NCBI GenBank assembly: GCA_003165595.1 | Contig: PLWQ01000004.1 | Span: forward strand, 1 to 64,000 | Direction: 5' to 3' | Source of the DNA: Fibrobacterota bacterium | Lineage (GTDB): Bacteria > Fibrobacterota > Chitinivibrionia > Chitinivibrionales > FEN-1185 | DNA length: 64,000 nucleotides | Shown: positions 1 through 64,000 of the stretch, in pieces | Numbering within the stretch: position 1 is the stretch's first letter | Layout: the number at the start of each line of letters is the position of its first letter | Program-made: the position numbers and the translations under genes | Notes under the pieces: generated by a model | Seen by the model: only the letters and a program-made list of their open reading frames with translations | What the model was told of the DNA's origin: nothing | The model's database searches: none

Positions 1-16
1 GGGCCTTTATCTATAA

Positions 17-180
17 TATCAAGCGGTTCAACTCATGACCGAACGCGGGGCCCAAACGCTCCCTTTGGTCGCGTTTCACACGCCACGTCCGGTGTCGTGC
101 ACTTCGTGCGCCTGCGGCGTACTCTACGGCCGTCCATGGCCTTTGAGTCCCGCGTCGGCAGGTTAACCGCACGTTAGAAC
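17..180. other. attC-like integron recombination site (complete or nearly so)
   Basis: The right end carries GTTAGAAC at 173-180, which fits an R' core box, preceded by GGTTAACCGC (161-170). The left end carries GCGGTTCAAC (23-32), which can pair with that inner box. The outer left R'' box is poorly preserved. The 23-62 segment matches 1887-1926 at 35 of 40 positions, so this is one of two related elements. A toxin-antitoxin pair with its own promoter starts just after the R' box, as expected for a cassette in a sedentary integron. No integrase is visible in the window. The assignment is an inference from box pattern and context. Confidence 0.5.
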
Positions 181-201
181 CTGAATAAACCGATAAAAGA
201 C

Positions 202-252
202 TTGCAATATTGTACGGCATTGCGTATAATATTTAGTACTCAATAACGTACT
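202..252 (+). promoter_or_regulatory. Promoter and GTAC-box operator of the toxin-antitoxin cassette
   Basis: There is a -35 TTGCAA (202-207), a 17-nt spacer and a perfect -10 TATAAT (225-230). Around the -10, the GTAC core occurs three times (near 212, 236 and 248), and the last two form the inverted pair AGTAC/GTACT with an 8-nt loop. Phd/YefM antitoxins are known to bind palindromes with a TGTACA core over their own promoter, so autoregulation is likely. The ribosome binding site GGAGGT follows before the ATG at 270. Confidence 0.6.
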
Positions 253-269
253 TTTTATCAGGAGGTCCT

Positions 270-554
270 ATGACCAAAGGAATTATGTTTGCTGAGGATG
301 TGCATCCTGTTTCAGAATTCAGGTCCAAGGCGGCTGGATTCATTACACAGGTTCATAACACCAAAAGGCCCTTGATAATAACTCAAAATGGCAAGAGTGC
401 GGCCGTATTGCTTGATGTCACTATTTATGACTCAATGGTAGAAAAATTGGAGTTACTTCAGGATGTTGAAATTGGCTCAAGACAAATAGATGAAGGGAAA
501 GGGATTACTCATTCGGAAGCCCATAAAACTATCAGGTCAAAATACACAAAATGA
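270..554 (+). CDS. Phd/YefM-family antitoxin
   Basis: This 94-residue protein has the Phd/YefM pattern: an N-terminal half that sets a residue stretch of the type SEFRSKAAGFI followed by RPLIITQNGKSAAVLLD, the typical DNA-binding/dimer fold, then an acidic, probably unstructured C-terminal tail that would wrap the toxin. GGAGGT lies about 5 nt before the ATG. The stop overlaps the start of the toxin gene by 4 nt (ATGA), so the pair is translationally coupled. It should neutralise the ParE-like partner and repress the promoter just upstream. Base composition is AT-richer than the chromosomal genes at 9-16 kb, consistent with cassette acquisition. Confidence 0.88.
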   Translation: MTKGIMFAEDVHPVSEFRSKAAGFITQVHNTKRPLIITQNGKSAAVLLDVTIYDSMVEKLELLQDVEIGSRQIDEGKGITHSEAHKTIRSKYTK

Positions 555-847
555 AGATTTTCTGGTCTCCTTTAGCACTTCAACGTGTTCAAGAGATAGC
601 TGATTATATTGCTTTGGACAGCAAAAAAACAGCATTGAAATGGATTGATAAGATATTTGGGAAAGTTGGAATATTGGAAACTGAGCCGCTCATTGGAAGG
701 AAGGTTCCAGAGATAAACCAGCCAGACATAAGAGAACTTATCTTTGGAAATTATAGGATAATTTACAGAGTACTGAAAAATCAAATTGCCATATTAACTG
801 TAAGACATTTTAAACAAATCCTGCCAACAGAAGAAATTGGGTTCTAA
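551..847 (+). CDS. RelE/ParE-family toxin
   Basis: A 98-residue protein of the ParE branch of the RelE/ParE superfamily. The N-terminus (residues about 4-30, ALQRVQEIADYIALDSKKTA) matches the ParE helical hairpin, and the segment RELIFGNYRIIYRVL followed by a strand with ILTVRH is the conserved C-terminal core. ParE toxins inhibit gyrase while RelE proteins cut mRNA; sequence favours ParE, but the activity is not proven. The gene overlaps the antitoxin by 4 nt. Its TAA stop (845-847) falls inside the attC-like box GTTCTAAC at 841-848, so gene end and recombination site are fused. Confidence 0.86.
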   Translation: MKIFWSPLALQRVQEIADYIALDSKKTALKWIDKIFGKVGILETEPLIGRKVPEINQPDIRELIFGNYRIIYRVLKNQIAILTVRHFKQILPTEEIGF

Positions 848-1586
848 CAACGCGAACTATTCCAGTTCCACCGTTGCCGCGATACAAAATGCGCGTAGCG
901 AGTTGAAACAGAACAGCGCGGTGAGGTTTCTCAACCGAATGACCGAAACAGCAAGCGGCCTCACCCCCGTCACCGCGGTGCTTTCCGTGGGAATGAAGCC
1001 GGGCTTCGTATGGAGCGAACAGACGCTTAGAGACCTGAGTGCAAACTTGATGCGGGATGCAAGGCTTGCCGTCGTTCCTTGCAGTTCCGCAGCCGTGGCG
1101 GGCAATGTCGATGTCCTTGACAGTTGCACGTCCACATCCGCGGGAGAGGCCGTGCTTACGGTAATTCATACGGTGTCGCAGGTAACATGGGTGTACGATC
1201 CTGCGTCTGCAACATATGTAGCGCAGGGCTCGTACACGTACGACTACACATCGACCACCACCGGAAGCGGCTCGAGCTGCACCGTCAAAAAGACCGCGGT
1301 CGGAAACATAGCCGGCAATGGTAAACTCATTGTCATCAGCAACCCGGCTGCGCAGAACGCCCTTGGCTACGGTTATACCGCAAGCGGGGATCTGGATGCG
1401 CTGGCTGCGGTGAGCAACGGTTGTGCAGGTACGGCCGATAACGAAACGGTCACGGTCACCTGGCTGCCCTTGATAAAGGCGTTTACCGGCACCGGGGGCA
1501 GCTATGATGGCGAAACCGTCACACCCATCTGCGGCGGAAGCGGTACCGAAACGGTCACGTGGTCTTTTTCCGTGCCGCCGCAATAA
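837..1586 (+). pseudogene. 5'-truncated gene for an exported protein of unknown function
   Basis: The frame is open for about 249 codons, but its only available initiator is a TTG lying inside the toxin gene, and there is no ribosome binding site or signal peptide. The residues from about 855 onward read as the middle and end of a Ser/Thr/Gly-rich secreted or cell-surface protein with paired cysteines and beta-strand-like stretches (for example VTWVYDPASATYVAQGSYTY). The N-terminal part, with any signal peptide, was probably replaced when the toxin-antitoxin cassette arrived. The family is not recognised. The minus-strand frame opposite it is a shadow. Confidence 0.5.
841..854. other. Left half-box of a second attC-like site, truncated
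   Basis: GTTCTAAC (841-848) is the exact reverse complement of the R' box GTTAGAAC at 173-180, and is followed by AACGCG. This is how the start of a cassette's own attC should look. No matching right half is seen downstream. The sequence instead runs directly into an open reading frame of chromosome-like composition, so the site appears cut off within about 15 nt. Confidence 0.45.
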
Positions 1587-1685
1587 AGAAAGGCGCGCGG
1601 GCAGTCTTGTTCTCTTGCAGGGAGCCGTTGTTGTTCCGGCAAAGTGGATCCCTCAAAGGAAGTCCCGGTCGTGGAGTCCAGGTAG

Positions 1686-1874
1686 CGCGCCGAACGCCTA
1701 CTCTCGATCATTGAATCAAATCCGTATCAAAATCCCCCGCCTTATGAAAAACTGATCGGAGATTTGACCGATGCTATCTCTCGAAGAATAACTATTCAGC
1801 ATCGGTTGGTATACCAGGTTTTGAAAGAAGAACAAGCAGTAAAAATTATTCGGATGTGGACACACTGCGAATAG
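1686..1874 (+). pseudogene. Txe/YoeB-family toxin, 3' remnant
   Basis: Translation gives about 62 residues that match the C-terminal two thirds of Txe/YoeB toxins: SIIESNPYQNPPPYEKLIGD, then SRRITIQHRLVYQVL, ending in IIRMWTHCE and a TAG stop. Family members usually have about 85-90 residues, so 20-25 N-terminal residues are missing. An in-frame TAG sits immediately upstream (1683-1685), there is no start codon and the YefM antitoxin is absent. YoeB toxins are ribosome-dependent mRNA endonucleases, but this copy cannot be made as a full protein. It is followed 12 nt later by the second attC-like element, so it is the tail of a decayed cassette. Confidence 0.75.
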
Positions 1875-1881
1875 GAAAACT

Positions 1882-1990
1882 GCATAACGGTCCAACACAT
1901 GGCCGATCGCGGGGCCCAAACGCTCCATTTGGCGTGAGTGCCAAATGGAGCGGCGCATTTTCCCGAAACGCCACTCGGGGAACACGGCCT
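1882..1990. repeat. Second attC-like element with a perfect 13-bp hairpin, truncated
   Basis: GCATAAC (1882-1888) and GGTCCAAC (1889-1896) resemble R'' and L'' boxes. The segment 1887-1926 matches the first element (23-62) at 35 of 40 positions. A perfect inverted repeat follows: 13-bp arms 1921-1933 and 1940-1952 with a 6-nt loop. The right-hand core box is missing because the sequence runs into the 3' end of the opposing GH2-like gene at about 2005. This looks like the residue of an integron array next to chromosomal sequence. Confidence 0.45.
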
Positions 1991-2004
1991 ATGGCGGTGA
2001 TCGT

Positions 2005-4806
2005 TTACTGAACCATTGCTATTTTCTTTACGGAACTCTCCCGGCCGTTTACCAAACACCGCGCGAAATATACGCCGCCGTTCTTGAGCACGCGACCTGA
2101 AGACGCCAAGCGAACCGAGTGCCAGCCGGCGTCCTGCTTTGATGCCGGAATCTTGAGTACGATTTTACCCGACGCATCAAGAATGCTCAGAGCCACGGTC
2201 GATGCGGCCGAAACAAAGTATCTGAGTTGTGTACCTGCCATAATCATGGTCACTGCGGGCGCTTGTTGCGCCGCAATCGCCCGGGGCGCCGACTGAATTG
2301 CGCCTGTAGCATCTCCCACGGCAAACGTTGTAGTGCCGGTCCCAAGTCCGGGGGACGTGGCGGTTACGGTGACGGTTCCCGTTGTAAACAAAGCGCGAAC
2401 CGCCACTTTACACATGCCGCCCTCGGCCGTAAGTTCCGGGTCCATGGGCGCATGATAGGTTACAGGTTTACCTGCGGTAATAAACTGATCCGACCCTCCT
2501 CGGTAGCTGGCGGGGCCGGACACCGCAAAGGTTATGAGGTGGCTGTCGGCGGGACACCAGATTCCGCTTGCGTCAACAACGGTTGCGAGTACGAAGGCAG
2601 CGTCGGTTCCGTTGTTGGTGATTCGGAACGAGGTACCGTCGGGCTTGACAAGCGGCGGTTCGACGGACAGCACGATATGGTCCGGCGCTCCCGCGGTTCT
2701 TTTCGTATCGGAGCAAACAACGTTTCCGCCTGCATCGAGGCCATTTGCGAGGAGCGTTCCGGACGCCCAGGTTACGTCCCAATAACATTGGAAGGGTAAC
2801 TCGGTATTGGTTTCGCCGATACCCATATCGTCGCCGGTTCCCGTTGAAGGATTCGGCGCTTTTATTCCCTGACTCACGCCGTTGATAAAGAGCTGCACGT
2901 GAGCGCAGTTGCTGAATGCGTTGACGCGCACCGCACCGGACCGGTTCCAGTGATGGGCAAGATACACCACGGGTTTGATGGAATAGGGAATCCAGCATGC
3001 GCTATACATTTTGTAAAGCATCTTGGGGATGCGGTTGAAATCCATCATGGAACAGCCGAACGATCTTCCGGGCGCCGATCCGTCTGCAAATTGCTGTGCC
3101 TCGCCCGGGGTTTCGAACATGTACCATTGACACAGTCCAAAACAATTGCTTGCTATGGCATCCTTCCAATGCATCAGGTATGCCTGGCCCATCGCTATTT
3201 CAAAATCGTAGGCGTCTCTTTGAGACGCGCAGGGGGCGGTGCCCCAGGCCTCTGCGCCCCATGCCGGGCACTGTGGCTGGCTTTGCTTTACTCCTATTTC
3301 ACATCCGGTAACGGTGCACGACGCGAGATCGAGGGGGCTGAATGGTTTGCCGCGCACCGATTGCTTGCGAGGGGCGAGGGAGTCCCATGTCGTGCCGATT
3401 TTCCGCAACGAGTCGCAGAACGCCGGATAGCAGTCGCCGTTGGACGCTTCCCAGGCAAGAATAGACGGATTGTTCCTGTCTCGAATCACCATGTCTCTAT
3501 GTATTTCTTTCTTGAGCGTCTCCTGATATGCGCCGGGCGACGCAGCCCAATTGTTTTCTCCGTCGCCGCTGGGCTGCATTATCATCACGCCGTATGCGTC
3601 GCACGCCTCGACGAAAACCGGGCCTTCCGCGGAATGACCGGGCCGCCACAAGTTGCCGCCGCAGCCGGCGCAAAGTTTGATGTCGCGCCACACCTGTTCG
3701 GTTGGTATCGCGGTGCCGAGCGCAGGATAATCGTATCTGTTGGACGCGCCCCAGAGATAGTGCTTGTTGCCGTTGAAATAGGGGAAATTAGCGTCCCAGG
3801 TGATGGTGCGGATGCCCAGGGGGGTTTGAAAAACGTCGAGCGTCGTTGTTCCGGCCTTTACAATATGATACACTTTATACATGTACGGCGTGCCGAACGT
3901 GCTGTTGTTCGGATACCACAGGTGTGGATTTGCCACGTCGCCTTTCTGGTCGAACACGGTGTTTGCCCCGGCGGCAACCGATTGCGTCTGATCCATCGAC
4001 AAGACAACCGTATTTGAAGCGTCGACAACCTTCGTGGTAACGGTTATGGATTGGGCCGTCGTATTCTCGTTTTGCACGTTGGTGAGAATGCGCACCGTTG
4101 CCGAAGCAGCGTTTGCGGAAAGCGTCGCAACATAGGTGCCCCATTGATTGAGGACCGAATAGGTGTTTGCCGGTACGTGAATCTTGTCGGTGATATGCAT
4201 CCACACGGGCCTGAATATGCCCATGTCCGCTTGACCGAACCTGAATACCATTGAGAAGCCCGGATACGTAAAGAATCCGCCGTTGGCCACCCGCACGGCA
4301 AGAACATTGTCCGCCCCGCCGAAGTTAAGAGTATAGCCGGTTAAATCCACGATGAAACCGATAAATCCGAGCACATGCGTGGCCTGCGGATTAACGGCGC
4401 TGTTTCCCGGAATAAAAGTGCCGTTGCAGTATACCTGGCAGCCCACATGCACGCCCTCGAATTCAACGAATATTTTCCTGCCGGAATATTTACTGTCTAA
4501 AGTAAAGTGTTTTCTGTACCAGCACGTGCCTTCGAACATCGAACCATCGCCCCCGCCGGAGTTCTGGTTGAGGAATGTGTCGGTATCGTTCCAGGTGTGA
4601 GGAATTCCCACGTCCTTCCATCCGGCATCGTTAAAGGCGAGGGTCTGGGCGTTGGCCGGGTCGGAACGCTGAAACTTCCAGGGCGTTTCGCCGAAGTTGA
4701 TTTTTACCCTGTTGCTGGCTTCCGGCGTGTAGGTATCGGCAAGGCTGGCGAATGCCGCAATCAACAGGAAAATCGAAACAAATACGGCACATTTGGGGTT
4801 CATCAT
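2005..4806 (-). CDS. Secreted GH2-like glycoside hydrolase with C-terminal sorting-type domain
   Basis: The 933-residue product starts at ATG 4806, with AAGGAGG nine nt upstream; a longer frame begins at 4863 without such a site. An N-terminal signal peptide (about 22 residues) is followed by a GH2 sugar-binding domain (WKFQRSDP, GIPHTWND, WYRKHF), an Ig-like domain and a TIM-barrel-like region. The usual GH2 acid/base motif, NHPSII-W-NE, reads NNPSILAWEASNGD here, so the Glu position is Gly. The last 70 residues (ILDASGKIVLK, GVYFARCLVNG, KKIAMVQ) look like a Por/T9SS-type C-terminal domain. It probably acts outside the cell on plant or algal polysaccharide, or only binds it. Confidence 0.78.
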   Translation of the reverse strand: MMNPKCAVFVSIFLLIAAFASLADTYTPEASNRVKINFGETPWKFQRSDPANAQTLAFNDAGWKDVGIPHTWNDTDTFLNQNSGGGDGSMFEGTCWYRKHFTLDSKYSGRKIFVEFEGVHVGCQVYCNGTFIPGNSAVNPQATHVLGFIGFIVDLTGYTLNFGGADNVLAVRVANGGFFTYPGFSMVFRFGQADMGIFRPVWMHITDKIHVPANTYSVLNQWGTYVATLSANAASATVRILTNVQNENTTAQSITVTTKVVDASNTVVLSMDQTQSVAAGANTVFDQKGDVANPHLWYPNNSTFGTPYMYKVYHIVKAGTTTLDVFQTPLGIRTITWDANFPYFNGNKHYLWGASNRYDYPALGTAIPTEQVWRDIKLCAGCGGNLWRPGHSAEGPVFVEACDAYGVMIMQPSGDGENNWAASPGAYQETLKKEIHRDMVIRDRNNPSILAWEASNGDCYPAFCDSLRKIGTTWDSLAPRKQSVRGKPFSPLDLASCTVTGCEIGVKQSQPQCPAWGAEAWGTAPCASQRDAYDFEIAMGQAYLMHWKDAIASNCFGLCQWYMFETPGEAQQFADGSAPGRSFGCSMMDFNRIPKMLYKMYSACWIPYSIKPVVYLAHHWNRSGAVRVNAFSNCAHVQLFINGVSQGIKAPNPSTGTGDDMGIGETNTELPFQCYWDVTWASGTLLANGLDAGGNVVCSDTKRTAGAPDHIVLSVEPPLVKPDGTSFRITNNGTDAAFVLATVVDASGIWCPADSHLITFAVSGPASYRGGSDQFITAGKPVTYHAPMDPELTAEGGMCKVAVRALFTTGTVTVTATSPGLGTGTTTFAVGDATGAIQSAPRAIAAQQAPAVTMIMAGTQLRYFVSAASTVALSILDASGKIVLKIPASKQDAGWHSVRLASSGRVLKNGGVYFARCLVNGRESSVKKIAMVQ

Positions 4807-5224
4807 ACGACCAACCTCCTTGGTTATGCACTCTACGATATTGCTTTTCAAATAATTATGCACACGGCAATGGGCACCTCGGCACTTTGGGAAAAGAAAA
4901 TCTGATTCTTGGAGGTGCCCTCATGATTATTCAGTCATTATTATATTATAATACAACGGAAACAGTTTTTTAGCTCCCGCAAACTCTGCGTGACGTTTAG
5001 AAAGCGTATTATCCGTTACATCAACGTGTAACGGCACCGCCTCCGAGCCTTCGGCATTTTCCCCTGATTTCGCCGTCCCGCGTGCGCGGCACGCCTTTCC
5101 AATTGCATTTGTCCCGAGGCGACCGTATACTTATCAACAACGCGCAGTCATGGGGTTTTTCGTACCTGTTATCGATCGACCAATATCCAAGTGTCAATAC
5201 ATTTCACCCTCCAGGAGGCTGCAA
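4807..5224. other. Intergenic region with an inverted repeat and a 16-codon ORF
   Basis: The region between the GH2-like gene and the next plus-strand signal-peptide gene contains a 9-bp perfect inverted repeat, GGGCACCTC (4872-4880) and GAGGTGCCC (4912-4920). The right arm includes a GGAGGT that would serve as ribosome binding site for a 16-codon ORF (4923-4973, starting MIIQSLLYYN). Translation of that peptide is doubtful, but the fold could mask its ribosome binding site. The rest is AT-rich promoter-like sequence with nothing else recognised. Confidence 0.3.
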
Positions 5225-5560
5225 ATGAAAAGGATAATTGACGCTCACAAATGGATTGGGCTTGGCCGTGCAGCGGTGCTGTGCATCGCAGGCATTGCCG
5301 TGGCGCAGGCAAGCGGTGCGACAACCGGCAATCTGTAATTCCTACAACGTGCGATGCAAGGTTGGAGACGCGGTAGTCGTGAAGAAACTGGCCTTTGCCG
5401 ACTGATCGGCAAGTTCATACCGCAGGGCGTCCGACGACTTGATGCGTGGCGTGGAGAGGAAAATCCAGCTTGCGCGAAGATAAAGCACTTTCCGATTTGC
5501 AAAAGGTTCTTGTTGATTCCATTCATCGGGAAACCCGATTTCCACCAAACGAAGAAAACA
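5225..5560 (+). pseudogene. Decayed gene for a small secreted protein
   Basis: An AGGAGG at 5213 precedes ATG 5225, which opens a 37-codon frame consisting of a clean signal peptide (positive N-terminus, AAVLCIAGIAVAQA) that stops at 5338. Coding-like sequence continues in other frames: one reads YNVRCKVGDAVVVKKLAFAD, then SDDLMRGVERKIQLARR, and the next SDLQKVLVDSIHRE. At least two frameshifts or stops separate these pieces. The simplest reading is a recently broken exported protein of about 110 residues. The family is not recognised. The intact exported-protein gene at 5571 follows directly. Confidence 0.45.
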
Positions 5561-5570
5561 GGAGAAGGCC

Positions 5571-5930
5571 ATGGGAAAGCATGTTTTACCGGTTCTGTTC
5601 GGTTTATTATTTGTCTATTCGCCCGGGGCGCGAAGCCAGGAATTCGGAAGAATTCATGCTCTTGAGCAGCGCGCGGCATATGTGGTGAAACAAAAGAACG
5701 ATTTTGTTTCGCGGGTTCTAACCTCGTACAAAATCCCGCTCGAATGCAATGAACAGGGGGTCGTTGTACGTATCAAGATGGAAGGAAAATGGCTGAACAT
5801 ACGAAGTGTCGAAATCGTCCCTGTAATCAAGGAGTCCGACGACAAAAGCGAGCATGTCGTCGCGCATGAATTGTTTTTTTATACGGGTGACAAGATTCTT
5901 GACCTGGTTTCCGAGGTGATGATAAGGTAA
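5571..5930 (+). CDS. Small exported protein of unknown function
   Basis: A 119-residue product with an AGGAGA about 8 nt before ATG 5571. Residues 1-22 form a signal peptide (hydrophobic PVLFGLLFVYS, cleavage probably after ARSQ). The mature part of about 97 residues alternates helix-like and strand-like stretches (QRAAYVVKQKNDFVSRVL, GVVVRIKMEGKWLNIRSVEIVP), carries one cysteine and ends in a hydrophobic helix. No family is recognised. It sits immediately downstream of a decayed gene with the same layout, so the two may have been an operon or paralogous pair. Confidence 0.6.
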   Translation: MGKHVLPVLFGLLFVYSPGARSQEFGRIHALEQRAAYVVKQKNDFVSRVLTSYKIPLECNEQGVVVRIKMEGKWLNIRSVEIVPVIKESDDKSEHVVAHELFFYTGDKILDLVSEVMIR

Positions 5931-6276
5931 TATCCGGAAAAAACGGCGATAAACCGCCCTGGTGCGTCTTTATCGTGCGTGATCAGCAAAACCATATGAA
6001 CGGCGAAGCGTTCAGCCTGGATCGCCGGAGGTCCGGAGTCTTTTACTTTCAACTGTCAACTTTTAACCCCTTCCTGTGCCTCTGTGGTGAGCCTCTTCAT
6101 TGGTTTCGCATTTCTTAGTGAGCGATCCCGGGCATTTCGTGTGTCTTATCGTTTAAAGGCGAAATTCCGCCAGGGCACTCATTGTTCCGCAAGAAGATCC
6201 GCGAAATACATGTTTATGCGGGGTATGTTGCATGCGGGCGGCATCCACGGTGCCGCTTTGACAAGGAGAACAGGAA
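5931..6276. repeat. Intergenic region with a dispersed low-complexity repeat
   Basis: The stretch 6041-6100 carries a motif of the form CAACTGTCAACTTTT followed by CTCTGTGGTGAGCCTCTTC. The same words recur in several degenerate tandem units at 30101-30285. Such units (TGGTGA plus G or A plus TCTTCT) occur as non-coding repeats in many environmental bacterial genomes. The remainder is the leader of the propeller gene at 6277, with AAGGAG about 9 nt before its ATG. No gene is supported here. Confidence 0.45.
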
Positions 6277-7344
6277 ATGAGAAGCAAAAAGACCGTCTTT
6301 CTTATCGCGCTCCTCGGGATCTTTTCCATTGGTTCCAGACTTGACAACGGCGCGGTCTACAGTTCCGTCATCACTCCCGTAAATATGTATCTCTACGACA
6401 CCATCCTGCTTGTCTCCGATTCCGTCGCGGGCATCCATGTGTATTCCGTAAAGAACGGCAGCGCGCCGGCTTTTAGAATGCGGATTCCGCTCCGCGGCAA
6501 TAACGGCGTGGCGATGAAGGGAGACGTTATCTACGCCAATTCCTACGGGTCAATTGTTACCATCCGGCTCACCGGCCCGTCGACCTACGAGGTCTCGTCG
6601 TACATCAAGGGTACGCCGGCATACGCGATGGATGAGGGCACGGGACTCAGCTGCGATCCGTTCGGCTCACCGCCCGCACCCGTGGCGGCGGGCTCCTCGG
6701 GGAGCGGGGGATCGTATGCCGTGTTCGCGGTGATCGATTCCTATTTGTATTATCTCGACGGATCGAATGTGGTCACCCTCGACATCTCCAGCCCCCAAAG
6801 CCCGCGGCAGCTGTCTCAAACGTATGTCGATTGGTCTGCAGAAACGTTGTATCCCACGCAGAAGTACCTTTTTGCGGGCGGTGAAAGCGGCATGTATGTT
6901 CTTGACAGGAGCAACCCGTCGAACCTCACGGAAATCGGGACTGTTTCCCATTTCCGGGCATACGACCCGGTTGTCGTGAGCGACACCGTGGCATTCGTGA
7001 GCCTGCGCATGGGAAACGACCCCAAGGTCGTCCAGGACGAAGTCCTGAGCGTGAGCCTTGGCAGTATGGCGAATCCGTACATCATTTCGGAATTGTCGCT
7101 TTCCACACCGTACGGCCTTGCCGTGTCGGACTCATTGCTGTACGTTGCGCAAGGATACAACGGGTTCGCGTTGTATAACGTCAAGGATCCGCGGCAGATG
7201 ACCGCCGTGGCAAGCTGGACTACGCCGTCGGTGAAGGATTTTATATGGGCGGGAAACCGGCTGTATGTGATGACATTCGGGGAAATAATGATTTACGACG
7301 TGACCAATCCGTCGGCGCCGGCGCTGCTGTCGACCATTCAGTAG
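6277..7344 (+). CDS. Exported LVIVD-type beta-propeller protein
   Basis: A 355-residue protein with a signal peptide (residues about 4-20, VFLIALLGIFSIGS) and AAGGAG before the ATG. The mature part repeats a unit of about 40-45 residues of the LVIVD type: D-L-L-V-SDS-G-IHVYSV, YLYYLDGSNVVTLDISSPQSP, YLFAGGESGMYVLDRSNPSN, LLYVAQGYNGFALYNVKDPRQ, RLYVMTFGEIMIYDVTNPSAP. Such repeats form surface or periplasmic beta-propellers that usually act in binding. A Gly/Ser-rich linker lies near residues 140-150. It stands alone, converging on the polyphosphate kinase gene. The ligand is unknown. Confidence 0.75.
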   Translation: MRSKKTVFLIALLGIFSIGSRLDNGAVYSSVITPVNMYLYDTILLVSDSVAGIHVYSVKNGSAPAFRMRIPLRGNNGVAMKGDVIYANSYGSIVTIRLTGPSTYEVSSYIKGTPAYAMDEGTGLSCDPFGSPPAPVAAGSSGSGGSYAVFAVIDSYLYYLDGSNVVTLDISSPQSPRQLSQTYVDWSAETLYPTQKYLFAGGESGMYVLDRSNPSNLTEIGTVSHFRAYDPVVVSDTVAFVSLRMGNDPKVVQDEVLSVSLGSMANPYIISELSLSTPYGLAVSDSLLYVAQGYNGFALYNVKDPRQMTAVASWTTPSVKDFIWAGNRLYVMTFGEIMIYDVTNPSAPALLSTIQ

Positions 7345-7383
7345 GAGGCGCCGCTTTCAAATTGGCCGGAACCGGTTGCCGGG

Positions 7384-8844
7384 CTATAGTTTCTTTTCAA
7401 TAGCCTCAATAACGGTGGTGATCGTCTTGATACGCGCAAAGTACTTGCAGTTCGCTTCGACAACGGTCCACGGCGCGTGCTCCGTGCTGGTTCGGTGGAT
7501 TAATTCGTCGACCGCGGTCTTGTAGACGCCCCATTTCTTCCTGTTGCGCCAATCTTCACTCGTGATTTTCCAGCGTTTGTAGGCAAGTTCCTCCCGCTGT
7601 TTGAACCTCCTGAGCTGTTCCTGCGGGTCTATGTGAAGCCAGAACTTGACAATGACCATTCCGAAATCGGCGCACTGGGCCTCAAACTCGTTGATTTCCC
7701 GGTATGCGCGCATCCACTCGCCTTCCGAGCAGAATCCCTCGACGCGTTCCACCATTACCCGGCCGTACCACGAGCGGTCGAAAATGGTGAGGTGGCCCGC
7801 CTTGGGCACTTTTTGCCAGAATCGCCACAGGTAATGGTGCGTTTTTTCCACGTCGTTGGGCGCGGCAACCGGGACGACTTCGTAGCCGCGCGGGTCAAGG
7901 GCCTGCACGAGGCGCCGTATGTTTCCGCCTTTTCCCGCTGCATCCCATCCTTCGTACACGATGAGGACGGGGATCCGCTGCATGTAAATTTCATGCTCAA
8001 TTTCGCGCAGCCGCTCCTGCCGTGACTTGAGCGCTGTCTCGTAGTCTTCGCGTGACATCGAAAGAGAGAGGTTTGTTTTGTCAAGGATTGAAGGAATCCT
8101 CCCCCCGAGCATCGGCGGTTTGGGCAAGCGACTCTTTGCACAACCGGCGGACAGCGCGCTGATAAGGGTGGTGAGTATCTTGATGGACGCGAAGCGTTGA
8201 TCGTTTGCCTCAACCACGGTCCAGGGTGCAAAGGGGCTCGACGTGCGTTGAAGCATGTCTTCTACACATTTCTTGAAATTGTCGTAATGCTTGTGCTGTT
8301 TCCAGTCGTTTTTCGACACCTTCCAAGCTGTGGAAGGATTTTCCAGCAGCGCCTCGAAGCGTTTCTTCTGCTCCTTCTTGCTGATATGCAGGAAGAATTT
8401 GATGATGATTACGCCATCATCCGTCAATTGGCGCTCGAATGTTTGTATCTCGCAGAAAGCTCTGCGCCAGTCCTCTTTGTCGGCGATCTTCTCGACGCGG
8501 TCGTGCAGGACGCGGCGGTACCAGCTTCTGTCGAATATGGCAATGCGACCGGCGGCAGGGAGTCTGAGCCAGAAACGCCACAAAAACGGTCGCATGTATT
8601 CCTCTTCGGTGGCTGCCTTGGTGAGGTTTACGTTGAATCCGCGGGGATCGAGCGACACAATGAGGTTGTTGATTTGCGTGCCCTTACCGGCTGCACCCCA
8701 TCCCTCGAAGATGATGACGACGGGAGTGCCTTTTTCACGCAACGCCCGCTGCAATTCGCCGACCTTGATTTGGAGCGCGGGCATGCGGGCTTTGTATTCC
8801 CGTTTGTCGAGCTTGTTTGAGAGATCGACCTCTTCGAGAGACAT
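7384..8844 (-). CDS. pap: Polyphosphate:AMP phosphotransferase (two-domain PPK2, class II)
   Basis: The 486-residue protein is two PPK2 domains in tandem. Each has the PPK2 Walker A: GWGAAGKG at residues 48-55 and GWDAAGKG near 299-306, and each has the FDRSWY motif (IAIFDRSWYRRVL and LTIFDRSWYGRVM) that forms the lid and Walker B region. Two-domain PPK2 enzymes transfer phosphate from polyphosphate to AMP, making ADP in the cytoplasm, which ties polyphosphate stores to nucleotide energy. Length fits the family (about 500). The gene converges on the propeller gene and is probably monocistronic. Confidence 0.9.
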   Translation of the reverse strand: MSLEEVDLSNKLDKREYKARMPALQIKVGELQRALREKGTPVVIIFEGWGAAGKGTQINNLIVSLDPRGFNVNLTKAATEEEYMRPFLWRFWLRLPAAGRIAIFDRSWYRRVLHDRVEKIADKEDWRRAFCEIQTFERQLTDDGVIIIKFFLHISKKEQKKRFEALLENPSTAWKVSKNDWKQHKHYDNFKKCVEDMLQRTSSPFAPWTVVEANDQRFASIKILTTLISALSAGCAKSRLPKPPMLGGRIPSILDKTNLSLSMSREDYETALKSRQERLREIEHEIYMQRIPVLIVYEGWDAAGKGGNIRRLVQALDPRGYEVVPVAAPNDVEKTHHYLWRFWQKVPKAGHLTIFDRSWYGRVMVERVEGFCSEGEWMRAYREINEFEAQCADFGMVIVKFWLHIDPQEQLRRFKQREELAYKRWKITSEDWRNRKKWGVYKTAVDELIHRTSTEHAPWTVVEANCKYFARIKTITTVIEAIEKKL

Positions 8845-9093
8845 CGTTCACTCCTATTGTTTGAAAATGGCAGAAACTGCAGCGACCAAAGAGATCCATG
8901 ATGTGTCGGTTCACCCCGCAGCACCAAGCCGGTGCGCGGGAGTTTGGCGTCATTGTGTGCGGCGCAGCAGGGTCACAGTCTGAAATCAATGCGCATAAGT
9001 ACTTATAGCATTGCGGATTTCAAAATCCAAGCATTTTTGTTATCTTTCTCAAAATCAGGCGCATGATATATTTTTACTGCCGGAACAAGAATT

Positions 9094-9177
9094 GCGGAAG
9101 TGGTGGAACTGGCAGACGCGCTAGGTTCAGGGCCTAGTGAGAGCAATCTCGTGGGGGTTCAATTCCCCCCTTCCGCA
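9094..9177 (+). tRNA. tRNA-Leu (anticodon CAG)
   Basis: The cloverleaf is complete: the acceptor stem GCGGAAG pairs with CTTCCGC, the anticodon stem CTAGG/CCTAG encloses the loop TTCAGGG (anticodon CAG), the long variable arm typical of class II tRNA-Leu follows, and the T arm is GGGGG-TTCAATT-CCCCC. The 3' CCA is not encoded. It lies 47 nt upstream of the mutL start on the same strand. Confidence 0.96.
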
Positions 9178-9223
9178 TTTTACCTCTTCATCATACTGTA
9201 CCTTCTTCCCCACGTATCTACCA

Positions 9224-11050
9224 ATGCAAACCAGTGATCCCCGCATCGAAGTGCTCCCGCAAAATGTCGTTGAAAAAATTGCAGCTGGCGAGGTCGTTGA
9301 GCGTCCTGCATCGGTTCTTAAGGAAATCGTCGAGAATTCGATAGATGCTGGTGCCACTTCGATAGAAATTGTTGTTGAGGATTCTGGTTTTGCACTTGTA
9401 CAAGTAACCGACAACGGCTGTGGCTTGTCTTGCGAAAATCTTGAAAGAAGCGTGCTCCGGCATGCCACAAGCAAGATCCGCAGCGCGGACGATCTGTTTG
9501 CAATTACGACAATGGGCTTTCGCGGTGAGGCGCTCGCGAGCATCAGCGCGGTGAGCAAGACAACCATTTCAAGCAGTAACGCCGAAAGCGGCTTGGGCTA
9601 TTCTCTTGCATGTGAAGGCGGAATTGCTTCGCCAATAACGCCGGTATCCCATGTGCGCGGAACCACGGTTTCCTGCCGCGATCTGTTCTACAACGTGCCT
9701 GCTCGGAAGAAGTTCATGAAGACGCGCAAGGCCGAACGTCTTGCACTCGTAAAGGTTTTGGAACAGGTGGTAATCCCGTTCCCCGGCATCCGTTTTACGG
9801 CAACCATCGACGGCAAGAACGTGTTTGAGGTGCCGGCTGCCGACAGCCTGCTTGCTCGCATTTCGCAGGTCGCCGGCGTGGAGTTCGCCAAGTCCCTTGT
9901 CAAGGCGCAGGGGAGCACGAAAGGAATGGACGCGGTTCTCTTTTTCCCGCTGAGCGGAAACGATCTGGCACGCCCGCGGTATCAGAACCTGTATGTTAAT
10001 TTGCGAAAGGTCGACAACGATTCCGTCTTGTACGGCGTGCGTCAGGCATTTACCCAGCTCATGCAACGCGATGCGCGTCCGTCGTTTTTCTGCTTCATCG
10101 ACGTCGATCCGGCAGCGATCGACGTCAACGTGCATCCTACCAAGCAGAAAGTGAAGTTCGAAAACGAGCGCGACTTGTTCGGCTTTATCTACGGAACCGT
10201 CGCGCGGGTGCTCAAGCCGGCGCCCGACAGCGGATTCGCCCCGGCCGCGCAGCGGCGGCCGGCCAACGGCGGCGGTCCAGGCGAAAGGGCATCGTATCAG
10301 CAGCAAACGGAAGCCGCGCGCCAGGAACAGGCTCCATCGTCAACCGGGGAACAGGGCGACACCTCGTACGGCCAGACCATCCTTGCCTTTCCCCGCAGGG
10401 ATTCGCAGGCGGAAAAACTACTTGAACCGGCGGGTGAGGAGAGGATACAATTAACGGACAGCACGGAAGCTTCCGCGTGGAACCTGATATCGTGCTATCA
10501 GATTCACGAGATGTTGATTCTCGCGCCTATCAAGAACGGGATTCTCCTTATCGATCAGCATGCCGCGCATGAGAGAATCCTGTACGAACAGGCGCTTGAA
10601 GATCTCAAGGACAAGCGTTCCACATCTCAGCAGCTTCTTTTTCCCATTGTCCTGAGGCTCTCCGCAACCGAGAAGGCGGTGTTCGAGTCGTCTGGTGAAT
10701 ACTTTATGGCGTTCGGGTTCGATATTCAGGATTTCGGCGGATCCGACGTGTCAATTTCGGCAACGCCGTCGTTCATGATAAATGGGGATGTCGAGCATTC
10801 GGTGCGGGACATGATCGGGTACCTGCTCGACGAGAAAAGCGTGGAGCATTTTCCTGAACCGCACAAGCGATATGCGGCGGCATTCGCGTGTGGCGCGGCC
10901 ATCAAGGCGGGCCAGAAGCTTTCCGAAGAGGAAATGAACGCGCTGCTCAACAGCTTGTTTTCTTCAAAGAACCCGTACACGTGCCCGCACGGCCGACCGA
11001 CGGTGGTCCGGATTTCCCTCGACGAACTGTCGAGAAGGTTCCTGCGGTAA
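9224..11050 (+). CDS. mutL: DNA mismatch repair protein MutL
   Basis: ATG 9224 is chosen because the conserved N-terminus begins there; a longer frame would run through the tRNA. The 608-residue protein has the GHKL ATPase domain (IAAGEVVERPASVLKEIVEN, DNGCG, TMGFRGEAL) in residues 10-330, a Pro/Gln-rich linker, and a C-terminal dimer domain. The C-terminal domain holds DQHAAHERILYE, which fits the endonuclease motif DQHA-x2-E-x4-E, and the zinc-site motif CPHGRP near the end. This is a nicking MutL of the kind found in organisms without MutH. A STAS gene follows 9 nt downstream. Confidence 0.96.
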   Translation: MQTSDPRIEVLPQNVVEKIAAGEVVERPASVLKEIVENSIDAGATSIEIVVEDSGFALVQVTDNGCGLSCENLERSVLRHATSKIRSADDLFAITTMGFRGEALASISAVSKTTISSSNAESGLGYSLACEGGIASPITPVSHVRGTTVSCRDLFYNVPARKKFMKTRKAERLALVKVLEQVVIPFPGIRFTATIDGKNVFEVPAADSLLARISQVAGVEFAKSLVKAQGSTKGMDAVLFFPLSGNDLARPRYQNLYVNLRKVDNDSVLYGVRQAFTQLMQRDARPSFFCFIDVDPAAIDVNVHPTKQKVKFENERDLFGFIYGTVARVLKPAPDSGFAPAAQRRPANGGGPGERASYQQQTEAARQEQAPSSTGEQGDTSYGQTILAFPRRDSQAEKLLEPAGEERIQLTDSTEASAWNLISCYQIHEMLILAPIKNGILLIDQHAAHERILYEQALEDLKDKRSTSQQLLFPIVLRLSATEKAVFESSGEYFMAFGFDIQDFGGSDVSISATPSFMINGDVEHSVRDMIGYLLDEKSVEHFPEPHKRYAAAFACGAAIKAGQKLSEEEMNALLNSLFSSKNPYTCPHGRPTVVRISLDELSRRFLR

Positions 11051-11059
11051 GGAGGAAAA

Positions 11060-11752
11060 ATGTTAATGGTTGAAAAGACGGGCGAGGGCAGCATCGTCAG
11101 GTTGCCGGCGCAATTCGTCCAGGCCGTCTCGCAATCGTTTCTGGCATCGCTTCGAAAGGAAATAGCAAACGGTGCGATCCGCATTATTGTTGATTTCAAG
11201 GAAACGGATCTTATCGACAGTTCTGCCATCGGCGCGCTCGTCTCCATTGCCAAGGACGCGCGGACGCGCGGCGCGTCGATGTACATCCGTAATCTCAACG
11301 AGGAGATTCGGGAACTTTTCCTCGACACCGGGCTCGACAAGATCTTCAACGTCGAGACCGACGGCAAGGTGCAAAGCGCGGAGGTCGACATCTTTGAGAA
11401 ATCGGTTGACATCCGGCTCGACATCAAGACCGAACTCGTGGACAATGTCTGTATTCTCCACCTTGCCGGCGTCATGAACCACCCGCAGGGATCGCGCTTT
11501 TTCAAACAGCAGTTCCTGCTGGCAATGGCCCAGTACAAAAAGATTCTGCTCGATCTGGAGGAACTCACTTTTTTCGACAGCTTGAGCGTCAGTGTGGTCC
11601 TCAACATGAACAAACTGATAAAGGAAACGGGCGGCAGCATGCGGCTGTGCGGCGCCAACTACATTGTCAACGACCTGTTCAACACCCTCAATATCAACCA
11701 GATCATCCCGATTTACAATGTCGTCACCGACGCGCTCGGCGACTGGGTATAG
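11060..11752 (+). CDS. Double STAS-domain protein (anti-sigma factor antagonist type)
   Basis: Two STAS domains lie in tandem in 230 residues. The first contains DFKETDLIDSSAIGALV, with the DSS site where SpoIIAA-type proteins are phosphorylated; the second contains DLEELTFFDSLSVSVVL, a related but altered site. AAGGAGG precedes the start, and the gene is 9 nt after mutL and 15 nt before mtaB, so it is part of a cytoplasmic housekeeping operon. It probably works in a partner-switching pathway that controls a sigma factor or a phosphatase. No kinase or sigma factor partner is present in the window. Confidence 0.82.
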   Translation: MLMVEKTGEGSIVRLPAQFVQAVSQSFLASLRKEIANGAIRIIVDFKETDLIDSSAIGALVSIAKDARTRGASMYIRNLNEEIRELFLDTGLDKIFNVETDGKVQSAEVDIFEKSVDIRLDIKTELVDNVCILHLAGVMNHPQGSRFFKQQFLLAMAQYKKILLDLEELTFFDSLSVSVVLNMNKLIKETGGSMRLCGANYIVNDLFNTLNINQIIPIYNVVTDALGDWV

Positions 11753-11767
11753 GGGAGGACGGCACGC

Positions 11768-13072
11768 ATGGCCACCGCCGTGCTCTTAAAATCCATCGGA
11801 TGCCGCACCAACCAGGAGGAAATGGCCGCTCTTGGCTCGCAACTTGCGGAACGGGGGCATTGCGTCGTCGAAACCATCGAGGACGCCGATATCGTTATTG
11901 TCAACACCTGCATGGTAACATCCGCCACCGAAGCCAAAACGCGGCGCTTTATCTCGGCGCTTTCACGCGCACGGCCCAACGTGAGAATTTGCGTCACGGG
12001 CTGCCTGGCGCAGCATTCGCCGCTCGACATCAAGCGCCGGCTTCCCGTCACCTGGGTGGTGGGAAACGGCGAGAAGCGCGATATTCCGGCAATTCTCGAT
12101 GATGAGACCGGCGGGGTTTTTCACAGCGACATCGGCGGACGCGGTCCTTTGCGTCTCTCGACTGCAAACATGTCCGCCGCGGACCGCGAGCTCGGCCGCA
12201 CCCGTTACTTTCTCAAGATCCAGGAGGGCTGCAATTGCCGTTGCGCGTATTGCATCGTGCCGCTCGTGCGCGGGCCGTCGACGAGCGCGGCGTTCGGCGA
12301 TGTGGGCGCTGCGGTGCGGCGCGCCATCGACGCCGGGTACAAGGAAATCGTTCTCGCCGGCACTCACATCGGCCAGTATTCCGATAAGGAAAGAGGCTCG
12401 TTTGCCGATCTGGTCGCCGCGCTTGCCGATTTCGCGGGCGATTTCCGGCTTCGCCTGAGCTCGCTTGATCCCCGCGAGCTCTCCGATTCCCTTCTGGAAA
12501 CAATCGGCACGCATCCCAGAATGTGCCGTCATCTGCACCTGAGCGTGCAGAGCCTGTCTCCCGAGGTGCTGTCGGCCATGAACCGTCCGGTACGCGATTT
12601 CGACGGGTTCGTGAGCAGGATTGCCTCCTTTAGACGGCGTTTCCCGCTGGTCGGCCTGGGGGGTGATTTCATCGTGGGGTTTCCCCGCGAAACGGAACGG
12701 CAGTTTCTCGCCACCAAGCAGGCCATTACCGATGTCGGGTTCAGCTACGGCCACGTTTTCCGCTATTCGATGAGGCCGGGCACGGCCGCCGCGTCGTGGG
12801 ACGGCCAAATTGACGAGAAGGAAAAGAACGCCCGGAGCGCCTCGCTTCGCGATACGCTGGATGCGTCTCATCGGGCCTTTATAGATGCGGCCGCCGGCGC
12901 CGTCCACACACTGCTGGTAGAATCGACCGATCCGGTGTTGGGCCTCGCCTCCAACTATCTGCGCATGGAGGCGCCAGCCGCCCGTGCGCCCAAGAACTCG
13001 TGGCTGCGGGTTTCCATTGCCGGGCTCAACCCGGACAACGGCAGGTGCATTGCCGTGCCCGTGAAAGCATAG
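11768..13072 (+). CDS. mtaB: tRNA (N6-threonylcarbamoyladenosine37) methylthiotransferase MtaB
   Basis: This is a 434-residue MiaB-family radical-SAM enzyme. The N-terminal UPF0004 domain supplies cluster cysteines at positions 12, 48 and 79 (SIGC, VNTC, VTGC). The radical-SAM motif CxxxCxxC is C155-C159-C162 (GCNCRCAYC), followed by GGDFIVGFPRET. The start SIGCRTNQ and the TGCLAQ segment favour MtaB, which adds methylthio to t6A37 in ANN-decoding tRNAs, over MiaB or RimO. The C-terminal TRAM domain is short. It lies between the STAS gene and the HDOD pair in close succession. Confidence 0.88.
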   Translation: MATAVLLKSIGCRTNQEEMAALGSQLAERGHCVVETIEDADIVIVNTCMVTSATEAKTRRFISALSRARPNVRICVTGCLAQHSPLDIKRRLPVTWVVGNGEKRDIPAILDDETGGVFHSDIGGRGPLRLSTANMSAADRELGRTRYFLKIQEGCNCRCAYCIVPLVRGPSTSAAFGDVGAAVRRAIDAGYKEIVLAGTHIGQYSDKERGSFADLVAALADFAGDFRLRLSSLDPRELSDSLLETIGTHPRMCRHLHLSVQSLSPEVLSAMNRPVRDFDGFVSRIASFRRRFPLVGLGGDFIVGFPRETERQFLATKQAITDVGFSYGHVFRYSMRPGTAAASWDGQIDEKEKNARSASLRDTLDASHRAFIDAAAGAVHTLLVESTDPVLGLASNYLRMEAPAARAPKNSWLRVSIAGLNPDNGRCIAVPVKA

Positions 13073-13079
13073 GCGCGCC

Positions 13080-13964
13080 ATGAACAGCCCATCACGTCCG
13101 GGCGGGCGGTATCAGCGGATAGTCGAGAATATCCATCAGTTGCCCGCGCTACCCTCCATCGTGTCGAAACTCATCTCCGTTGTCAATTCTCCCGATACCT
13201 CGGCCGAGGATGCCGCCGGCCTCATAGAAAAAGATCCCGCGCTCACCACCAAAGTGCTCAGACTCGCAAACAGCGCGTTTTACGGCATGCCGCGCAGCAT
13301 TTCCTCCGTATCGAGCGCCGTCGTAATTCTCGGGTTCAACACGCTCAAGTCGCTCGTGCTCGGCGCCTCGGTTGTGAACCTGTTTCCCGAAAAGGGCGGG
13401 GCGTCGGCCTTCGACAGGGTGCGGTTCTGGAAACACTCCATTGTCTGCGGCATGGCCGCCAGAGACATCGCCCAGAGCATCATGGGAGTGACGTTCATGG
13501 ACCCGCAGAGCGCGTTTTGCGCCGGCATCATGCACGACATCGGCAAACTCATTTTCGAACTGTTTACCGCACAGGACTATGCAAAGGTGTGCGCATATTC
13601 GCGGGAACACGCGGTTCCGGTTTCCGACGCGGAAAACGCGCTGTTGGGAACCACGCACGCCCAGATCGGCACCATACTCGCCGATAAGTGGGCGTTGCCC
13701 ATTGAACTCGAACAGACAATCGTGTATCACCACAATCCGGACGCGGCGCAAAAGGCCGAATCGGTTGTCGCCGTCGTGCACCTCGCGGACGTCATTTCGC
13801 ACAACCTCGACTGCGGTCTGTGGGACAAGGAAGCGCCGCCGGCGCAATGGGCGCTGGCGCAGGAAATGCTGGACATCGACGATGCCCGCCTGGGCGCCAT
13901 CGCGGGGTCCATCGGCCGTGAAATCGGCACGTACAACGAGTTTTTCTCCATAATCAATTCTTGA
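13080..13964 (+). CDS. HDOD-domain protein (first of a tandem pair)
   Basis: The 294-residue cytoplasmic protein is one HDOD domain. Conserved pieces are LPALPSIVSKLISVVNSPDTS, the segment ALTTKVLRLANSAFYGMP, and GIMHDIGKLIF, the remnant of the HD motif. HDOD proteins act in signal transduction, commonly as partners of cyclic-di-GMP, chemotaxis or stress pathways, and many lack phosphodiesterase activity. It starts 7 nt after mtaB and is followed 9 nt later by a paralogue of the same length, so the pair arose by tandem duplication. Confidence 0.88.
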   Translation: MNSPSRPGGRYQRIVENIHQLPALPSIVSKLISVVNSPDTSAEDAAGLIEKDPALTTKVLRLANSAFYGMPRSISSVSSAVVILGFNTLKSLVLGASVVNLFPEKGGASAFDRVRFWKHSIVCGMAARDIAQSIMGVTFMDPQSAFCAGIMHDIGKLIFELFTAQDYAKVCAYSREHAVPVSDAENALLGTTHAQIGTILADKWALPIELEQTIVYHHNPDAAQKAESVVAVVHLADVISHNLDCGLWDKEAPPAQWALAQEMLDIDDARLGAIAGSIGREIGTYNEFFSIINS

Positions 13965-13973
13965 GGGCACGCC

Positions 13974-14858
13974 GTGCCGCGGGACCGCACCATGGACAAA
14001 CCGCAGGAAAACTTTCCCTCGTCGCTTATCGCGGCCATAGACGGAATTCCCGTTCTGCCGCCGCTGGTGGCGCGGATCGGCAGCGTGGTCTCGAATCCGG
14101 AGTCGTCGGTCGACGCCATCGTGTCGGCGCTCAGGATGGACCCCATACTCAGCGGCAAGGTGCTCAAACTTTCCAACTCGGCGTTCGTGGGGATTCCCCG
14201 CACTATTTCGTCGCTTAAGAACGCCGTTGTCCTGCTTGGACAAAAGAGAATACATTCGCTGGTGCTTGCGTCCGGCGTCACCTCCGCGTTTCGCAACCGC
14301 GATAGCGTGCCGTTTGCGATTCACAATTACTGGAAACATTCCTCGGTGGTTGCCGCCATTGCCGAAACAACGGCAAAGCATCTCAAACGCTACGAGGCCA
14401 TCGAAACCGAGGAAGTATTTGCGGCCGGGCTTCTGCACGACATCGGCAGGATGGTGCTCGGCTGTTTCTTCGCAAGCACGGTCGAGACCGCGCGCGACCT
14501 GGCCTCCAGGGAAAAAGTGCCGGTGCACGAAAAAGAGACCGCCCCGATGACGCATGCCGGCGTGGGGGCTTTGCTGGCCGATCATTGGAATTTTCCCCGG
14601 GCTCTCCGGGACGCTATTGCATACCACCATTGTCCCGGGTGCGCCGGCGACAATGTCCGGCTGGCGTCCATAGTGCATATTGCCGATATCCTTGCGCATG
14701 TCGTCGGCGCGCACACCTTCGACACGGAAGCGATTCCGCGGCTCTCGCCGGAGGCGCAGTCGCACGTGCAGCTTCCTCCCGAACGGCTCAAGGTGATCGC
14801 CGACGAAACATTGCAAAATGAGAAGAAGCTGGAGTCTTTCCTCAGTTTTCTGGCGTAA
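13974..14858 (+). CDS. HDOD-domain protein (second of a tandem pair)
   Basis: A 294-residue paralogue of the preceding gene, with GIPVLPPLVARIGSVVSNPES, LSGKVLKLSNSAFVGIPR and AAGLLHDIGRMVLG. The GTG at 13974 has GAGGG six nt upstream; the ATG at 13992 is an alternative start. The two proteins differ through most of their length, so the duplication is old and they probably have different partners. A weak GCCG-CTCA-CGGC hairpin with five T (14907-14923) lies between this gene and ftsY and could end transcription, though its stem is short. Confidence 0.86.
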   Translation: MPRDRTMDKPQENFPSSLIAAIDGIPVLPPLVARIGSVVSNPESSVDAIVSALRMDPILSGKVLKLSNSAFVGIPRTISSLKNAVVLLGQKRIHSLVLASGVTSAFRNRDSVPFAIHNYWKHSSVVAAIAETTAKHLKRYEAIETEEVFAAGLLHDIGRMVLGCFFASTVETARDLASREKVPVHEKETAPMTHAGVGALLADHWNFPRALRDAIAYHHCPGCAGDNVRLASIVHIADILAHVVGAHTFDTEAIPRLSPEAQSHVQLPPERLKVIADETLQNEKKLESFLSFLA

Positions 14859-14946
14859 TGGAAGGGCGTGGAATTATTTTTCCTGCGATGTTCGCGCAAT
14901 GACGAGGCCGCTCACGGCTTTTTAACAATTCCGCAGTCAACAAACC

Positions 14947-15864
14947 ATGAATATTCTCGACCGGCTCAAGGACGGGCTTAAGAAGACGAGGACCCAGATC
15001 GCTTCGGCGCTTTCGGGCGCGTCCGGCTCATTCGACGACCGGTTTTACGATGCGCTCGAAGATGCGCTCATCCTCGCCGATATCGGCCTCGAAACCAGCA
15101 CCGATCTCATCGCCAGGCTCAAGAGCGAAATCGCGGGTCGGGGAATCACCACGCCGGCCGCCGCATACGCCGCCCTCAAGACCCTGCTGGCGGGCGACCT
15201 GGCCGTCACGAAGCTCCCCGATGAGTTCCCGCCGAAGCCGTGGGTGATCCTCGTGGTCGGCGTCAACGGCGTGGGCAAGACAACTACCATCGGCAAACTC
15301 GCCGGGGAATTCGGCGCCGCGGGCAAGAAGGTGATGCTCGGCGCGGCCGACACGTTCCGGGCGGGCGCCGTGGAGCAGCTCAAGATATGGGCGCAGCGCA
15401 CCAAAGCCGATTTCGTTTTTCAGCAGGATGGGGCCGATCCCGCTTCGGTCGCATTCGACGCCATGGAGGCTTCCAAGGCGCGCGGCATAGACGTGCTCAT
15501 TCTCGATACCGCTGGCAGGCTTCAGAACAAGACCAATCTCATGAACGAACTTTCGAAAATCGTCCGTGTCATCAAGAGGAACCTGCCGCAAGCGCCCAAC
15601 GAAGTCCTGCTCGTGGTTGACGCAACCACCGGTCAAAATGCGCTCAACCAGGCGAGAGTTTTCAACGAAATAATCGGGGTTACCGGATTCGTCATTACAA
15701 AGCTCGACGGCACGTCAAAGGGCGGGATTGCGGTTGCGCTTTCAAAAAACTTCGGAATTCCCGTGAGAAAAATAGGGGTGGGCGAGGGGGTCGACGATTT
15801 GCAGAATTTCGATCCCGTCTCCTATGTCGATGCACTGCTGGGCGACCTCCCGGACAGGGTCTAA
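14947..15864 (+). CDS. ftsY: Signal recognition particle receptor FtsY
   Basis: A 305-residue SRP-type GTPase with an N-domain helical bundle (1-95) and an NG GTPase domain: G1 GVNGVGKTTTIGKLA, the DTFRAGAVEQL insertion-box segment, G3 DTAGR, G4 TKLDGTSKGG and closing motif GVGEGVDDLQNF. It docks the SRP-ribosome complex at the inner membrane. The acidic A-domain of some FtsY proteins is absent, as in many compact versions. No strong ribosome binding site is seen before ATG 14947. Confidence 0.96.
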   Translation: MNILDRLKDGLKKTRTQIASALSGASGSFDDRFYDALEDALILADIGLETSTDLIARLKSEIAGRGITTPAAAYAALKTLLAGDLAVTKLPDEFPPKPWVILVVGVNGVGKTTTIGKLAGEFGAAGKKVMLGAADTFRAGAVEQLKIWAQRTKADFVFQQDGADPASVAFDAMEASKARGIDVLILDTAGRLQNKTNLMNELSKIVRVIKRNLPQAPNEVLLVVDATTGQNALNQARVFNEIIGVTGFVITKLDGTSKGGIAVALSKNFGIPVRKIGVGEGVDDLQNFDPVSYVDALLGDLPDRV

Positions 15865-15928
15865 ACTCGCGGAATCGCCTGTTTGGAGAAACCGAGCTTG
15901 GTGCGGCCCCATATCACAAGGAGAGTCA

Positions 15929-16129
15929 ATGGCACTTGACGAAAGCAAATACGAAACGATGAGGTTCATGCGGTGCAAGCAATGCGGGAATGTGTATGCG
16001 TCGGGCTTCGACGACACTCCCGAATGTCCGGAGTGCGCCTCGCACCAGTCGATTATTTACAGGCCCGACGGCGCCAAGGAGGATAATAGCGGGGACGAAA
16101 AAGACGAGTCGAATACGCCGCGCCCGTAG
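15929..16129 (+). CDS. Small zinc-ribbon protein
   Basis: The 66-residue product starts at ATG 15929 with AAGGAGA upstream. It has two CxxC knuckles, CKQCG (about residue 16) and CPECA (about residue 33), spaced as in rubredoxin-like or zinc-ribbon proteins, and a charged acidic tail (EDNSGDEKDE). It lies 64 nt after ftsY on the same strand. Zinc binding is likely, but the partner and role are unknown. Confidence 0.75.
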   Translation: MALDESKYETMRFMRCKQCGNVYASGFDDTPECPECASHQSIIYRPDGAKEDNSGDEKDESNTPRP

Positions 16130-16152
16130 CCGTGCGCAGTTCACACCCGGCG

Positions 16153-16314
16153 CTATTCCTCTTCGTACATCTCCGTTACCTTCTTCTCAACAAGACGCAC
16201 CGTGTCCACGATCTTCTTTTCCATGCCGATCAGGCTCACGCTCGCCATCACCAAGAAAATGAGCAGGCAGGCCGACAGGCAGCCGACAACAAAGACTTCC
16301 ATGAGTACTTCCAT
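16153..16314 (-). CDS. Putative 53-residue membrane microprotein
   Basis: The minus-strand frame from ATG 16314 to TAG 16153 encodes a short N-terminus, one strong transmembrane helix (FVVGCLSACLLIFLVMAS), and a charged amphipathic helix rich in Lys and Glu (MEKKIVDTVRLVEKKVTEMY). GAGGA lies immediately before the ATG; an internal ATG at residue 5 has better spacing. The hydrophobic-then-coiled layout argues against chance, but there is no known family. It converges on the zinc-ribbon gene. Confidence 0.45.
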   Translation of the reverse strand: MEVLMEVFVVGCLSACLLIFLVMASVSLIGMEKKIVDTVRLVEKKVTEMYEEE

Positions 16315-16428
16315 TTCCTCGGGCTGTTTTTGAAATTTCCTTTGGCATCTTGAGTGTACCGTAAGGGGGGAAATTCTGCAAGGCCCGGTTGGGGAAAATG
16401 TCCAATAAATAAATTGAATTGGCTTATG

Positions 16429-16878
16429 CTATTTAGCTGTGTTTTGGCCCAAATACGGTGAGAAACCGGTAATCTCTGATTTTCTTTCGACCGCATTTTC
16501 CATGTCCTTCAATATGCCAGATTGTGTCTGGCGTTTTGATCCTTTCGCCAATTCGCCAGATCCGATCTGGCGAATTTCAGGACTTCGTGAAGAATAGGTC
16601 AAATAGAAAGTCCTGAAATAACGCAAATTTGTTGTGGAAAACCCTCGGCCATACTTCTGGCTAAGCTTTTCAGATAATTCTTCAATCACCTTTTCGCCGT
16701 ATCCTGCGCGGTTCTTGCCGCCCTGAATCTCCTGAACGATTTCACGTCCGATAAGCCAGTAAGCAATAACCATATTACTATTCACAGACCGAAGGACATT
16801 CTTTCTCGCTTGTTCGAGAATAGTTGCGACTCGTTTGAAAAGCGAGTCTGCCTTCTTGGCGACATTCTTCATATTCAT
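16429..16878 (-). pseudogene. DUF1016/YhcG-type nuclease gene, 3'-truncated
   Basis: The 149-residue frame matches the DUF1016 N-terminal helical domain (SNMVIAYWLIGREIVQEIQ, GYGEKVIEELSEKLSQKYG, FSTTNLRYFRTFY) that precedes a PD-(D/E)XK nuclease domain in full-length proteins of about 350 residues. Here the nuclease half is missing: after about residue 105 the sequence becomes low-complexity and stops at 16429. The full family is linked to defence islands and to processing of stalled DNA. The truncation marks the left edge of the AT-rich defence island, beside core genes. Confidence 0.75.
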
Positions 16879-17010
16879 TTCAATCCTTCAAATAGCTGGT
16901 ATGAATTCATGCAGTGGGTAACTATGAAAAATAAACGCCTGCCCGTTCAATTCACAGCTTATTCCAGCCAGTACTAAATGGCGGCGGCCTATTCACCAAT
17001 GGTGCAAATT

Positions 17011-17290
17011 CATGCTCGCACAACGTTCCAGGCATGCCGAAGTTGCTGCATCGCCAACATGATACCGCCAGCGAAGCGCGGACGTTGACGGAGGCGTTAA
17101 ACGGGCCATTTGCCGAAGGCCGAGGGCGGTTGCCGCCCGATGCTTGCTTTGTTTGTTGCAGGCTGGAAATTTAAACACCACCATAGTTTAATGTCTTTCT
17201 GCGGCGGCTCCGGAGTCTTCGACGTCCCGATTCATTTCGGGATTTGTACGTCAGCCTTTTTTGTCTTTCGGCCCGTTTCTTTTCTGGCGG
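17011..17290 (-). repeat. Dispersed repeat, copy A
   Basis: Copy A of a repeat that also occurs at about 25700-25960 (copy B, same orientation) and 29240-29390 (copy C, partial, opposite orientation). A and B share CAACGTTCCA, GCCGAAGTTGC, GACATGA-type and GTTGACGG words, then the purine-rich block CCGCCGC-GAAA-ACA-TTAAAC when read on the minus strand, then a T- or A-rich stretch between GGCGGC words. Both lie in non-coding gaps at borders of gene modules. An attC-like or MITE-like origin is possible but not shown. The rest of the 16879-17418 gap shows no gene. Confidence 0.5.
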
Positions 17291-17418
17291 CGTATGTCTT
17301 TAATTGATTTATGATTTCTAAGGGGTGCCTTCTTGTTTATTCTGGTTTTATGTCTGGCCGCGCCCCTTTTCCGCCCGAATACATGACGTGCGCGGGCGAT
17401 GCTATTTAAAATTATTTC

Positions 17419-18972
17419 TTAGGTTTTGCTTCTATTAAAAACATCAAATGTATTAGCTAAATTCTGTGATTGATTTTCAGAAGGATTTACAAATAATGGT
17501 ATTTTTGTATCTGTAAAAATATCTTGTCTTTCTGTTAAAATGGTTCTCAAAAACGGGTCACCATCTGCATTGAGTTTATTGATCGATTCAGTCATTCCAA
17601 GCTGAAGATGTTTTGAAAGAAAGACCATCCAGATCAATTCAAAATTAGAATTTTTATCTGCTGCAAAAGCCATTTCAGCCTTAATCAAATCAGTAAGTAT
17701 CAACTTTAAATTATGTTCTTCGTCATATTCTTTGTAAATTGCTGCTATTATTGCTATAACAAGACAAATGGTCTTTTCTGATTCACGTTTGAGCAGCATA
17801 AGTAAGCTAAAGACCTTCAACAATTGCTTTTTACGTGATTCGGGTCTATGGGAAAATTGAATTTTGAGTTCATGTTTTCGATTGAACAGCTCACTTAGAA
17901 ACTTTTCCAATAAACTTGTTCCTGGAAAATGCCTATGAATATCAAGAGCTTTCAATAAAGTATGTTCAAACTTAGAAAACGGAACAGTATTGACCTTCCG
18001 CAAGGATAACGGATAATATTCCCGGTCATGTTCGCGATAAAGTCCTTCGGGTAAGTTGTGAACCTTCGTCTTATGTTCATTAATAAGAAGATTAAAAGCA
18101 GATAGCTCGTCGGCAAGACATTTGGATATTTTCTTGGCTTGTCCTTCGTTGTCGCAAAGGATTCGGTAGTCATCTTTAAAACGTGTTGCTAAAAAATGGA
18201 TTCCGAGATATTTCAATTTAATGGATATGTTTCTGTCAATACGAGCAAGCACAATTTCAGCGATCAAATCACTTAAGGCAGAGCCTACTGGTATCCCATT
18301 GGTTCGTTTATCGTTTGCAGATTGAATCAACTTGTCGATTTTGCAGCCTGTCAATAAGATGTCTTTGTCATTTAACGCTTCTTCTCGACCATGCAAAGCC
18401 CAACCTATACTATGCGTGTAAATAGAATTATAAAAATTTGTTATGTCTGTACGTATGAGAAATCTGAAATTATGCGCTTCAGCAACAAGATCTTTTTCTG
18501 CCATTTCAATCCACTCATAAATCATTCTGCCTGCGCGAAGTTTACTAAGATTACCGTTTGATTTGGAATCCAATGGAAGTGGAAAGCTATAAGAGTAAAT
18601 TGCAAGGTCTTTATGGAATAAATGAGCGACGATCGCGTCCCAATCCTGAAGAATCCAGTAAACAATATCGTGGTAATTATGAGGATGCTGAATGGCGAAT
18701 ATTCTTGAAGTCAAATGCGACTTTGGATACGAAATAGAAACCAGATGTCGGCGAGGTAATTTCTTTAAATCCTTATGAAATGGCTCAATATTCAACCCGA
18801 AAGAACCAATTTTGAAACATGGCGGAAGGACATAATGTTCGGGAAAATAACCTTCGTTTAAAAGCCAATCGGCAATTTTATCTTTAGAGATGCCAGTTAA
18901 GAGTCTTTTGGAATTATGAAAATGCGATTGTGGCAAAGGCAGAAAATCGTTATTATCTAAAATTGCTGCCAT
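17419..18972 (-). CDS. Reverse transcriptase of the Abi/DRT (unknown-group) type
   Basis: A 517-residue protein with an RT palm: RTDITNFYNSIYTHSIGWAL (first catalytic Asp, D176), GIPVGSALSDLIAEI, and RFKDDYRIL holding the [YF]xDD motif as FKDD at 265-268. There is no maturase, retron or integrase domain; the C-terminal 220 residues are helical, as in Abi-type and defence-associated RTs. The start lies 5 nt after the hsdR stop, so it is translated with the restriction operon. This suggests anti-phage function, probably abortive. I cannot name the RT subgroup from sequence alone. Confidence 0.85.
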   Translation of the reverse strand: MAAILDNNDFLPLPQSHFHNSKRLLTGISKDKIADWLLNEGYFPEHYVLPPCFKIGSFGLNIEPFHKDLKKLPRRHLVSISYPKSHLTSRIFAIQHPHNYHDIVYWILQDWDAIVAHLFHKDLAIYSYSFPLPLDSKSNGNLSKLRAGRMIYEWIEMAEKDLVAEAHNFRFLIRTDITNFYNSIYTHSIGWALHGREEALNDKDILLTGCKIDKLIQSANDKRTNGIPVGSALSDLIAEIVLARIDRNISIKLKYLGIHFLATRFKDDYRILCDNEGQAKKISKCLADELSAFNLLINEHKTKVHNLPEGLYREHDREYYPLSLRKVNTVPFSKFEHTLLKALDIHRHFPGTSLLEKFLSELFNRKHELKIQFSHRPESRKKQLLKVFSLLMLLKRESEKTICLVIAIIAAIYKEYDEEHNLKLILTDLIKAEMAFAADKNSNFELIWMVFLSKHLQLGMTESINKLNADGDPFLRTILTERQDIFTDTKIPLFVNPSENQSQNLANTFDVFNRSKT

Positions 18973-18977
18973 GAGGA

Positions 18978-21284
18978 CTACGCCGCTTTCTCATACAAAT
19001 ATTTCTGAAAAGCAATAAATGTCTGCCGAATCTTGTCTGTTCCGCCAAGTGCCTCTGCCGCATCGCTTATTTCGTGATACTTAAGCTTGAGCAGATCGGG
19101 CAGTTTTTCTTGGTCGAGCTCCTCAACACCGGTTTCAATATATTTCGACAATACGAATTCCAGAAATTCCTTTTGTTTCGCATCCAGGCCGTTGAAAATG
19201 CGCGTTTCTGCCAGTGTCACCCGTTGTTCTCGTGTTATCGGCTTAACGGCAAACGAGACGTATTCCAGGACATCGAACAGGTCGCTTTTTTCGGCGTTAA
19301 TTAGCCGCTGAAGTGTCGAGAGTTCATCTTTGCCGAACCCTGCATCTGCTATCTTTTCCAAAAAGGTTTTCCTGGTCGCCGGAACAGACCATATTTTCCG
19401 CAGTTCATCTTCATTTTTAAAAAAGGCAGGCAGTGCACCGTAAAGGCTTTTCAGGAATTCCTCAACGGAAATTGGCTTGCCGTCAGGGCTCCAGAACGAA
19501 GTTGCGATCATGTGCTGGATTTCACGCTCTTTGCCATCCCGCAATTTAATCCTGAGCTTGGCCTTTGGCGGCGGCGGTTCAGGTGGCGGATTTTCCGGGC
19601 CGGGTCCTTTGGGTGGTTTGGGTTTTTTTGGTTCCAGTTCTACCGGCTCGCCGTCCCATTCGGGGTCGGAAAAATGGTGGTACGCATCAACGAAGTCGTA
19701 GATAGTAAAATATTCTTTCCCGTCAAAAAGGCGAGTGCCGCGCCCGATTATCTGCTTGAATTCGATCATCGAATTTATGGGGCGCATCAGAACGATATTG
19801 CGGATATTGCGAGCGTCAACACCTGTGGAAAGCTTCTGTGAAGTGGTCAGAACAGTAGGTATGGTCTTTTCATTGTCCTGAAATTCCCGGAGGTATTGCT
19901 CGCCGATACCTGCGTCATTTGCCGTGACACGCACGCAATAATTCGGGTCTTTACTTTCTTTAAATTGGTTGATCAAATCCCTAACGACAGCGGCATGAGC
20001 CTGAGTTGCACAAAAAACAATGGACTTTTCCTTCTGATTGGCTTCGTCCAGGAAGATATTGACTCGTTTGGATTCTCGTTCCTTGATCTCAATGATTTTG
20101 TTAAAATCCGGTTCCTCATATAGCCTGTTTTCTTCGACTTCTCCTTCGATAACCTGGTCGTCCGGAGTGAAAATGTAATCGTCAAGCGTTGTCTTTATTC
20201 GTTTGACCTTAAACGGCGTAAGAAAACCGTCATTGATACCCTCTTTAAGAGAATAGACATACACCGGTTCGCCGAAATATTTGTATGTGTCAATATTTTC
20301 CACGCGCTTGGGTGTTGCGGTCAATCCTAATTGCACGGCAGGAGCGAAATATTCAAGAATGCCGCGCCAATTACTTTCATCATTTGCGCCGCCTCTATGG
20401 CATTCGTCGACAACAATAAAATCAAAATAGTCGGCAGGGTATTCTCCAAAATAGGGAACCGGGTTTCCGGTCATATCCTTACCACTCATGAAAGTCTGAA
20501 AAATGGTAAAGAAGATACTACCGTTGGTCGGAACATTTCCGCGTCTTCGAATTTCATCGGGCTTGATTCGCACCAAAGCATCTTCGGGGAAAGCTGAGAA
20601 TGCGTTGAATGCCTGATCCGCAAGGATATTCCTGTCCGCTAAAAACAGAATGCGCGGGCGTCGACTGCCATCGCGTTTCAGGTTCCAGCGCGTATAAAAG
20701 AGCTTCCATGCAATCTGAAAAGCAATAAAGGTTTTGCCGGTTCCGGTAGCCAGCGTTAAAAGGATTCGATTTTTCTCTTCGGCCATGGCTTTAAGTGCAT
20801 TATTGACTGCGATTTCCTGATAATAACGGGCGCTTTTTGTGCCACCGACATCTTCAAAGGGAACTGAATCGAACTTGTCTTTCCACTCGTATTGCTTTGC
20901 AAAGGTTTTTTTCCAGAGTTCGGCGGGCGTTGGGAAGGAACGTATCGTTTTCTCTGTGCCGGATTTCATTGAAATTTCATAAATCGCTTTGCCATTTGAG
21001 GCATAGGTGAAATCAATGTCCAGTTTCGTTGCATAGGTTTTAGCTTGGGCTACTCCTTCGCCGACTTCCTGTCCGTCGCTTTTTGCCTCGATAACGCCGA
21101 TCTTAATGTTTTTGTAAACAAGAACGTAATCGGCTATCATCGGTTTAGCCCGGCCACCGCCGACCTGGATCTTTCCGGCGGTTATGTGGTGTTCACGAAG
21201 GACTTTTGATCCTTCTACAACACCCCAGCCGCTGTCCTTGAGGGCCGGGTCAATAAGTTCTGCTCGGGTTTCTGATTCGTTCAT
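18978..21284 (-). CDS. hsdR: Type I restriction enzyme, R (motor and nuclease) subunit
   Basis: A 768-residue EcoEI-like HsdR. The N-terminal nuclease motif is D52 with E66-x-K68 (ADYVLVY ... GVIEAKS). Superfamily 2 motor motifs follow: ATGTGKT (179-185) and DECHRGG (DECH at 293-296), then the helicase C domain with IGRGTRL. A Pro-rich linker (PKPPKGPGPENPPPEPPPP) separates the motor from the C-terminal EcoEI R-type domain. It translocates and cuts unmodified DNA together with HsdM and HsdS. A 34-codon ORF precedes it, and the reverse transcriptase follows 5 nt after its stop. Confidence 0.95.
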   Translation of the reverse strand: MNESETRAELIDPALKDSGWGVVEGSKVLREHHITAGKIQVGGGRAKPMIADYVLVYKNIKIGVIEAKSDGQEVGEGVAQAKTYATKLDIDFTYASNGKAIYEISMKSGTEKTIRSFPTPAELWKKTFAKQYEWKDKFDSVPFEDVGGTKSARYYQEIAVNNALKAMAEEKNRILLTLATGTGKTFIAFQIAWKLFYTRWNLKRDGSRRPRILFLADRNILADQAFNAFSAFPEDALVRIKPDEIRRRGNVPTNGSIFFTIFQTFMSGKDMTGNPVPYFGEYPADYFDFIVVDECHRGGANDESNWRGILEYFAPAVQLGLTATPKRVENIDTYKYFGEPVYVYSLKEGINDGFLTPFKVKRIKTTLDDYIFTPDDQVIEGEVEENRLYEEPDFNKIIEIKERESKRVNIFLDEANQKEKSIVFCATQAHAAVVRDLINQFKESKDPNYCVRVTANDAGIGEQYLREFQDNEKTIPTVLTTSQKLSTGVDARNIRNIVLMRPINSMIEFKQIIGRGTRLFDGKEYFTIYDFVDAYHHFSDPEWDGEPVELEPKKPKPPKGPGPENPPPEPPPPKAKLRIKLRDGKEREIQHMIATSFWSPDGKPISVEEFLKSLYGALPAFFKNEDELRKIWSVPATRKTFLEKIADAGFGKDELSTLQRLINAEKSDLFDVLEYVSFAVKPITREQRVTLAETRIFNGLDAKQKEFLEFVLSKYIETGVEELDQEKLPDLLKLKYHEISDAAEALGGTDKIRQTFIAFQKYLYEKAA

Positions 21285-21287
21285 TAT

Positions 21288-21392
21288 TTATTCCGCCCAG
21301 CTTTTTGCTACTTTCAGCAGTAGGTTCCAAAATGGAACTAACTGAATTTCCGTGAAATTATTATTAGCTGCGAGTGCCTTTTTGCTTTTCAT
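21288..21392 (-). CDS. Putative 34-residue peptide between hsdS and hsdR
   Basis: An ATG at 21392 opens 34 codons (MKSKKALAANNNFTEIQLVP ... KSWAE) ending at TAA 21288-21290. It begins 5 nt after the hsdS stop and ends 3 nt before the hsdR start, filling the only gap in an otherwise tightly packed operon. There is no strong ribosome binding site, but stop-start spacing permits reinitiation. The sequence is amphipathic and partly hydrophobic (QLVPFWNLLLKVAKSW). It may be a real accessory peptide or a fortuitous spacer ORF. Confidence 0.35.
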   Translation of the reverse strand: MKSKKALAANNNFTEIQLVPFWNLLLKVAKSWAE

Positions 21393-21397
21393 TTTGT

Positions 21398-22900
21398 TCA
21401 CGATGCGGTTCCTGTCAAGGCGCCAGAGAAGGCTTTGCGTAGTAGCGCTGTTTTAAGTAAATCAAGATTTGATAGTTTCTTCTGGTAAATTGATTCAAGA
21501 TTCTTGGTTTCTGCTGCCAGCCTATTCAGCTTGGAGACGATCTCAACCTGCACTTTAAGAGACGGAAAAGGAAAATTCTGATTTTCAAAAGTTGCCATAT
21601 TGATATTATCCCGCGCAGTGCCTTTTCCACATTCTTTGAGAAATGCCTTGAAGGATTGAAGCAGATATTCGACATACTCGTTATTTGCTTTCTTCTCGTC
21701 AACGATAATACCAATTACACTATCGGGGAAACATGCATCAAAGTCCAAAATCGCAGTCTCTCCAACATTTGCGCCAACTATTGCGATACAGACAGTGCCT
21801 CTGGGCCATAATTTACTTTGGGCTAACCCCATTTCATTATACGTTTGGGTGTAGGATTTTATCCAATGCGAAGAATTGCCAACATCGCCAGTTTGAATAA
21901 GCGGGTAAGAACCTCCAAGAATCTTTGAGTCACCTCTGGGCCTGTGTCTTGATTTGCCTCTCCCAAATTCAATTGAGATGCTAGAAAGGTTTTTAAGGCT
22001 CCATTGAGCCCCAGGGTTGGTAAAAAGACTTTTTAGATATGAATTGAATATTTCTCGGGAATTCGCCAGATTCTTCTCCGCGATTTCTTTCGCGCGGGAG
22101 ATGCCGGAAAATGCTTCGTCGAGTATGGCGACGATGCGTTTTTGTTCAGGGAGCGGGGGAAGAGGAATTGTTATGCTTTCAATTTGAGATTTATTGATAG
22201 AAGGAAACACTGCACCTGCATTGCCGACAATTTCTGACTCCTGTTTCACTAGAAAATTGAAAAGGTATTCAGGTTCAATGCCCTTGCCGGGCCTGATTGC
22301 TGCCAAACCACGTCCGATGCATATCTTTTTCGTTGAAAAGTTTACAGGGCCAACAGGAGCTCTAACCGACATTAAAATGTCACCAGCAAGTGCTTCTTTT
22401 GTTATCTCGGTTGTCCACGTAGTCGGTTCGGAAATGAACCTTTCGCCAAATTCTTTCTTACCTTGGTAGAAAGGTGTACCGTTTCCAACATTATTGTAGT
22501 ACTTTCCTTCGGGTGATTGGCCTGCAATCACAATACACACATCCCCAAGTTTCTTTTGTTCCCACCCCTTTCCCGCTCCAACCCCTGCATCCTCTTCTCT
22601 ACGATAAAACTCCTTCCCCACTCTGTCAATATGCTCTCTCAGCTTGTCATTCTTCAACGAATCATAAGCGGAAATATCAAAGGTGTACGGCAAGAACGAT
22701 TCATCAAGCGCGTCGAGCACGTCGGCAATGGTTTTCGTGTTGATATTGCCAAAGAGCGTCAAATCGATATCCGACCCTTCGCGGTAATTGCCCTTCGCGC
22801 GGGAGCCGTAGATGACCGCCTTTTCTATCTCGTGATAGCGCCTGAGAATGGCGTGTATTTTGGCCATAGTAGAATTGTCAAGTCCAAACAAAGGTTTCAC
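21398..22900 (-). CDS. hsdS: Fusion: MntA-type nucleotidyltransferase + type I specificity subunit HsdS
   Basis: Residues 1-105 are a minimal nucleotidyltransferase: G32-S33-x10-D44-x-D46 (GSRAKGNYREGSDID), then PYTFDIS and IDRVGKEFYRR. Residues about 112-500 are HsdS with two target-recognition domains: WEQKKLGDV ... PLPPLPEQKRIVAILDEAF, then WSLKNLSSI ... FPFPSLKVQVEIV. Junction is a short Gly-Ala linker (EEDAGVGAGKG) with no stop codon. The upstream gene, overlapping by 4 nt, encodes a HEPN protein of the matching toxin family. The NTase should AMPylate the HEPN toxin, as in the HepT/MntA system, while the HsdS part directs the restriction-modification complex to its site. Confidence 0.88.
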   Translation of the reverse strand: MKPLFGLDNSTMAKIHAILRRYHEIEKAVIYGSRAKGNYREGSDIDLTLFGNINTKTIADVLDALDESFLPYTFDISAYDSLKNDKLREHIDRVGKEFYRREEDAGVGAGKGWEQKKLGDVCIVIAGQSPEGKYYNNVGNGTPFYQGKKEFGERFISEPTTWTTEITKEALAGDILMSVRAPVGPVNFSTKKICIGRGLAAIRPGKGIEPEYLFNFLVKQESEIVGNAGAVFPSINKSQIESITIPLPPLPEQKRIVAILDEAFSGISRAKEIAEKNLANSREIFNSYLKSLFTNPGAQWSLKNLSSISIEFGRGKSRHRPRGDSKILGGSYPLIQTGDVGNSSHWIKSYTQTYNEMGLAQSKLWPRGTVCIAIVGANVGETAILDFDACFPDSVIGIIVDEKKANNEYVEYLLQSFKAFLKECGKGTARDNINMATFENQNFPFPSLKVQVEIVSKLNRLAAETKNLESIYQKKLSNLDLLKTALLRKAFSGALTGTAS

Positions 22901-23319
22901 TCGTGTTCCTGCTCGTGAAGAGATGTAAACTTCTCCGTAAGGCTTTTGAATGCCGGAAAGAATTTATCGGTAATTGAATCCAACACCTCATCTGCAAGGG
23001 CTTCATCATACGTGTGCGAGGTAAGGTTTCGCGCTTTTATCATTTCCATCCAGATTTCCCCATCGGAAACAAGCCCGGATTTGAATGCCTGTCGGGTAGT
23101 GTCTTTGGAACCGATGAGCGTGGTATAGCCCTGTTCCGCGAGATAGTCTTTCATCAGGTTCCACGCCAATTCATGCGTATATTCAAAGCCTTGTATGAGC
23201 CCCTGTTTTTCAAGTTTGCTTAACGCGCGCTCCTTTGCGAGCGAGACAGCGCTCTCCAGTTCCCGGAACGCCTGCATATAATTATTAAACCGCTGTATCC
23301 AACGCACATCAGTAGCCAT
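22897..23319 (-). CDS. HepT-type HEPN toxin (HI0074 family)
   Basis: A 140-residue helical protein of the HI0074 family of nucleotidyltransferase partners. It carries R97-x4-H102-x-Y104 (RNLTSHTY), the RX4HXY motif of HEPN toxins; the Arg and His are the RNase site, and the Tyr is the residue AMPylated by MntA in characterised pairs. GFEYTHELAWNLMKDYL is the conserved core helix. It overlaps the start of the nucleotidyltransferase-HsdS fusion by 4 nt and lies 14 nt after hsdM, so toxin, antitoxin and restriction genes are one transcription unit. Confidence 0.85.
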   Translation of the reverse strand: MATDVRWIQRFNNYMQAFRELESAVSLAKERALSKLEKQGLIQGFEYTHELAWNLMKDYLAEQGYTTLIGSKDTTRQAFKSGLVSDGEIWMEMIKARNLTSHTYDEALADEVLDSITDKFFPAFKSLTEKFTSLHEQEHE

Positions 23320-23333
23320 ATTAAAATGCCTCC

Positions 23334-24794
23334 TTATTTTTTTACTAGCTCCTGGATTGTCTTTAGAATCTCCACACTCTCCCTGTCCAATTCTTTCATC
23401 TCATCAATAATCTCCTTCGGGTCACGGAGCTCGGTTTCATCTTTTCTGTTCGGATTCTTCACCGACAAATCCCACGCCCCGCTATCCACGTCAGATATTT
23501 TCACACACCACGAATTGGGCGAATCCGCCTTCGTCTTTTGTAGTCTCACAAATTCCGAGAGGTCATTTTCATTCAGCGGATTGGTTTTGCCCAAATTTCT
23601 GTCAAGATTAAGTTGGTAATACCAAACCTTCTTTGTCGGTTTTCCTTTTTCAAAGAAAAGAACAACGGTTTTTACTCCTGCACCGGTGAAAACGCCTCCG
23701 GGCAGGTCAAGTACGGTATGAAGGTCGCAGCTTTCTAGAAGCATTTTCCGCAAAGAGACCGACGCATTGTCGGTATTTGACAGAAAGGTATTTTTAATGA
23801 CTATGCCAGCGCGACCACCTGCCCTTAGGATCTTTATATAGTGCTGAAGAAATAGAAAGGCGGTTTCGCCTGTTTTTATCGGAAAGTTTTGCTGAACTTC
23901 GGCCCGCTCTTTACCGCCGAATGGGGGATTTGTCAGAACTATATCGTAGCGGTCTTTTTCCTGAATATCCGCAAGGTTTTCTGAAAGCGTATTGGTGTGA
24001 ATGATATTCGGAGCTTCAACACCATGCAAAATCATATTCATGGTACCAATGATGTACGCTAAGGACTTTTTTTCTTTCCCGTAGAATGTTCTTTTCTGTA
24101 AGGTCTCAATATCTTTGGTCGTTAGGTTCTTACTGGCTTTGAGGTATTCGAAGCCTTCACATAAGAACCCTTCCGAACCACCGGCACCGTCATAAATAGT
24201 CTTCCCAATTTCAGGTGCAACAACCTTTATAATGGTTTTTATAAGAGGGCGCGGAGTGTAATATTCGCCGCCATTACGACCAGCATTACCCATATTCTGA
24301 ATTTTAGCTTCGTACAGGTGGGACATCTCATGCTTTTCCGCATGAGAACGGAAGCGGAGTTCGTCTATCAGGTTAATGACTTCCCGAAGATTGTAACCGC
24401 TCTGGATTTTGTTCTTAAGCTCGCTGAAAATTTCACCGATTTTGTAGATGATCGTGTCGGGGCTTTCTGCATCGGTTTTGAACTTTTTCAAATAGGGGAA
24501 AAGCTTATGGTCAACAAAATCCTTGAGATCGTCGCCGGTTGATGCTTTATGATGGTCAAGCTTGCCGTCTTTTCCCTTGGGCATTGCCCATTTTTCCCAA
24601 CGATATTGAGCGTCGATGATTTCCGTGTATGGTTTTCCGGAAAGTTCGGAAGCGGTTTTCTTGTCTTTTTCGAAATCGTCAAGATACTTGAGAAAAAGAA
24701 TCCATGATGTTTGCTCAACATAGTCAAGCTCACTGCTGCAACCTGCGTCTTTGTGGAGAATGTCGTCGATGTTTTTGAAGGTTTGTTCGAACAT
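23334..24794 (-). CDS. hsdM: Type I DNA methyltransferase, M subunit
   Basis: This 486-residue N6-adenine methyltransferase has the HsdM N-terminal helical domain (1-150), motif I YDGAGGSEGFLCE (201-213), and catalytic motif IV NPPF (289-292). The motif I form DGAGGSEGF replaces the common DPACGTGGF but keeps the SAM-binding pattern. It pairs with HsdS to methylate the target on host DNA. It begins 5 nt after the HEPN-like gene at 24800 and is followed by the HepT gene. Confidence 0.94.
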   Translation of the reverse strand: MFEQTFKNIDDILHKDAGCSSELDYVEQTSWILFLKYLDDFEKDKKTASELSGKPYTEIIDAQYRWEKWAMPKGKDGKLDHHKASTGDDLKDFVDHKLFPYLKKFKTDAESPDTIIYKIGEIFSELKNKIQSGYNLREVINLIDELRFRSHAEKHEMSHLYEAKIQNMGNAGRNGGEYYTPRPLIKTIIKVVAPEIGKTIYDGAGGSEGFLCEGFEYLKASKNLTTKDIETLQKRTFYGKEKKSLAYIIGTMNMILHGVEAPNIIHTNTLSENLADIQEKDRYDIVLTNPPFGGKERAEVQQNFPIKTGETAFLFLQHYIKILRAGGRAGIVIKNTFLSNTDNASVSLRKMLLESCDLHTVLDLPGGVFTGAGVKTVVLFFEKGKPTKKVWYYQLNLDRNLGKTNPLNENDLSEFVRLQKTKADSPNSWCVKISDVDSGAWDLSVKNPNRKDETELRDPKEIIDEMKELDRESVEILKTIQELVKK

Positions 24795-24799
24795 GCAAA

Positions 24800-25477
24800 T
24801 TATTCCTTGTGATTCTTAAAGATGTTTGGTCGTGTCCGTCTGATAAGTGAGTCAATGAACTGAAAATAGGGAATTGCGTTTGCCTCAGCGTGTTTAACTT
24901 GCGCAATGCCCTGAATCATCGGTAACGATGCAATTCTCGTAATACTGGTTTCTTCAAATTGCAAACCTTGTTCTGTAACCTTCGCGCCGGTTAGGGGTAT
25001 GCTAATTTCGCTATGAGTTTTTGATGAATCCGCGTGGCTATAAGCATTTCGTAAACATTCACGAATCCTATTTAGTTCTTTTTTGTCTTCTTTTGTAATG
25101 ATACCTTGAGTGCAGGCGGCATTGATGTTTTTGTCCATATTGTTTGAATTGTACGCTGCTGTAGATTGAGCGGTCGCATTTGTGAGTTTTTCAATAAGAT
25201 CCTTCCCTTCGGAGCTAAAATTGGCATTTTTGTAAATCAGAGCGATTTTAAGATATTTTTCAATCATGTGGTTGGTTAAGGTTATCGCAGCCTGACATAA
25301 ACCGAAGATAATACAAATACAAATTTCATTCCGAAGTGGATTTACTTCTGTATCGCCTTCATAGGAATTCTTGAATATTTCGCGGATTACAGGATAATTT
25401 GAGAAGATATTCTTCTGCCTGGACTGAATCAGCTCATTAACTTCTGCTAAATATTTTGTTTTTGTATCTTCATCCAT
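24800..25477 (-). CDS. HEPN-like protein heading the restriction operon
   Basis: About 225 residues from ATG 25477; a GTG at 25591 would add 38 Lys/Ala/Pro-rich residues but has poor spacing. A long helical stretch (CICIIFGLCQAAITLTNHMI) is followed by RIRECLRNAYSHADS, in which R-x4-H (RNAYSH) fits the HEPN RNase motif. The helix-and-motif order resembles other HEPN proteins. The family is not known and no nucleotidyltransferase partner lies next to it, apart from the one fused to HsdS two genes later. A 7-bp hairpin (25497-25517) precedes the ATG. It may be an RNase effector or sensor for the system. Confidence 0.55.
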   Translation of the reverse strand: MDEDTKTKYLAEVNELIQSRQKNIFSNYPVIREIFKNSYEGDTEVNPLRNEICICIIFGLCQAAITLTNHMIEKYLKIALIYKNANFSSEGKDLIEKLTNATAQSTAAYNSNNMDKNINAACTQGIITKEDKKELNRIRECLRNAYSHADSSKTHSEISIPLTGAKVTEQGLQFEETSITRIASLPMIQGIAQVKHAEANAIPYFQFIDSLIRRTRPNIFKNHKE

Positions 25478-25699
25478 ATTTTCTTGTTTTTCCTTCGCCC
25501 GCTTAGGACGAGCGGGCTTGTCTTCGGGCGCGGCTTTTATTAAAATAGCCTTTGCATTTAAGGGCTTTAACTTCTTTCTTAATTCCGGCACCCCCCTGAA
25601 TTTCTTTGTCTTTTTCCTGCGCCGCCTTTTTCTGTCATTAAACGGGCTGGTCTGGATTTACTCTATTTTCTAGCCGCCGCCTATCAAGTTCATTGTTTA

Positions 25700-25960
25700 A
25701 ATTTATTGACTGCAACGTTCCACGCACCGCCGAAGTTGCCGCATTGGCGACATGACGCCGACACGAAGTTGACGGCGACGGAGCCATCAAAGCGGCAATT
25801 TGGGGCGGCTTTGCGCCCGGCATGCGAGTGTTGTTTGCTGTATGTAAAGCACCTGCCGTCGTTTAATCTGTTTTCGGCGGCGGTCTTCTGCCTTTTTCTT
25901 CTTTGCCTTTTAGCCCCCGTTCTTCTTCTTTTTGGCGGCGGCATTCCATTATTTTCTATT
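25700..25960 (-). repeat. Dispersed repeat, copy B
   Basis: Copy B of the repeat described at 17011, in the same orientation. Its outer end shares with copy C (29240-29390, inverted) the words CATGCG-GT, TTGTTTGC, TATGTAAAGCAC and CGGCGGCGG, followed by an AGCCCCCGTTC word. It separates the helicase module from the restriction operon, in the only large gap between them. No open frame of credible coding quality runs through it. Confidence 0.55.
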
Positions 25961-25971
25961 CTTAACGGACT

Positions 25972-28347
25972 CTATTCTTGAGAAATGTAGCCCGCTCGAA
26001 CCGCGTTACCTAATACAGGGCTTAATTGGGCATCTTTAGAAATCATGATAATTAGTTGATAGCGTGCTCGTGTGAATGAAAGGTACATCTCCCGGTATGC
26101 TTGTTGTTCAAGGGTTGCAGAAAGTCCACTATGAGGTCCTACATTGGGTGGTAAGATGCCCTTTTCGAGACCTACGCATATTACAGCATCATATTCTTGG
26201 CCACCAACAGTTTCAGGCCGGGCAATGACAATTATCGGATGGTTTCTTTCAATGGTTTCACCCCTTTTCAGCTGTATATGAACATTGAGTTCGCGGTTAC
26301 CTTTCATAAAGAACTCCTCAATCTCATTCCAGTATTTGTCCGCATGAACAATAATTGCGATTTGTCTGGTGTTGATTCTGCGCAATTCCCTTATGACACG
26401 AAGGAGCGCCTTTGGCAAGTTGGCTGTTTCCCCCTGATTAATTACCTTTGGCTTAGAAGCCAAAGGATGGTCAGATGACGCAAGAGAAAGCGTTCCAGAA
26501 GTGAAATCAGGAAACTCAGTCGTGAAAAGATCTGTAGTTCGCTGAATAACGAAAAATGCTAAAGATAGGATTTCTTTCGTACTACGGTGGACAGTATTAA
26601 GCATTTGATTGGAAATGTTCTCAATGCCGAGTCGACCGAATCCTGCAGAAATGGCACCACGAAGCTCTTGGGCCTCATCAAGAGCAAGCGCAATAGGAAG
26701 GTAAGATTTATCGCCCTTCGTAAGTAGATGAAAAAGTAATCGTTCATTTTCATTAAAGAGCTGCGCTTCGTCAACTAATAAGAAATCATATCCACTTCGT
26801 TTTCGTTTCATCTCCCAAAGAGGGGTTCGAAAATGCCCAAGAACAGATAATGCAATGTCGTCTGAATCAAGAACCTCGTATTCTTCAAACATCTGTCGGT
26901 TGTATTCAACAAAAACATCGAATACTACGCTACGCTCATTCTGAGTTAGATGCCCATGTAGGCGACTGAGGGGTTTCTCTGATTCAACGTATCGCTTTCG
27001 ATTATTAACCAAATCTCTACCTTTAATTGTAACCCCTATTTCTGAGCATATTAAATCCACAAAATGTTCAATTAAATCTGGTTTATCGATTACTCGTGGA
27101 ATTGTTGTCGATTTCTTCTCTTGGTCAACTTCTTCCTTGTCCCATTGATCTATTCTTAACCTCTTCTCGTCTAGCACCTTCTTAAGACAATTAGATGCAA
27201 CTTCCCTTTGGAACAGTTTGGTTTGGTATGCATCCTTATCTATAACTGACGTAGGTGAAGTACCCAATTCTTCTTGACAATAATCATATAGCGTCGAAAC
27301 TCTCAAATGAACTTCAGAGTTTGCTTCAAAATATTTTGCTGCGTCAAGAGTCCTAAAGCGCCCAATCACCGTATTCACCATCTCGTTATTGTGCGAAATA
27401 TAGAGAATCCTCCTCTGAGTCCTCTCTGCATCTGCCTTCGATAGGAGCCTCATTGTTAGGAGTTGCATAATGAGTGTTTTGCCTGATCCTGCTGCTCCCA
27501 TAATTCGGAGTGGCTGCTTAAAGATTATATCAGATTCGGCAATCGCCCGCTGTTCTTGAGTTAAGGGAGAGGCGTCAGCCAGCCAGTGTTTAAAGTCCCA
27601 ATCCGTTGTCATATAATCATTGGGTGATTGGGCATGAATCTCCTCAAGAGTTGGCAAAACAGAAATCAGGCTCTCTTCAGATTCTCTTGTTGCGGATTCG
27701 GGAGCAAATCTGTCTCGTATGCCCGTAAATAATTTGGTGTCAAGCGCTGGCCTTCTTAGTGATTGACTGAGAAGGTCATGTGAATATTGAATCAACGTGG
27801 GCAGAATATCTCCCACAGAGGTTACAAGATCATGCAATCCATCCTTTGTGCCATTCCATGGGCCAACACATAGGATTGAACGTGACTCAAATCCTGCCTC
27901 TGACTTGAATAACCCCTCCTTATAACCAATACTGAATTGACGTGCTTTTTCCCCACGTCCAGCAAGGCAGCAGCTAATATTGTCCTTTAGGGACCTGTGA
28001 ATAATTGATTCGGGGAGCAAAAGGCCTTGGAGCCTTTGACTGATAACGAAGATGCACCTCTCAAAAACTTCTTGAGATATTTCTTTCTGGGAAAACAGGC
28101 CTATCTGTGGGTCCAAGGAAATATGACCCCATTCTTCTATCCCAGTGGAGGATAAGTAGTCAGTGTTCCAAATTGCGAGGATCTGATTCTTATATGATGC
28201 AATGCGCAAGGCTCCTATTGCTAAAATAGAATCCTTGAGATTCGATACCTGCAACAATTTGGGCAATTCAGAAAATAAGGAATTGTGATACGACGGAGTA
28301 CGAAGAAGCCATTCAGCAGTCTTCTGTGTAATGCTCAAGTATTTCAT
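25972..28347 (-). CDS. UvrD-like superfamily 1 helicase of a two-gene module
   Basis: A 791-residue protein. Residues 1-260 are an unrecognised N-terminal domain. The helicase core begins at LTQEQRAIAES, with Walker A GAAGSGKT (284-291) and Walker B VDEAQ (525-529); later motifs include HRSTKEIL and the C-terminal VGGQEYDAVICVG and YLSFTRARYQL, which are UvrD/Rep-like. It probably unwinds DNA or RNA-DNA using ATP. It starts 2 nt after a 291-residue gene of unknown family, so the two are co-translated. Its AT-rich composition and position in the island suggest a defence role. No nuclease motif was seen. Confidence 0.82.
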   Translation of the reverse strand: MKYLSITQKTAEWLLRTPSYHNSLFSELPKLLQVSNLKDSILAIGALRIASYKNQILAIWNTDYLSSTGIEEWGHISLDPQIGLFSQKEISQEVFERCIFVISQRLQGLLLPESIIHRSLKDNISCCLAGRGEKARQFSIGYKEGLFKSEAGFESRSILCVGPWNGTKDGLHDLVTSVGDILPTLIQYSHDLLSQSLRRPALDTKLFTGIRDRFAPESATRESEESLISVLPTLEEIHAQSPNDYMTTDWDFKHWLADASPLTQEQRAIAESDIIFKQPLRIMGAAGSGKTLIMQLLTMRLLSKADAERTQRRILYISHNNEMVNTVIGRFRTLDAAKYFEANSEVHLRVSTLYDYCQEELGTSPTSVIDKDAYQTKLFQREVASNCLKKVLDEKRLRIDQWDKEEVDQEKKSTTIPRVIDKPDLIEHFVDLICSEIGVTIKGRDLVNNRKRYVESEKPLSRLHGHLTQNERSVVFDVFVEYNRQMFEEYEVLDSDDIALSVLGHFRTPLWEMKRKRSGYDFLLVDEAQLFNENERLLFHLLTKGDKSYLPIALALDEAQELRGAISAGFGRLGIENISNQMLNTVHRSTKEILSLAFFVIQRTTDLFTTEFPDFTSGTLSLASSDHPLASKPKVINQGETANLPKALLRVIRELRRINTRQIAIIVHADKYWNEIEEFFMKGNRELNVHIQLKRGETIERNHPIIVIARPETVGGQEYDAVICVGLEKGILPPNVGPHSGLSATLEQQAYREMYLSFTRARYQLIIMISKDAQLSPVLGNAVRAGYISQE

Positions 28348-28349
28348 AA

Positions 28350-29225
28350 TTATTTTCCTCCCGTAATATTGGAAATGAATCTGGATATAGTATCGTCAGA
28401 AAAGTCTGGTGAACCGATTCGTGCATAAAGACAAATAAATCTTGTTAGCAGGTCATGCATGAAATGCGATTCAATTACAAGAACTTTTAAAGGCCTATTC
28501 TTCGCAAATTCCCTTGCTGTTAGGAAATGAATTGAAAGCGAGTCTATCTGAGCTGCCCAATCTGTTATGTGAATATCCTGAGCAGAGTTGAACACCTCAA
28601 TTGGAGCAGTTAAAGGATATCTAAATAGCACGAGCGAAGGCTCCTTGATAACGGACCACTCTACAGGATTGTTATCTGGAGGCAGGAAATGTATATCATT
28701 GGCAAAGCTGTTACGAACAATCCTTTGGAGGATTCTATCAATATTCTTACCAAAAAATACGGATAGACTTTGCATATCCGCACTTGAAGATGTTCCAGAC
28801 ATCATGCTAGATAAATGGTTAAGACCTGATCGAATCCGTACCGTCAGATTACTGTTTTTTATGGTTTCCAGCTTTGATATTTCATCTGCCAATCTGGCCA
28901 CATCAGGCGCTGTTGGAAACTCGTTAGAAGGGACCAGTTCCTTTCCTTGAATAAAATTTACTGATTCTAATAAACCAAGCATGGTGCTTCGCAGTTCAGA
29001 GTAGAAACAGCGCGTTAATAGCCAATTACGTATAGGGATTATTGGCAAATAGGTAAGTGATTCAACTTTATCATTTGCAAGATCACACGCAGGGGTTATT
29101 ATAAGTCCTGGAGCAGTATCGCATTTAAGCAAGCCATAGGTTGGCAAATTAGACCATATATCGCCATTTCTGTGAAATAGAGATGGACTTGTGTCGTAAA
29201 AGCGGGTTGGACCTGCAAGCGCCAT
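28350..29225 (-). CDS. Unknown 291-residue protein paired with the helicase
   Basis: The product has no signal peptide or transmembrane segment. An N-terminal block reads GDIWSNLPTYGLLKCD, then GLIITPACDLANDKVESLTY, in which a P-A-C-D motif sits at about residues 45-48; the remainder is helical with a leucine-rich centre. I do not recognise the family, though the ITPACDL block looks conserved-motif-like. It is the first gene of a two-gene unit with the UvrD-like helicase, with 2 nt between them, and is preceded by repeat copy C. It may be the sensor or effector of the module. Confidence 0.6.
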   Translation of the reverse strand: MALAGPTRFYDTSPSLFHRNGDIWSNLPTYGLLKCDTAPGLIITPACDLANDKVESLTYLPIIPIRNWLLTRCFYSELRSTMLGLLESVNFIQGKELVPSNEFPTAPDVARLADEISKLETIKNSNLTVRIRSGLNHLSSMMSGTSSSADMQSLSVFFGKNIDRILQRIVRNSFANDIHFLPPDNNPVEWSVIKEPSLVLFRYPLTAPIEVFNSAQDIHITDWAAQIDSLSIHFLTAREFAKNRPLKVLVIESHFMHDLLTRFICLYARIGSPDFSDDTISRFISNITGGK

Positions 29226-29239
29226 AGTTACCCCTATTG

Positions 29240-29390
29240 TGCATTTTATTCTGTATTGATTGCTTCGTCGCCGCCTCTTTGTTTTGAACGGGGGCTGTCT
29301 TTATCTTTAATATGCTTTGTGTCTTCCCGCCGCCGACTATAGTTTCATTGTGCTTTACATATTGCAAACAACTACCCGCATGATGTACTC
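29240..29390 (+). repeat. Dispersed repeat, copy C (partial, inverted)
   Basis: Its reverse complement matches copy B over CATGCG-GT, TTGTTTGC, TATGTAAAGCAC, CGGCGGCGG and AGCCCCCGTTC, and ends with a GGCGGCG word. It lies immediately upstream (in transcription) of the unknown-protein/helicase unit and so marks the right edge of the island, while copy A marks the left edge in the opposite orientation. Confidence 0.5.
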
Positions 29391-29467
29391 TCAAAAACTC
29401 CCCAAAGCATATATCCTTATATGCTTTTCCAGCGTAGGCGGGTTCAAAAAGCATCTACTAGTATATA

Positions 29468-29815
29468 TTAACCCGTTTTTTCCTCAAATTTCACCACCCG
29501 CTCGCCGATCCCCAGCATTTTTACTTTATCGAGGTCGACTTTCCAAAGCCTTCTGTTACTGTAATACTGACCGCCTGCAATCTTGATTTTGTCCTTAAGG
29601 TCTTTTTCATGCCAGCCGATCCTTACGAAAGCGCCGGAGCCCGGTTTGGGTTTGGATTTCCAGGGAACTTCTTCGACTATCAGTTCGACCGTTTTGTACC
29701 GTTTCCGGCTAGCTGTGTCATAGCGGTAGCGGACGCACACCAGTTTGTCGCCGTAGTAGGACACGAGTTTTTTCGTGCCGCGGTCGCCTGGTTTAAGTTT
29801 GAGTTTGACTTTCAC
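29468..29815 (-). CDS. Small basic protein of unknown function
   Basis: 115 residues from GTG 29815 (a TTG at 29857 extends it by 14). The start MKVKLKLKPGDRGTKKLV is followed by VCVRYRYDTASRKRYKTVEL and IRIGW- or VRIGWHEKDL-type text, giving a Lys/Arg-rich beta protein. Similar small proteins occur near mobile or accessory DNA, but that is from memory and not checked. It lies next to repeat copy C, just outside the helicase module. Function unknown. Confidence 0.6.
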   Translation of the reverse strand: MKVKLKLKPGDRGTKKLVSYYGDKLVCVRYRYDTASRKRYKTVELIVEEVPWKSKPKPGSGAFVRIGWHEKDLKDKIKIAGGQYYSNRRLWKVDLDKVKMLGIGERVVKFEEKTG

Positions 29816-29857
29816 GGAATCCCGTCTGTCGGTCTTCAGGGTATGCTCACAAATCAA

Positions 29858-30294
29858 TTATTGGCATTCCCTCCCATTGGGTGGTGATCGGCGCCAACCC
29901 CCCAGGGCGTCCCCGCTTTCCCGCCTCCATACATCTATAAATCAATTTCCGCCATCCCGCAAGGCAAGAAAAGACCCGCTCACTCTGTGGAGAGAGCTGT
30001 TCCCCTCTCTCTTCAGGTGAGGGGGCGGGGGAGAGGTTGGAGATGGAGGGGTCGCAATAAGCTTGGCCGGGGAACGCCGGGTTTGCACGGCGAATCTTTA
30101 CTGTCAACTGTCAACTTTTGACTTTCAACTCTCTCCGTGTCTTCGTGGTGAGTCTTCTCTTCTTTGCGCCCTTTGCGGTGAGTCTTCTCTTGTTTTCTCT
30201 GTGTTCTCTGTGTCTCTGTGGTGAATCTTCTTTGCGTTATCTTCGCGTGCTTCGACGGGCTCAGCACAGGCCTTTGCGGTGAATCTTCCTGCCG
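29858..30294. repeat. Non-coding region with degenerate tandem units
   Basis: The stretch 30101-30285 contains at least four degenerate copies of a unit built on TGGTGA-GTCTTCT or GCGGTGA-ATCTTC, spaced 30-40 nt, the same family as at 6041-6100. Before it, near 30003-30035, a G/C-rich block reads GAGGGGGCGGGGGAGAGG. No promoter or gene is supported. Such arrays are common non-coding filler and might be remnants of mobile repeats. Confidence 0.5.
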
Positions 30295-30765
30295 TCAAGG
30301 ATACGGAAATCGCATTCCGATCATCTCTACTCCATCCTTGTCTTCAAAATCTATTCTGCTCCTGTGCTGTTCTATAATTGACTGCGCCCTTAAGGAGTAA
30401 TTCCGCGGTCTTCCGAACGGGCTGGCTTGCTCCCCGCCATGCGCTAAAGGCCGGTCGTACGAGATGGCGATGCGGAGATCGTGCATGTCGGACCACGAAA
30501 GCGATAATGTTATGCGGTTTTTTAGAGCGCGTTTTGAAGCCTGGTCCAGGAGCGACAAAAGAGCCTCGCGAAGCAGGGAGTCGTCAACCCAGACTTTGCA
30601 TTTGTCGTCGATACCCGGAGCATGCAGGGTAATCCGGCTCGATGGGGAAGATGCCTTGCGATTGCATTCTTCCACGGCTTCCGCGCATATCGGCAATACC
30701 GGCTGTTTTTTTAGTTTCACGGCGACAGCCCCGTCGTTTCTTCCGGCGTTTTTGCGTGCGTTCAT
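30295..30765 (-). CDS. Isolated HATPase-like domain protein
   Basis: A 156-residue protein that resembles a histidine-kinase ATPase domain without a histidine phosphotransfer domain. DDSLLREALLSLLDQASKRAL corresponds to the N-box with the key Asn replaced by Asp, and the end (IIEQHRSRIDFEDKDGVEMI-type, then FPYP) matches the closing strand of HATPase domains. The G1 and G2 boxes are poorly kept, so ATP binding is doubtful. It lacks sensor and membrane parts. It may be a degenerate kinase or an anti-sigma-like regulator. Confidence 0.5.
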   Translation of the reverse strand: MNARKNAGRNDGAVAVKLKKQPVLPICAEAVEECNRKASSPSSRITLHAPGIDDKCKVWVDDSLLREALLSLLDQASKRALKNRITLSLSWSDMHDLRIAISYDRPLAHGGEQASPFGRPRNYSLRAQSIIEQHRSRIDFEDKDGVEMIGMRFPYP

Positions 30766-30850
30766 GGCAATTCACCCATCATTGCGGAGATCCTTTACAT
30801 AAGTGTAACGATGTGGCGCGTCGTCTGCGCCGCCCGAGGTTTATAAGGGG

Positions 30851-31111
30851 TTATGCGTGTGCTTCCAGGCATCCGCACGGTGTTCCATTACCCCTGGGAA
30901 TGCTGGCAGCAGGTCGGGCCCGGCGGCTGTTCTCATCCTCGGCGTGGACAATCGTGCCGTTGTACATCCTGGCGTAGTGCTTCGCCATTGTCCAGCTCAA
31001 CTTGGAAGGGGTGACGCCGAAGCGCTCCCGGTCCGGCTGCACAATAACAAGCCAGCAGACTCTGTCGAATATCTTGTCGAAAAAATATCTGATTGAGTTT
31101 ATCATCGGCAT
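30851..31111 (-). CDS. Small protein of unknown function
   Basis: 86 residues from ATG 31111, chosen for GGAGGG five nt upstream. The N-terminus MPMINSIRYFFDKIFDRVCW is amphipathic, followed by VIVQPDRERFGVTPSKLSW and an Ala/Arg-rich, low-complexity tail. The longer frame to 31471 overlaps the next gene and has no ribosome binding site. No family is recognised. It is third in a run of four small minus-strand genes downstream of marR. Confidence 0.55.
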   Translation of the reverse strand: MPMINSIRYFFDKIFDRVCWLVIVQPDRERFGVTPSKLSWTMAKHYARMYNGTIVHAEDENSRRARPAASIPRGNGTPCGCLEAHA

Positions 31112-31146
31112 GGTATCCCTCCAAATGCTATTTGCAAATGGTGGTT

Positions 31147-31365
31147 TTACTTCTTTTTCGGTTCCGCCACGTTCCCGTACCGCAATGTCCAGCAATCCTC
31201 CCACCACAAACATGCATAGCGTGCGCAGTTCCCTACGCCTGTTCCAAAACAGGGCGTGTTGCCTTCTTTGATCTGGATTGCGCGGATGAGTTCCGGCTTT
31301 GTAAGGTTTGGTGCATTGACAATGCCTTTCTTCTTTGCATTCCAAATGACCTTTGACAGCTTCAT
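31147..31365 (-). CDS. SAP-like small protein with a cysteine-rich tail
   Basis: 72 residues from ATG 31365; a frame to 31398 adds 11. The N-terminal half (KLSKVIWNAKKKGIVNAPNL then TKPELIRAIQ) resembles the SAP or HeH helix-extension-helix DNA-binding fold. The C-terminal half has Cys residues in a pattern CFGTG, CARYACLWWEDC, which could bind a metal. It probably binds nucleic acid. It lies in the run of small genes downstream of marR. Confidence 0.65.
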   Translation of the reverse strand: MKLSKVIWNAKKKGIVNAPNLTKPELIRAIQIKEGNTPCFGTGVGNCARYACLWWEDCWTLRYGNVAEPKKK

Positions 31366-31385
31366 GGGGTTTCCCCGTGTTGGCG

Positions 31386-31715
31386 TTATGAAGGACAATG
31401 GTGACCATCCGGTTTGTTGGAAAGGTTGCGTGCACCGATAAATTCCTCCAAGTGCTTTTTCCGGGAAACACGAGGAAACTGTCGCTTTCCGATGCGCCGC
31501 CCCGGCTGCCGGGACTTGTTGCTTGCGAAATGCGGTACCGATGCGGCCGGTTTCACCATACCCTGGCCTGCCCCGTCAATCGTACCAGGTTCCTCTTGAA
31601 CTCGCGCTTTTACCATTTCTCTTCCACAGCAGAACACAGGGTACTTGGGCTGCTGCGAAAAAAACTTCCTGGGGTGCCCGCTCGTCACGGAGCACTCATA
31701 GACTATTTCAAACAT
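31386..31715 (-). CDS. Small protein of unknown function
   Basis: 109 residues from ATG 31715, with GGAGG about six nt upstream; a longer frame begins at 31766. The N-terminal part (EIVYECSVTSGHPRKFFSQQ, then PVFCCGREM) has Cys pairs that could form a small metal site; the C-terminal half is basic and low-complexity. The candidate MarR operator at 31766-31781 lies just upstream of the start, so this gene and the ones after it may be controlled by MarR. Confidence 0.5.
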   Translation of the reverse strand: MFEIVYECSVTSGHPRKFFSQQPKYPVFCCGREMVKARVQEEPGTIDGAGQGMVKPAASVPHFASNKSRQPGRRIGKRQFPRVSRKKHLEEFIGARNLSNKPDGHHCPS

Positions 31716-31765
31716 TGTGCCTCCACGGCGCCCTGTTTTGCCGCATTCGCCCTCTCGGCTAAACA

Positions 31766-31781
31766 TGTTGACCCATCAACA
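31766..31781. promoter_or_regulatory. Candidate MarR operator in front of the small-gene run
   Basis: TGTTGA-CCCA-TCAACA is a palindrome with 6-bp arms and a 4-nt spacer, extended by CA/TG outside. The same arms and spacing, TGTTGA-N4-TCAACA, occur at 32303-32318 in front of marR. Two sites of the same form around one regulator gene support a common operator. Confidence 0.55.
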
Positions 31782-31813
31782 TGCAGCCGAAAAAAAGTCC
31801 ATTATCCCGGTTC

Positions 31814-32278
31814 CTACCGCTGGCAATTTGTCGCTCCAAGGTGCAGGCACCTGACGGTTGATTTCTCGACAACGCCAAGAAATGCGCGCATTTCGTCCGC
31901 GGGAATTCCGTGGAAGACTTCTTTTTCCAGAGCCATCACATAATTCATGATTCTTTCGGAAAGCTCCCGCGCCTGTGGGGTTGAGAATACCAGCCGCTTT
32001 CTTCTATCGCGGGGGTCGTTTCGGAATTTGATGAGCCCGCGCACCTCAAGAGCGCGCAAGCCGCGCAGGATGCCTGCCCGGTGCTGGCGGCCTATGCGCG
32101 CGATTTCCTGCATTGAGCTGCCCTCATGCTGAATGGCGGCCATCAACAGAGGAAATTGCTCGTACGAGATCGGTGATTTGTCGAAAAGCAGTCGCTGGTT
32201 GATGAGCTCGGCGAAGTGCTTCAGCATCTTCCTTACCATCGGTATCGTTGAGTGCTGATACTGCTCAAGGTGTTTCAT
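31814..32278 (-). CDS. MarR-family transcriptional regulator
   Basis: 154 residues from ATG 32278. The winged helix-turn-helix is HEGSSMQEIARIGRQHRAGI followed by LRALEVRGLIKFRNDPRDRR, with the RDRR-type wing typical of MarR. A Leu-rich N-terminal helix and C-terminal helix would make the dimer. MarR proteins usually repress neighbouring genes and release DNA on binding small phenolic or redox signals. The ligand is unknown. It is downstream of the DnaJ gene on the same strand and has candidate operators on both sides. Confidence 0.85.
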   Translation of the reverse strand: MKHLEQYQHSTIPMVRKMLKHFAELINQRLLFDKSPISYEQFPLLMAAIQHEGSSMQEIARIGRQHRAGILRGLRALEVRGLIKFRNDPRDRRKRLVFSTPQARELSERIMNYVMALEKEVFHGIPADEMRAFLGVVEKSTVRCLHLGATNCQR

Positions 32279-32302
32279 ACGCCGCTGAATATACAACAGG
32301 TT

Positions 32303-32318
32303 TGTTGACGTGTCAACA
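32303..32318. promoter_or_regulatory. Candidate MarR autoregulatory operator
   Basis: TGTTGA-CGTG-TCAACA lies 25 nt before the marR start codon; the arms extend to TGTTGAC and GTCAACA with only a 2-nt centre. It matches the arms and spacing of the site at 31766-31781. Position over the presumed marR promoter fits self-repression. Confidence 0.6.
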
Positions 32319-32405
32319 TATAGATGCTGTTTCGCCGGATCAAAAGGCGGGCAGCTTGCGCTGGTAAAGGCCGTTTTTGCGTTGTGAAACAGGAAGATAG
32401 GTTTG

Positions 32406-33347
32406 CTAGCCCTGGGTTTGTTTCCGCAAGGCCGCCAGTTTTTCAAATAATGCGGTTTCTTCCGGTGTGAGACGGTCGGGCAGTTGGACTTCGATGGTCA
32501 CGAAAAGATTTCCGAACGCTTCCTTCCTGCCGAAGACGGGCATTCCGAGTCCGCGGAGTCTGAGAACCTTATGGTTCGGCGTTTCCTTCGGGACATCGAC
32601 CTTAACCGAGCCTTTGGGCGTTTTCACCAGCACTTTTCCGCCCAGCATCGCGGTGTATAATTCGACATGCAGGTCGCGATACAGATCGTTTCCCTCGCGG
32701 CGAAATTCAGGATGAGGCGCAATCTTCACCGTGAGGTAGAGATCGCCGTTCACTCCGCCGTTTGTGCCGTCCATGCCTTTGCCGGCCACCCGCAGCACCT
32801 GCTCGTTCGCGATGCCCGGGGGAATCTTCACGCTGATAGTCTGGTCGTCGAGCCGGATGAGCCGGGTGGAACCATGAAAGGCTTCTTTCAAGGAAATCGT
32901 CGTTTCCGCGTTGAGATCTTCACCCTTGAAAGCCGCGGACCTGGCCGAACGCCTTCTGCCGCCCCGGCCCCCGAACAGCAAGTCGAATAAGTCAACATCT
33001 TCGCCCGAGCCGAACATGGACTCAAAATCCTCGGCGCTCATCTTCTGCCTGCGCCTGCCTTCGTTGCCGGCCGCATACTTCGACCAGTCAAATCCTCCCT
33101 GCTGGCTGCCGGATTCCTCGTAGTGTTTCCAATCCGCGCCGAACTGATCGTACTTCTTCCGTTTCTCAGGATCACTCAGGACCTGGTTCGCCTCGTTTAT
33201 TTCCACGAATTTTTCGTTGGCCGCCTTGTCTCCCTTTGTCTTGTCCGGATGATACCGCAACGCAAGCTTCCGGTAGGCCTTCCTGATTTCGTCCTCGGTC
33301 GCGTTTTTGGAGACTCCCAGGATGCCGTAATAATCTTTGTAGTTCAT
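32406..33347 (-). CDS. CbpA-type DnaJ co-chaperone
   Basis: The 313-residue protein has a J domain (1-70) with the HPD motif at 33-35 (RYHPDKTKGD), a Gly/Arg-rich linker, and the two beta-sandwich substrate domains of DnaJ (STRLIRLDDQTISVKIPPG, GDLYLTVKIAPHPEFRREGN). The four CxxCxGxG zinc repeats are absent, which makes it CbpA-like and not DnaJ. It stimulates DnaK. marR follows, with 128 nt between. Confidence 0.92.
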   Translation of the reverse strand: MNYKDYYGILGVSKNATEDEIRKAYRKLALRYHPDKTKGDKAANEKFVEINEANQVLSDPEKRKKYDQFGADWKHYEESGSQQGGFDWSKYAAGNEGRRRQKMSAEDFESMFGSGEDVDLFDLLFGGRGGRRRSARSAAFKGEDLNAETTISLKEAFHGSTRLIRLDDQTISVKIPPGIANEQVLRVAGKGMDGTNGGVNGDLYLTVKIAPHPEFRREGNDLYRDLHVELYTAMLGGKVLVKTPKGSVKVDVPKETPNHKVLRLRGLGMPVFGRKEAFGNLFVTIEVQLPDRLTPEETALFEKLAALRKQTQG

Positions 33348-33677
33348 TTTTGCGCTGACCCGTGGTTGATTGTTTCAAAGCCGGAACCGGCACAAGATGC
33401 CCCGCAGGTTCGCAGGAGCGGCTACTCCTGTAGTGTTGTATGCAGTCGTAGTCGTGGTACTGCGGGGTTCTTCACTCGGAAGAAGAATATAAGCGATAGC
33501 TGGGAGAAAAAACAGCTTTTCACGGGACTCGTGCGGACAGTATCGCCTGTTTGTGCTATGGTTGCAAACAAGAGTGAATATATTTTGCAGTGAGCCCGCA
33601 TCCCCGGTCAGCGCAGGGTGACCGGTTGCCATTCTTCGAAGGTGATCGCCCGATTTCCGCCGTCATGGAGGCCTGTC
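33348..33677. other. Divergent intergenic region
   Basis: This region separates the minus-strand cbpA gene from the plus-strand kinase. It holds a short GCCGG-AA-CCGGC palindrome near 33380 and a GGAGG seven nt before the kinase start. Promoters for both genes must lie here, but none is clear by eye. No gene or larger repeat is seen. Confidence 0.35.
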
Positions 33678-35255
33678 ATGGACACAAGAAAAACAAACCA
33701 ATCGACGGATGAATTCTCAATAGAGTTGGCCGAATCCCAACGGGCGGCTGCAATCGAGGCGCTGCGCGCGCGCGAGTCCTACCTGTCCGCTATTATCGAA
33801 AATCAACCAGGGCTGCTGTGGCTCAAAGACAGGGAGGGGAAGTTCCTTGCCGTCAATACTCAATTCGCAAATTCATGCGGCCTGGACAATCCGGAGCTGC
33901 TTGTCGGCAAGACGGATTTCAATGTCTGGCCCCGCGATCTGGCGGAGGGTTATGTTGCGGATGATGCCAGGGTTATGCAATCGGGAAAACCTTGTATGGT
34001 TGAAGAACCCATTTTTGATAAAGGCGATATCCGGTGGTTCGAGACTTTCAAGGCTCCCCTTACGGATAAACAAGGCAAGGTAATCGGCACAACCGGATAC
34101 TCTCGCGACATCACCGAACGCAAACGCATGCAGGAAGAACTTCAAAAAGCGCAAAAACTCGAATCCCTCGGCGTTCTCGCAGGCGGCATTGCCCACGATT
34201 TCAACAATCTGCTTGCCGGAATATTCGGCTACATCGACCTGGCGCGCGGCGCGTCGAAGGATGCGAAAGCCATCGGGTACCTCGACACGACGATTGCCTC
34301 AATCAACCGGGCGCGAGCGCTTACCCAGCAATTGCTTACCTTTGCAAAGGGGGGCGCGCCGGTCCAGAAAATCACCCCGCTCATTCCGTTCATTCAGGAA
34401 ACCGCGCAATTCGCGCTCAGCGGATCGAATATTTCATGCGGGTTCGAACTGGCGGGGAGTCTCTGGCCGTGCAATATCGACAAAAACCAGATCGGCCAGG
34501 TAATCGACAACATCGTCATCAATGCGCAACAGGCCATGCCCGGCGGAGGGTCAATTGAAATAACGGCTCAAAATATCGTACGGGGAGAAAAAGAGCATCC
34601 TCCGCTTCCGAAAGGCAAGTATGTCAAGGTGTCGATCAAAGACTCCGGGATCGGTATAGCAAGGGAAATGATGCCCCGGATTTTCGACCCTTTCTACACC
34701 ACCAAAACAAAAGGACACGGTCTCGGTCTGGCCACCTGCTATTCAATCATCAACCGGCATGGCGGTGCGATAGACGTTGAATCCGAATTGGGAAAGGGCA
34801 GCACATTTCATGTGTACCTGCCTGCTTCCATGGAATCCGTTGTTGCGAGTGAACCCGCCGTCGTGAGCCACACGGGCGGCGGAACGATCATTGTCATGGA
34901 CGACGAGGAAGTACTTCGCAACGCCATCAGAAAGATGCTTGAAACGATGGGCTATTCCGTGGTATGCAAGAATGACGGCAGGGAAGTGCTGGACTTCTTT
35001 GCAAAAGAGACCAAGGCCAACCGTGCCGTTGCCGCCATGATTTTGGACCTTACGGTGCCCGGCGGATGCGGCGGAAAGGAAACAGTCGCACAGATCCGGA
35101 AATCGAACGGAGAAATTCCCGTTTTTGTGGCGAGCGGTTATACGGACGATCCGATCATGAGAAATCCGGCCGCCTACGGTTTTACCGCAAGCCTTTGCAA
35201 ACCGTTCACGATGGCGGAGCTTTCGGACATGCTCAACAGGAATTTGAAGATATGA
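33678..35255 (+). CDS. Hybrid sensor histidine kinase (PAS, HisKA, HATPase, receiver)
   Basis: 525 residues from ATG 33678, with GGAGG seven nt upstream. Domains in order: PAS (about 35-148, with a PAC-type GYSRDITERKRMQ), HisKA with AHDFNNLL (H173), HATPase with IDNIVINAQQAMPGG, DSGIGI and TKTKGHGLGL, and a receiver domain (403-525) with DDE and phospho-Asp D457 (MILDLTVPGG). There is no transmembrane segment, so it is a soluble sensor with an oxygen, redox or small-molecule PAS. It probably passes phosphate within the protein to D457. No partner regulator is adjacent. Confidence 0.92.
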   Translation: MDTRKTNQSTDEFSIELAESQRAAAIEALRARESYLSAIIENQPGLLWLKDREGKFLAVNTQFANSCGLDNPELLVGKTDFNVWPRDLAEGYVADDARVMQSGKPCMVEEPIFDKGDIRWFETFKAPLTDKQGKVIGTTGYSRDITERKRMQEELQKAQKLESLGVLAGGIAHDFNNLLAGIFGYIDLARGASKDAKAIGYLDTTIASINRARALTQQLLTFAKGGAPVQKITPLIPFIQETAQFALSGSNISCGFELAGSLWPCNIDKNQIGQVIDNIVINAQQAMPGGGSIEITAQNIVRGEKEHPPLPKGKYVKVSIKDSGIGIAREMMPRIFDPFYTTKTKGHGLGLATCYSIINRHGGAIDVESELGKGSTFHVYLPASMESVVASEPAVVSHTGGGTIIVMDDEEVLRNAIRKMLETMGYSVVCKNDGREVLDFFAKETKANRAVAAMILDLTVPGGCGGKETVAQIRKSNGEIPVFVASGYTDDPIMRNPAAYGFTASLCKPFTMAELSDMLNRNLKI

Positions 35256-35360
35256 AAAGGTCAAAGAAATGCAAATCCCCGGCACGTGCGAAAGGGACAT
35301 GCCCCTTCTCCGCGAGAACGGCGCTTGTCTCGGGGAAAGTGGTTCACAAAGGAGTCCTTC

Positions 35361-37325
35361 ATGGCTGATCTCCCGGAGTCGGGTTCAAACAAGAATCGCC
35401 AAAAGAAACTCTGGGACAACGAGGATCCCAAGAAGGGCGCCGGGGTGCATAAGAAGCACGGCCCATTCTCATTTATCAATCCAAGGCAGTTCAATTTCTC
35501 CATTTGGTATTTCGTCGTAGCGTTCTTCCTCCTTACCGTCGCCAACCAGTATTTCGTTCGCCCGCCGGAGAAATCCGTTGACTATAGTGAGTTTAAGTCG
35601 CTGGTCCGGTCCGGAAAGATCAAACGCGTCGAGATGGCCGAACGTTCCCTCAAGGGTTATCCCTATACCAAGCAGCAGGCGCCGGCGGTCGGCAAGAAAG
35701 CCGGCACCGACTCGGCGCGGGAAGGCATATACCGGACGGTGCCGGTTGCCGATCCCCAGTTCACCCGCATGATGGACTCAACCGGCGTGGAGTACTATGC
35801 CGTGCCGCAGAGCGACGGTTCGTGGATGGGCATCCTGGTCAGCTGGGTCCTTCCTTTCGTGATCATGATCCTGGTCTGGAACCTGATTACGCGCCGCATG
35901 GGCAAGATGGGCGGCGGGGTCATGGAGTTCGCCCAGAATAAGGCGCGATTGGTTGCCGAAGGTGACGTCAAGACTACGTTTGCCGACGTCGCAGGTGCGG
36001 ATGAGGCCAAGGAAGAGCTTGTCGAAGTCGTTGATTTCCTGAAGAACCCGGGCAAGTACACGGAGATCGGCGGCAAGATTCCCAAAGGCGTGCTCCTTGT
36101 GGGCCCGCCGGGAACCGGCAAAACCCTTCTGGCCCGCGCCGTGGCGGGAGAGGCAAAGGTGCCTTTTTTCCGGATGAGCGGCGCCGACTTCGTTGAGATG
36201 TTCGTGGGCGTGGGCGCTGCCCGGGTGCGTGATCTCTTCCGTCAAGCCAAGGAGAAGGCGCCCTGCATCATCTTTATCGACGAACTCGACGCCATCGGCA
36301 AGAGCCGGGCCCCCATGGCCGGCGGCAACGACGAGCGCGAACAGACGCTCAACATGCTGCTCGTGGAGATGGACGGGTTTGATTCGCGGACCGGCGTGAT
36401 CCTGCTCGCGGCCACCAACCGGCCGGAAGTGCTCGACGCCGCGCTGCTGCGCCCGGGCCGTTTCGACCGGCAGGTGCTTGTCGACAAACCTGACCTCAAG
36501 GGACGCGAGGCGATTCTCAGGATTCATTCGAAGGATGTTCATCTCGATGAAAGCGTGGACCTCGCGGTGATCGCGCGAGACACCGCGGGCTTTGCCGGCG
36601 CCGATCTTGCCAACATCGTCAACGAGGCCGCGCTTCTGGCCGTCCGCGCAGGGAGGGCCAAAGTGTCCCAGCCGGATTTCATGGAGGCCATAGAGAAGAC
36701 AATCGCCGGGCTGCAAAAGAAGGGCAAGCTGATCAACCCCAAAGAGCGCCGCATCGTGGCTCACCACGAGACCGGCCATGCGCTTACCGCCCTGTTCACT
36801 CCCGGCTCGGACCCGGTTCAGAAGATCTCGATAATTCCCCGCGGCTTCAGCGCGCTGGGCTACACAATTCAGACGCCGACCGAAGACCGTTATCTGATGA
36901 CAAAGGACGACCTGCTGGGCAAGATAGACGTGCTGCTCGGCGGCCGGGCCGCCGAGCAGATCATTTTCGGCGAGGTTTCGACCGGGGCCGCCAACGACAT
37001 CGACAAGGCCACCGACATTGTCCGCCGCATGCTCACGGACTACGGCATGAGCGAAAAGTTCGGCAACATGGTGCTGCACAGCCGCAAGGGGCCTTCATTC
37101 CTGGGCGACACGGGCCCGGTCTCGCGTGAATACGCCGAATCGACCCAGCAGTACCTGGACGAGCAGACCGCCGCAATCATCGGCCAGCGGTACCGGCGGG
37201 TGCTGGCCTTGTTGACGGAAAAGAAATTGATAATCGGGAAGATTGCCGGTATACTGCTCGAGAAGGAAACAATTAACGAAAGCGAATTCCGCGAGATGGC
37301 GGGCGCGCCGAAGGCTGGCGCCTGA
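35361..37325 (+). CDS. ftsH: ATP-dependent zinc metalloprotease FtsH
   Basis: 654 residues from ATG 35361, with AAAGGAG upstream; a longer frame at 35286 lacks this. Two transmembrane helices (about 47-64 and 157-177) flank a periplasmic domain, followed by the AAA+ module ([22 protein letters not shown], second region of homology RPGRFDRQ) and the M41 protease with HETGH, plus the distal ligand in [16 protein letters not shown]. It degrades membrane and regulatory proteins at the inner membrane. Confidence 0.96.
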
Positions 37326-37481
37326 CCATTACCCTGGATACGGTCGGCGAGGTTTGTTTACGGCTGCAGGTTTCCGTACGATCGGCTTTTGGACGCTCAG
37401 GCACGGCGAAACATTCTCGGTTACCTGTCGTGCACCAATGGCCGTGGTTCTTTACCCTAACTTAACGAAAGACCACAATTC

Positions 37482-38789
37482 ATGAGAAACAACATTGTAC
37501 ATCCCGGCGCAGACGAACTCGTCTACGAAATCAGAAAGATTGTCGAAGTCGGAGAAAATATTGAGAAGACGGGCGTTCAAATAGTCTGGGACAACATTGG
37601 AGATCCGGTTGCGAAAGGGCAGATCGTGCCTCAGTGGATAAAGGAAATTGTCGCGGCAACGGCCCTTGGCGACAATGCCAGCTACGGCTATTCGCCGACA
37701 AAGGGACTGCTTGCTACACGAGAATACATATCGTACGAACGCAATATTGAAGGCGGCGCTCAAATAACGCCGGACGATATTCTTTTCTTTAACGGCCTTG
37801 GCGACGCCATTTCCACGGTCTACGATTACCTTAACAAGAGCGCACGCGTCATCGGCCCCAATCCGGCGTATTCAACGCACTCGTCCGCGGAAGCGGCTCA
37901 TGCCGGTTCGCCTCACATTACCTATCGGCTTGATCCGAAGAATAATTGGTATCCCGATATCGACGACGTGAAGAAACAGATTGCCGTACATCCCGATATT
38001 TCGGGAATTCTGCTGGTGAACCCCGACAACCCCACCGGCATGGTCTATTCCCAGGATGTCATACGGCAACTCGTGGAGGTGGCGGCGGAGAATGATTTGT
38101 TCATTATTTCCGACGAGATATATTCGAATCTCTGTTATGGGGGGGTTACTCACAAGAAACTTGCATCGGTGATCGGAAATGTGCCGGGCATCGCGTTGCG
38201 GGGAATTTCAAAGGAGTTCCCGTGGCCCGGCGCGCGTTGCGGTTGGGCTGAGTTTTACAATCGCGATAGAGACACGGCGTTTGCCCGCTACGCGAAAACA
38301 ATTGTCGACGCGAAAATGCTGGAAGTGTGCGCAACGACATTGCCGCAGAAAGTATTGCCGCTCGTGATGGGTGATGCCCGGTATTACCCCTATCTTGCCC
38401 GGCGCAACGCCGCTTTCTGGGAAAAGTCCCAAGCCGCGCATTCAATCCTGTCGGCGGTCCCCGGACTGATCGTACATAAGGCGTACGGCGCTTTCTACAT
38501 GACCGTTCTTTTCGAAGATGGAGTTCTTCGCAAGGGACAGTTCCTGAAGCCTGCGAACGAAACGGCCGGCACGATTGTAGAACCATTGATTGAATCTGCG
38601 AGCTTTGACAAATGCTTCGTGTACAATCTGCTTGCTTCCCGTGGGATTTGTGTGGTTCCGTTGTCCTCCGGATTCAATTCCGATCTGCAGGGTTTCAGGA
38701 TAACGTTACTGGAGCCGGATATCACCCGCTTCAAAAACACGTTATACAGGATTGCCGAAGCCGTCAAAGAATACCTGGCGTCGAACTAG
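37482..38789 (+). CDS. Pyridoxal-phosphate aminotransferase (class I/II)
   Basis: 435 residues. The fold-type I markers are NPDNPTGMVYSQDVI, the IISDEIYSNLCYGG segment that binds the cofactor, and SKEFPWPGARCGW, whose Lys (about residue 243) should form the Schiff base. The overall pattern is of an alanine- or aspartate-like aminotransferase that many genomes carry for unknown substrates. There is a long loop in the N-terminal part (NIEKTGVQIVWDNIGDP). The substrate cannot be told from sequence. Confidence 0.85.
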   Translation: MRNNIVHPGADELVYEIRKIVEVGENIEKTGVQIVWDNIGDPVAKGQIVPQWIKEIVAATALGDNASYGYSPTKGLLATREYISYERNIEGGAQITPDDILFFNGLGDAISTVYDYLNKSARVIGPNPAYSTHSSAEAAHAGSPHITYRLDPKNNWYPDIDDVKKQIAVHPDISGILLVNPDNPTGMVYSQDVIRQLVEVAAENDLFIISDEIYSNLCYGGVTHKKLASVIGNVPGIALRGISKEFPWPGARCGWAEFYNRDRDTAFARYAKTIVDAKMLEVCATTLPQKVLPLVMGDARYYPYLARRNAAFWEKSQAAHSILSAVPGLIVHKAYGAFYMTVLFEDGVLRKGQFLKPANETAGTIVEPLIESASFDKCFVYNLLASRGICVVPLSSGFNSDLQGFRITLLEPDITRFKNTLYRIAEAVKEYLASN

Positions 38790-38917
38790 GAAGCGCGCTC
38801 GGTCTCTTTTCTGTGGTCCCTGCGGCATGGACCGAAGTTGACTTTGACCCGCCTTAAACCTATATTACTGGAAAGCTTTACAAATAGCATTTGCATGATT
38901 CCCGCAAAGGGGGCTGT

Positions 38918-39616
38918 ATGAAGAAGGCAGTGCTTCTGTTCTGCAGTGCGATGGTTATGTCTGGATTCGCTCAGGTCAAGCCCGACGAAATGTCGGTGGT
39001 GCGCGCCATCCTCGACAGCGCCGGCCGCAGCGATGTCACGGTGGAAAGTGTGTGCAAAACGGACAAGGAAGGCAGGATCATTTTCCTCGACCTTACCAAC
39101 AAGGACATGGAAAAGGGAGGAATAAAGAGCATTCCCGGCGGGATCGGCAGGCTCACCGCGCTCAAGGAACTGCACCTCGCCCGGAACGAGGTCACGGCCC
39201 TGCCTTCGGAACTCGGGGCGCTTTCCGGCCTCACCACGCTCGACCTGCAATACAACCAGATCGCCGAACTGCCTGCCGAACTGGGGAAACTGCACTCCCT
39301 TGTGGAGCTTGACCTCCGCAACAACCAGCTTTCCCAGTTGCCCAAGGCGCTCTTCTCGCTCAATCACCTCCGGGTGCTCAAGCTTTCCAATAATAATTTC
39401 AAATCCATCCCCGAAGAAACGGGCCGGCTCGCCTCGCTGCGGGAATTGTACCTTTCCAGTAACAATCTCAAGACCGTGCCCGGCAGCGTTATCAGGATGA
39501 AGAGCCTCACGTATGTTGATTTCCAGGACAACAAATTCTGCGCCGCGTCGGCGGAGCTGTCGGCATGGCTCAAGAAATGGGACAAAAGCTGGAAATCGAA
39601 GCAGCAGTGCAAGTGA
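38918..39616 (+). CDS. Secreted leucine-rich repeat protein
   Basis: 232 residues from ATG 38918, with an AAAGGGGG upstream. A signal peptide (KKAVLLFCSAMVMSGFAQ) is followed by six or seven leucine-rich repeats of 23 residues (LKELHLARNEVTALPSELGA, LTTLDLQYNQIAELPAELGK, LVELDLRNNQLSQLPKALFS and so on) and a Lys/Trp-rich C-terminus. The repeats are of the bacterial type with LP in the variable part. Its likely role is binding at the cell surface or in the periplasm. Confidence 0.85.
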   Translation: MKKAVLLFCSAMVMSGFAQVKPDEMSVVRAILDSAGRSDVTVESVCKTDKEGRIIFLDLTNKDMEKGGIKSIPGGIGRLTALKELHLARNEVTALPSELGALSGLTTLDLQYNQIAELPAELGKLHSLVELDLRNNQLSQLPKALFSLNHLRVLKLSNNNFKSIPEETGRLASLRELYLSSNNLKTVPGSVIRMKSLTYVDFQDNKFCAASAELSAWLKKWDKSWKSKQQCK

Positions 39617-39739
39617 GGAGTTTGTTGCGCGCTCTTTGCGTGAGGAGTGCGGGTGATCGAATAGAAGAGGCTGCAAAGGACCAACAGGCTGCGGTAAGGC
39701 GGGGAGAGCTGGTGCGGTTGGGAATCCCCAATCGCTCGT

Positions 39740-40060
39740 CAGGCGCTTTCTTCCATGAATCCGGTCAATTCTTTCTCAACAAGCGAAAGAATTTCCTCCG
39801 ATTTGCCACGATCCGGTTTTGGAGAAACTGCTCCAGCAATTTGTGAAGTCGCGAGAGTTCAATCTTGATTTCAGAAATGGTTTCAGGCGACACGCTTCAA
39901 ATTCCCGTGATATTTCAGGTGTTCCACAAAGGCGTTGTTCTCATCAAGATCAATGATGTCGATCTCCCGTTCGATTGCCCCAAAGGTGTCGCCCATTGCC
40001 ATGAAGAACTTCTCTGGAAAGCTGTAATCACTTCCTGATGTGCTTATATACATTAAATAG
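39740..40060 (-). pseudogene. Possible nucleotidyltransferase and partner remnants
   Basis: Reading the minus strand from about 40060, one frame gives FPEKFFMAMGDTFGAIEREI followed by DIIDLDENNAFVEHLKYHG, which resembles the C-terminal half of a minimal nucleotidyltransferase, and stops. A short frame ISEIKIELSRLHKLLEQF then starts at the junction and breaks with a frameshift into EEILSLVEKELTGFMEES. This is the layout of a decayed nucleotidyltransferase plus partner pair, but the match is weak. The 39617-40203 gap otherwise has no gene. Confidence 0.3.
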
Positions 40061-40084
40061 TTGTAAGGCTATAAGCAAAAAGAT

Positions 40085-40104
40085 ATTACAAGAGTAGTTG
40101 TAAT
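40085..40104. promoter_or_regulatory. Inverted repeat in the TIGR02147 promoter region
   Basis: ATTACAA (40085-40091) and TTGTAAT (40098-40104) form perfect 7-bp arms around a 6-nt spacer. It sits in an AT-rich stretch about 100 nt before the ATG at 40204. TIGR02147 proteins are proposed to be DNA-binding regulators, so autoregulation through such a site is plausible but untested. Confidence 0.4.
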
Positions 40105-40203
40105 CACAAAGACTGTTTATCATTGACTTCATGTGCCGGTTGCGGTATATTCAAGGAAGAACATTCTGTCAGGCATATTTCACAAACCATCGCGGATTTT
40201 TCC

Positions 40204-41040
40204 ATGTCCGTCGACATTTACCAATACGACGACTTCAGGCTTTTCCTTGCGGATTGCTACAAAGACAAGAAGGCCGGGGACCCGGGCTGTTCCTACCGTA
40301 CCTTCGCCGCAGAAGCCGGATTCTCCAATCCCGGCTTCTTCAACGATGTGGTGAAGGGCCGCCGGAAACTTAGTCCCGGCGCAACGGTCAAGATGATCAA
40401 GGCATTCGGGCTTTCCGCCACGGAGTCCGCCTATTTCGACCTGCTCGTGCGCTACGGGCAGACGCGTGACGACGGGAAACGCGCTGAGGTTTACAAAAAC
40501 ATCTTGTCACGCAGGAACCGCAGTTCGTTCACGCGTCTTAATCCGCTGCTCGCGAAATACTATCAGGACTATCGCTATCCTCTGGTACGCTGCGCAATAG
40601 AGGCCTCGGGCTTTTCGGGCGATTATGCCCGTCTCGCGGAGTTCATCGATCCGCCGTTGCAGACCGCCGTGGTTGTAAAGATCGTGCGGGATTTGTGCGA
40701 ATGGGGGATGGTTGAGCAGCACAGCGACGGCCGCTACGTCCTCACCCAGAAGCTTATTGAGCCTCCGGACACGCTTCGCCACCTGGTGCGGGAGCTCAAC
40801 GGCGAATGGATAAAACATGCCTTTAGCGCGTTGCGCCGTCTGCCGCCCGAAAATCGCGATATTTCTTCGCTGCTGGTAACCGTCAGCGAAGAGAACTACC
40901 GGAAAATTCAGGAAAAGCTCAAGGATCTGCGCGACGAGATTTTCGCCATCGCCAGGGATGACATGAACCCGCAGACGGTTATGCAGCTCAATATTCAGCT
41001 GTTTCCCCGGTCACGCAAAAACGGACGAGGTCGCACATGA
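40204..41040 (+). CDS. TIGR02147-family protein
   Basis: 278 residues from ATG 40204; an upstream in-frame start at 40123 is possible. The sequence begins SVDIYQYDDFRLFLADCYKD, then YRTFAAEAGFSNPGFFNDVV and LSPGATVKMIKAFGL, an HTH-like segment, and ends in a helical region with a DUF4423-like part (DISSLLVTVSEENYRKIQEK). This family was defined from Fibrobacter succinogenes paralogues, and members often sit beside a secreted or lipoprotein gene, as here: the next gene overlaps by 4 nt. Regulation of that partner is a reasonable inference. Confidence 0.88.
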   Translation: MSVDIYQYDDFRLFLADCYKDKKAGDPGCSYRTFAAEAGFSNPGFFNDVVKGRRKLSPGATVKMIKAFGLSATESAYFDLLVRYGQTRDDGKRAEVYKNILSRRNRSSFTRLNPLLAKYYQDYRYPLVRCAIEASGFSGDYARLAEFIDPPLQTAVVVKIVRDLCEWGMVEQHSDGRYVLTQKLIEPPDTLRHLVRELNGEWIKHAFSALRRLPPENRDISSLLVTVSEENYRKIQEKLKDLRDEIFAIARDDMNPQTVMQLNIQLFPRSRKNGRGRT

Positions 41041-42377
41041 AATTGCACGTGCTCTGTTGTTTCTCCGTGGCCCTTGCCCTGACGCTCGGCTGCTCCAAAA
41101 CCGGCGTTACGAACGTTGCCGGAGGCGGCGACGATTTCCCTAATTCCAAAACCGCAATCGCCTCGGCCCTTGCCCAGAACACGCAATTGTATTCGAACTG
41201 GAACCAGTTCGGCCAGGTGCCCGACAGCCAGACAACCGATCTGGGCGCCGCAGACTCGTTGATTACATCCGCGACGGCGACTCACGCCGGATTGGCAAAA
41301 GCGGCCGCGTCGCAACTTCAGACCGACAGCGTCTACTGGGACAAAGGCGACTCCAGCCAGGGATTCGTATACCTCTACACGATCCGCGAGGACATCCAGA
41401 CATTGATAAACGAAAAGAGGACAATCCGGTGGGACAGCCTCGCTCGGGACAGCATCACGGGAAATGAATTTGTCCTTGCCATTGCCGGGACAATCGAAAA
41501 CAAGATTACCAAGACGGTGCTGGAGTACTATTTCTATGATACGGACCAAAACGGTTTTCTGGATCAGGCAATGATCCGGTATACGCAGTCGGTGTTAGGC
41601 CTGTACTTCCAGACCTCGGTGTGGGCAACCTCGGGAAACGACAACAACTTCACCAATCCCGCAAAACGCCGCATGAACCGCATTCTCACCCTCGAGATAT
41701 CGGGCGCCGACACCCTCCAGCTCACCGATCTTCGCGACGCCGACGGCGACAGCGCCATCTTCAGGCATGGCGTTGTCAACGGCGTCACGGCGACCATCGT
41801 AAAACGCAGTCTCTATCCGTTGCTTACGGGCCAGCCCGCGCTTTCCACAACGTCCCTTCGGGCAGCCCTGCCCGCAGCCGACTCCAGCCATTGGCAAATG
41901 CAAACGTTCCATTATACCGCGCTCTACACCGACGGCCATCGCGCGGTGGTGACCATTGCGGGCACCGGGGCCGATTCGCTGCTGGTGCCCGGCGACAGCG
42001 CACTTGTTTTGTACCAGCTTCTCAGCGCTCCGGGCGCCATATACGACAGCGCTTCGGCGCGATTCTCGGTGCGGTTGGGCGCATCGGTCAATAACAATGC
42101 CGGCAACGCACTGCTGGCGTATGCCATAACGGAATCCAACAACCACCAGGTCGTGCGCTACGTCCTCTATTCTTTTGTGTCCAGCGCCCCCATTTATGCC
42201 GCCACGCCTTCCGATTCCATCGGCGGGACCATTCATGCCGAAGTGCGATTCGACGACGGCACAAGCGGCTGGGCCAACGCCGTATTCGGAAACGGGATCT
42301 TCGACGTCACCTATCATCCTCCGCGGGGCGATACCGTGACGTTCAGGAGTTCGATTGACGGAACGGTACTTCAATAA
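41037..42377 (+). CDS. Lipoprotein of unknown function coupled to TIGR02147
   Basis: 446 residues with a lipoprotein signal peptide ending in the lipobox LTLGC (cysteine at residue 19). The mature part is Thr/Ser/Asp-rich with beta-strand-like stretches (NKITKTVLEYYFYDTDQNGF, VVTIAGTGADSLLVPGDSAL). It overlaps the TIGR02147 gene by 4 nt (ATGA), so its translation is coupled to that of the presumed regulator. A surface or periplasmic sensor or structural role is likely. No known domain was recognised. Confidence 0.75.
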   Translation: MKLHVLCCFSVALALTLGCSKTGVTNVAGGGDDFPNSKTAIASALAQNTQLYSNWNQFGQVPDSQTTDLGAADSLITSATATHAGLAKAAASQLQTDSVYWDKGDSSQGFVYLYTIREDIQTLINEKRTIRWDSLARDSITGNEFVLAIAGTIENKITKTVLEYYFYDTDQNGFLDQAMIRYTQSVLGLYFQTSVWATSGNDNNFTNPAKRRMNRILTLEISGADTLQLTDLRDADGDSAIFRHGVVNGVTATIVKRSLYPLLTGQPALSTTSLRAALPAADSSHWQMQTFHYTALYTDGHRAVVTIAGTGADSLLVPGDSALVLYQLLSAPGAIYDSASARFSVRLGASVNNNAGNALLAYAITESNNHQVVRYVLYSFVSSAPIYAATPSDSIGGTIHAEVRFDDGTSGWANAVFGNGIFDVTYHPPRGDTVTFRSSIDGTVLQ

Positions 42378-42846
42378 GTAATCTGCCAAAAACGGATATT
42401 TCCGGGCGCCCCGCTGCTATGCAGCGGCGTGACCTGTTCCGCCCTTCAACGCGATAAACGTGTTGCGCTCCGGCTCCAGGAAGATTCCCCAGCGCCCCCT
42501 CAGGGGGTTAGGGGGCGAACAAGTGTTCAAACGACCAGATTCCCGCCCTTTTTCTTGCGTGCTTTGTAATCAAAATATTGTTAAATCATGACATTTATGT
42601 ACGCCGTGAGATTCATTGAATCGAGCGACTAATATCAAAATTGGCACACTAGATGTATTATAAATGATTGATAAATAAAATCAATACATAGATTACCATT
42701 CATGACTTTCCAAGATCGTCCTTTAAAGTATTTTCGTGAATCGTGTAATCAAAATATGAAATACACATTGCATTTTGCCGGCTTCTTGGGTATATTTTAA
42801 TCACGCGCGAACCAGTCACCCTTCACTTAACCTAAAGGAGTACCGT
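42378..42846. promoter_or_regulatory. Intergenic region with promoter for the 42847 lipoprotein
   Basis: A long AT-rich gap. A clear promoter has -35 TTGCAT (42768-42773), a 17-nt spacer and -10 TATATT (42791-42796), about 50 nt before ATG 42847, whose AAAGGAG lies at 42834-42840. Farther upstream there is a CGCCCCCT/AGGGGGCG hairpin near 42493-42517 and ATTGAT/ATCAAT inverted arms near 42666-42686. No other gene is supported. Confidence 0.5.
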
Positions 42847-43635
42847 ATGAAAAGAGTCTCTTCCATTCTCGCGGTCACGGCAGTCGGCATGATGGCTTTT
42901 TACGGATGCAGCGGCAAGAACCCGGTTTCCAATACGTCGGGCGGCACTAACTACGCGCTGGTTTCGTCCTACGAAGATGCATCATCGCAGGATATTGCGC
43001 AGGACGTCGGCGGATTGTCCCAGACGTTCGACTACGGCACCAAGGCAGCGGCAGCGCAGGCGAAACGGAGCGCCGATGTGAGCGGCACCATTGCGTGGCA
43101 GAACTGGACCTATGCAAACAACTGGTGGTTCCGCGACGGCGAGGTTTCGCTTACCTCGGCCGACGGCGCCGTGGACATTCTTGGTTCGGACAGCGTACAG
43201 TTTACCGATGCAAACAACGCGATAGTCCAGTATCCGCAGCTTGTGGACGTGCGCGGCTGCGAGGCGCACCATCACGCGGCAATGAACGTGTCGGGCACCG
43301 GCGGCGGGTACGTGGACGCGGCTCGCGATTGGGTTCTTTCCGGCAGCGTCGCAAAGGCGGCCGACACCACGCTCACCATCAACGGGAGTCTCGTCCAGAG
43401 TTTCAAGGCGCAGAACGCTGCCAAGACCGCTTCGTGCGATTTCCAGGGAACGGCGACGGCTTCCGACATTGTCTACGACAAACAGGGAACCGGCTGGTCC
43501 AAACCGGTCTCCGGCTCCGTGCGTCTCACCAGCCCCTATAAAACCATCGACATTACATTTACAAACGGCACCGCGCATATCGTGGTTACCGCAACAAACG
43601 GCACGGTCACCAGGGACACGACTATTGCGCTGTAG
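42847..43635 (+). CDS. Small lipoprotein of unknown function
   Basis: 262 residues from ATG 42847. A lipoprotein signal peptide (RVSSILAVTAVGMMAFYGC) places the cysteine in lipobox AFYGC. The mature part is Gly/Ser/Thr/Asp-rich beta-sheet-like sequence, with a CEAHHHAAM segment that could bind a metal. It has its own promoter and a strong terminator and thus is a single-gene unit. Function unknown; it is exported to the outer envelope. Confidence 0.72.
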   Translation: MKRVSSILAVTAVGMMAFYGCSGKNPVSNTSGGTNYALVSSYEDASSQDIAQDVGGLSQTFDYGTKAAAAQAKRSADVSGTIAWQNWTYANNWWFRDGEVSLTSADGAVDILGSDSVQFTDANNAIVQYPQLVDVRGCEAHHHAAMNVSGTGGGYVDAARDWVLSGSVAKAADTTLTINGSLVQSFKAQNAAKTASCDFQGTATASDIVYDKQGTGWSKPVSGSVRLTSPYKTIDITFTNGTAHIVVTATNGTVTRDTTIAL

Positions 43636-43662
43636 GCATAGCGGTTCCCGAAGTTCACACGA

Positions 43663-43697
43663 AAAAAGGCCTTCCCTTTGACGGGGGAGGCCTTTTT
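43663..43697 (+). terminator. Rho-independent terminator after the 42847 lipoprotein
   Basis: AAAAAGGCCTTCCC and GGGGGAGGCCTTTTT form a GC-rich stem of about 12 bp with one T bulge around a short TTTGAC loop, ending in five T. It is 28 nt after the lipoprotein stop codon and could also end transcription of the converging gene at 43800. Confidence 0.78.
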
Positions 43698-43799
43698 GCT
43701 ATCGTGCGCCGTGGGCATGCCGCAAGTGGATCTTCTTTTGCAGCCATGTCCTGAGCGCTCGCAATAGCTCCGCGGTGCAGCGGAAATTCTGCGGCCGGG

Positions 43800-45329
43800 C
43801 TATTCCGGTTTCGGCGGCGCCTTGGGGGTTGCTCCGGTGACCGCCGGGACATCAACGTCGAGATGGTTGTACGAGTGTATGGCCGACACCAGCGCGCGCT
43901 GCGGTACGGTAAAGCGGGAAATGGCGAATTCGGGAATATTATACACCTTGATGAACGAATCGTAGAACCGGGGATCATTCTGCGGGAGAATAAACGGCTT
44001 GGCGGCCTTGCCGTTCGCATCGATATGGGACAGATAAATTCTTCCCATGATGCCGCCGTTCCTCTTGCTTGTGAATGCGAGCCAGCGGCTGTTGGACGAC
44101 CATGAGTGCCACGACTCCGACCATTGGCTGTTCAGGGCGAGCGGCTCGTACTTCCGCGTCGCAATATCCATGATGTAAAGATCGCTGCCCGGCTGCAAAT
44201 AAGGCGACGGCCCGTACGGATGCATGCAGAACACGATGAACCTGCCGTCCGGCGAAACGCGCGGCTGGGTGATGCTCTTGCCGGTAACGTTGGCCGACAA
44301 TACCGTATCGACCGCGCCCCAGGAATCGCTGTTCACGTCATACGGGATGCGCATCAGGCTGTAGCGTGTTCTTTTAAGATTCTCGGGCGGGTTGGTCTTG
44401 AAATCGCTCCACAAGAGCGGGGCGCTCGAAAAATAAAGGCATGTCCCGTCGGCCGACCAGCAGGGCCATGTTTCAAGCGCGGTTTCCTGGTAAATCTGCG
44501 GCACGGTGACGAGCTTGTGCTTGTCAACACGGTACACCTTGAGCCCGGAATTGAAATCGAACGCGTCGCGCGGATCCTTCCACGCGGCGTGGAAGCACTG
44601 GTCCACCTTGTTGACGGAGTATACAATCAGCTTGCCGCTCGGATGCCACGTGGTATAGCCGAACTTCGTGGGGATTTTTCCGACGGTCCCGTCCGTCACC
44701 ACCAGCGCACTATTGCCGAAGTCCTGGGTCCGGATATGGAAGAACGCCCTGGAAGGATCGTTATTGGAAAAGGTGTGGCAGTTGCAGCACCCCGGGAAAA
44801 AGTTCAGCGCATTCAGCATTTCGGATTCTCTATTCGTTTCAAGGTTGCGCTGATACAGGCAAAGGTCCCGGGAATAAATGTACAAAACGCTCAGGGTCCG
44901 GTACATGATATAGGGATCTGTCCGGTCGCCGGAAACCGCGTTCCTTATGGTCCCAAAGCCGCGCCATGATCCGTCGGATTGTTTGATGCAAACATCGAAG
45001 CTCAGCGTATCGCCCTGGTTGTTCTGCAGAAGTTTGCGCCACGGTCCGGGTGGAATGCGAACTTCCGCATTCTTCGAAAAAACCGTTATCGGTTCTCCCT
45101 TTTTTCCACTGATGCGCGTGAGAAAACCGTTGCCGCTTTCTTCTATTACAAAGTTAAGCGGTCCGATATTCGGCGGAATCGTGATATCCGTGTAATCGGG
45201 CTTGAGAACAGGAGTCCGGTCCGCTGCAGCGGCTGCACCCTGAATCGCGGTAAAATCCGGATGGCCGCCGCACCCTGCAATGCCGGAGATAAGACTGAAC
45301 CCGATTAACAGAAGAACTTCCCGCCTCAT
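43800..45329 (-). CDS. TolB-like beta-propeller lipoprotein with a CxxCH motif
   Basis: 509 residues with lipobox SGIAGC (Cys20). A CCNCH (181-185) fits the heme c motif CxxCH. After it comes the propeller: TTWHPSGKLIVYSVNKVDQ, ETWPCWSADGTCLYFSSAP, TQPRVSPDGRFIVFCMHPYG, with SWSSNSRWLAFTSKR near the end. The same arrangement (CxxCH followed by SxHIRxxNxGxxI-type text and TolB-like blades) is a recognised family in Bacteroidota, usually next to a DUF6057 membrane protein, and here that gene overlaps by 4 nt. Heme attachment and electron transfer are inferred. Confidence 0.75.
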   Translation of the reverse strand: MRREVLLLIGFSLISGIAGCGGHPDFTAIQGAAAAADRTPVLKPDYTDITIPPNIGPLNFVIEESGNGFLTRISGKKGEPITVFSKNAEVRIPPGPWRKLLQNNQGDTLSFDVCIKQSDGSWRGFGTIRNAVSGDRTDPYIMYRTLSVLYIYSRDLCLYQRNLETNRESEMLNALNFFPGCCNCHTFSNNDPSRAFFHIRTQDFGNSALVVTDGTVGKIPTKFGYTTWHPSGKLIVYSVNKVDQCFHAAWKDPRDAFDFNSGLKVYRVDKHKLVTVPQIYQETALETWPCWSADGTCLYFSSAPLLWSDFKTNPPENLKRTRYSLMRIPYDVNSDSWGAVDTVLSANVTGKSITQPRVSPDGRFIVFCMHPYGPSPYLQPGSDLYIMDIATRKYEPLALNSQWSESWHSWSSNSRWLAFTSKRNGGIMGRIYLSHIDANGKAAKPFILPQNDPRFYDSFIKVYNIPEFAISRFTVPQRALVSAIHSYNHLDVDVPAVTGATPKAPPKPE

Positions 45330-47188
45330 GATTTGTCTCCGGCCGAATACCCGAAGGTAAAGAAGAAGAAATAGCTCGTTCCGAATTCTGAAATCAGCGC
45401 CGCCTGAGAAGCGGGGGAATGCGGATCATAGCTTCTCATCAGGTTGAGAAACCGCTCGCCCCGGGCAGCGGTGGCGGGGTCGGGCGCAAGCCTGGGCGGC
45501 ACGATAACGGCGGCGGTGTCCCTGGACCGCTCTATTTCCAATGCCTCCTCGTAAAGCACCGGGATCTTCTTGTAATCGAAATCGTCCAGACGATACAGGT
45601 TCCGCGCCACCATGTCCGGACGGCGGGAAAGAAGATAATACGCCATCAGGTATTCAAAGGCCATCCGGTTATGGGGATTGCTTTTAAGGAGATTGGACAG
45701 CACCGTCTCCGCGTCGACCCGGTCGAAAACGTAATCGGCAGTGTCCATGCACAACCGGAGACGGGCGACACGGCTATCCCCGGAAAAATCCGCCTCACCG
45801 GCGCCGTGCGGTAGCGTCCGCGTGAGCCGACGGTATCCCGGCATTTGTTTCAGTTTGTTAAGATAGACATTCGCGCATTCCCGGTTCCCTTTCGCAGCCT
45901 GGAGAATCGTGCGCCGGAACAGCAGGAACGGAAGCGGCCCCATGTTTTCCATTGCCTCTCCCGCGGTCTTTTCGGCAAAATTTACCGCACCCAGGTCCAT
46001 GGCCGTTTCAAGGGCCGTTGCCCAGACAGGAAAGTAGATGCTGGGAGAATCTTTCCACAGCAAAAGCGGCTCAGGGTCTGCAACCTGGGGAAAGCAGAAC
46101 ATGTTTGTGCCAAGTTGACCGGTATGATACAAGGCGCGATACAGCGTATGGGATGTTATGAGACCGGTAGGAGTTTTCCGGGCCGGAAAATTCTCAAAAA
46201 GAAACGACCGTTTCTTTTGCAGAAGGTCGTTCCACAGACAATTGCGATCGCAATAGAGCACCGAGCCGAGCTCCCGCAGGGTCTTGGTCGTCCAGTCGGT
46301 GACAACCCAATGCATGGTGGCGGCAAGGCCCAGCAGCACCACAATTTCTCCTCCTGCACGCAGGAGCATGGCAACACGCCCCTGGCCCGATTTCGTTTTG
46401 GCTATCCGGACCCGGTCCGCCAGAAGCGCAGCCAGGTCGGCCAGCAATGCGGAAAGCGGAACCGCGAGGAAGAGATACAGCAGCGGCCGCCTGATATTTA
46501 AGATCGTGGCGTAATTGAAAACGCGGTCAAAGGGAAAAATGAACAGCCGTAACACAAACAGGACGATTGCCAGAACTGCGGACGTGCACAGGACCGGCAC
46601 GATTTTCTTTTTCCGCAGGAGAAACTCATTGACTATCACAAGCACTCCGAAAAGGACGGCCGTAAAGCTGAATAAATAGTATGCAGGAAGGAAGAGAATG
46701 GAAAAGACGGCGCAGCGTCTCGTCGCCGATTCTCCGGAGATGCGCTGGTAAATAAGAGCGAAGATGATCGATCCGAGCACCGAAAGGGCAGCCGGAAGGT
46801 ACTGCATGTTATACCGTGCGAGGATTACCAGAAAGAGAATCGAGGGAACATAGTGCAATACGAAAAGGGACTTTCGGCGCACCAAAGTACAGAACGCTGC
46901 CGTCCCCAAGGACAGTCCGCCGGCGACAAGGGTGAGGAGCACTGCACCGGGCCAACCATGCGCGCAGGCCTCCACAACAAGAGCAGCGGCGAGTTTTGCA
47001 AAACCTCCCGGCACACCTGCGATTGCCGCAGCATACTCCTTGCTTAATTCGAAAACAAAGGAATACTTGTTCACGCCGTTGAAAATAGAAATGAGGCCGG
47101 GGTCGATGTAGAAAAGCACGAAAAGGAAATAGGAAACAAAGAACAAGATCGCCGTGATGTATGGACGCGTCTTCATAGTTGTTGCCAT
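45326..47188 (-). CDS. DUF6057-like multi-spanning membrane protein
   Basis: 620 residues. The N-terminal half (about 1-290) has at least eight hydrophobic helices (ITAILFFVSYFLFVLFYIDP, VPSILFLVILARYNMQYLPA, FVFRLFIFPFDR-type). The C-terminal 330 residues are soluble, helical and TPR-like (NYVFDRVDAETVLSNLLKSN, AFEYLMAYYLLSRRPDMVAR). It overlaps the TolB-like gene by 4 nt, so the two act together, perhaps as an inner-membrane part of an envelope system. The DUF6057 label comes from layout and neighbour, not from a search. Confidence 0.65.
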   Translation of the reverse strand: MATTMKTRPYITAILFFVSYFLFVLFYIDPGLISIFNGVNKYSFVFELSKEYAAAIAGVPGGFAKLAAALVVEACAHGWPGAVLLTLVAGGLSLGTAAFCTLVRRKSLFVLHYVPSILFLVILARYNMQYLPAALSVLGSIIFALIYQRISGESATRRCAVFSILFLPAYYLFSFTAVLFGVLVIVNEFLLRKKKIVPVLCTSAVLAIVLFVLRLFIFPFDRVFNYATILNIRRPLLYLFLAVPLSALLADLAALLADRVRIAKTKSGQGRVAMLLRAGGEIVVLLGLAATMHWVVTDWTTKTLRELGSVLYCDRNCLWNDLLQKKRSFLFENFPARKTPTGLITSHTLYRALYHTGQLGTNMFCFPQVADPEPLLLWKDSPSIYFPVWATALETAMDLGAVNFAEKTAGEAMENMGPLPFLLFRRTILQAAKGNRECANVYLNKLKQMPGYRRLTRTLPHGAGEADFSGDSRVARLRLCMDTADYVFDRVDAETVLSNLLKSNPHNRMAFEYLMAYYLLSRRPDMVARNLYRLDDFDYKKIPVLYEEALEIERSRDTAAVIVPPRLAPDPATAARGERFLNLMRSYDPHSPASQAALISEFGTSYFFFFTFGYSAGDKS

Positions 47189-47476
47189 AGAGTTGTATCG
47201 GGCCGCCGCTCTGTTCCAGAAAAACTACCTCTTCTTTCCCCCAGAATCAAGTCATTTGACCCCGGGTCAATCGACAGAAGCTTCATGGAATATGCACCGT
47301 TGTCTCGTGTGGGACCGCAGGTTCCGGCTGGAGGAGACAATACTTTTTCCTTGCTTCTAAAAAAAATTGTTGTAATTTACTAAGGTACAGCTTGCCGGAA
47401 TCTGCATTGAATATCTGCATTGAGTTTTAGCGCTTAAAACAGACGGCGTCTCTACACCAAAAAAAGGGGGGGTAGG

Positions 47477-48973
47477 ATGAGCAAGTTCAGTTTTTTGTGG
47501 TTGCTGGTGATTGCGGGCATGGCTTTTTCCCAAACCGCAAACGTGGCAATTACCGGACACGTTACCGGTCCAAACGGGATTCCATTGACAAACACACTCG
47601 TGCGCATGGGTGTGGGATTGCTCTACACCACCACCGATTCCACCGGTTATTATTCGTTGGGCGGCCCGGTCAACACCATACTGCCGGCCGGGACACAGTT
47701 GGGCACGGCATTTTCCCGGCCCTCTCTTGTTGCCGGCAGGGTATTGTTCAGCCTGCCGCAAAGTGATGCGCAGATCCGTATGAGCATGTACGACTTGAGC
47801 GGCCGGTTTATCAAGGACATCATGGACGGCCGTTTGGCAAAAGGCAATTACGCGGTGTCCGTCGACACCAGGAATATGTCAAGCCAGTTTTATCTGCTCC
47901 GCCTCACCATCAACGGCGTTTCCCATGTCATGAAGCTCTCGTCCGTTACACGCAGCGGCGCAGGGTCCGTGGCGCAAAGCGCCTCCAGCGCCGAAGCGCG
48001 CCTGGAAAAACTTGCTGCCGTGATGGACACGCTCCATGCAACCGAGCCGGGATATTCGCTCGGCATCACTCCGATCCAGGCTCTTACCGGAACGTACGAT
48101 TTTTCCTTGACAAAAACATCCACCTGGAACGGCGACACGGCCGGGTTCTGGGGTGATACGGCAAAATTCTCCGCTGCTGCGAAGGCGGCAGGACACCTGG
48201 TCTTCGCGATCATAAACAGAACCAGAATATATGCGGATAGTGAGATCTGGTGGGCAAACGGAGACGGCGGCGTACCTGTTCGGTTGAGCGATCAGCCGAT
48301 AATTACCGCCCCGGGAAATGGAAGGACCTACATCATGGTTGGCTACAATGCCAAGGCCTCAACGCCATACCGGCCCATGAACCAGGTCTGGGACTGGGAA
48401 GAGCACAACACCGGGGCCACCAGCTACAACGGCAATCTGACGCGCGTGGATTACTATGGAGCGCCTCTGGTCATGCGCCTGCACAGCACAGACGGCACCG
48501 CAGACCTAATCCGGGGCGAGCCTTACCACATGTTCTTCCAGACGCGCCAGTCGGTCTTCGACGAATACATGAACGAGGTCCCCTGGATGTGGGATAGCTG
48601 CGCGATCGTGGATGCGCCATGGAAGATTGTGAACCCTTGTTCGGTGCCGGCTTTCGAGACAGGCGGGTCGCAGGCCCATTACTGGGACGCCTACGAAAAA
48701 CAATGCAACGTGACCGCGGGAGCGTGCGTCGGCATCAATGATCCGAAGATATCCTCAGGGTTGTTCCGGCATGTTTTGGATCTGCCCGATGCTCAGCAGA
48801 AGGACTGGAATAATCAATATAAGAAAGCCCCTTGCAGTTTCTACGCGTATTTCATACACCGACGTGCTTTTGGACACTGGCAATATGCCTTCCCGTACGA
48901 TGATTATAACAATTGGTCGTCATTTGTCTACAGCGGCAAGGCGCAATGGCTGCTCATGGCGGTAGGATACTGA
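47477..48973 (+). CDS. Secreted GH64-like beta-1,3-glucanase with N-terminal carboxypeptidase-regulatory-like domain
   Basis: 498 residues. Signal peptide (KFSFLWLLVIAGMAFSQ), a carboxypeptidase-regulatory-like beta domain (GHVTGPNGIPLTNTLVRMG), a Por/sorting-like block (MSMYDLSGRFIKDIMDGRL, FYLLRLTING) in the middle, then a catalytic part with VWDWEEHNTGATSYNGNLTR, VDYYGAPLVMRL and WDSCAIVDAPWKIVNPC-type text, which matches the GH64 (thaumatin-like fold) pattern. Two Cys pairs may be disulfides. It probably degrades beta-1,3-glucan outside the cell, and lies 123 nt upstream of a GH9 gene. Confidence 0.7.
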   Translation: MSKFSFLWLLVIAGMAFSQTANVAITGHVTGPNGIPLTNTLVRMGVGLLYTTTDSTGYYSLGGPVNTILPAGTQLGTAFSRPSLVAGRVLFSLPQSDAQIRMSMYDLSGRFIKDIMDGRLAKGNYAVSVDTRNMSSQFYLLRLTINGVSHVMKLSSVTRSGAGSVAQSASSAEARLEKLAAVMDTLHATEPGYSLGITPIQALTGTYDFSLTKTSTWNGDTAGFWGDTAKFSAAAKAAGHLVFAIINRTRIYADSEIWWANGDGGVPVRLSDQPIITAPGNGRTYIMVGYNAKASTPYRPMNQVWDWEEHNTGATSYNGNLTRVDYYGAPLVMRLHSTDGTADLIRGEPYHMFFQTRQSVFDEYMNEVPWMWDSCAIVDAPWKIVNPCSVPAFETGGSQAHYWDAYEKQCNVTAGACVGINDPKISSGLFRHVLDLPDAQQKDWNNQYKKAPCSFYAYFIHRRAFGHWQYAFPYDDYNNWSSFVYSGKAQWLLMAVGY

Positions 48974-49096
48974 TACTGTACAAAGAAGAGATGAGTGTTC
49001 CCGCACGTAAAGTCGCACCCCCGTGCGAATTTATGTGCGGGTATTTTGCTCCTATCCGGCCTTGTCCCCTCCAGAAAATGTCGCAAAGGAGCACGT

Positions 49097-51733
49097 ATGC
49101 GAAGACAGGCACACTGCGCGCACAGAGCCGCATTTGTTGCAGGGTTCAGTCTATTGCTTTCATTCTTCCAGACGTTGCAGGCGTCAATGCTTGCAGAAGT
49201 CAAGGTGGTCGACAAGGATTACCTCCAGGTCTATTTCAAAGACGGGGATGTTACCTTTGTGGACAACGGTTTGGGGCCAACGGCTTTCCTTAATCTCGGC
49301 CACGATGCGAGCAATAACAACATTGTAACGTACGGTACAGCCCTCAACACCTCCACTGCCGTGGCGCCGGCCTCCTGGAAACTCACCTCAAGCGACGATG
49401 CCGCGTACGGGACCGCGGGCCTGGCGCCAACCACCTGTTTCCGGAAATCAAAACTCAATGGAATGTACGAGGGTAACTGGGCCGGCAACGATTTTGCCTA
49501 TTCGCACACCATGGAACACTCAATTTATCTGAAACTGCCGAGCTCCATGGTGCAGGGAAGAACCTACACCCTCCAGATAAACGCAAGCACCAATACCGAT
49601 TCCACATCAAAAACGTTCACCTACGACATTTACAACAGCCGTTCGGAGGCCGTGCATGTCAACCTCGTGGGTTATTCGACCGCCGCAAGCATCAAGGCCG
49701 CCGACCTTTACTGTTGGCTGGGCGATGGCGGCGCCAGGGATTATACGAGTTTCCAGGGAGACAGTATCTACCTGTATAACACCGTTACCAAGGCGTCTCA
49801 GCAGGTGGGAACGATTGCTTTCTGGAAAGCAAGTGCCGGCGAAGCGCAGGGGTACAATTTTACGATGTCACCCGTGTGGAAGGCCGATTTTACCGGCTTT
49901 GCGACGCCGGGAACATACCGCCTGGTCGTTGCGGGCGTCGGCTGCAGCCAGGATTTCAAAATTGCCGATGATGTGTATCATGATCCGTTCATGGTAAATG
50001 AGCGCGGCTATTTTTACATGCGCATCGGCCAGGACAGCGTTGGCATCCGGCCGGTTCCGCGCCGTCCGTTGTATATTCCTGGCGTCAACCCGCCCAGCAC
50101 GGTAGTGTATATCACAACCATGCAGCCGACCAGTGCCAACTGGACCACATTCTCGGGCGGGGACGTTTACGACAATCCCGATGCGTGGGCGCCCTATTCC
50201 ACGGCCAGAACAAACCCGCAGGCCATCGGCGGGCATGCGGATGCTGCCGACTGGGACAGAAATATGAGCCACATTTCAAACATCTACGACATACTCCTGC
50301 CTTTTATATTGACAAAAGGCGCAATTTCCGACGATAACCTCGGCATACCGGAGAGCGGAAACGGCATTCCGGACATAATTGACGAAGCAAGAAACGAAGT
50401 GGATTTCTGGCTGCATCTGCGCGACGGACAGGCATACGGCTACGGCCTCACCAATCCTAACAGCAACAATGTTTTTTACCAGGCCGGGGCCAACGCCTTG
50501 GCAGCATGGGCCAGCGCCGCCAATAGCGCAATGCTGGCCGAGGCATTCCGCATAGCAGGGCAAACTGTCTTGATGAACGCTTACCGGGACTCGGCCGTCA
50601 ATGCGTACAATTACGCCGGGGGACTCGCCGATCAGATGCTGGATTTCAAACAAGGCATCGGCGACGGAATCGTGCGGGGCAGAGACCTCAAGATGACGGC
50701 CGCGGCTTACCTTTACAATGTAACGGGAAATACGGTGTACGAAAATGAAATCAATTCCGAAAGTAAAGTTACCAATGCGACTTCCACAGTCATCGATGTC
50801 ACCGCCTATAACCAGCTCTGGGCGACAGCCGCATATCTTTTCACCAACCGTGCCGTCAATTATCCGACGCTCTACAGCAACATGAAAGCCTCGATTATCA
50901 ACGAGGCGAAGAGCAGCGAGGCCAACTACAGCACTTCCCGGCCGTCACGCCGTTCAACGGACAATAATACCGGCTGGTTCCATACCGAGCAGAATGTTCA
51001 GCGGACTATTTTGGCCCGTGCGGTTGCGACAGATCAGGCAGACAAAGACTTTTTCGAAAATGCCCTGATATTGGAAGCAGACTGGGGACTTGGCAGAAAT
51101 CCGGCGAACATGATCCAGATGACAACCGCTACAACGCCTCTTTCATCAAAACGCAGTGTCGACGCCATGTACATCTCCGGTCAGAATGACGGAACCCCGG
51201 GCCAGCATCCCGGCATGACTCCGTACTTTAACGTCGTCGATTGGGGAGGCGGCATGGTTATGGGCAATCCAAGCTGGATGACGGCCTTCAGCTATCCCGC
51301 CAATTCGACCTGGCCTGTTGGCGAGGTCTATTTCAATACCCGTTATGTGTACGCGCATTCCGAATTCACTCCGCAGCAGACCATGCGGGGTAAAATTGCT
51401 TTGTACGGTTTTTTATACGGCATTCGCACCGGCGTGAGCGTGGTACAGCCTGTTGGTCCGCGTTCCGAAGACGGGTCACGGTTCCCGGGGCGGATTGCCA
51501 TAAAGAAACTCTCAAATGGAAATGTCGGCATCTCCTTTTCCGGAGGGACCAAGCAGACGTGCGCGGTTATCAAGCTCCTGAATTGTTCCGGCAGGGTAGT
51601 TCGTGAAATCAAAAGCCGGAATATCCCGGCCGGGGGGCTTGTTCTCGAAACATCCTCATTGAGCAAGGGGATCTATTTGCTTGAAATGATGCAGGCTGGA
51701 GAACGGATCATCGATAAGGTGTCGATATTTTGA
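49097..51733 (+). CDS. Secreted GH9 endoglucanase-type cellulase
   Basis: 878 residues from ATG 49097, with AAAGGAG upstream. Signal peptide to about residue 30, an Ig-like CelD N-domain (AEVKVVDKDYLQVYFKDGDV), then the GH9 (alpha/alpha)6 barrel: GGHADAADWDRN at about 378-390 holds the nucleophile-side Asp pair, with GIPDIIDEARNEVDFWLHLR, GRNPANM, and the distal GEVYFNTRYVYAHSEF region. The last 60 residues (LLNCSGRVVREIKSRNIPAG, KGIYLLEMMQAGERIIDKVS) are a sorting-type domain. It attacks cellulose or mixed-linkage glucan. Confidence 0.9.
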   Translation: MRRQAHCAHRAAFVAGFSLLLSFFQTLQASMLAEVKVVDKDYLQVYFKDGDVTFVDNGLGPTAFLNLGHDASNNNIVTYGTALNTSTAVAPASWKLTSSDDAAYGTAGLAPTTCFRKSKLNGMYEGNWAGNDFAYSHTMEHSIYLKLPSSMVQGRTYTLQINASTNTDSTSKTFTYDIYNSRSEAVHVNLVGYSTAASIKAADLYCWLGDGGARDYTSFQGDSIYLYNTVTKASQQVGTIAFWKASAGEAQGYNFTMSPVWKADFTGFATPGTYRLVVAGVGCSQDFKIADDVYHDPFMVNERGYFYMRIGQDSVGIRPVPRRPLYIPGVNPPSTVVYITTMQPTSANWTTFSGGDVYDNPDAWAPYSTARTNPQAIGGHADAADWDRNMSHISNIYDILLPFILTKGAISDDNLGIPESGNGIPDIIDEARNEVDFWLHLRDGQAYGYGLTNPNSNNVFYQAGANALAAWASAANSAMLAEAFRIAGQTVLMNAYRDSAVNAYNYAGGLADQMLDFKQGIGDGIVRGRDLKMTAAAYLYNVTGNTVYENEINSESKVTNATSTVIDVTAYNQLWATAAYLFTNRAVNYPTLYSNMKASIINEAKSSEANYSTSRPSRRSTDNNTGWFHTEQNVQRTILARAVATDQADKDFFENALILEADWGLGRNPANMIQMTTATTPLSSKRSVDAMYISGQNDGTPGQHPGMTPYFNVVDWGGGMVMGNPSWMTAFSYPANSTWPVGEVYFNTRYVYAHSEFTPQQTMRGKIALYGFLYGIRTGVSVVQPVGPRSEDGSRFPGRIAIKKLSNGNVGISFSGGTKQTCAVIKLLNCSGRVVREIKSRNIPAGGLVLETSSLSKGIYLLEMMQAGERIIDKVSIF

Positions 51734-51823
51734 TGATTACCGGGGAACACGCCGGGATGATTTGTTCCCGAAATATTGGCTGTGGTGCTCTTCGATACTT
51801 GGACACACGGAAGAGTCCGCGTA

Positions 51824-52456
51824 ATGTCTTCTGGTATTTACAACAGATATACCGGCTACCACAACCGCCGGTCGATCCGTCTTCGCGGATATAATTATTC
51901 ACGCCCCGGTTATTATTTCGTCACCATTTGCATCCATGACCGGAAACAGAAATTATTTGGTAGTTTTGACAACGGTCCTGTAGGGGCAGGTTCCAAACCT
52001 GCCCCTGTCTTCAAACCCAATCAATACGCCCAAACCGTACAACAAACATGGCATGATTTGCCCAATCATATTTCGAACATTGTATTGGACGAATTTATCA
52101 TCATGCCAAACCATGTCCATGGAATCATTCGGATTTCCGATCATGATATAAATCGGGCGGGTTTGGAAGATCGGGCGGGTTTGGAACCCGCCCCTACGGT
52201 GGGATTACCGGAAATTGTACGGCAATTGAAAACATTTTCCGCCCGTCGAATCAATATACGACGAAATACCCCCGGACAACCTGTCTGGCAACGCAATTAT
52301 TATGACCATGTTATCCGTGATGAAAAATCATTGTATTTTATCCGTAAATATATCCGAGAGAACCCGGTGAATTGGTCTGATGATTCCGAAAGCCATATTG
52401 ATAGAGAAATCCTGGAATCGAGATCCTTGCTACACTCTCCCAATCAACCTCAATAA
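51824..52456 (+). CDS. REP-associated tyrosine transposase (RAYT, Y1/HUH)
   Basis: 210 residues from ATG 51824; an upstream start at 51776 is weaker. The HUH motif is HVH (IMPNHVHGIIRI), and the catalytic Tyr lies in the helix YDHVIRDEKSLYFIRKYIRE followed by NP. RAYTs act on REP palindromes in single-stranded form. The protein is about 35 residues longer than usual because two GC-rich inserts (GPVGAGSKPAPV and DRAGLEDRAGLEPAPT) are coded in frame by REP-like palindromes. Its 3' end overlaps that of the opposing Ehr gene by 27 nt. Confidence 0.85.
   Translation: MSSGIYNRYTGYHNRRSIRLRGYNYSRPGYYFVTICIHDRKQKLFGSFDNGPVGAGSKPAPVFKPNQYAQTVQQTWHDLPNHISNIVLDEFIIMPNHVHGIIRISDHDINRAGLEDRAGLEPAPTVGLPEIVRQLKTFSARRINIRRNTPGQPVWQRNYYDHVIRDEKSLYFIRKYIRENPVNWSDDSESHIDREILESRSLLHSPNQPQ
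51982..52006. repeat. REP-like palindrome inside the RAYT gene (1)
   Basis: AGGGGCAGGTT (51982-51992) and AACCTGCCCCT (51996-52006) are perfect 11-bp arms around a 3-nt loop CCA. It is in frame inside the transposase gene, coding GAGSKPAP. It is the classic REP form, an obvious substrate of the enzyme it interrupts. Confidence 0.75.
52153..52194. repeat. REP-like palindrome inside the RAYT gene (2), with an 18-nt tandem duplication
   Basis: The words TCGGGCGGGTTTGGAA occur twice, at 52153-52168 and 52171-52186, as an 18-nt direct repeat. The second copy starts the palindrome GGGCGGGTT (52173-52181)/AACCCGCCC (52185-52193). It codes GLEDRAGLEPAP in frame. The core GGGG-C-GGTTCCAAACC differs slightly from copy 1, so two separate insertions or diverged copies are possible. 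Confidence 0.7.
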
Positions 52457-53182
52457 CCCATGCAAGATCGTTAGCGGATGCGGCGGGCATCCCGGAATGT
52501 AAAGATCGACCGGCACCTGCGAGCCCGCGCCGCCGTGCTGATGGGTAGAAGTGCGGTACAGCCCGCCGCTTATGGCGCATGCGCCGCAGGCGATAACAAG
52601 CTTGGGCGAGGGGAGCGCGTCATAGGTTTTCTTGAGCGCCACGCGCATGTTCTCGGTAACGGGTCCGGTAACAATGAGTCCGTCGGCGTGGCGCGGCGAG
52701 GCAACTACCTGAATGCCGAACCGGCCGATGTCCCAGACTATGGTGGAGAGCACGTTGATATCTGCCTCGCACGCGCCGCATCCGCCCGCGCTCACCTGAC
52801 GCAGCTTGAGCGAACGACCAAAAAGTGAACGCAGCCTTGGCTCCAGCGGAGCGCAGGGGACCGGGCTATTTCCCGTTGTCAATAGATCGTTCCGGTTGCG
52901 CGCCGAAAGTTCAAAGCCCCGGCCGAAGCGCAGCGCTTGCGTCGGGCAGGCGGCCGCGCACTCTGCGCAGAAGGTACACGCGCCGAGGTCCAGGGACACG
53001 CCGCCCCCCGTTGAAACGGCGCTCGTTGGACACGCCCCGGCGCAGCACGTGCATCCGGCCTCGCAGGCTGCCGCGTCGAGCGACGGCATGCCGCGGAACC
53101 GGTCCGGAAGCGCGGGAATCTTTTTGGGATAGGCATTGGTGCGGTACCCCTGGTGCAGGCGTGCGAGCAGCGTTTTAATCAT
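52430..53182 (-). CDS. Ehr complex: ferredoxin-domain plus NuoB/HyfI-like small subunit fusion
   Basis: 250 residues. Residues about 30-100 hold two 4Fe-4S motifs (CEAGCTCCAGACPTSA and CTFCAECAAACPTQAL), as in HyfH/NuoI. Residues 120-250 are NuoB-like: VSAGGCGACEADINVLST, VIACGACAISGGL and YIPGCPPHP keep the cluster N2-type cysteines. In Hyf operons these are separate genes. It would accept electrons at the cytoplasmic arm of the complex. It is last in the seven-gene operon and 9 nt after the large subunit. Confidence 0.85.
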   Translation of the reverse strand: MIKTLLARLHQGYRTNAYPKKIPALPDRFRGMPSLDAAACEAGCTCCAGACPTSAVSTGGGVSLDLGACTFCAECAAACPTQALRFGRGFELSARNRNDLLTTGNSPVPCAPLEPRLRSLFGRSLKLRQVSAGGCGACEADINVLSTIVWDIGRFGIQVVASPRHADGLIVTGPVTENMRVALKKTYDALPSPKLVIACGACAISGGLYRTSTHQHGGAGSQVPVDLYIPGCPPHPLTILHGLLRLIGRV

Positions 53183-53191
53183 GCAATGTCC

Positions 53192-54691
53192 TCACAGGTC
53201 GTACCCGCAGTACGAAAGGTTGAAGCTCTTGTTGCACAGCGGGAAATCGGAGATCTGCTGGTTTCGCAGGGCGAAGGCGAGGCCGTTCCAGTTGTGAAAC
53301 GACGGATCCACGATCTTGTACCGCGTCAGCCGGCCGTCGTCTCCGGTGACGGCGGCGTGAAAGACTTCGCCGCGCCATCCCTCCACCAGCGACACGGCAA
53401 GCGAGTTCGGGGCAAGCGGTCCGCACGCGGCGCGCGTGCCTCCTTCGGGCAGGCCGGCGCAGAGTTCCTTTACAAAGTCGAGCGAATGCATGGCCTCGCC
53501 GAAGCGCACAAAGGCGCGGGCAAAGACGTCTCCCTGCTCATGCGTAACCACGGGAATATGGGAGAAACGGTACATGCCGTGCGCAAAATCCTGGCGCACG
53601 TCGGCGATGATGCCGGAGGCGCGCGCCGCAAGCCCCACAACGCCGAGCGTACGGCAATCGGCCTCCGTGAGAATGCCGGTATTCTCGAAACGGGCGAGTA
53701 CCGACGATTTATTGAGAAGCAGGTCCATTGCGTTTGCGAAATCGGCCTTGACGGTTGAAACGGTTCGCGACAGATCGGCGAGCCGGCCACTATCGCAATC
53801 GAAGGCCGTGCCGCCTTCGCAGAGGATGCCCCTGCCGAACCTGCTGCCGCACAGGAGTGCCGTTGCGTTGAGCACGTCGCCCCTGATCCTGCCGCAGTAC
53901 GAGGCGGTGGGCAGGAAACCGACGTCGCCCGCGAGCGCGCCGATGTCGCCGATATGGTTGGCGCAGCGTTCGAGCTCGATGGCGAGGGCGCGCAGGGCGT
54001 GAGCGCGCGGAGGGCCTTCGCATGAAGCAAGCGACTCCATAACCTGGCAATAGGCGGTGGTGTGGGCCGCAGTGGTGTCGCCCGCAGCCGTCTCGATGAT
54101 TGCGCGAACAGCGTGCCGCGGCGCGCCCGCAACAAGCCGTTCGACGCCCCGGTGCTGGTAGCCGAGGGAAATTTCCAGATGGAAAACGTTTTCGCCGTGG
54201 CACTGGAACCGGAAATGGCCCGGCTCGATGACGCCGGCATGCACCGGCCCCACCGCCACCTCATGGACTTCTTCTCCGTCAACTGCAAAGAAGTCCGCGT
54301 CGCCGATGCGCCTGTCAAACAGATCGCGTCCGGACCCAAACGGGGCGCAAAAGCGCACCGGTTTGAACCACGGGTGGCCGGCGAACGAGATGCCATACTG
54401 TTCCGCGATTTCCCTTTCGAAAAGCTGCAGTTGCGGATACGACGATGCCAGCGAGGGCATTTCCGCACCGGCTTTGCACGAGAAGAGGGCGATGGTTCCG
54501 TCCCGGGAGTGGGCAATGGCGGCGATCAGCCGAACGCGGGATCCAGACGGGCATCCGAAGTATGCTGCCACCCGCGCGCGCGAGTCGAGCTCTTCCTGCA
54601 TCAGGGCGCAAAAGCTTCCCGTGTCGCACGCCGGGATATCTGCCAGCGGGACCGGAACGCAGTTGCGGATGTAAATGGGCCGGGCGCTCAC
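53192..54691 (-). CDS. Ehr complex: NuoC-fused large subunit lacking Ni-binding cysteines
   Basis: 499 residues: a NuoC-like N-terminus (1-130, with FEREIAEQYGISFAGHP), then the NuoD/HyfG-type large subunit (GVIEPGHFRFQCHGENVFHL, YQHRGVERL). In group 4 hydrogenases CGIC and DPCxxC hold Ni-Fe; here the first site is AAGDT (A203, T206) and the last is DPSFHN (S464, N467), so all four ligands are absent. Other framework residues, such as ERCANHIGDIG and the C-terminal SDFPLCNKSFNLSY, are kept. This identifies an energy-converting hydrogenase-related (Ehr) complex with another, unknown redox role. Confidence 0.88.
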   Translation of the reverse strand: MSARPIYIRNCVPVPLADIPACDTGSFCALMQEELDSRARVAAYFGCPSGSRVRLIAAIAHSRDGTIALFSCKAGAEMPSLASSYPQLQLFEREIAEQYGISFAGHPWFKPVRFCAPFGSGRDLFDRRIGDADFFAVDGEEVHEVAVGPVHAGVIEPGHFRFQCHGENVFHLEISLGYQHRGVERLVAGAPRHAVRAIIETAAGDTTAAHTTAYCQVMESLASCEGPPRAHALRALAIELERCANHIGDIGALAGDVGFLPTASYCGRIRGDVLNATALLCGSRFGRGILCEGGTAFDCDSGRLADLSRTVSTVKADFANAMDLLLNKSSVLARFENTGILTEADCRTLGVVGLAARASGIIADVRQDFAHGMYRFSHIPVVTHEQGDVFARAFVRFGEAMHSLDFVKELCAGLPEGGTRAACGPLAPNSLAVSLVEGWRGEVFHAAVTGDDGRLTRYKIVDPSFHNWNGLAFALRNQQISDFPLCNKSFNLSYCGYDL

Positions 54692-56205
54692 CGGAAAAGC
54701 CCTCCCGAAAGCGGGGGCAGAATTCTCGCGCCTTCCACAATGGACGAAGCATCACCGAGAAGCGCATAGAACCAGCGTGGCATGAACAGGCCGAATAAGA
54801 TGAGTGCTCCCACGCACACTGCGACAAGCGCGACGTCGGGAAGGGAGCGGCGGGGAGGCGGGACGTCGGGGCATTTCGTTCCCATGGAGACATCAATCGC
54901 ATGCCGGAGTGCGCTCACGAATACCACAATGGAGCCGAAGAAGAACACGGCAAGCGCGACGAACTTTCCCGCGTCCAGCGACGCCTTTACAAGCATGAAT
55001 TCGCTCATGAATACCGAAAACGGCGCGACGCCGATGAGCGCCAGTATGGAGACGAAAAACGCCGTGCCCCACAGGGAATTCGATGCGATGGCGCCGGTGA
55101 TTCGGGTCATGTCGTAGGTCTTGTACTGACGGCCAAGGCGGCCCGCGGAGAAGAAGGCGAGCGTCTTGGACATGGTGTGGTTGAATGTGTGGTACAGTGC
55201 AGCCAGCGTTCCCAGCCCGCCTATCCCGAGTCCCAGGGCGATGATGCCCATGTGCTCCACGCTGTGGTAGGCCAGCAACCGCTTGATGTTTTTTTGTGAA
55301 GGAATGAATATCGCGGCCACGATGATCGAGAGAAGCCCCAATAGCACGAGCATGGCATGAGCCCTGAGGCGCCAGCCCATTGCCGATTCGCACAGCGGCA
55401 GGTATCGCATGATGCAATACAGCGCGCAATTGAGCATAACGCCCGAAAACACGGCCGACACGGGCGTGGGCGCCTGGCTGTGGGCGTCGGGCAGCCACGA
55501 ATGCATGGGCGCAAGGCCGGCTTTTGTGCCGAATCCGACGAGCGCGAACACGAACGCTGCGCACATGATGCGTCCGTCAAGCAAGCCGGCCCTGTCGGCC
55601 AGGGAGGTCCACAGGAGCGACTCTCCGGGGGGAAATGAGGCTGCGCGGGCCGCAACCGACAACAGCAGTGTTCCCACAAATGCAAAGGCAATGCCCACCG
55701 AGCAGAGGAGCAGATACTTCCACATCGCCTCTATGGACGCGGGCCGTCCGTCCGAAAGGATGAGAAGGGCCGACACGAGGGTGGTGGCTTCGAGGCATAT
55801 CCAGAGAATGCCCATGTTATTCGAACACAGCACGGCAATCAGTATTGTAAAGAAGGAATTCCAGAGCAGCGTGTACCGCCGCGCCCGCCTCGGTCCAAAG
55901 GCGCCCCGGTCGATGTCATCCGAAAAGTAGCCGACCGAATACACGGCGGACATGAAGAACACGAGGGAAACCAGGCCGATATGGTACAGGGACAGCGAAT
56001 CGATAAACAGGTTGTTGGCGCATGCGAAAATACGGCTGGCGTGCCCTTTAAGGACAAAAACCGCTGCCACAACGGCGCATTCGAGCCCCGCGGCGGCCGC
56101 GCTGGCGCGGAGCGCAGCGCGGCTGGACAGCGGCAGGCAGCAGGCGGCAAGCCCGGCAAGTACCGGAGCGAACAGGGAAAAGATCAGGATTTCGCCGTGC
56201 ATCAT
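54688..56205 (-). CDS. Ehr complex: HyfF/NuoN-type proton-pumping subunit
   Basis: 505 residues from ATG 56205, which overlaps the TGA of the upstream gene by 4 nt. The antiporter-like family features are present: 13-14 transmembrane helices, the key Lys and Glu segments (LEATTLVSALLILSDGRPAS, GTKAGLAPMHSWLPDAHSQA, KRLLAYHSVEHMGIIALGLG). It moves ions across the inner membrane in step with the electron arm. It overlaps the large-subunit gene by 4 nt. Confidence 0.9.
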   Translation of the reverse strand: MMHGEILIFSLFAPVLAGLAACCLPLSSRAALRASAAAAGLECAVVAAVFVLKGHASRIFACANNLFIDSLSLYHIGLVSLVFFMSAVYSVGYFSDDIDRGAFGPRRARRYTLLWNSFFTILIAVLCSNNMGILWICLEATTLVSALLILSDGRPASIEAMWKYLLLCSVGIAFAFVGTLLLSVAARAASFPPGESLLWTSLADRAGLLDGRIMCAAFVFALVGFGTKAGLAPMHSWLPDAHSQAPTPVSAVFSGVMLNCALYCIMRYLPLCESAMGWRLRAHAMLVLLGLLSIIVAAIFIPSQKNIKRLLAYHSVEHMGIIALGLGIGGLGTLAALYHTFNHTMSKTLAFFSAGRLGRQYKTYDMTRITGAIASNSLWGTAFFVSILALIGVAPFSVFMSEFMLVKASLDAGKFVALAVFFFGSIVVFVSALRHAIDVSMGTKCPDVPPPRRSLPDVALVAVCVGALILFGLFMPRWFYALLGDASSIVEGARILPPLSGGLFR

Positions 56206-56846
56206 TCCTTGAGGACCTCGAGTTCTTCGGTATTGATTGATTCGAATTGCCTGTTGATATGGTAGATAACGATGCACATGATAAAGACGCCCACCAGGAG
56301 ATCGAGCAGTACGCCCATTTCAACAAGAACGGACTGCTGCGCAGACAGCGAGATTCCGAAAGTGTAAATTCCGTTTTCGAGCATGAGGTAGCCCACGATC
56401 TGCGAGACAGTCTCGGTGCGGGCGACAATGAGGAACAGCCCGACCGCGGCCAAGCACAGAGCAAGCGAGACAACCTGCGGGTTGGGAAAGAGCGGCGAGC
56501 GGGGAATCGCCGCGCCGATCCAGAACGCCAGCACGGAAATCGCTATGCCCGCGGCAATCGACGTTGTGTAGCCTACACGCGGCTTTTCTTCGCGGTACGC
56601 TTCCACGCCGCGAAGTGCCCGGTTCAGAAGCAGCGGTATGGCAACGCCCTTGAGCAGCATGCCGCCTGCGCCGATTATCACGGTGTGAAAGGAAAATCCT
56701 TCGGCCTGTGTGAAAAACGGAAGAAGTCCGAGCACCAAGCCCTCAAATGCGGCGATGCGGATAAGCGCGCGCAACCGGCTGGTACCGAGCAGGAAGAAAT
56801 TTGATACGACAAGGACAACGATGAGCATGCTCATTGGATTGTTCAA
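56202..56846 (-). CDS. Ehr complex: HyfE-like membrane subunit
   Basis: 214 residues with six transmembrane helices (SMLIVVLVVSNFFLLGTSRL, NPQVVSLALCLAAVGLFLIV). Its C-terminal half resembles NuoK. It ends with ESINTEELEVLKE and a 4-nt ATGA junction to the HyfF-like gene, and starts in a 4-nt overlap with the HyfC-like gene. A membrane-arm subunit, cytoplasm-facing loops carrying EEKPRVGYT. Confidence 0.85.
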   Translation of the reverse strand: MNNPMSMLIVVLVVSNFFLLGTSRLRALIRIAAFEGLVLGLLPFFTQAEGFSFHTVIIGAGGMLLKGVAIPLLLNRALRGVEAYREEKPRVGYTTSIAAGIAISVLAFWIGAAIPRSPLFPNPQVVSLALCLAAVGLFLIVARTETVSQIVGYLMLENGIYTFGISLSAQQSVLVEMGVLLDLLVGVFIMCIVIYHINRQFESINTEELEVLKE

Positions 56847-57772
56847 GGCAAGGCTCCCTGTTGAGCAAGCAGGGCAAGCAGTGCGAGCGCGGCCGCGCCC
56901 GCCAAAAGTTGCGGAACGCGAAGCAACCTCAGGCGCGCGGTGACCGATTCGATTGTTCCTATGACGATGCCGATCACAACCATTCCCGCGCTTGTGCAGA
57001 GTACATCAATCCAGACGGAAGCGGCATGAAGGGGCAGAAACGCGCGCACAGCAATGAGCCCGAACAGCCACAGCTTGAGCGATGCCCCATAGGTGATAAA
57101 GGCGAAATCCGGGCCGCCGTGGTCGAGCACCATCACCTCGTGAATCATGGTGAGCTCCAAATGGGTTGCCGGATCGTCAACAGGCAGTCTCGCGTTTTCG
57201 GCAAGCATGACTACCACGAGGGCAAAACCCGCCAGGAGCGCGGGAACCAGCGAGATCTGAGCGCCTTTCCCAATAGCGTCCTGGAAACAGAACGACTGCG
57301 CCGGCCCGGAAAGCGCAAGGAGGCATACGAGAAACACGGGCTCCACCAGCGCGGAGAAGAATACTTCGCGGCTCGCTCCCATTCCTTCGAACGGTGAACC
57401 CGTATCCAGCGCCGCGATCACGGTAAAAAACCTTACCACGGCCAGAAGATAGACAAAGAGCAAAATATCGCCGGAGAACGACAGCACGGCTCCCAGGGCG
57501 CCAAACGGCATCAGCAGGCAGCACGCAAGGAGGGCGCCGAGCGATACCACCGGCCCTGCCCGAAACACCCACGAGGTGGTGGTGCTGTACACCGCGCCCT
57601 TTCGCAGTAATTTGAGAATGTCGGAATATGCCTGAAGGAGCGGCGGTCCTTTGCGTCCCGCAAAGAACGCCTTTGTCTTTGCGATAATACCGGTGAGCAG
57701 CGGTGCACAGGCCAGCGCAAGAGTGGGGGAGAGCGCGGTTGAAAGGCTCAGCGTGGCCATACGAAATTCCAT
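56843..57772 (-). CDS. Ehr complex: HyfC/NuoH-like membrane anchor subunit
   Basis: 309 residues with eight transmembrane helices. The NuoH quinone- or ion-channel-side motifs are kept: AGRKGPPLLQAYSDILKLLR and ENARLPVDDPATHLELTMIH with the conserved Glu residues. This subunit joins the hydrophilic arm to the membrane arm. The start (ATG 57772, or ATG 57760 four codons on) lies within the 3' end of the HyfB-like gene. Confidence 0.9.
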   Translation of the reverse strand: MEFRMATLSLSTALSPTLALACAPLLTGIIAKTKAFFAGRKGPPLLQAYSDILKLLRKGAVYSTTTSWVFRAGPVVSLGALLACCLLMPFGALGAVLSFSGDILLFVYLLAVVRFFTVIAALDTGSPFEGMGASREVFFSALVEPVFLVCLLALSGPAQSFCFQDAIGKGAQISLVPALLAGFALVVVMLAENARLPVDDPATHLELTMIHEVMVLDHGGPDFAFITYGASLKLWLFGLIAVRAFLPLHAASVWIDVLCTSAGMVVIGIVIGTIESVTARLRLLRVPQLLAGAAALALLALLAQQGALP

Positions 57773-59751
57773 ACGAGAAGCGCAATGAGCGTCATTGCAA
57801 TGTACAGTACATAGGCTTGTGTCTTGCCGCCCTGGAGCCAGCGCAGCTTCGACAGCATGCCGCCGGCGAGCCGGAATACCGGGGTGTACACATTGTCAAG
57901 CAACAGGTCCGGCACATGCGAGCGAAACGACCATCCTTTGGGAAATGTTGATGCGGGCATGTGTTTTGTCTGCACAGGCCCCAGAACATGCCGGAAGAAC
58001 AATACGATAGGCTGTGCGAACGAAGAGGCCGTATACTGCATGCGCGGTCCGGGGACCGTGTAGCCGCAATCCCAGGTGGGCGAGGCGCCTACCGTTCGTT
58101 TGTGAAGCAACCCCTTCCGCAGAAGATATACTGCTCCCGTGCACGCCAGGAACAGAACGCAGCCGATTGCAATGCCTCTGAGGCTCGGCGCAAAGGTCGA
58201 AAGCTCCGACACAATGTCCGCTTTCGGCAGCGAGGTCAGGATGCACACAGGCTGCGCAAAAACAGGAACGAGCTTCCAGAACGCCAGGCCGATGATGCCG
58301 CAGAACGCTGCCAGCACAAAGAGCGGAATCACCATCCAGGGCCCGGCCTCGCCATGCGCCGCTGCGGCCGTTCTCGGTTCGCCCAGGAAGACCGTGCCGA
58401 ATGCCTTTGTAAAGCAGGCGACCGCGAGGCCGCCGATGAGGGCGAGGCTGGCAATGGAAAGCGCGCATATCGCGAATACGGGTCCGTTGTGCGCCCCAAT
58501 GCCTTTTATTGCCGCCGCGTACACGAGAAACTCGGATACGAATCCGTTGAGCGGCGGCAGCCCGCAGATTGCAACCGATCCCGCAAGAAATCCCGCCGCG
58601 GTGAGCGGCATCTTCCTGATGACGCCTCCCAGCGCGTCGATGTCGGCGGTGCCCGTGGCATGAATCACCGATCCCGCGCCGAGAAAGAGGAGCCCCTTGA
58701 AGAAGGCGTGATTGACAACGTGGAGCAATCCGCCGCAGAAACCCAGAAAAGCAAGCTGGGGAATCCCGTAGCTTACGCCCAGAACGCCCGCGCCCAGCCC
58801 GAGCGCGATGATGCCGACGTTTTCCACGCTGTGATAGGCAAGGAGGCGCTTGAGGTCGTGCTGGCCGAGGGCGAGAAGCACACCGAGAATTCCCGAGACG
58901 CTGCCGATTGCGATAAGGGAAAAACCCCACCAGGCCTGGACATGTCCCAGGAGTGTTATCGAGCGAAGGATGCCGTAGATCCCCATTTTAATCATGATCC
59001 CCGACATCAGAGCCGACACGTGGCTCGGCGCGGCGGGATGCGCTTTGGGCAGCCACACATGAAACGGAACGAATCCGGCCTTGGACCCGAACCCGGCGAG
59101 GCCAATGGCAAAGAGCAAGCCTCGGAGCGCCGGAGAAAAGGCGTGATGCGCAATGGACGCAAAATCGAGGGAGCCGACGCCGGCCCCCGCAACAAGAAAG
59201 AAGATGAGGAGGAATGCGGCGCCGATATGCGTGGCAATGAGATAAATCCACGCCGCTTCCCGCGAGCCTTCTTCTTCGTGGTTGTGGAGAACGCAGGCAA
59301 AGGACGACAGCGACATGATTTCCCATGCCACAAGAAAAAGAAGGCCGTTAGCCGCGACAACAACCAGCGCCATGCTCACGCCGAGCGTATTGTAGTAGAA
59401 CCAGGGAATGGCTGCATTCCGCTCTCGCGGCACGGGGCGGAGGTACTCCACGGCATACAATGCACCCAAACCGAACAGGACAAACAGAGGTATTAGGAAT
59501 AATGCCGACAGCGCATCCATCGACATGGACAATGAGCCCAGCGGCATTGACCACGGCGAATTCCACGTTTCGGGCGCGGGCAAAAACAGGGCTCGCACGG
59601 CGCAGTAAAGACCGGCCGCCGCACCGGTGATCGCTCCGCCAGCGCCAAGGGCGGTCTGGAGTCGCGGCCACGGCTTGAGCAAAATCGCCGCAAGCGACGC
59701 CGCAACCGGAACAAAGACCGCAACGGCGAAAATTGCTGCGGTCGTATCCAT
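57748..59751 (-). CDS. Ehr complex: HyfB/NuoL-type proton-pumping subunit
   Basis: 667 residues, 14-16 transmembrane helices, with antiporter signatures (WEIMSLSSFACVLHNHEEEG, GFGSKAGFVPFHVWLPKAHP, KRLLAYHSVENVGIIALGLG). It is the second antiporter-like subunit, longer than HyfF. Its ATG follows the stop of the HTH-EIIA gene directly (TAA-ATG), so it is co-transcribed and coupled. Confidence 0.92.
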   Translation of the reverse strand: MDTTAAIFAVAVFVPVAASLAAILLKPWPRLQTALGAGGAITGAAAGLYCAVRALFLPAPETWNSPWSMPLGSLSMSMDALSALFLIPLFVLFGLGALYAVEYLRPVPRERNAAIPWFYYNTLGVSMALVVVAANGLLFLVAWEIMSLSSFACVLHNHEEEGSREAAWIYLIATHIGAAFLLIFFLVAGAGVGSLDFASIAHHAFSPALRGLLFAIGLAGFGSKAGFVPFHVWLPKAHPAAPSHVSALMSGIMIKMGIYGILRSITLLGHVQAWWGFSLIAIGSVSGILGVLLALGQHDLKRLLAYHSVENVGIIALGLGAGVLGVSYGIPQLAFLGFCGGLLHVVNHAFFKGLLFLGAGSVIHATGTADIDALGGVIRKMPLTAAGFLAGSVAICGLPPLNGFVSEFLVYAAAIKGIGAHNGPVFAICALSIASLALIGGLAVACFTKAFGTVFLGEPRTAAAAHGEAGPWMVIPLFVLAAFCGIIGLAFWKLVPVFAQPVCILTSLPKADIVSELSTFAPSLRGIAIGCVLFLACTGAVYLLRKGLLHKRTVGASPTWDCGYTVPGPRMQYTASSFAQPIVLFFRHVLGPVQTKHMPASTFPKGWSFRSHVPDLLLDNVYTPVFRLAGGMLSKLRWLQGGKTQAYVLYIAMTLIALLVWNFVWPR

Positions 59752-60456
59752 TTAGAATGTCTTTCCGGCAAACGAACCCGGCGCATCGGTGACGGCATGC
59801 TCAGCGACGCGAAATGCGTTGAGAATTGTCTGCAAATTGTTTGAAGGAATGAGCGCGCCTCGCACTGCGTTGTTCTTTAGAGCAAACGAAAGCCGCGCCA
59901 GCAGGTGAAGATGGATGCGAGCGTTGGGGCTAATCATTGTAAAGACGGTGGAAACGGGGATCTTGTCTTTCGCGCCGAAATCGATCGGAGGTTCAAGGAA
60001 ACACAGCAGGATCAACGGCGCCACGATATCAAGAACAATAGGGTTTCGGACATGGGGAATTGCAACACCGCCGCCGATCGCGGTCGGCCCGAGTGATTCT
60101 CGCGCAAGGAGCGCCTGCAGAATGGCGTCGCGGCCCGCAACAGTGAGATCCGGTACGAGCCCGACCACTTCGCGCAGAACGTCGCGCTTGGTGCCCGAGC
60201 CCGGAATCGTGTGGACGCCGCCGCGTTCCAGCGCACCGGCGAGATCAGGCAGACCGGCCTGAGGCAGCCGGTCCCTGAACAGGTCCGGCGGAACGCCGAC
60301 AGAATTCGAGATTGCCCATTCCAGAATCTCGGCGCGGTTGAAGAAATATGATTTCTTGAGACGATAGAACGGAATGCCGTTCCGCTTGATGAGGCGGTAA
60401 ATCGTTTTTTCGGGAATGTTGAGAAGACCGGATGCGTCACGAACCGTCAGCTGCAT
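59752..60456 (-). CDS. HTH + PTS EIIA (PtsN-type) regulator heading the Ehr operon
   Basis: 234 residues from ATG 60456 (a GTG at 60495 would add 13). Residues 1-60 form an excisionase/MerR-like HTH (LTVRDASGLLNIPEKTIYRL, FYRLKKSYFFNRAEILEWAI). Residues 85-234 are a mannitol/fructose-type EIIA domain, with GGGVAIPHVRNP, whose His is the phosphorylation site. This is the layout of a regulator that senses the PTS phosphorylation state, as in PtsN-like proteins. It abuts the HyfB-like start with no gap, so carbon or nitrogen status may control the complex. Confidence 0.8.
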   Translation of the reverse strand: MQLTVRDASGLLNIPEKTIYRLIKRNGIPFYRLKKSYFFNRAEILEWAISNSVGVPPDLFRDRLPQAGLPDLAGALERGGVHTIPGSGTKRDVLREVVGLVPDLTVAGRDAILQALLARESLGPTAIGGGVAIPHVRNPIVLDIVAPLILLCFLEPPIDFGAKDKIPVSTVFTMISPNARIHLHLLARLSFALKNNAVRGALIPSNNLQTILNAFRVAEHAVTDAPGSFAGKTF

Positions 60457-60723
60457 TTCACAAAGAACGCTTTCATGTTTGGAAAAAAAGAGCACTAATA
60501 TAATTCATGTGAGTGAGGGCTTCAATGTTGTGAGGGCAAATGCGGGGATACAGGAATCACGTTGGGGGGCGTTAAGTACAGAAGCATAATGCGGATGCGG
60601 GTTTTCCCGTAGAAAACACTTTCTTGTCAAGCTGGTTGCAGTGTGGGTGATGGAGTGCTATATTGAAGGGTGAAAGACCGGTCGGTTCGATCTGCAGAAA
60701 TTCATTCGTTTGGCGGAGGGTTT

Positions 60724-61728
60724 ATGAAATCTGTCAATCGTCCCGCCCCGATGGCTGCAATGGTGCTGTTTCTTGCGGTTTGGGCCTGGCCGTACCCCGA
60801 TCTTCCGTTCTGCCAGGCGCAATATCTCGGCGGCAACCAGTTTGGCGGTGCATTAATAACCTCCACCTATCGTGCCGTTGAGGTCGTGGCCACTTTGCGG
60901 GTGGATTCGCTGTGGAACACGTACGATTTTATGACGGGACACCGCTACTTCCAGAAGCTCAAGGTTCTTTCTGTGGCAAAAGTGGATACTTCCATTTTTA
61001 CGAACGATGGTGCAGGATGGACAAACGCAACCGCTTCGCAGTTTTCCTACGACACGTCGCTTTTCAAGAGGACATTTGTGGACTCAACCTCGGGCCAGTG
61101 GCCGGGAGTGGCGCAGGGCGATACGCTGAGAGACGCTTTTGTCCTCCAGGAAAATTATCCTGACAACAACCGGTGCTTCTGGAGCATCGTTGCGGGCACC
61201 TGCGCATTCTTCCAACAGGCTGCCCCGCCGATTTCCATACAAGACGCGCTTGCGATATTCAACGACTACCTTGACAAGAACAACCTGTACCGAGGCTACA
61301 GGCCGCCTGCGGGCCCGCTGAAGCTGGGGCCGTTGTTCCTGTTCGGCCCCGGAGACTGCGGCTGGTCGCTTCGGGCCTATAGCGACGCCAATGCATGGTT
61401 CATAGAACATTCTGTGGGTGACGCGGATTGCCCGGCAGGGTGCACCGCAAGCACAACCACGCTTTACAAAGTAGCAAACAGTAATGATGTTTTCGTCGTC
61501 GACTCAAAATGCGGTCCGTTCGGGTGTGCAGCGGGTGTTGTGAACCGGAAGCCGGCGGCCAGGAGGCCTGTCCTGAATACCGCCGGATCCGCCGGAACGG
61601 ATGCTTACGATCTTCGCGGCAGGCGAATCGCGGTACCCGCGGCATCGGTGAACAACGGAACTCCTGCGGGCGTGTATTTCGTCGGGAAGCCCGGATCCGG
61701 GCTGGTAAGGAGACTCGTTGCTTTTTGA
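60724..61728 (+). CDS. Exported protein with C-terminal sorting-type domain
   Basis: 334 residues from ATG 60724, with GGAGG upstream. A signal peptide (MAAMVLFLAVWAWPYPDLPF) is followed by a beta-rich part with aromatic-rich text and cysteine pairs (CFWSIVAGTCAFF, CPAGCTAS, CGPFGCAAG). The end (AYDLRGRRIAVPAASVNNGT, PAGVYFVGKPGSGLVRRLVA) is the same sorting-type domain seen in the GH2-like and GH9 proteins. Function unknown; it is likely to be secreted or surface-attached. Confidence 0.7.
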   Translation: MKSVNRPAPMAAMVLFLAVWAWPYPDLPFCQAQYLGGNQFGGALITSTYRAVEVVATLRVDSLWNTYDFMTGHRYFQKLKVLSVAKVDTSIFTNDGAGWTNATASQFSYDTSLFKRTFVDSTSGQWPGVAQGDTLRDAFVLQENYPDNNRCFWSIVAGTCAFFQQAAPPISIQDALAIFNDYLDKNNLYRGYRPPAGPLKLGPLFLFGPGDCGWSLRAYSDANAWFIEHSVGDADCPAGCTASTTTLYKVANSNDVFVVDSKCGPFGCAAGVVNRKPAARRPVLNTAGSAGTDAYDLRGRRIAVPAASVNNGTPAGVYFVGKPGSGLVRRLVAF

Positions 61729-61756
61729 CGATTGGCCGCGGCAACGGCTACAGCGG

Positions 61757-62683
61757 TTAGCCTGGGAATGGGCTATTCTTCCCGGCAAACTTTTTCGCAA
61801 TCTCCCCTCCGTATAGCATGATCCCCAGGCTTGCCAGAATCAACGGAAATCCCATCCACAACAGGGGTGTGGCCTTTTCCTTTGCAAACAGCAGCCCGAG
61901 CAGCACGGCAATGAGCGGGTTGATAATGGCGTAGCTTACCACCCTGATTGACGGTTCGTGCTTGATAAGGTACGAATAGCAGAAGAATGCCGCGCCGCCA
62001 GGCACCGTGAGATAGGCGCAGCCGATCCACGACCTGGCGCTAACCGCGGGCAGAATCGCGAGAATGGGATGATACAGGAACCCCGACAGTATCAGCGCGA
62101 TCGATCCAGCGAACGTCATCTGGAGACCGCTGTTCACGAGCGTGTTTGCATGCACCTTCATTTTGTGGCCGAGGCTGGTTGCAAGCGACCAGCAGAACAG
62201 CCCTGCGATCACAACGCCGATGCCGGGGGTAAGCGATGATGCGATATTGTTCCCGTTGTAGAGGATGAGCCCCACGCCGAGCATGCCGCACAGCATACCG
62301 ACGAGCCTGAATGCGGCTAGTTTCTCCCGGAAAATCACCCGGTTGAACAGTGCAACGCAGAACGGCGTGGCGGCAATGGTGAGAGCGGCAAGATAGCTGT
62401 CGACGCTTTGTTCGGCAACGGATACCAGCCCGTTGCCGAGCAGCAGCAGAAAAACGCCGAGGAACAAAGCCGAAAGCAGTTCTGCGAACGAGGGAAATGT
62501 CCGCAACCTGCCGGTTGCAAGCGAGAGCGCCAAAAACGCTATCCCGCCGAGCAGGAACCGGAACCCCACAAGACAAAACGGCGGCAGGGTCTCAACGCCC
62601 ATCCTTATGAACAGGTACGTGGAGCCCCAGACGATGTAGATTGCGAGATAGGAAAGGACAATTTTGAAGGATGGTCTTTTCAC
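61757..62683 (-). CDS. EamA-family (DMT) transporter
   Basis: 308 residues from GTG 62683, with AAGGAA upstream; a longer frame to 62779 lacks a signal of its own. Ten transmembrane helices come in two EamA repeats (YIVWGSTYLFIRMGVETLPP and VIAGLFCWSLATSLGHKMKV-type halves). DMT transporters export amino acids or other metabolites or act as sugar-nucleotide carriers; the substrate here is unknown. It converges on the exported-protein gene. Confidence 0.88.
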   Translation of the reverse strand: MKRPSFKIVLSYLAIYIVWGSTYLFIRMGVETLPPFCLVGFRFLLGGIAFLALSLATGRLRTFPSFAELLSALFLGVFLLLLGNGLVSVAEQSVDSYLAALTIAATPFCVALFNRVIFREKLAAFRLVGMLCGMLGVGLILYNGNNIASSLTPGIGVVIAGLFCWSLATSLGHKMKVHANTLVNSGLQMTFAGSIALILSGFLYHPILAILPAVSARSWIGCAYLTVPGGAAFFCYSYLIKHEPSIRVVSYAIINPLIAVLLGLLFAKEKATPLLWMGFPLILASLGIMLYGGEIAKKFAGKNSPFPG

Positions 62684-62875
62684 CTGTGTTCCTTGAAAAC
62701 CATTTAAGGGAACCTCTAAGGATTGCCTTGATGTCATTGCGAGGAACGTAGCGACGCGGCACCACGACTTCGACAGCATACAACTGGTCTGCTAAAATAC
62801 TTGAGGAAGAGAGAAAAATGAAGTGAGGCGCGGATGACGGTTGCCACACGGTGCCTGGCGCGGGCTTGGCGGCGG

Positions 62876-64000
62876 TCAGATCCCGTGCATCGGGAACACG
62901 GTTTTCTTGACATACTCAACGGTCGCCGCGACTTCCGAGGCGATCCTTTCCCGCTCGTCTCCCATTGCGTAGATCCGCTTGTCGCGAAGGCCGGCGCTCC
63001 ATTCGGCGTTGCCGAGGAAGTCGCCGCCCATGCCGATTGACATGTCGGATTCCGGCTCTATGCCGCACATCACGGTCCACAAAAGCGCCCAGCCGCGGGC
63101 CGTGTGGTCGGGGGTGTAGCCGCCGCCGCCCACTGCAACAATGGGTGCGCCGTTCTTCATCACAAGCGGGACGAGGTCGGCAAAGGCGTTGTTGGTCATC
63201 TTGAAATGGGCAAGCGGGTCGGTGGACAATACGTCCATACCCAGTTCCAGAACGATCACGTCCGGGGAGAACGCGGAAAGTAGCGGCGGAACCACTTCCT
63301 TGAATGCGGCGCTGTATATGTCGTCGTCGGTGCCGGCCGGCATCGGAACATTGACGTTGAATCCGCGGCCGTCTCCTTCCCCGATTTCCGTTTCGAATCC
63401 GCCCCAGGGGAAAAGTGTCTTGCCGGATTCGTGAAGGGATACCGTAAACACGCGGGGGTCCCCGTAAAACGCGGCTTGCGTGCCGTTTCCGTGATGCACG
63501 TCGAGGTCGAGGCAGAACACCTTCTTGCCCGCGTTGGCGAGCACGAAGCACGCGATCGCCACGTCGTTGACATAGCAGAATCCGCCGGCCTGGTCGGCGC
63601 AGGCGTGGTGATACCCTCCCGACGGGTTGAACGCCATGCGAAAGCCCCGGTCCATCACCAGGCGCGCCGCGGTGGTCGTGCCGCCGGAGGCAAGGGTCGC
63701 ATAGGTGTAGAGATCGGCGAAGATGGGAGTGTCCTGCGTGCCCAGGCCGGCGCGCAGGTCCGAAACGTCGAAAGAGCCGGTCGACACGCGTTTGAGGCGT
63801 TCAATATATCCGGCCGTGTGAAACAGGCGGAGTTCCGTCTCGGAAAGCGGCACGGGCGCGACCTCGCTGCGGTTGTCGCCCGTGAACGATCCGCTCGACA
63901 GGAGGATGCCCCGCGTGAGCCCCGCCCGCTCGGTCTTGAAGGGGCACGACTCGGGATAATGGTACAATTCCATCTCGGGAGAATGTACATATGCGAAAGT
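62876..64000 (-). CDS. Histone-deacetylase-family protein (AcuC-like), 5' end outside the window
   Basis: At least 374 residues. The zinc-dependent class is shown by PSGGYHHACADQAGGFCYVN, the active-site segment FCLDLDVHHGNGTQ, and VLELGMDVLSTDP. The frame stays open to the window edge, and the residues before the first ATG (63973), AYVHSPEMELYHYPESCPF, look like the family's true N-terminus, so the start lies past 64000. Bacterial members deacetylate acetyl-CoA synthetase, polyamines or other acetyl-amines. The substrate is not predictable. Confidence 0.9.
   Translation of the reverse strand, partial: TFAYVHSPEMELYHYPESCPFKTERAGLTRGILLSSGSFTGDNRSEVAPVPLSETELRLFHTAGYIERLKRVSTGSFDVSDLRAGLGTQDTPIFADLYTYATLASGGTTTAARLVMDRGFRMAFNPSGGYHHACADQAGGFCYVNDVAIACFVLANAGKKVFCLDLDVHHGNGTQAAFYGDPRVFTVSLHESGKTLFPWGGFETEIGEGDGRGFNVNVPMPAGTDDDIYSAAFKEVVPPLLSAFSPDVIVLELGMDVLSTDPLAHFKMTNNAFADLVPLVMKNGAPIVAVGGGGYTPDHTARGWALLWTVMCGIEPESDMSIGMGGDFLGNAEWSAGLRDKRIYAMGDERERIASEVAATVEYVKKTVFPMHGI

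Follow-up and report, generated by a model that had tools for sequence, protein, structure and literature searches.

A nucleotidyltransferase fused to HsdS beside a HEPN gene in a type I restriction-modification operon of Fibrobacterota

Why would a nucleotidyltransferase (NTase) resembling the antitoxins of HEPN toxins be joined to HsdS, the specificity subunit of a type I restriction-modification (R-M) enzyme? The question was raised by a locus in a 64,000-nucleotide stretch of DNA from a Fibrobacterota bacterium (contig PLWQ01000004.1; hereafter the window), where two open reading frames had originally been predicted to encode a HepT-type HEPN toxin and, overlapping its gene by 4 nt, an MntA-type antitoxin fused to HsdS. 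Here we propose that the locus is a class I HEPN/MNT (type VII) toxin-antitoxin system embedded in a type I R-M operon, the antitoxin enzyme being part of the S subunit, and we put the probability of this reading at roughly 0.58. The parts were already known, as was the notion that HEPN toxins can be linked to R-M loci, and the surprising element is a convergent fusion. No paper describing an NTase::HsdS fusion was found in the open-access literature, in agreement with the original prediction that knew of no such system, although HEPN toxins that guard R-M systems have been published (PrrC-EcoprrI; PMC3710099).

The fused gene and its operon

The two reading frames (22897-23319 and 21398-22900), their 4-nt overlap, and the domains assigned to them were borne out. 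In a single frame, Pfam identified a Polbeta domain at residues 14-103 (E 6e-15), followed by two stretches of Methylase_S (E 3e-42), the first starting from residue 111, and the full-length HsdS model PADLOC PDLC03122 covered residues 113-496 (model positions 5-387 of 387). The predicted motif residues were placed correctly in both proteins, namely R97-x4-H102-x-Y104 in the HEPN protein and G32, S33, D44, and D46 in the NTase, whose motif G32 S33-x10-D44-x-D46 plus D75 kept all active residues. A stop codon between residues 105 and 112, named beforehand as an observation that would overturn the fusion, was absent from the assembly; with one frame and no stop, the antitoxin domain and the specificity subunit form one polypeptide, as had been supposed. 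Because the linker contains no stop and the sole in-frame start codons among residues 91-150 were GTG at 94, 121, and 124, a separate start for HsdS was not apparent. The junction includes a short G run, where a one-base assembly error could create or abolish the fusion in the window. An AlphaFold2 model of the fusion, usable for the NTase domain only as the HsdS part was built without an alignment, had a pLDDT above 90 over most of NTase residues 11-100 and showed no long C-terminal helix.

Table 1. Features of the restriction locus and adjacent genes (positions in the window)
Feature	Position	Strand	Details
Defence reverse transcriptase RT_UG14	17419..18972	-	E 1.5e-193; begins 5 nt after the end of hsdR
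hsdR, EcoAI/FtnUII family	18978..21284	-	817 bits, full length
Fused gene, MNT-type antitoxin NTase + HsdS, 500 aa	21398..22900	-	GTG start
HsdS part, two target-recognition domains, residues 113-496	21413..22564	-	HsdS model and Pfam
Short linker, residues 106-112	22565..22585	-	No stop codon
NTase domain (Polbeta/NTP_transf_2), residues 1-105	22586..22900	-	G32 S33 D44 D46 D75
Overlap GTGA, HEPN stop / fused-gene start	22897..22900	-	4 nt
Putative HEPN toxin gene, PF08780/HI0074 family, 140 aa	22897..23319	-	Q43, E46, R97-x4-H102-x-Y104
hsdM, N6 methylase, EcoAI-like	23334..24794	-	Ends 14 nt upstream of HEPN
Context gene	24800..25591	-	Precedes hsdM by 5 nt; weak match to DUF4145 (HEPN-like), RNAYSH (Rx4H) motif

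The operon of the window is read on the minus strand in the 5' to 3' order hsdM, HEPN, NTase::HsdS, and hsdR. With hsdM, an hsdS of two target-recognition domains, and hsdR found together and all full length, it was classified by sequence as a type I R-M system of the EcoAI-like family, for which methylation and ATP-dependent cleavage are predicted. The GTGA overlap likely couples the translation of HEPN to that of NTase-HsdS. The RT_UG14 gene may share the restriction operon, given its start so close to the end of hsdR. On the other side, the context gene preceding hsdM possibly encodes a second RNase of the same operon. Two further minus-strand regions were observed in the window. At 25972-29225, a UvrD-like helicase gene almost overlaps the gene of a 291-aa protein without a family match, perhaps forming a second defence pair, and at 16429-16878, a short DUF1016_N (PDC-S02) ORF of 149 aa appears truncated.

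The HEPN protein and its tested relatives

The HEPN protein matched the Pfam family NTase_sub_bind (PF08780) with an E-value of 8e-46 and belonged to the HI0074 family TIGR01987 (101.5 bits vs a cut-off of 55.8). Against the HepT/MntA equivalogs NF047751/NF047752 of NCBIfam, the scores were 23.6 and 25.4 bits, below the cut-off of 60. Hence the part of the original naming that stood was that of a toxin paired with an AMPylating antitoxin, by homology and motifs, but the pair is of the HI0074 type rather than HepT and MntA proper. Class I HEPN/MNT systems are defined by an RX4HXY HEPN (PF01934/PF08780) adjoining a GSX10DXD MNT (PMC7641770), and both elements were found in the window (PF08780 with R97/H102/Y104, and G32 S33 D44 D46). 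The HepT/MntA pair of Shewanella oneidensis is of the same class, with the same two motifs in adjoining genes (PMC7641770), but it differs from the window pair, which scored below both equivalog cut-offs, in the long C-terminal helix of MntA and in the absence of a fusion to HsdS.

Among solved structures, the best match for the HEPN protein was the Legionella pneumophila HEPN toxin 8XDJ (E 6e-48, residues 3-138), and the fused NTase matched the Legionella MNT 8XEH (E 7e-20). The Legionella HEPN is a Mg-dependent RNase with its site at Q44/E47, and its RNase activity was almost unchanged in R98 or H103 mutants; the MNT, which lacks a long alpha4 helix, binds tetrameric HEPN at 1:4 and puts three or four AMPs on Y105 (PMC11586414). 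The active residues of HEPN and NTase align with those of the Legionella pair by sequence: Q44/E47 correspond to Q43/E46 in the window, R98/H103 and the AMP-acceptor Y105 are also conserved, and both NTases are short, carry GSx10DxD, and are without helix alpha4. Since the R98 and H103 mutations had little effect in Legionella, R97 and H102 of the window need not be catalytic. In contrast to the free 108-aa MNT of Legionella, the NTase of the window is the N-terminus of HsdS in an R-M operon. With the Legionella homologue as the one precedent, the HEPN protein of the window would be a toxic RNase and the NTase would AMPylate its tyrosine. It was the only PF08780 HEPN in this genome, and no close second copy of the fused NTase was found there; 18 other Polbeta matches were present, and some of these proteins might replace the fused NTase.

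The NTase could instead modify HsdS, HsdM, or another target, with HEPN acting as a substrate-binding helper, as HEPN domains fused directly to MNT often turn regulatory and lose their catalytic residues (PMC3710099). The HEPN protein of the window, however, is separate and retains E46, R97, H102, and Y104 as in nearly all of its relatives, which makes such a domesticated role highly improbable.

Recurrence and origins of the fusion

The genome search suggested by the original prediction recovered eight other loci with the same hsdM-HEPN-(NTase::HsdS) slot. These come from three further major groups and from two additional genomes of the window's own phylum, and Pfam confirmed both the NTase and HsdS domains in 8/8 of them. 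Scanning of genomes for the NTase and inspection of long frames identified L140 (G187), L141 (G304), L142 (G1097), and L143 (G1252), which are arranged as hsdM-HEPN-(NTase::HsdS)-hsdR, although L143 ends before hsdM. An additional fusion, L167, carries a distant NTase subfamily that led to the plasmid locus L179 and to L195 and L196, both in the phylum of the window. A restriction of the fusion to the window within its phylum, considered earlier, was rejected when this second subfamily gave the latter two loci. The catalytic residues were kept across the fused sets compared except in L142 (H to D in RX4HXY) and L167 (Q to K), and L195 and L196 carry RNITSHTY.

The locus L179 lies on the finished plasmid pZMOB01 of Zymomonas mobilis ATCC 10988, where HEPN, the fused 'subunit S', and hsdR are consecutive and hsdM lies across the record start. 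It shares with the window the gene order, the fusion, and the 4-nt overlap, which was also found in L142, but it represents the other HEPN-NTase subfamily, and its HsdM/HsdR match the profile of the other fused loci. The expectation that similar fusions may exist in databases was borne out by a public record without comment, WP_014466389.1, whose annotation reads simply 'restriction endonuclease subunit S'; the predicted NTase-HsdS protein of Z. mobilis is 527 aa long. An assembly artefact or one-off event as the source of the window's fusion is weakened by the eight other fused loci, one of them on a finished plasmid. No relatives were found on viral contigs, phage records gave one weak match, and among the matches listed on plasmids none was a fused match to the window protein or to its NTase. 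Two close NTase relatives, L146 (G039) and L147 (G029), are 70% and 56% identical, and no HEPN gene was detected alongside them.

In a tree of 129 HEPN-NTase pairs, the nine fused pairs require seven state changes, and a single clade of fused pairs was rejected (p 4e-44; p 2e-4 for subfamily 1 alone). An earlier tree of 125 pairs with five fused pairs, made before the second subfamily was included, required four changes. A single origin of the fusion was therefore rejected on the tree, and a single fusion event is not tenable from these sequences; some of the state changes may reflect loss of the fusion or swapping of cassettes, as repeated gain, loss, and swapping look alike on the tree. The restriction genes also differ. 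HsdM and HsdR of the window are EcoAI-like, of another type I family than the fused loci compared. HsdM of L140-L142 belongs to one other family and is 24-28% identical to that of the window over the matched part, and HsdR of L143 is of the same family as in L140-L142. The closest relative found of the window's restriction genes, L149 (HsdM 69% identical), is arranged as hsdM-hsdS-hsdR, with HEPN and NTase absent from the locus. These sequence comparisons suggest that restriction systems may repeatedly link themselves to a suicide toxin.

Solo NTases adjoin unrelated housekeeping genes, and Methylase_S was not among the families listed in a Pfam scan of 42 of their downstream neighbours. By hand reading, roughly ten of these genes share the strand of the NTase and are tightly packed with it, but are not fused to it. 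With tight neighbours as the control, HsdS was fused more often (Fisher p about 0.013-0.017, on small, hand-curated counts); the test without this control gave p 3e-6, a value set aside here since gene packing confounds it. A preference for HsdS over other tight neighbours is suggestive, not strong. The NTase was also fused once each to a LysA-like protein (L010) and a sugar transferase (L145). In L148/L010 (G023), the same NTase type is joined to an apparent diaminopimelate decarboxylase-type protein, with a HEPN gene preceding it, and in L145 (4586-5548), the NTase forms the C-terminus of an apparent bacterial sugar transferase and is followed by HEPN.

Unfused versions occupy the same slot, and hence fusion is not required. 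In L075, the end of the NTase gene and the beginning of hsdS overlap by 4 nt, and hsdS is broken downstream, apparently by a mobile element; in the Acetobacter plasmid pAPA01-020, hsdS is interrupted by an IS. Nitrosococcus oceani Noc1201-1205 resembles the window in its order of methylase, HEPN (DUF86), Pol-beta NTase, HsdS, and R, with parallel expression changes (PMC3772326), but its NTase and HsdS are separate genes. In both L075 and L180, the NTase is intact and separate from an interrupted hsdS, with a transposase gene nearby or within. The overlapping but unfused arrangement of L075, the LysA-like and sugar-transferase joins as chance events, and the modest significance of the tight-neighbour test would all fit a mostly neutral fusion, in which the stop between overlapping genes was lost and the NTase stayed an ordinary antitoxin whose link to HsdS only equalises expression. 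Against this, the fusion arose more than once, across two type I families and four major groups, it occupies the hsdM-hsdS slot without exception, and other tightly packed genes are seldom joined; we regard neutrality as unlikely.

Consequences of an antitoxin built into HsdS

To the gene order, fusion, intact motifs, and recurrence observed directly, the proposed toxin-antitoxin reading adds inferred toxicity, AMPylation, and trigger. The HsdS-borne NTase would AMPylate Tyr104 of the HEPN RNase and hold it off, with one NTase on every HsdS and hence on every methylase complex, and HEPN would be translated just ahead of NTase-HsdS through the 4-nt overlap. With the antitoxin as part of the S subunit, loss of HsdS would leave newly made toxin unmodified: if hsdS were lost, unmade, or destroyed while HEPN was still synthesised, new HEPN would cut RNA and the cell would arrest. 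Survival would thus be tied to keeping HsdS, which amounts to addiction, and a second line of defence may be provided once a phage attack removes the enzyme. Because AMPylation is covalent, toxin that is already AMPylated should stay off, and release would need either new toxin made without the NTase or removal of AMP. For the same reason, a rapid guard is a poorer fit than addiction or slow abortive infection, except where HEPN would also be retained by binding. An extra domain at the N-terminus of HsdS need not disable the enzyme, since joining HsdM there in EcoKI can leave restriction intact (PMC3510504).

A more rapid response was considered, in which NTase-HsdS holds a HEPN oligomer on the enzyme and phage anti-restriction or a change in DNA state quickly releases or activates the RNase. 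The original prediction had likewise envisaged a direct guard against phage proteins that would attack HsdS or degrade the enzyme. The precedent is PrrC-EcoprrI, whose HEPN RNase gene lies inside a type I R-M locus, as in the window, and which leads to suicide upon restriction failure; activation on inhibited restriction in the window would be a proposal by analogy. From PrrC-EcoprrI and the general proposal for HEPN and R-M systems (Anantharaman et al. 2013, PMC3710099; review PMC12707154), a guard against phage anti-restriction would be reasonable, and the binding of tetrameric HEPN by the Legionella MNT (PMC11586414) and the recurrence of the fusion on the subunit that nucleates the enzyme are consistent with it. 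However, PrrC is a single ABC-HEPN protein held by contact, whereas in the window the HEPN is a protein of its own and the putative AMPylating domain is covalently part of HsdS. An ABC-NTPase sensor domain as in PrrC was not found by Pfam on the nuclease of the window, a 140-aa protein with only PF08780/HepT-like matches, and AMPylated toxin would remain off. Such a holding complex with quick release is rather unlikely.

A broader form of the built-in antitoxin reading is tentative and less probable. The S subunit would have evolved repeatedly into an RNase antitoxin, independently in the EcoAI-type window and the other loci, and the enzyme itself would be the sensor, so that phage anti-restriction removing, unfolding, or occupying HsdS would stop AMPylation and lead to arrest. 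If the built-in antitoxin reading holds, single polypeptides have come to combine toxin-antitoxin and restriction systems, repeatedly and by convergence, and such loci offer a clean test of whether suicide toxins guard or keep R-M loci, as the sensor and the antitoxin would be the same molecule. Some proteins labelled only 'restriction endonuclease subunit S' bear an unnoticed putative AMP-transferase domain, and deleting hsdS from strains that encode them may be toxic.

Additional genes were observed in several of the fused operons. In L167 (5239-8678), a single restriction operon contains two HEPN-NTase pairs of different kinds; the NTase of the first is fused to HsdS, and that of the second is followed by another NTase-like half. 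Directly after the fused hsdS, extra genes of the RhuM-Fic, Schlafen/AlbA_2, and PD-(D/E)XK types were found in L140 (7078-8028), L142 (7195-9198), and L141 (4921-5364), and it is possible that these operons gather several effectors.
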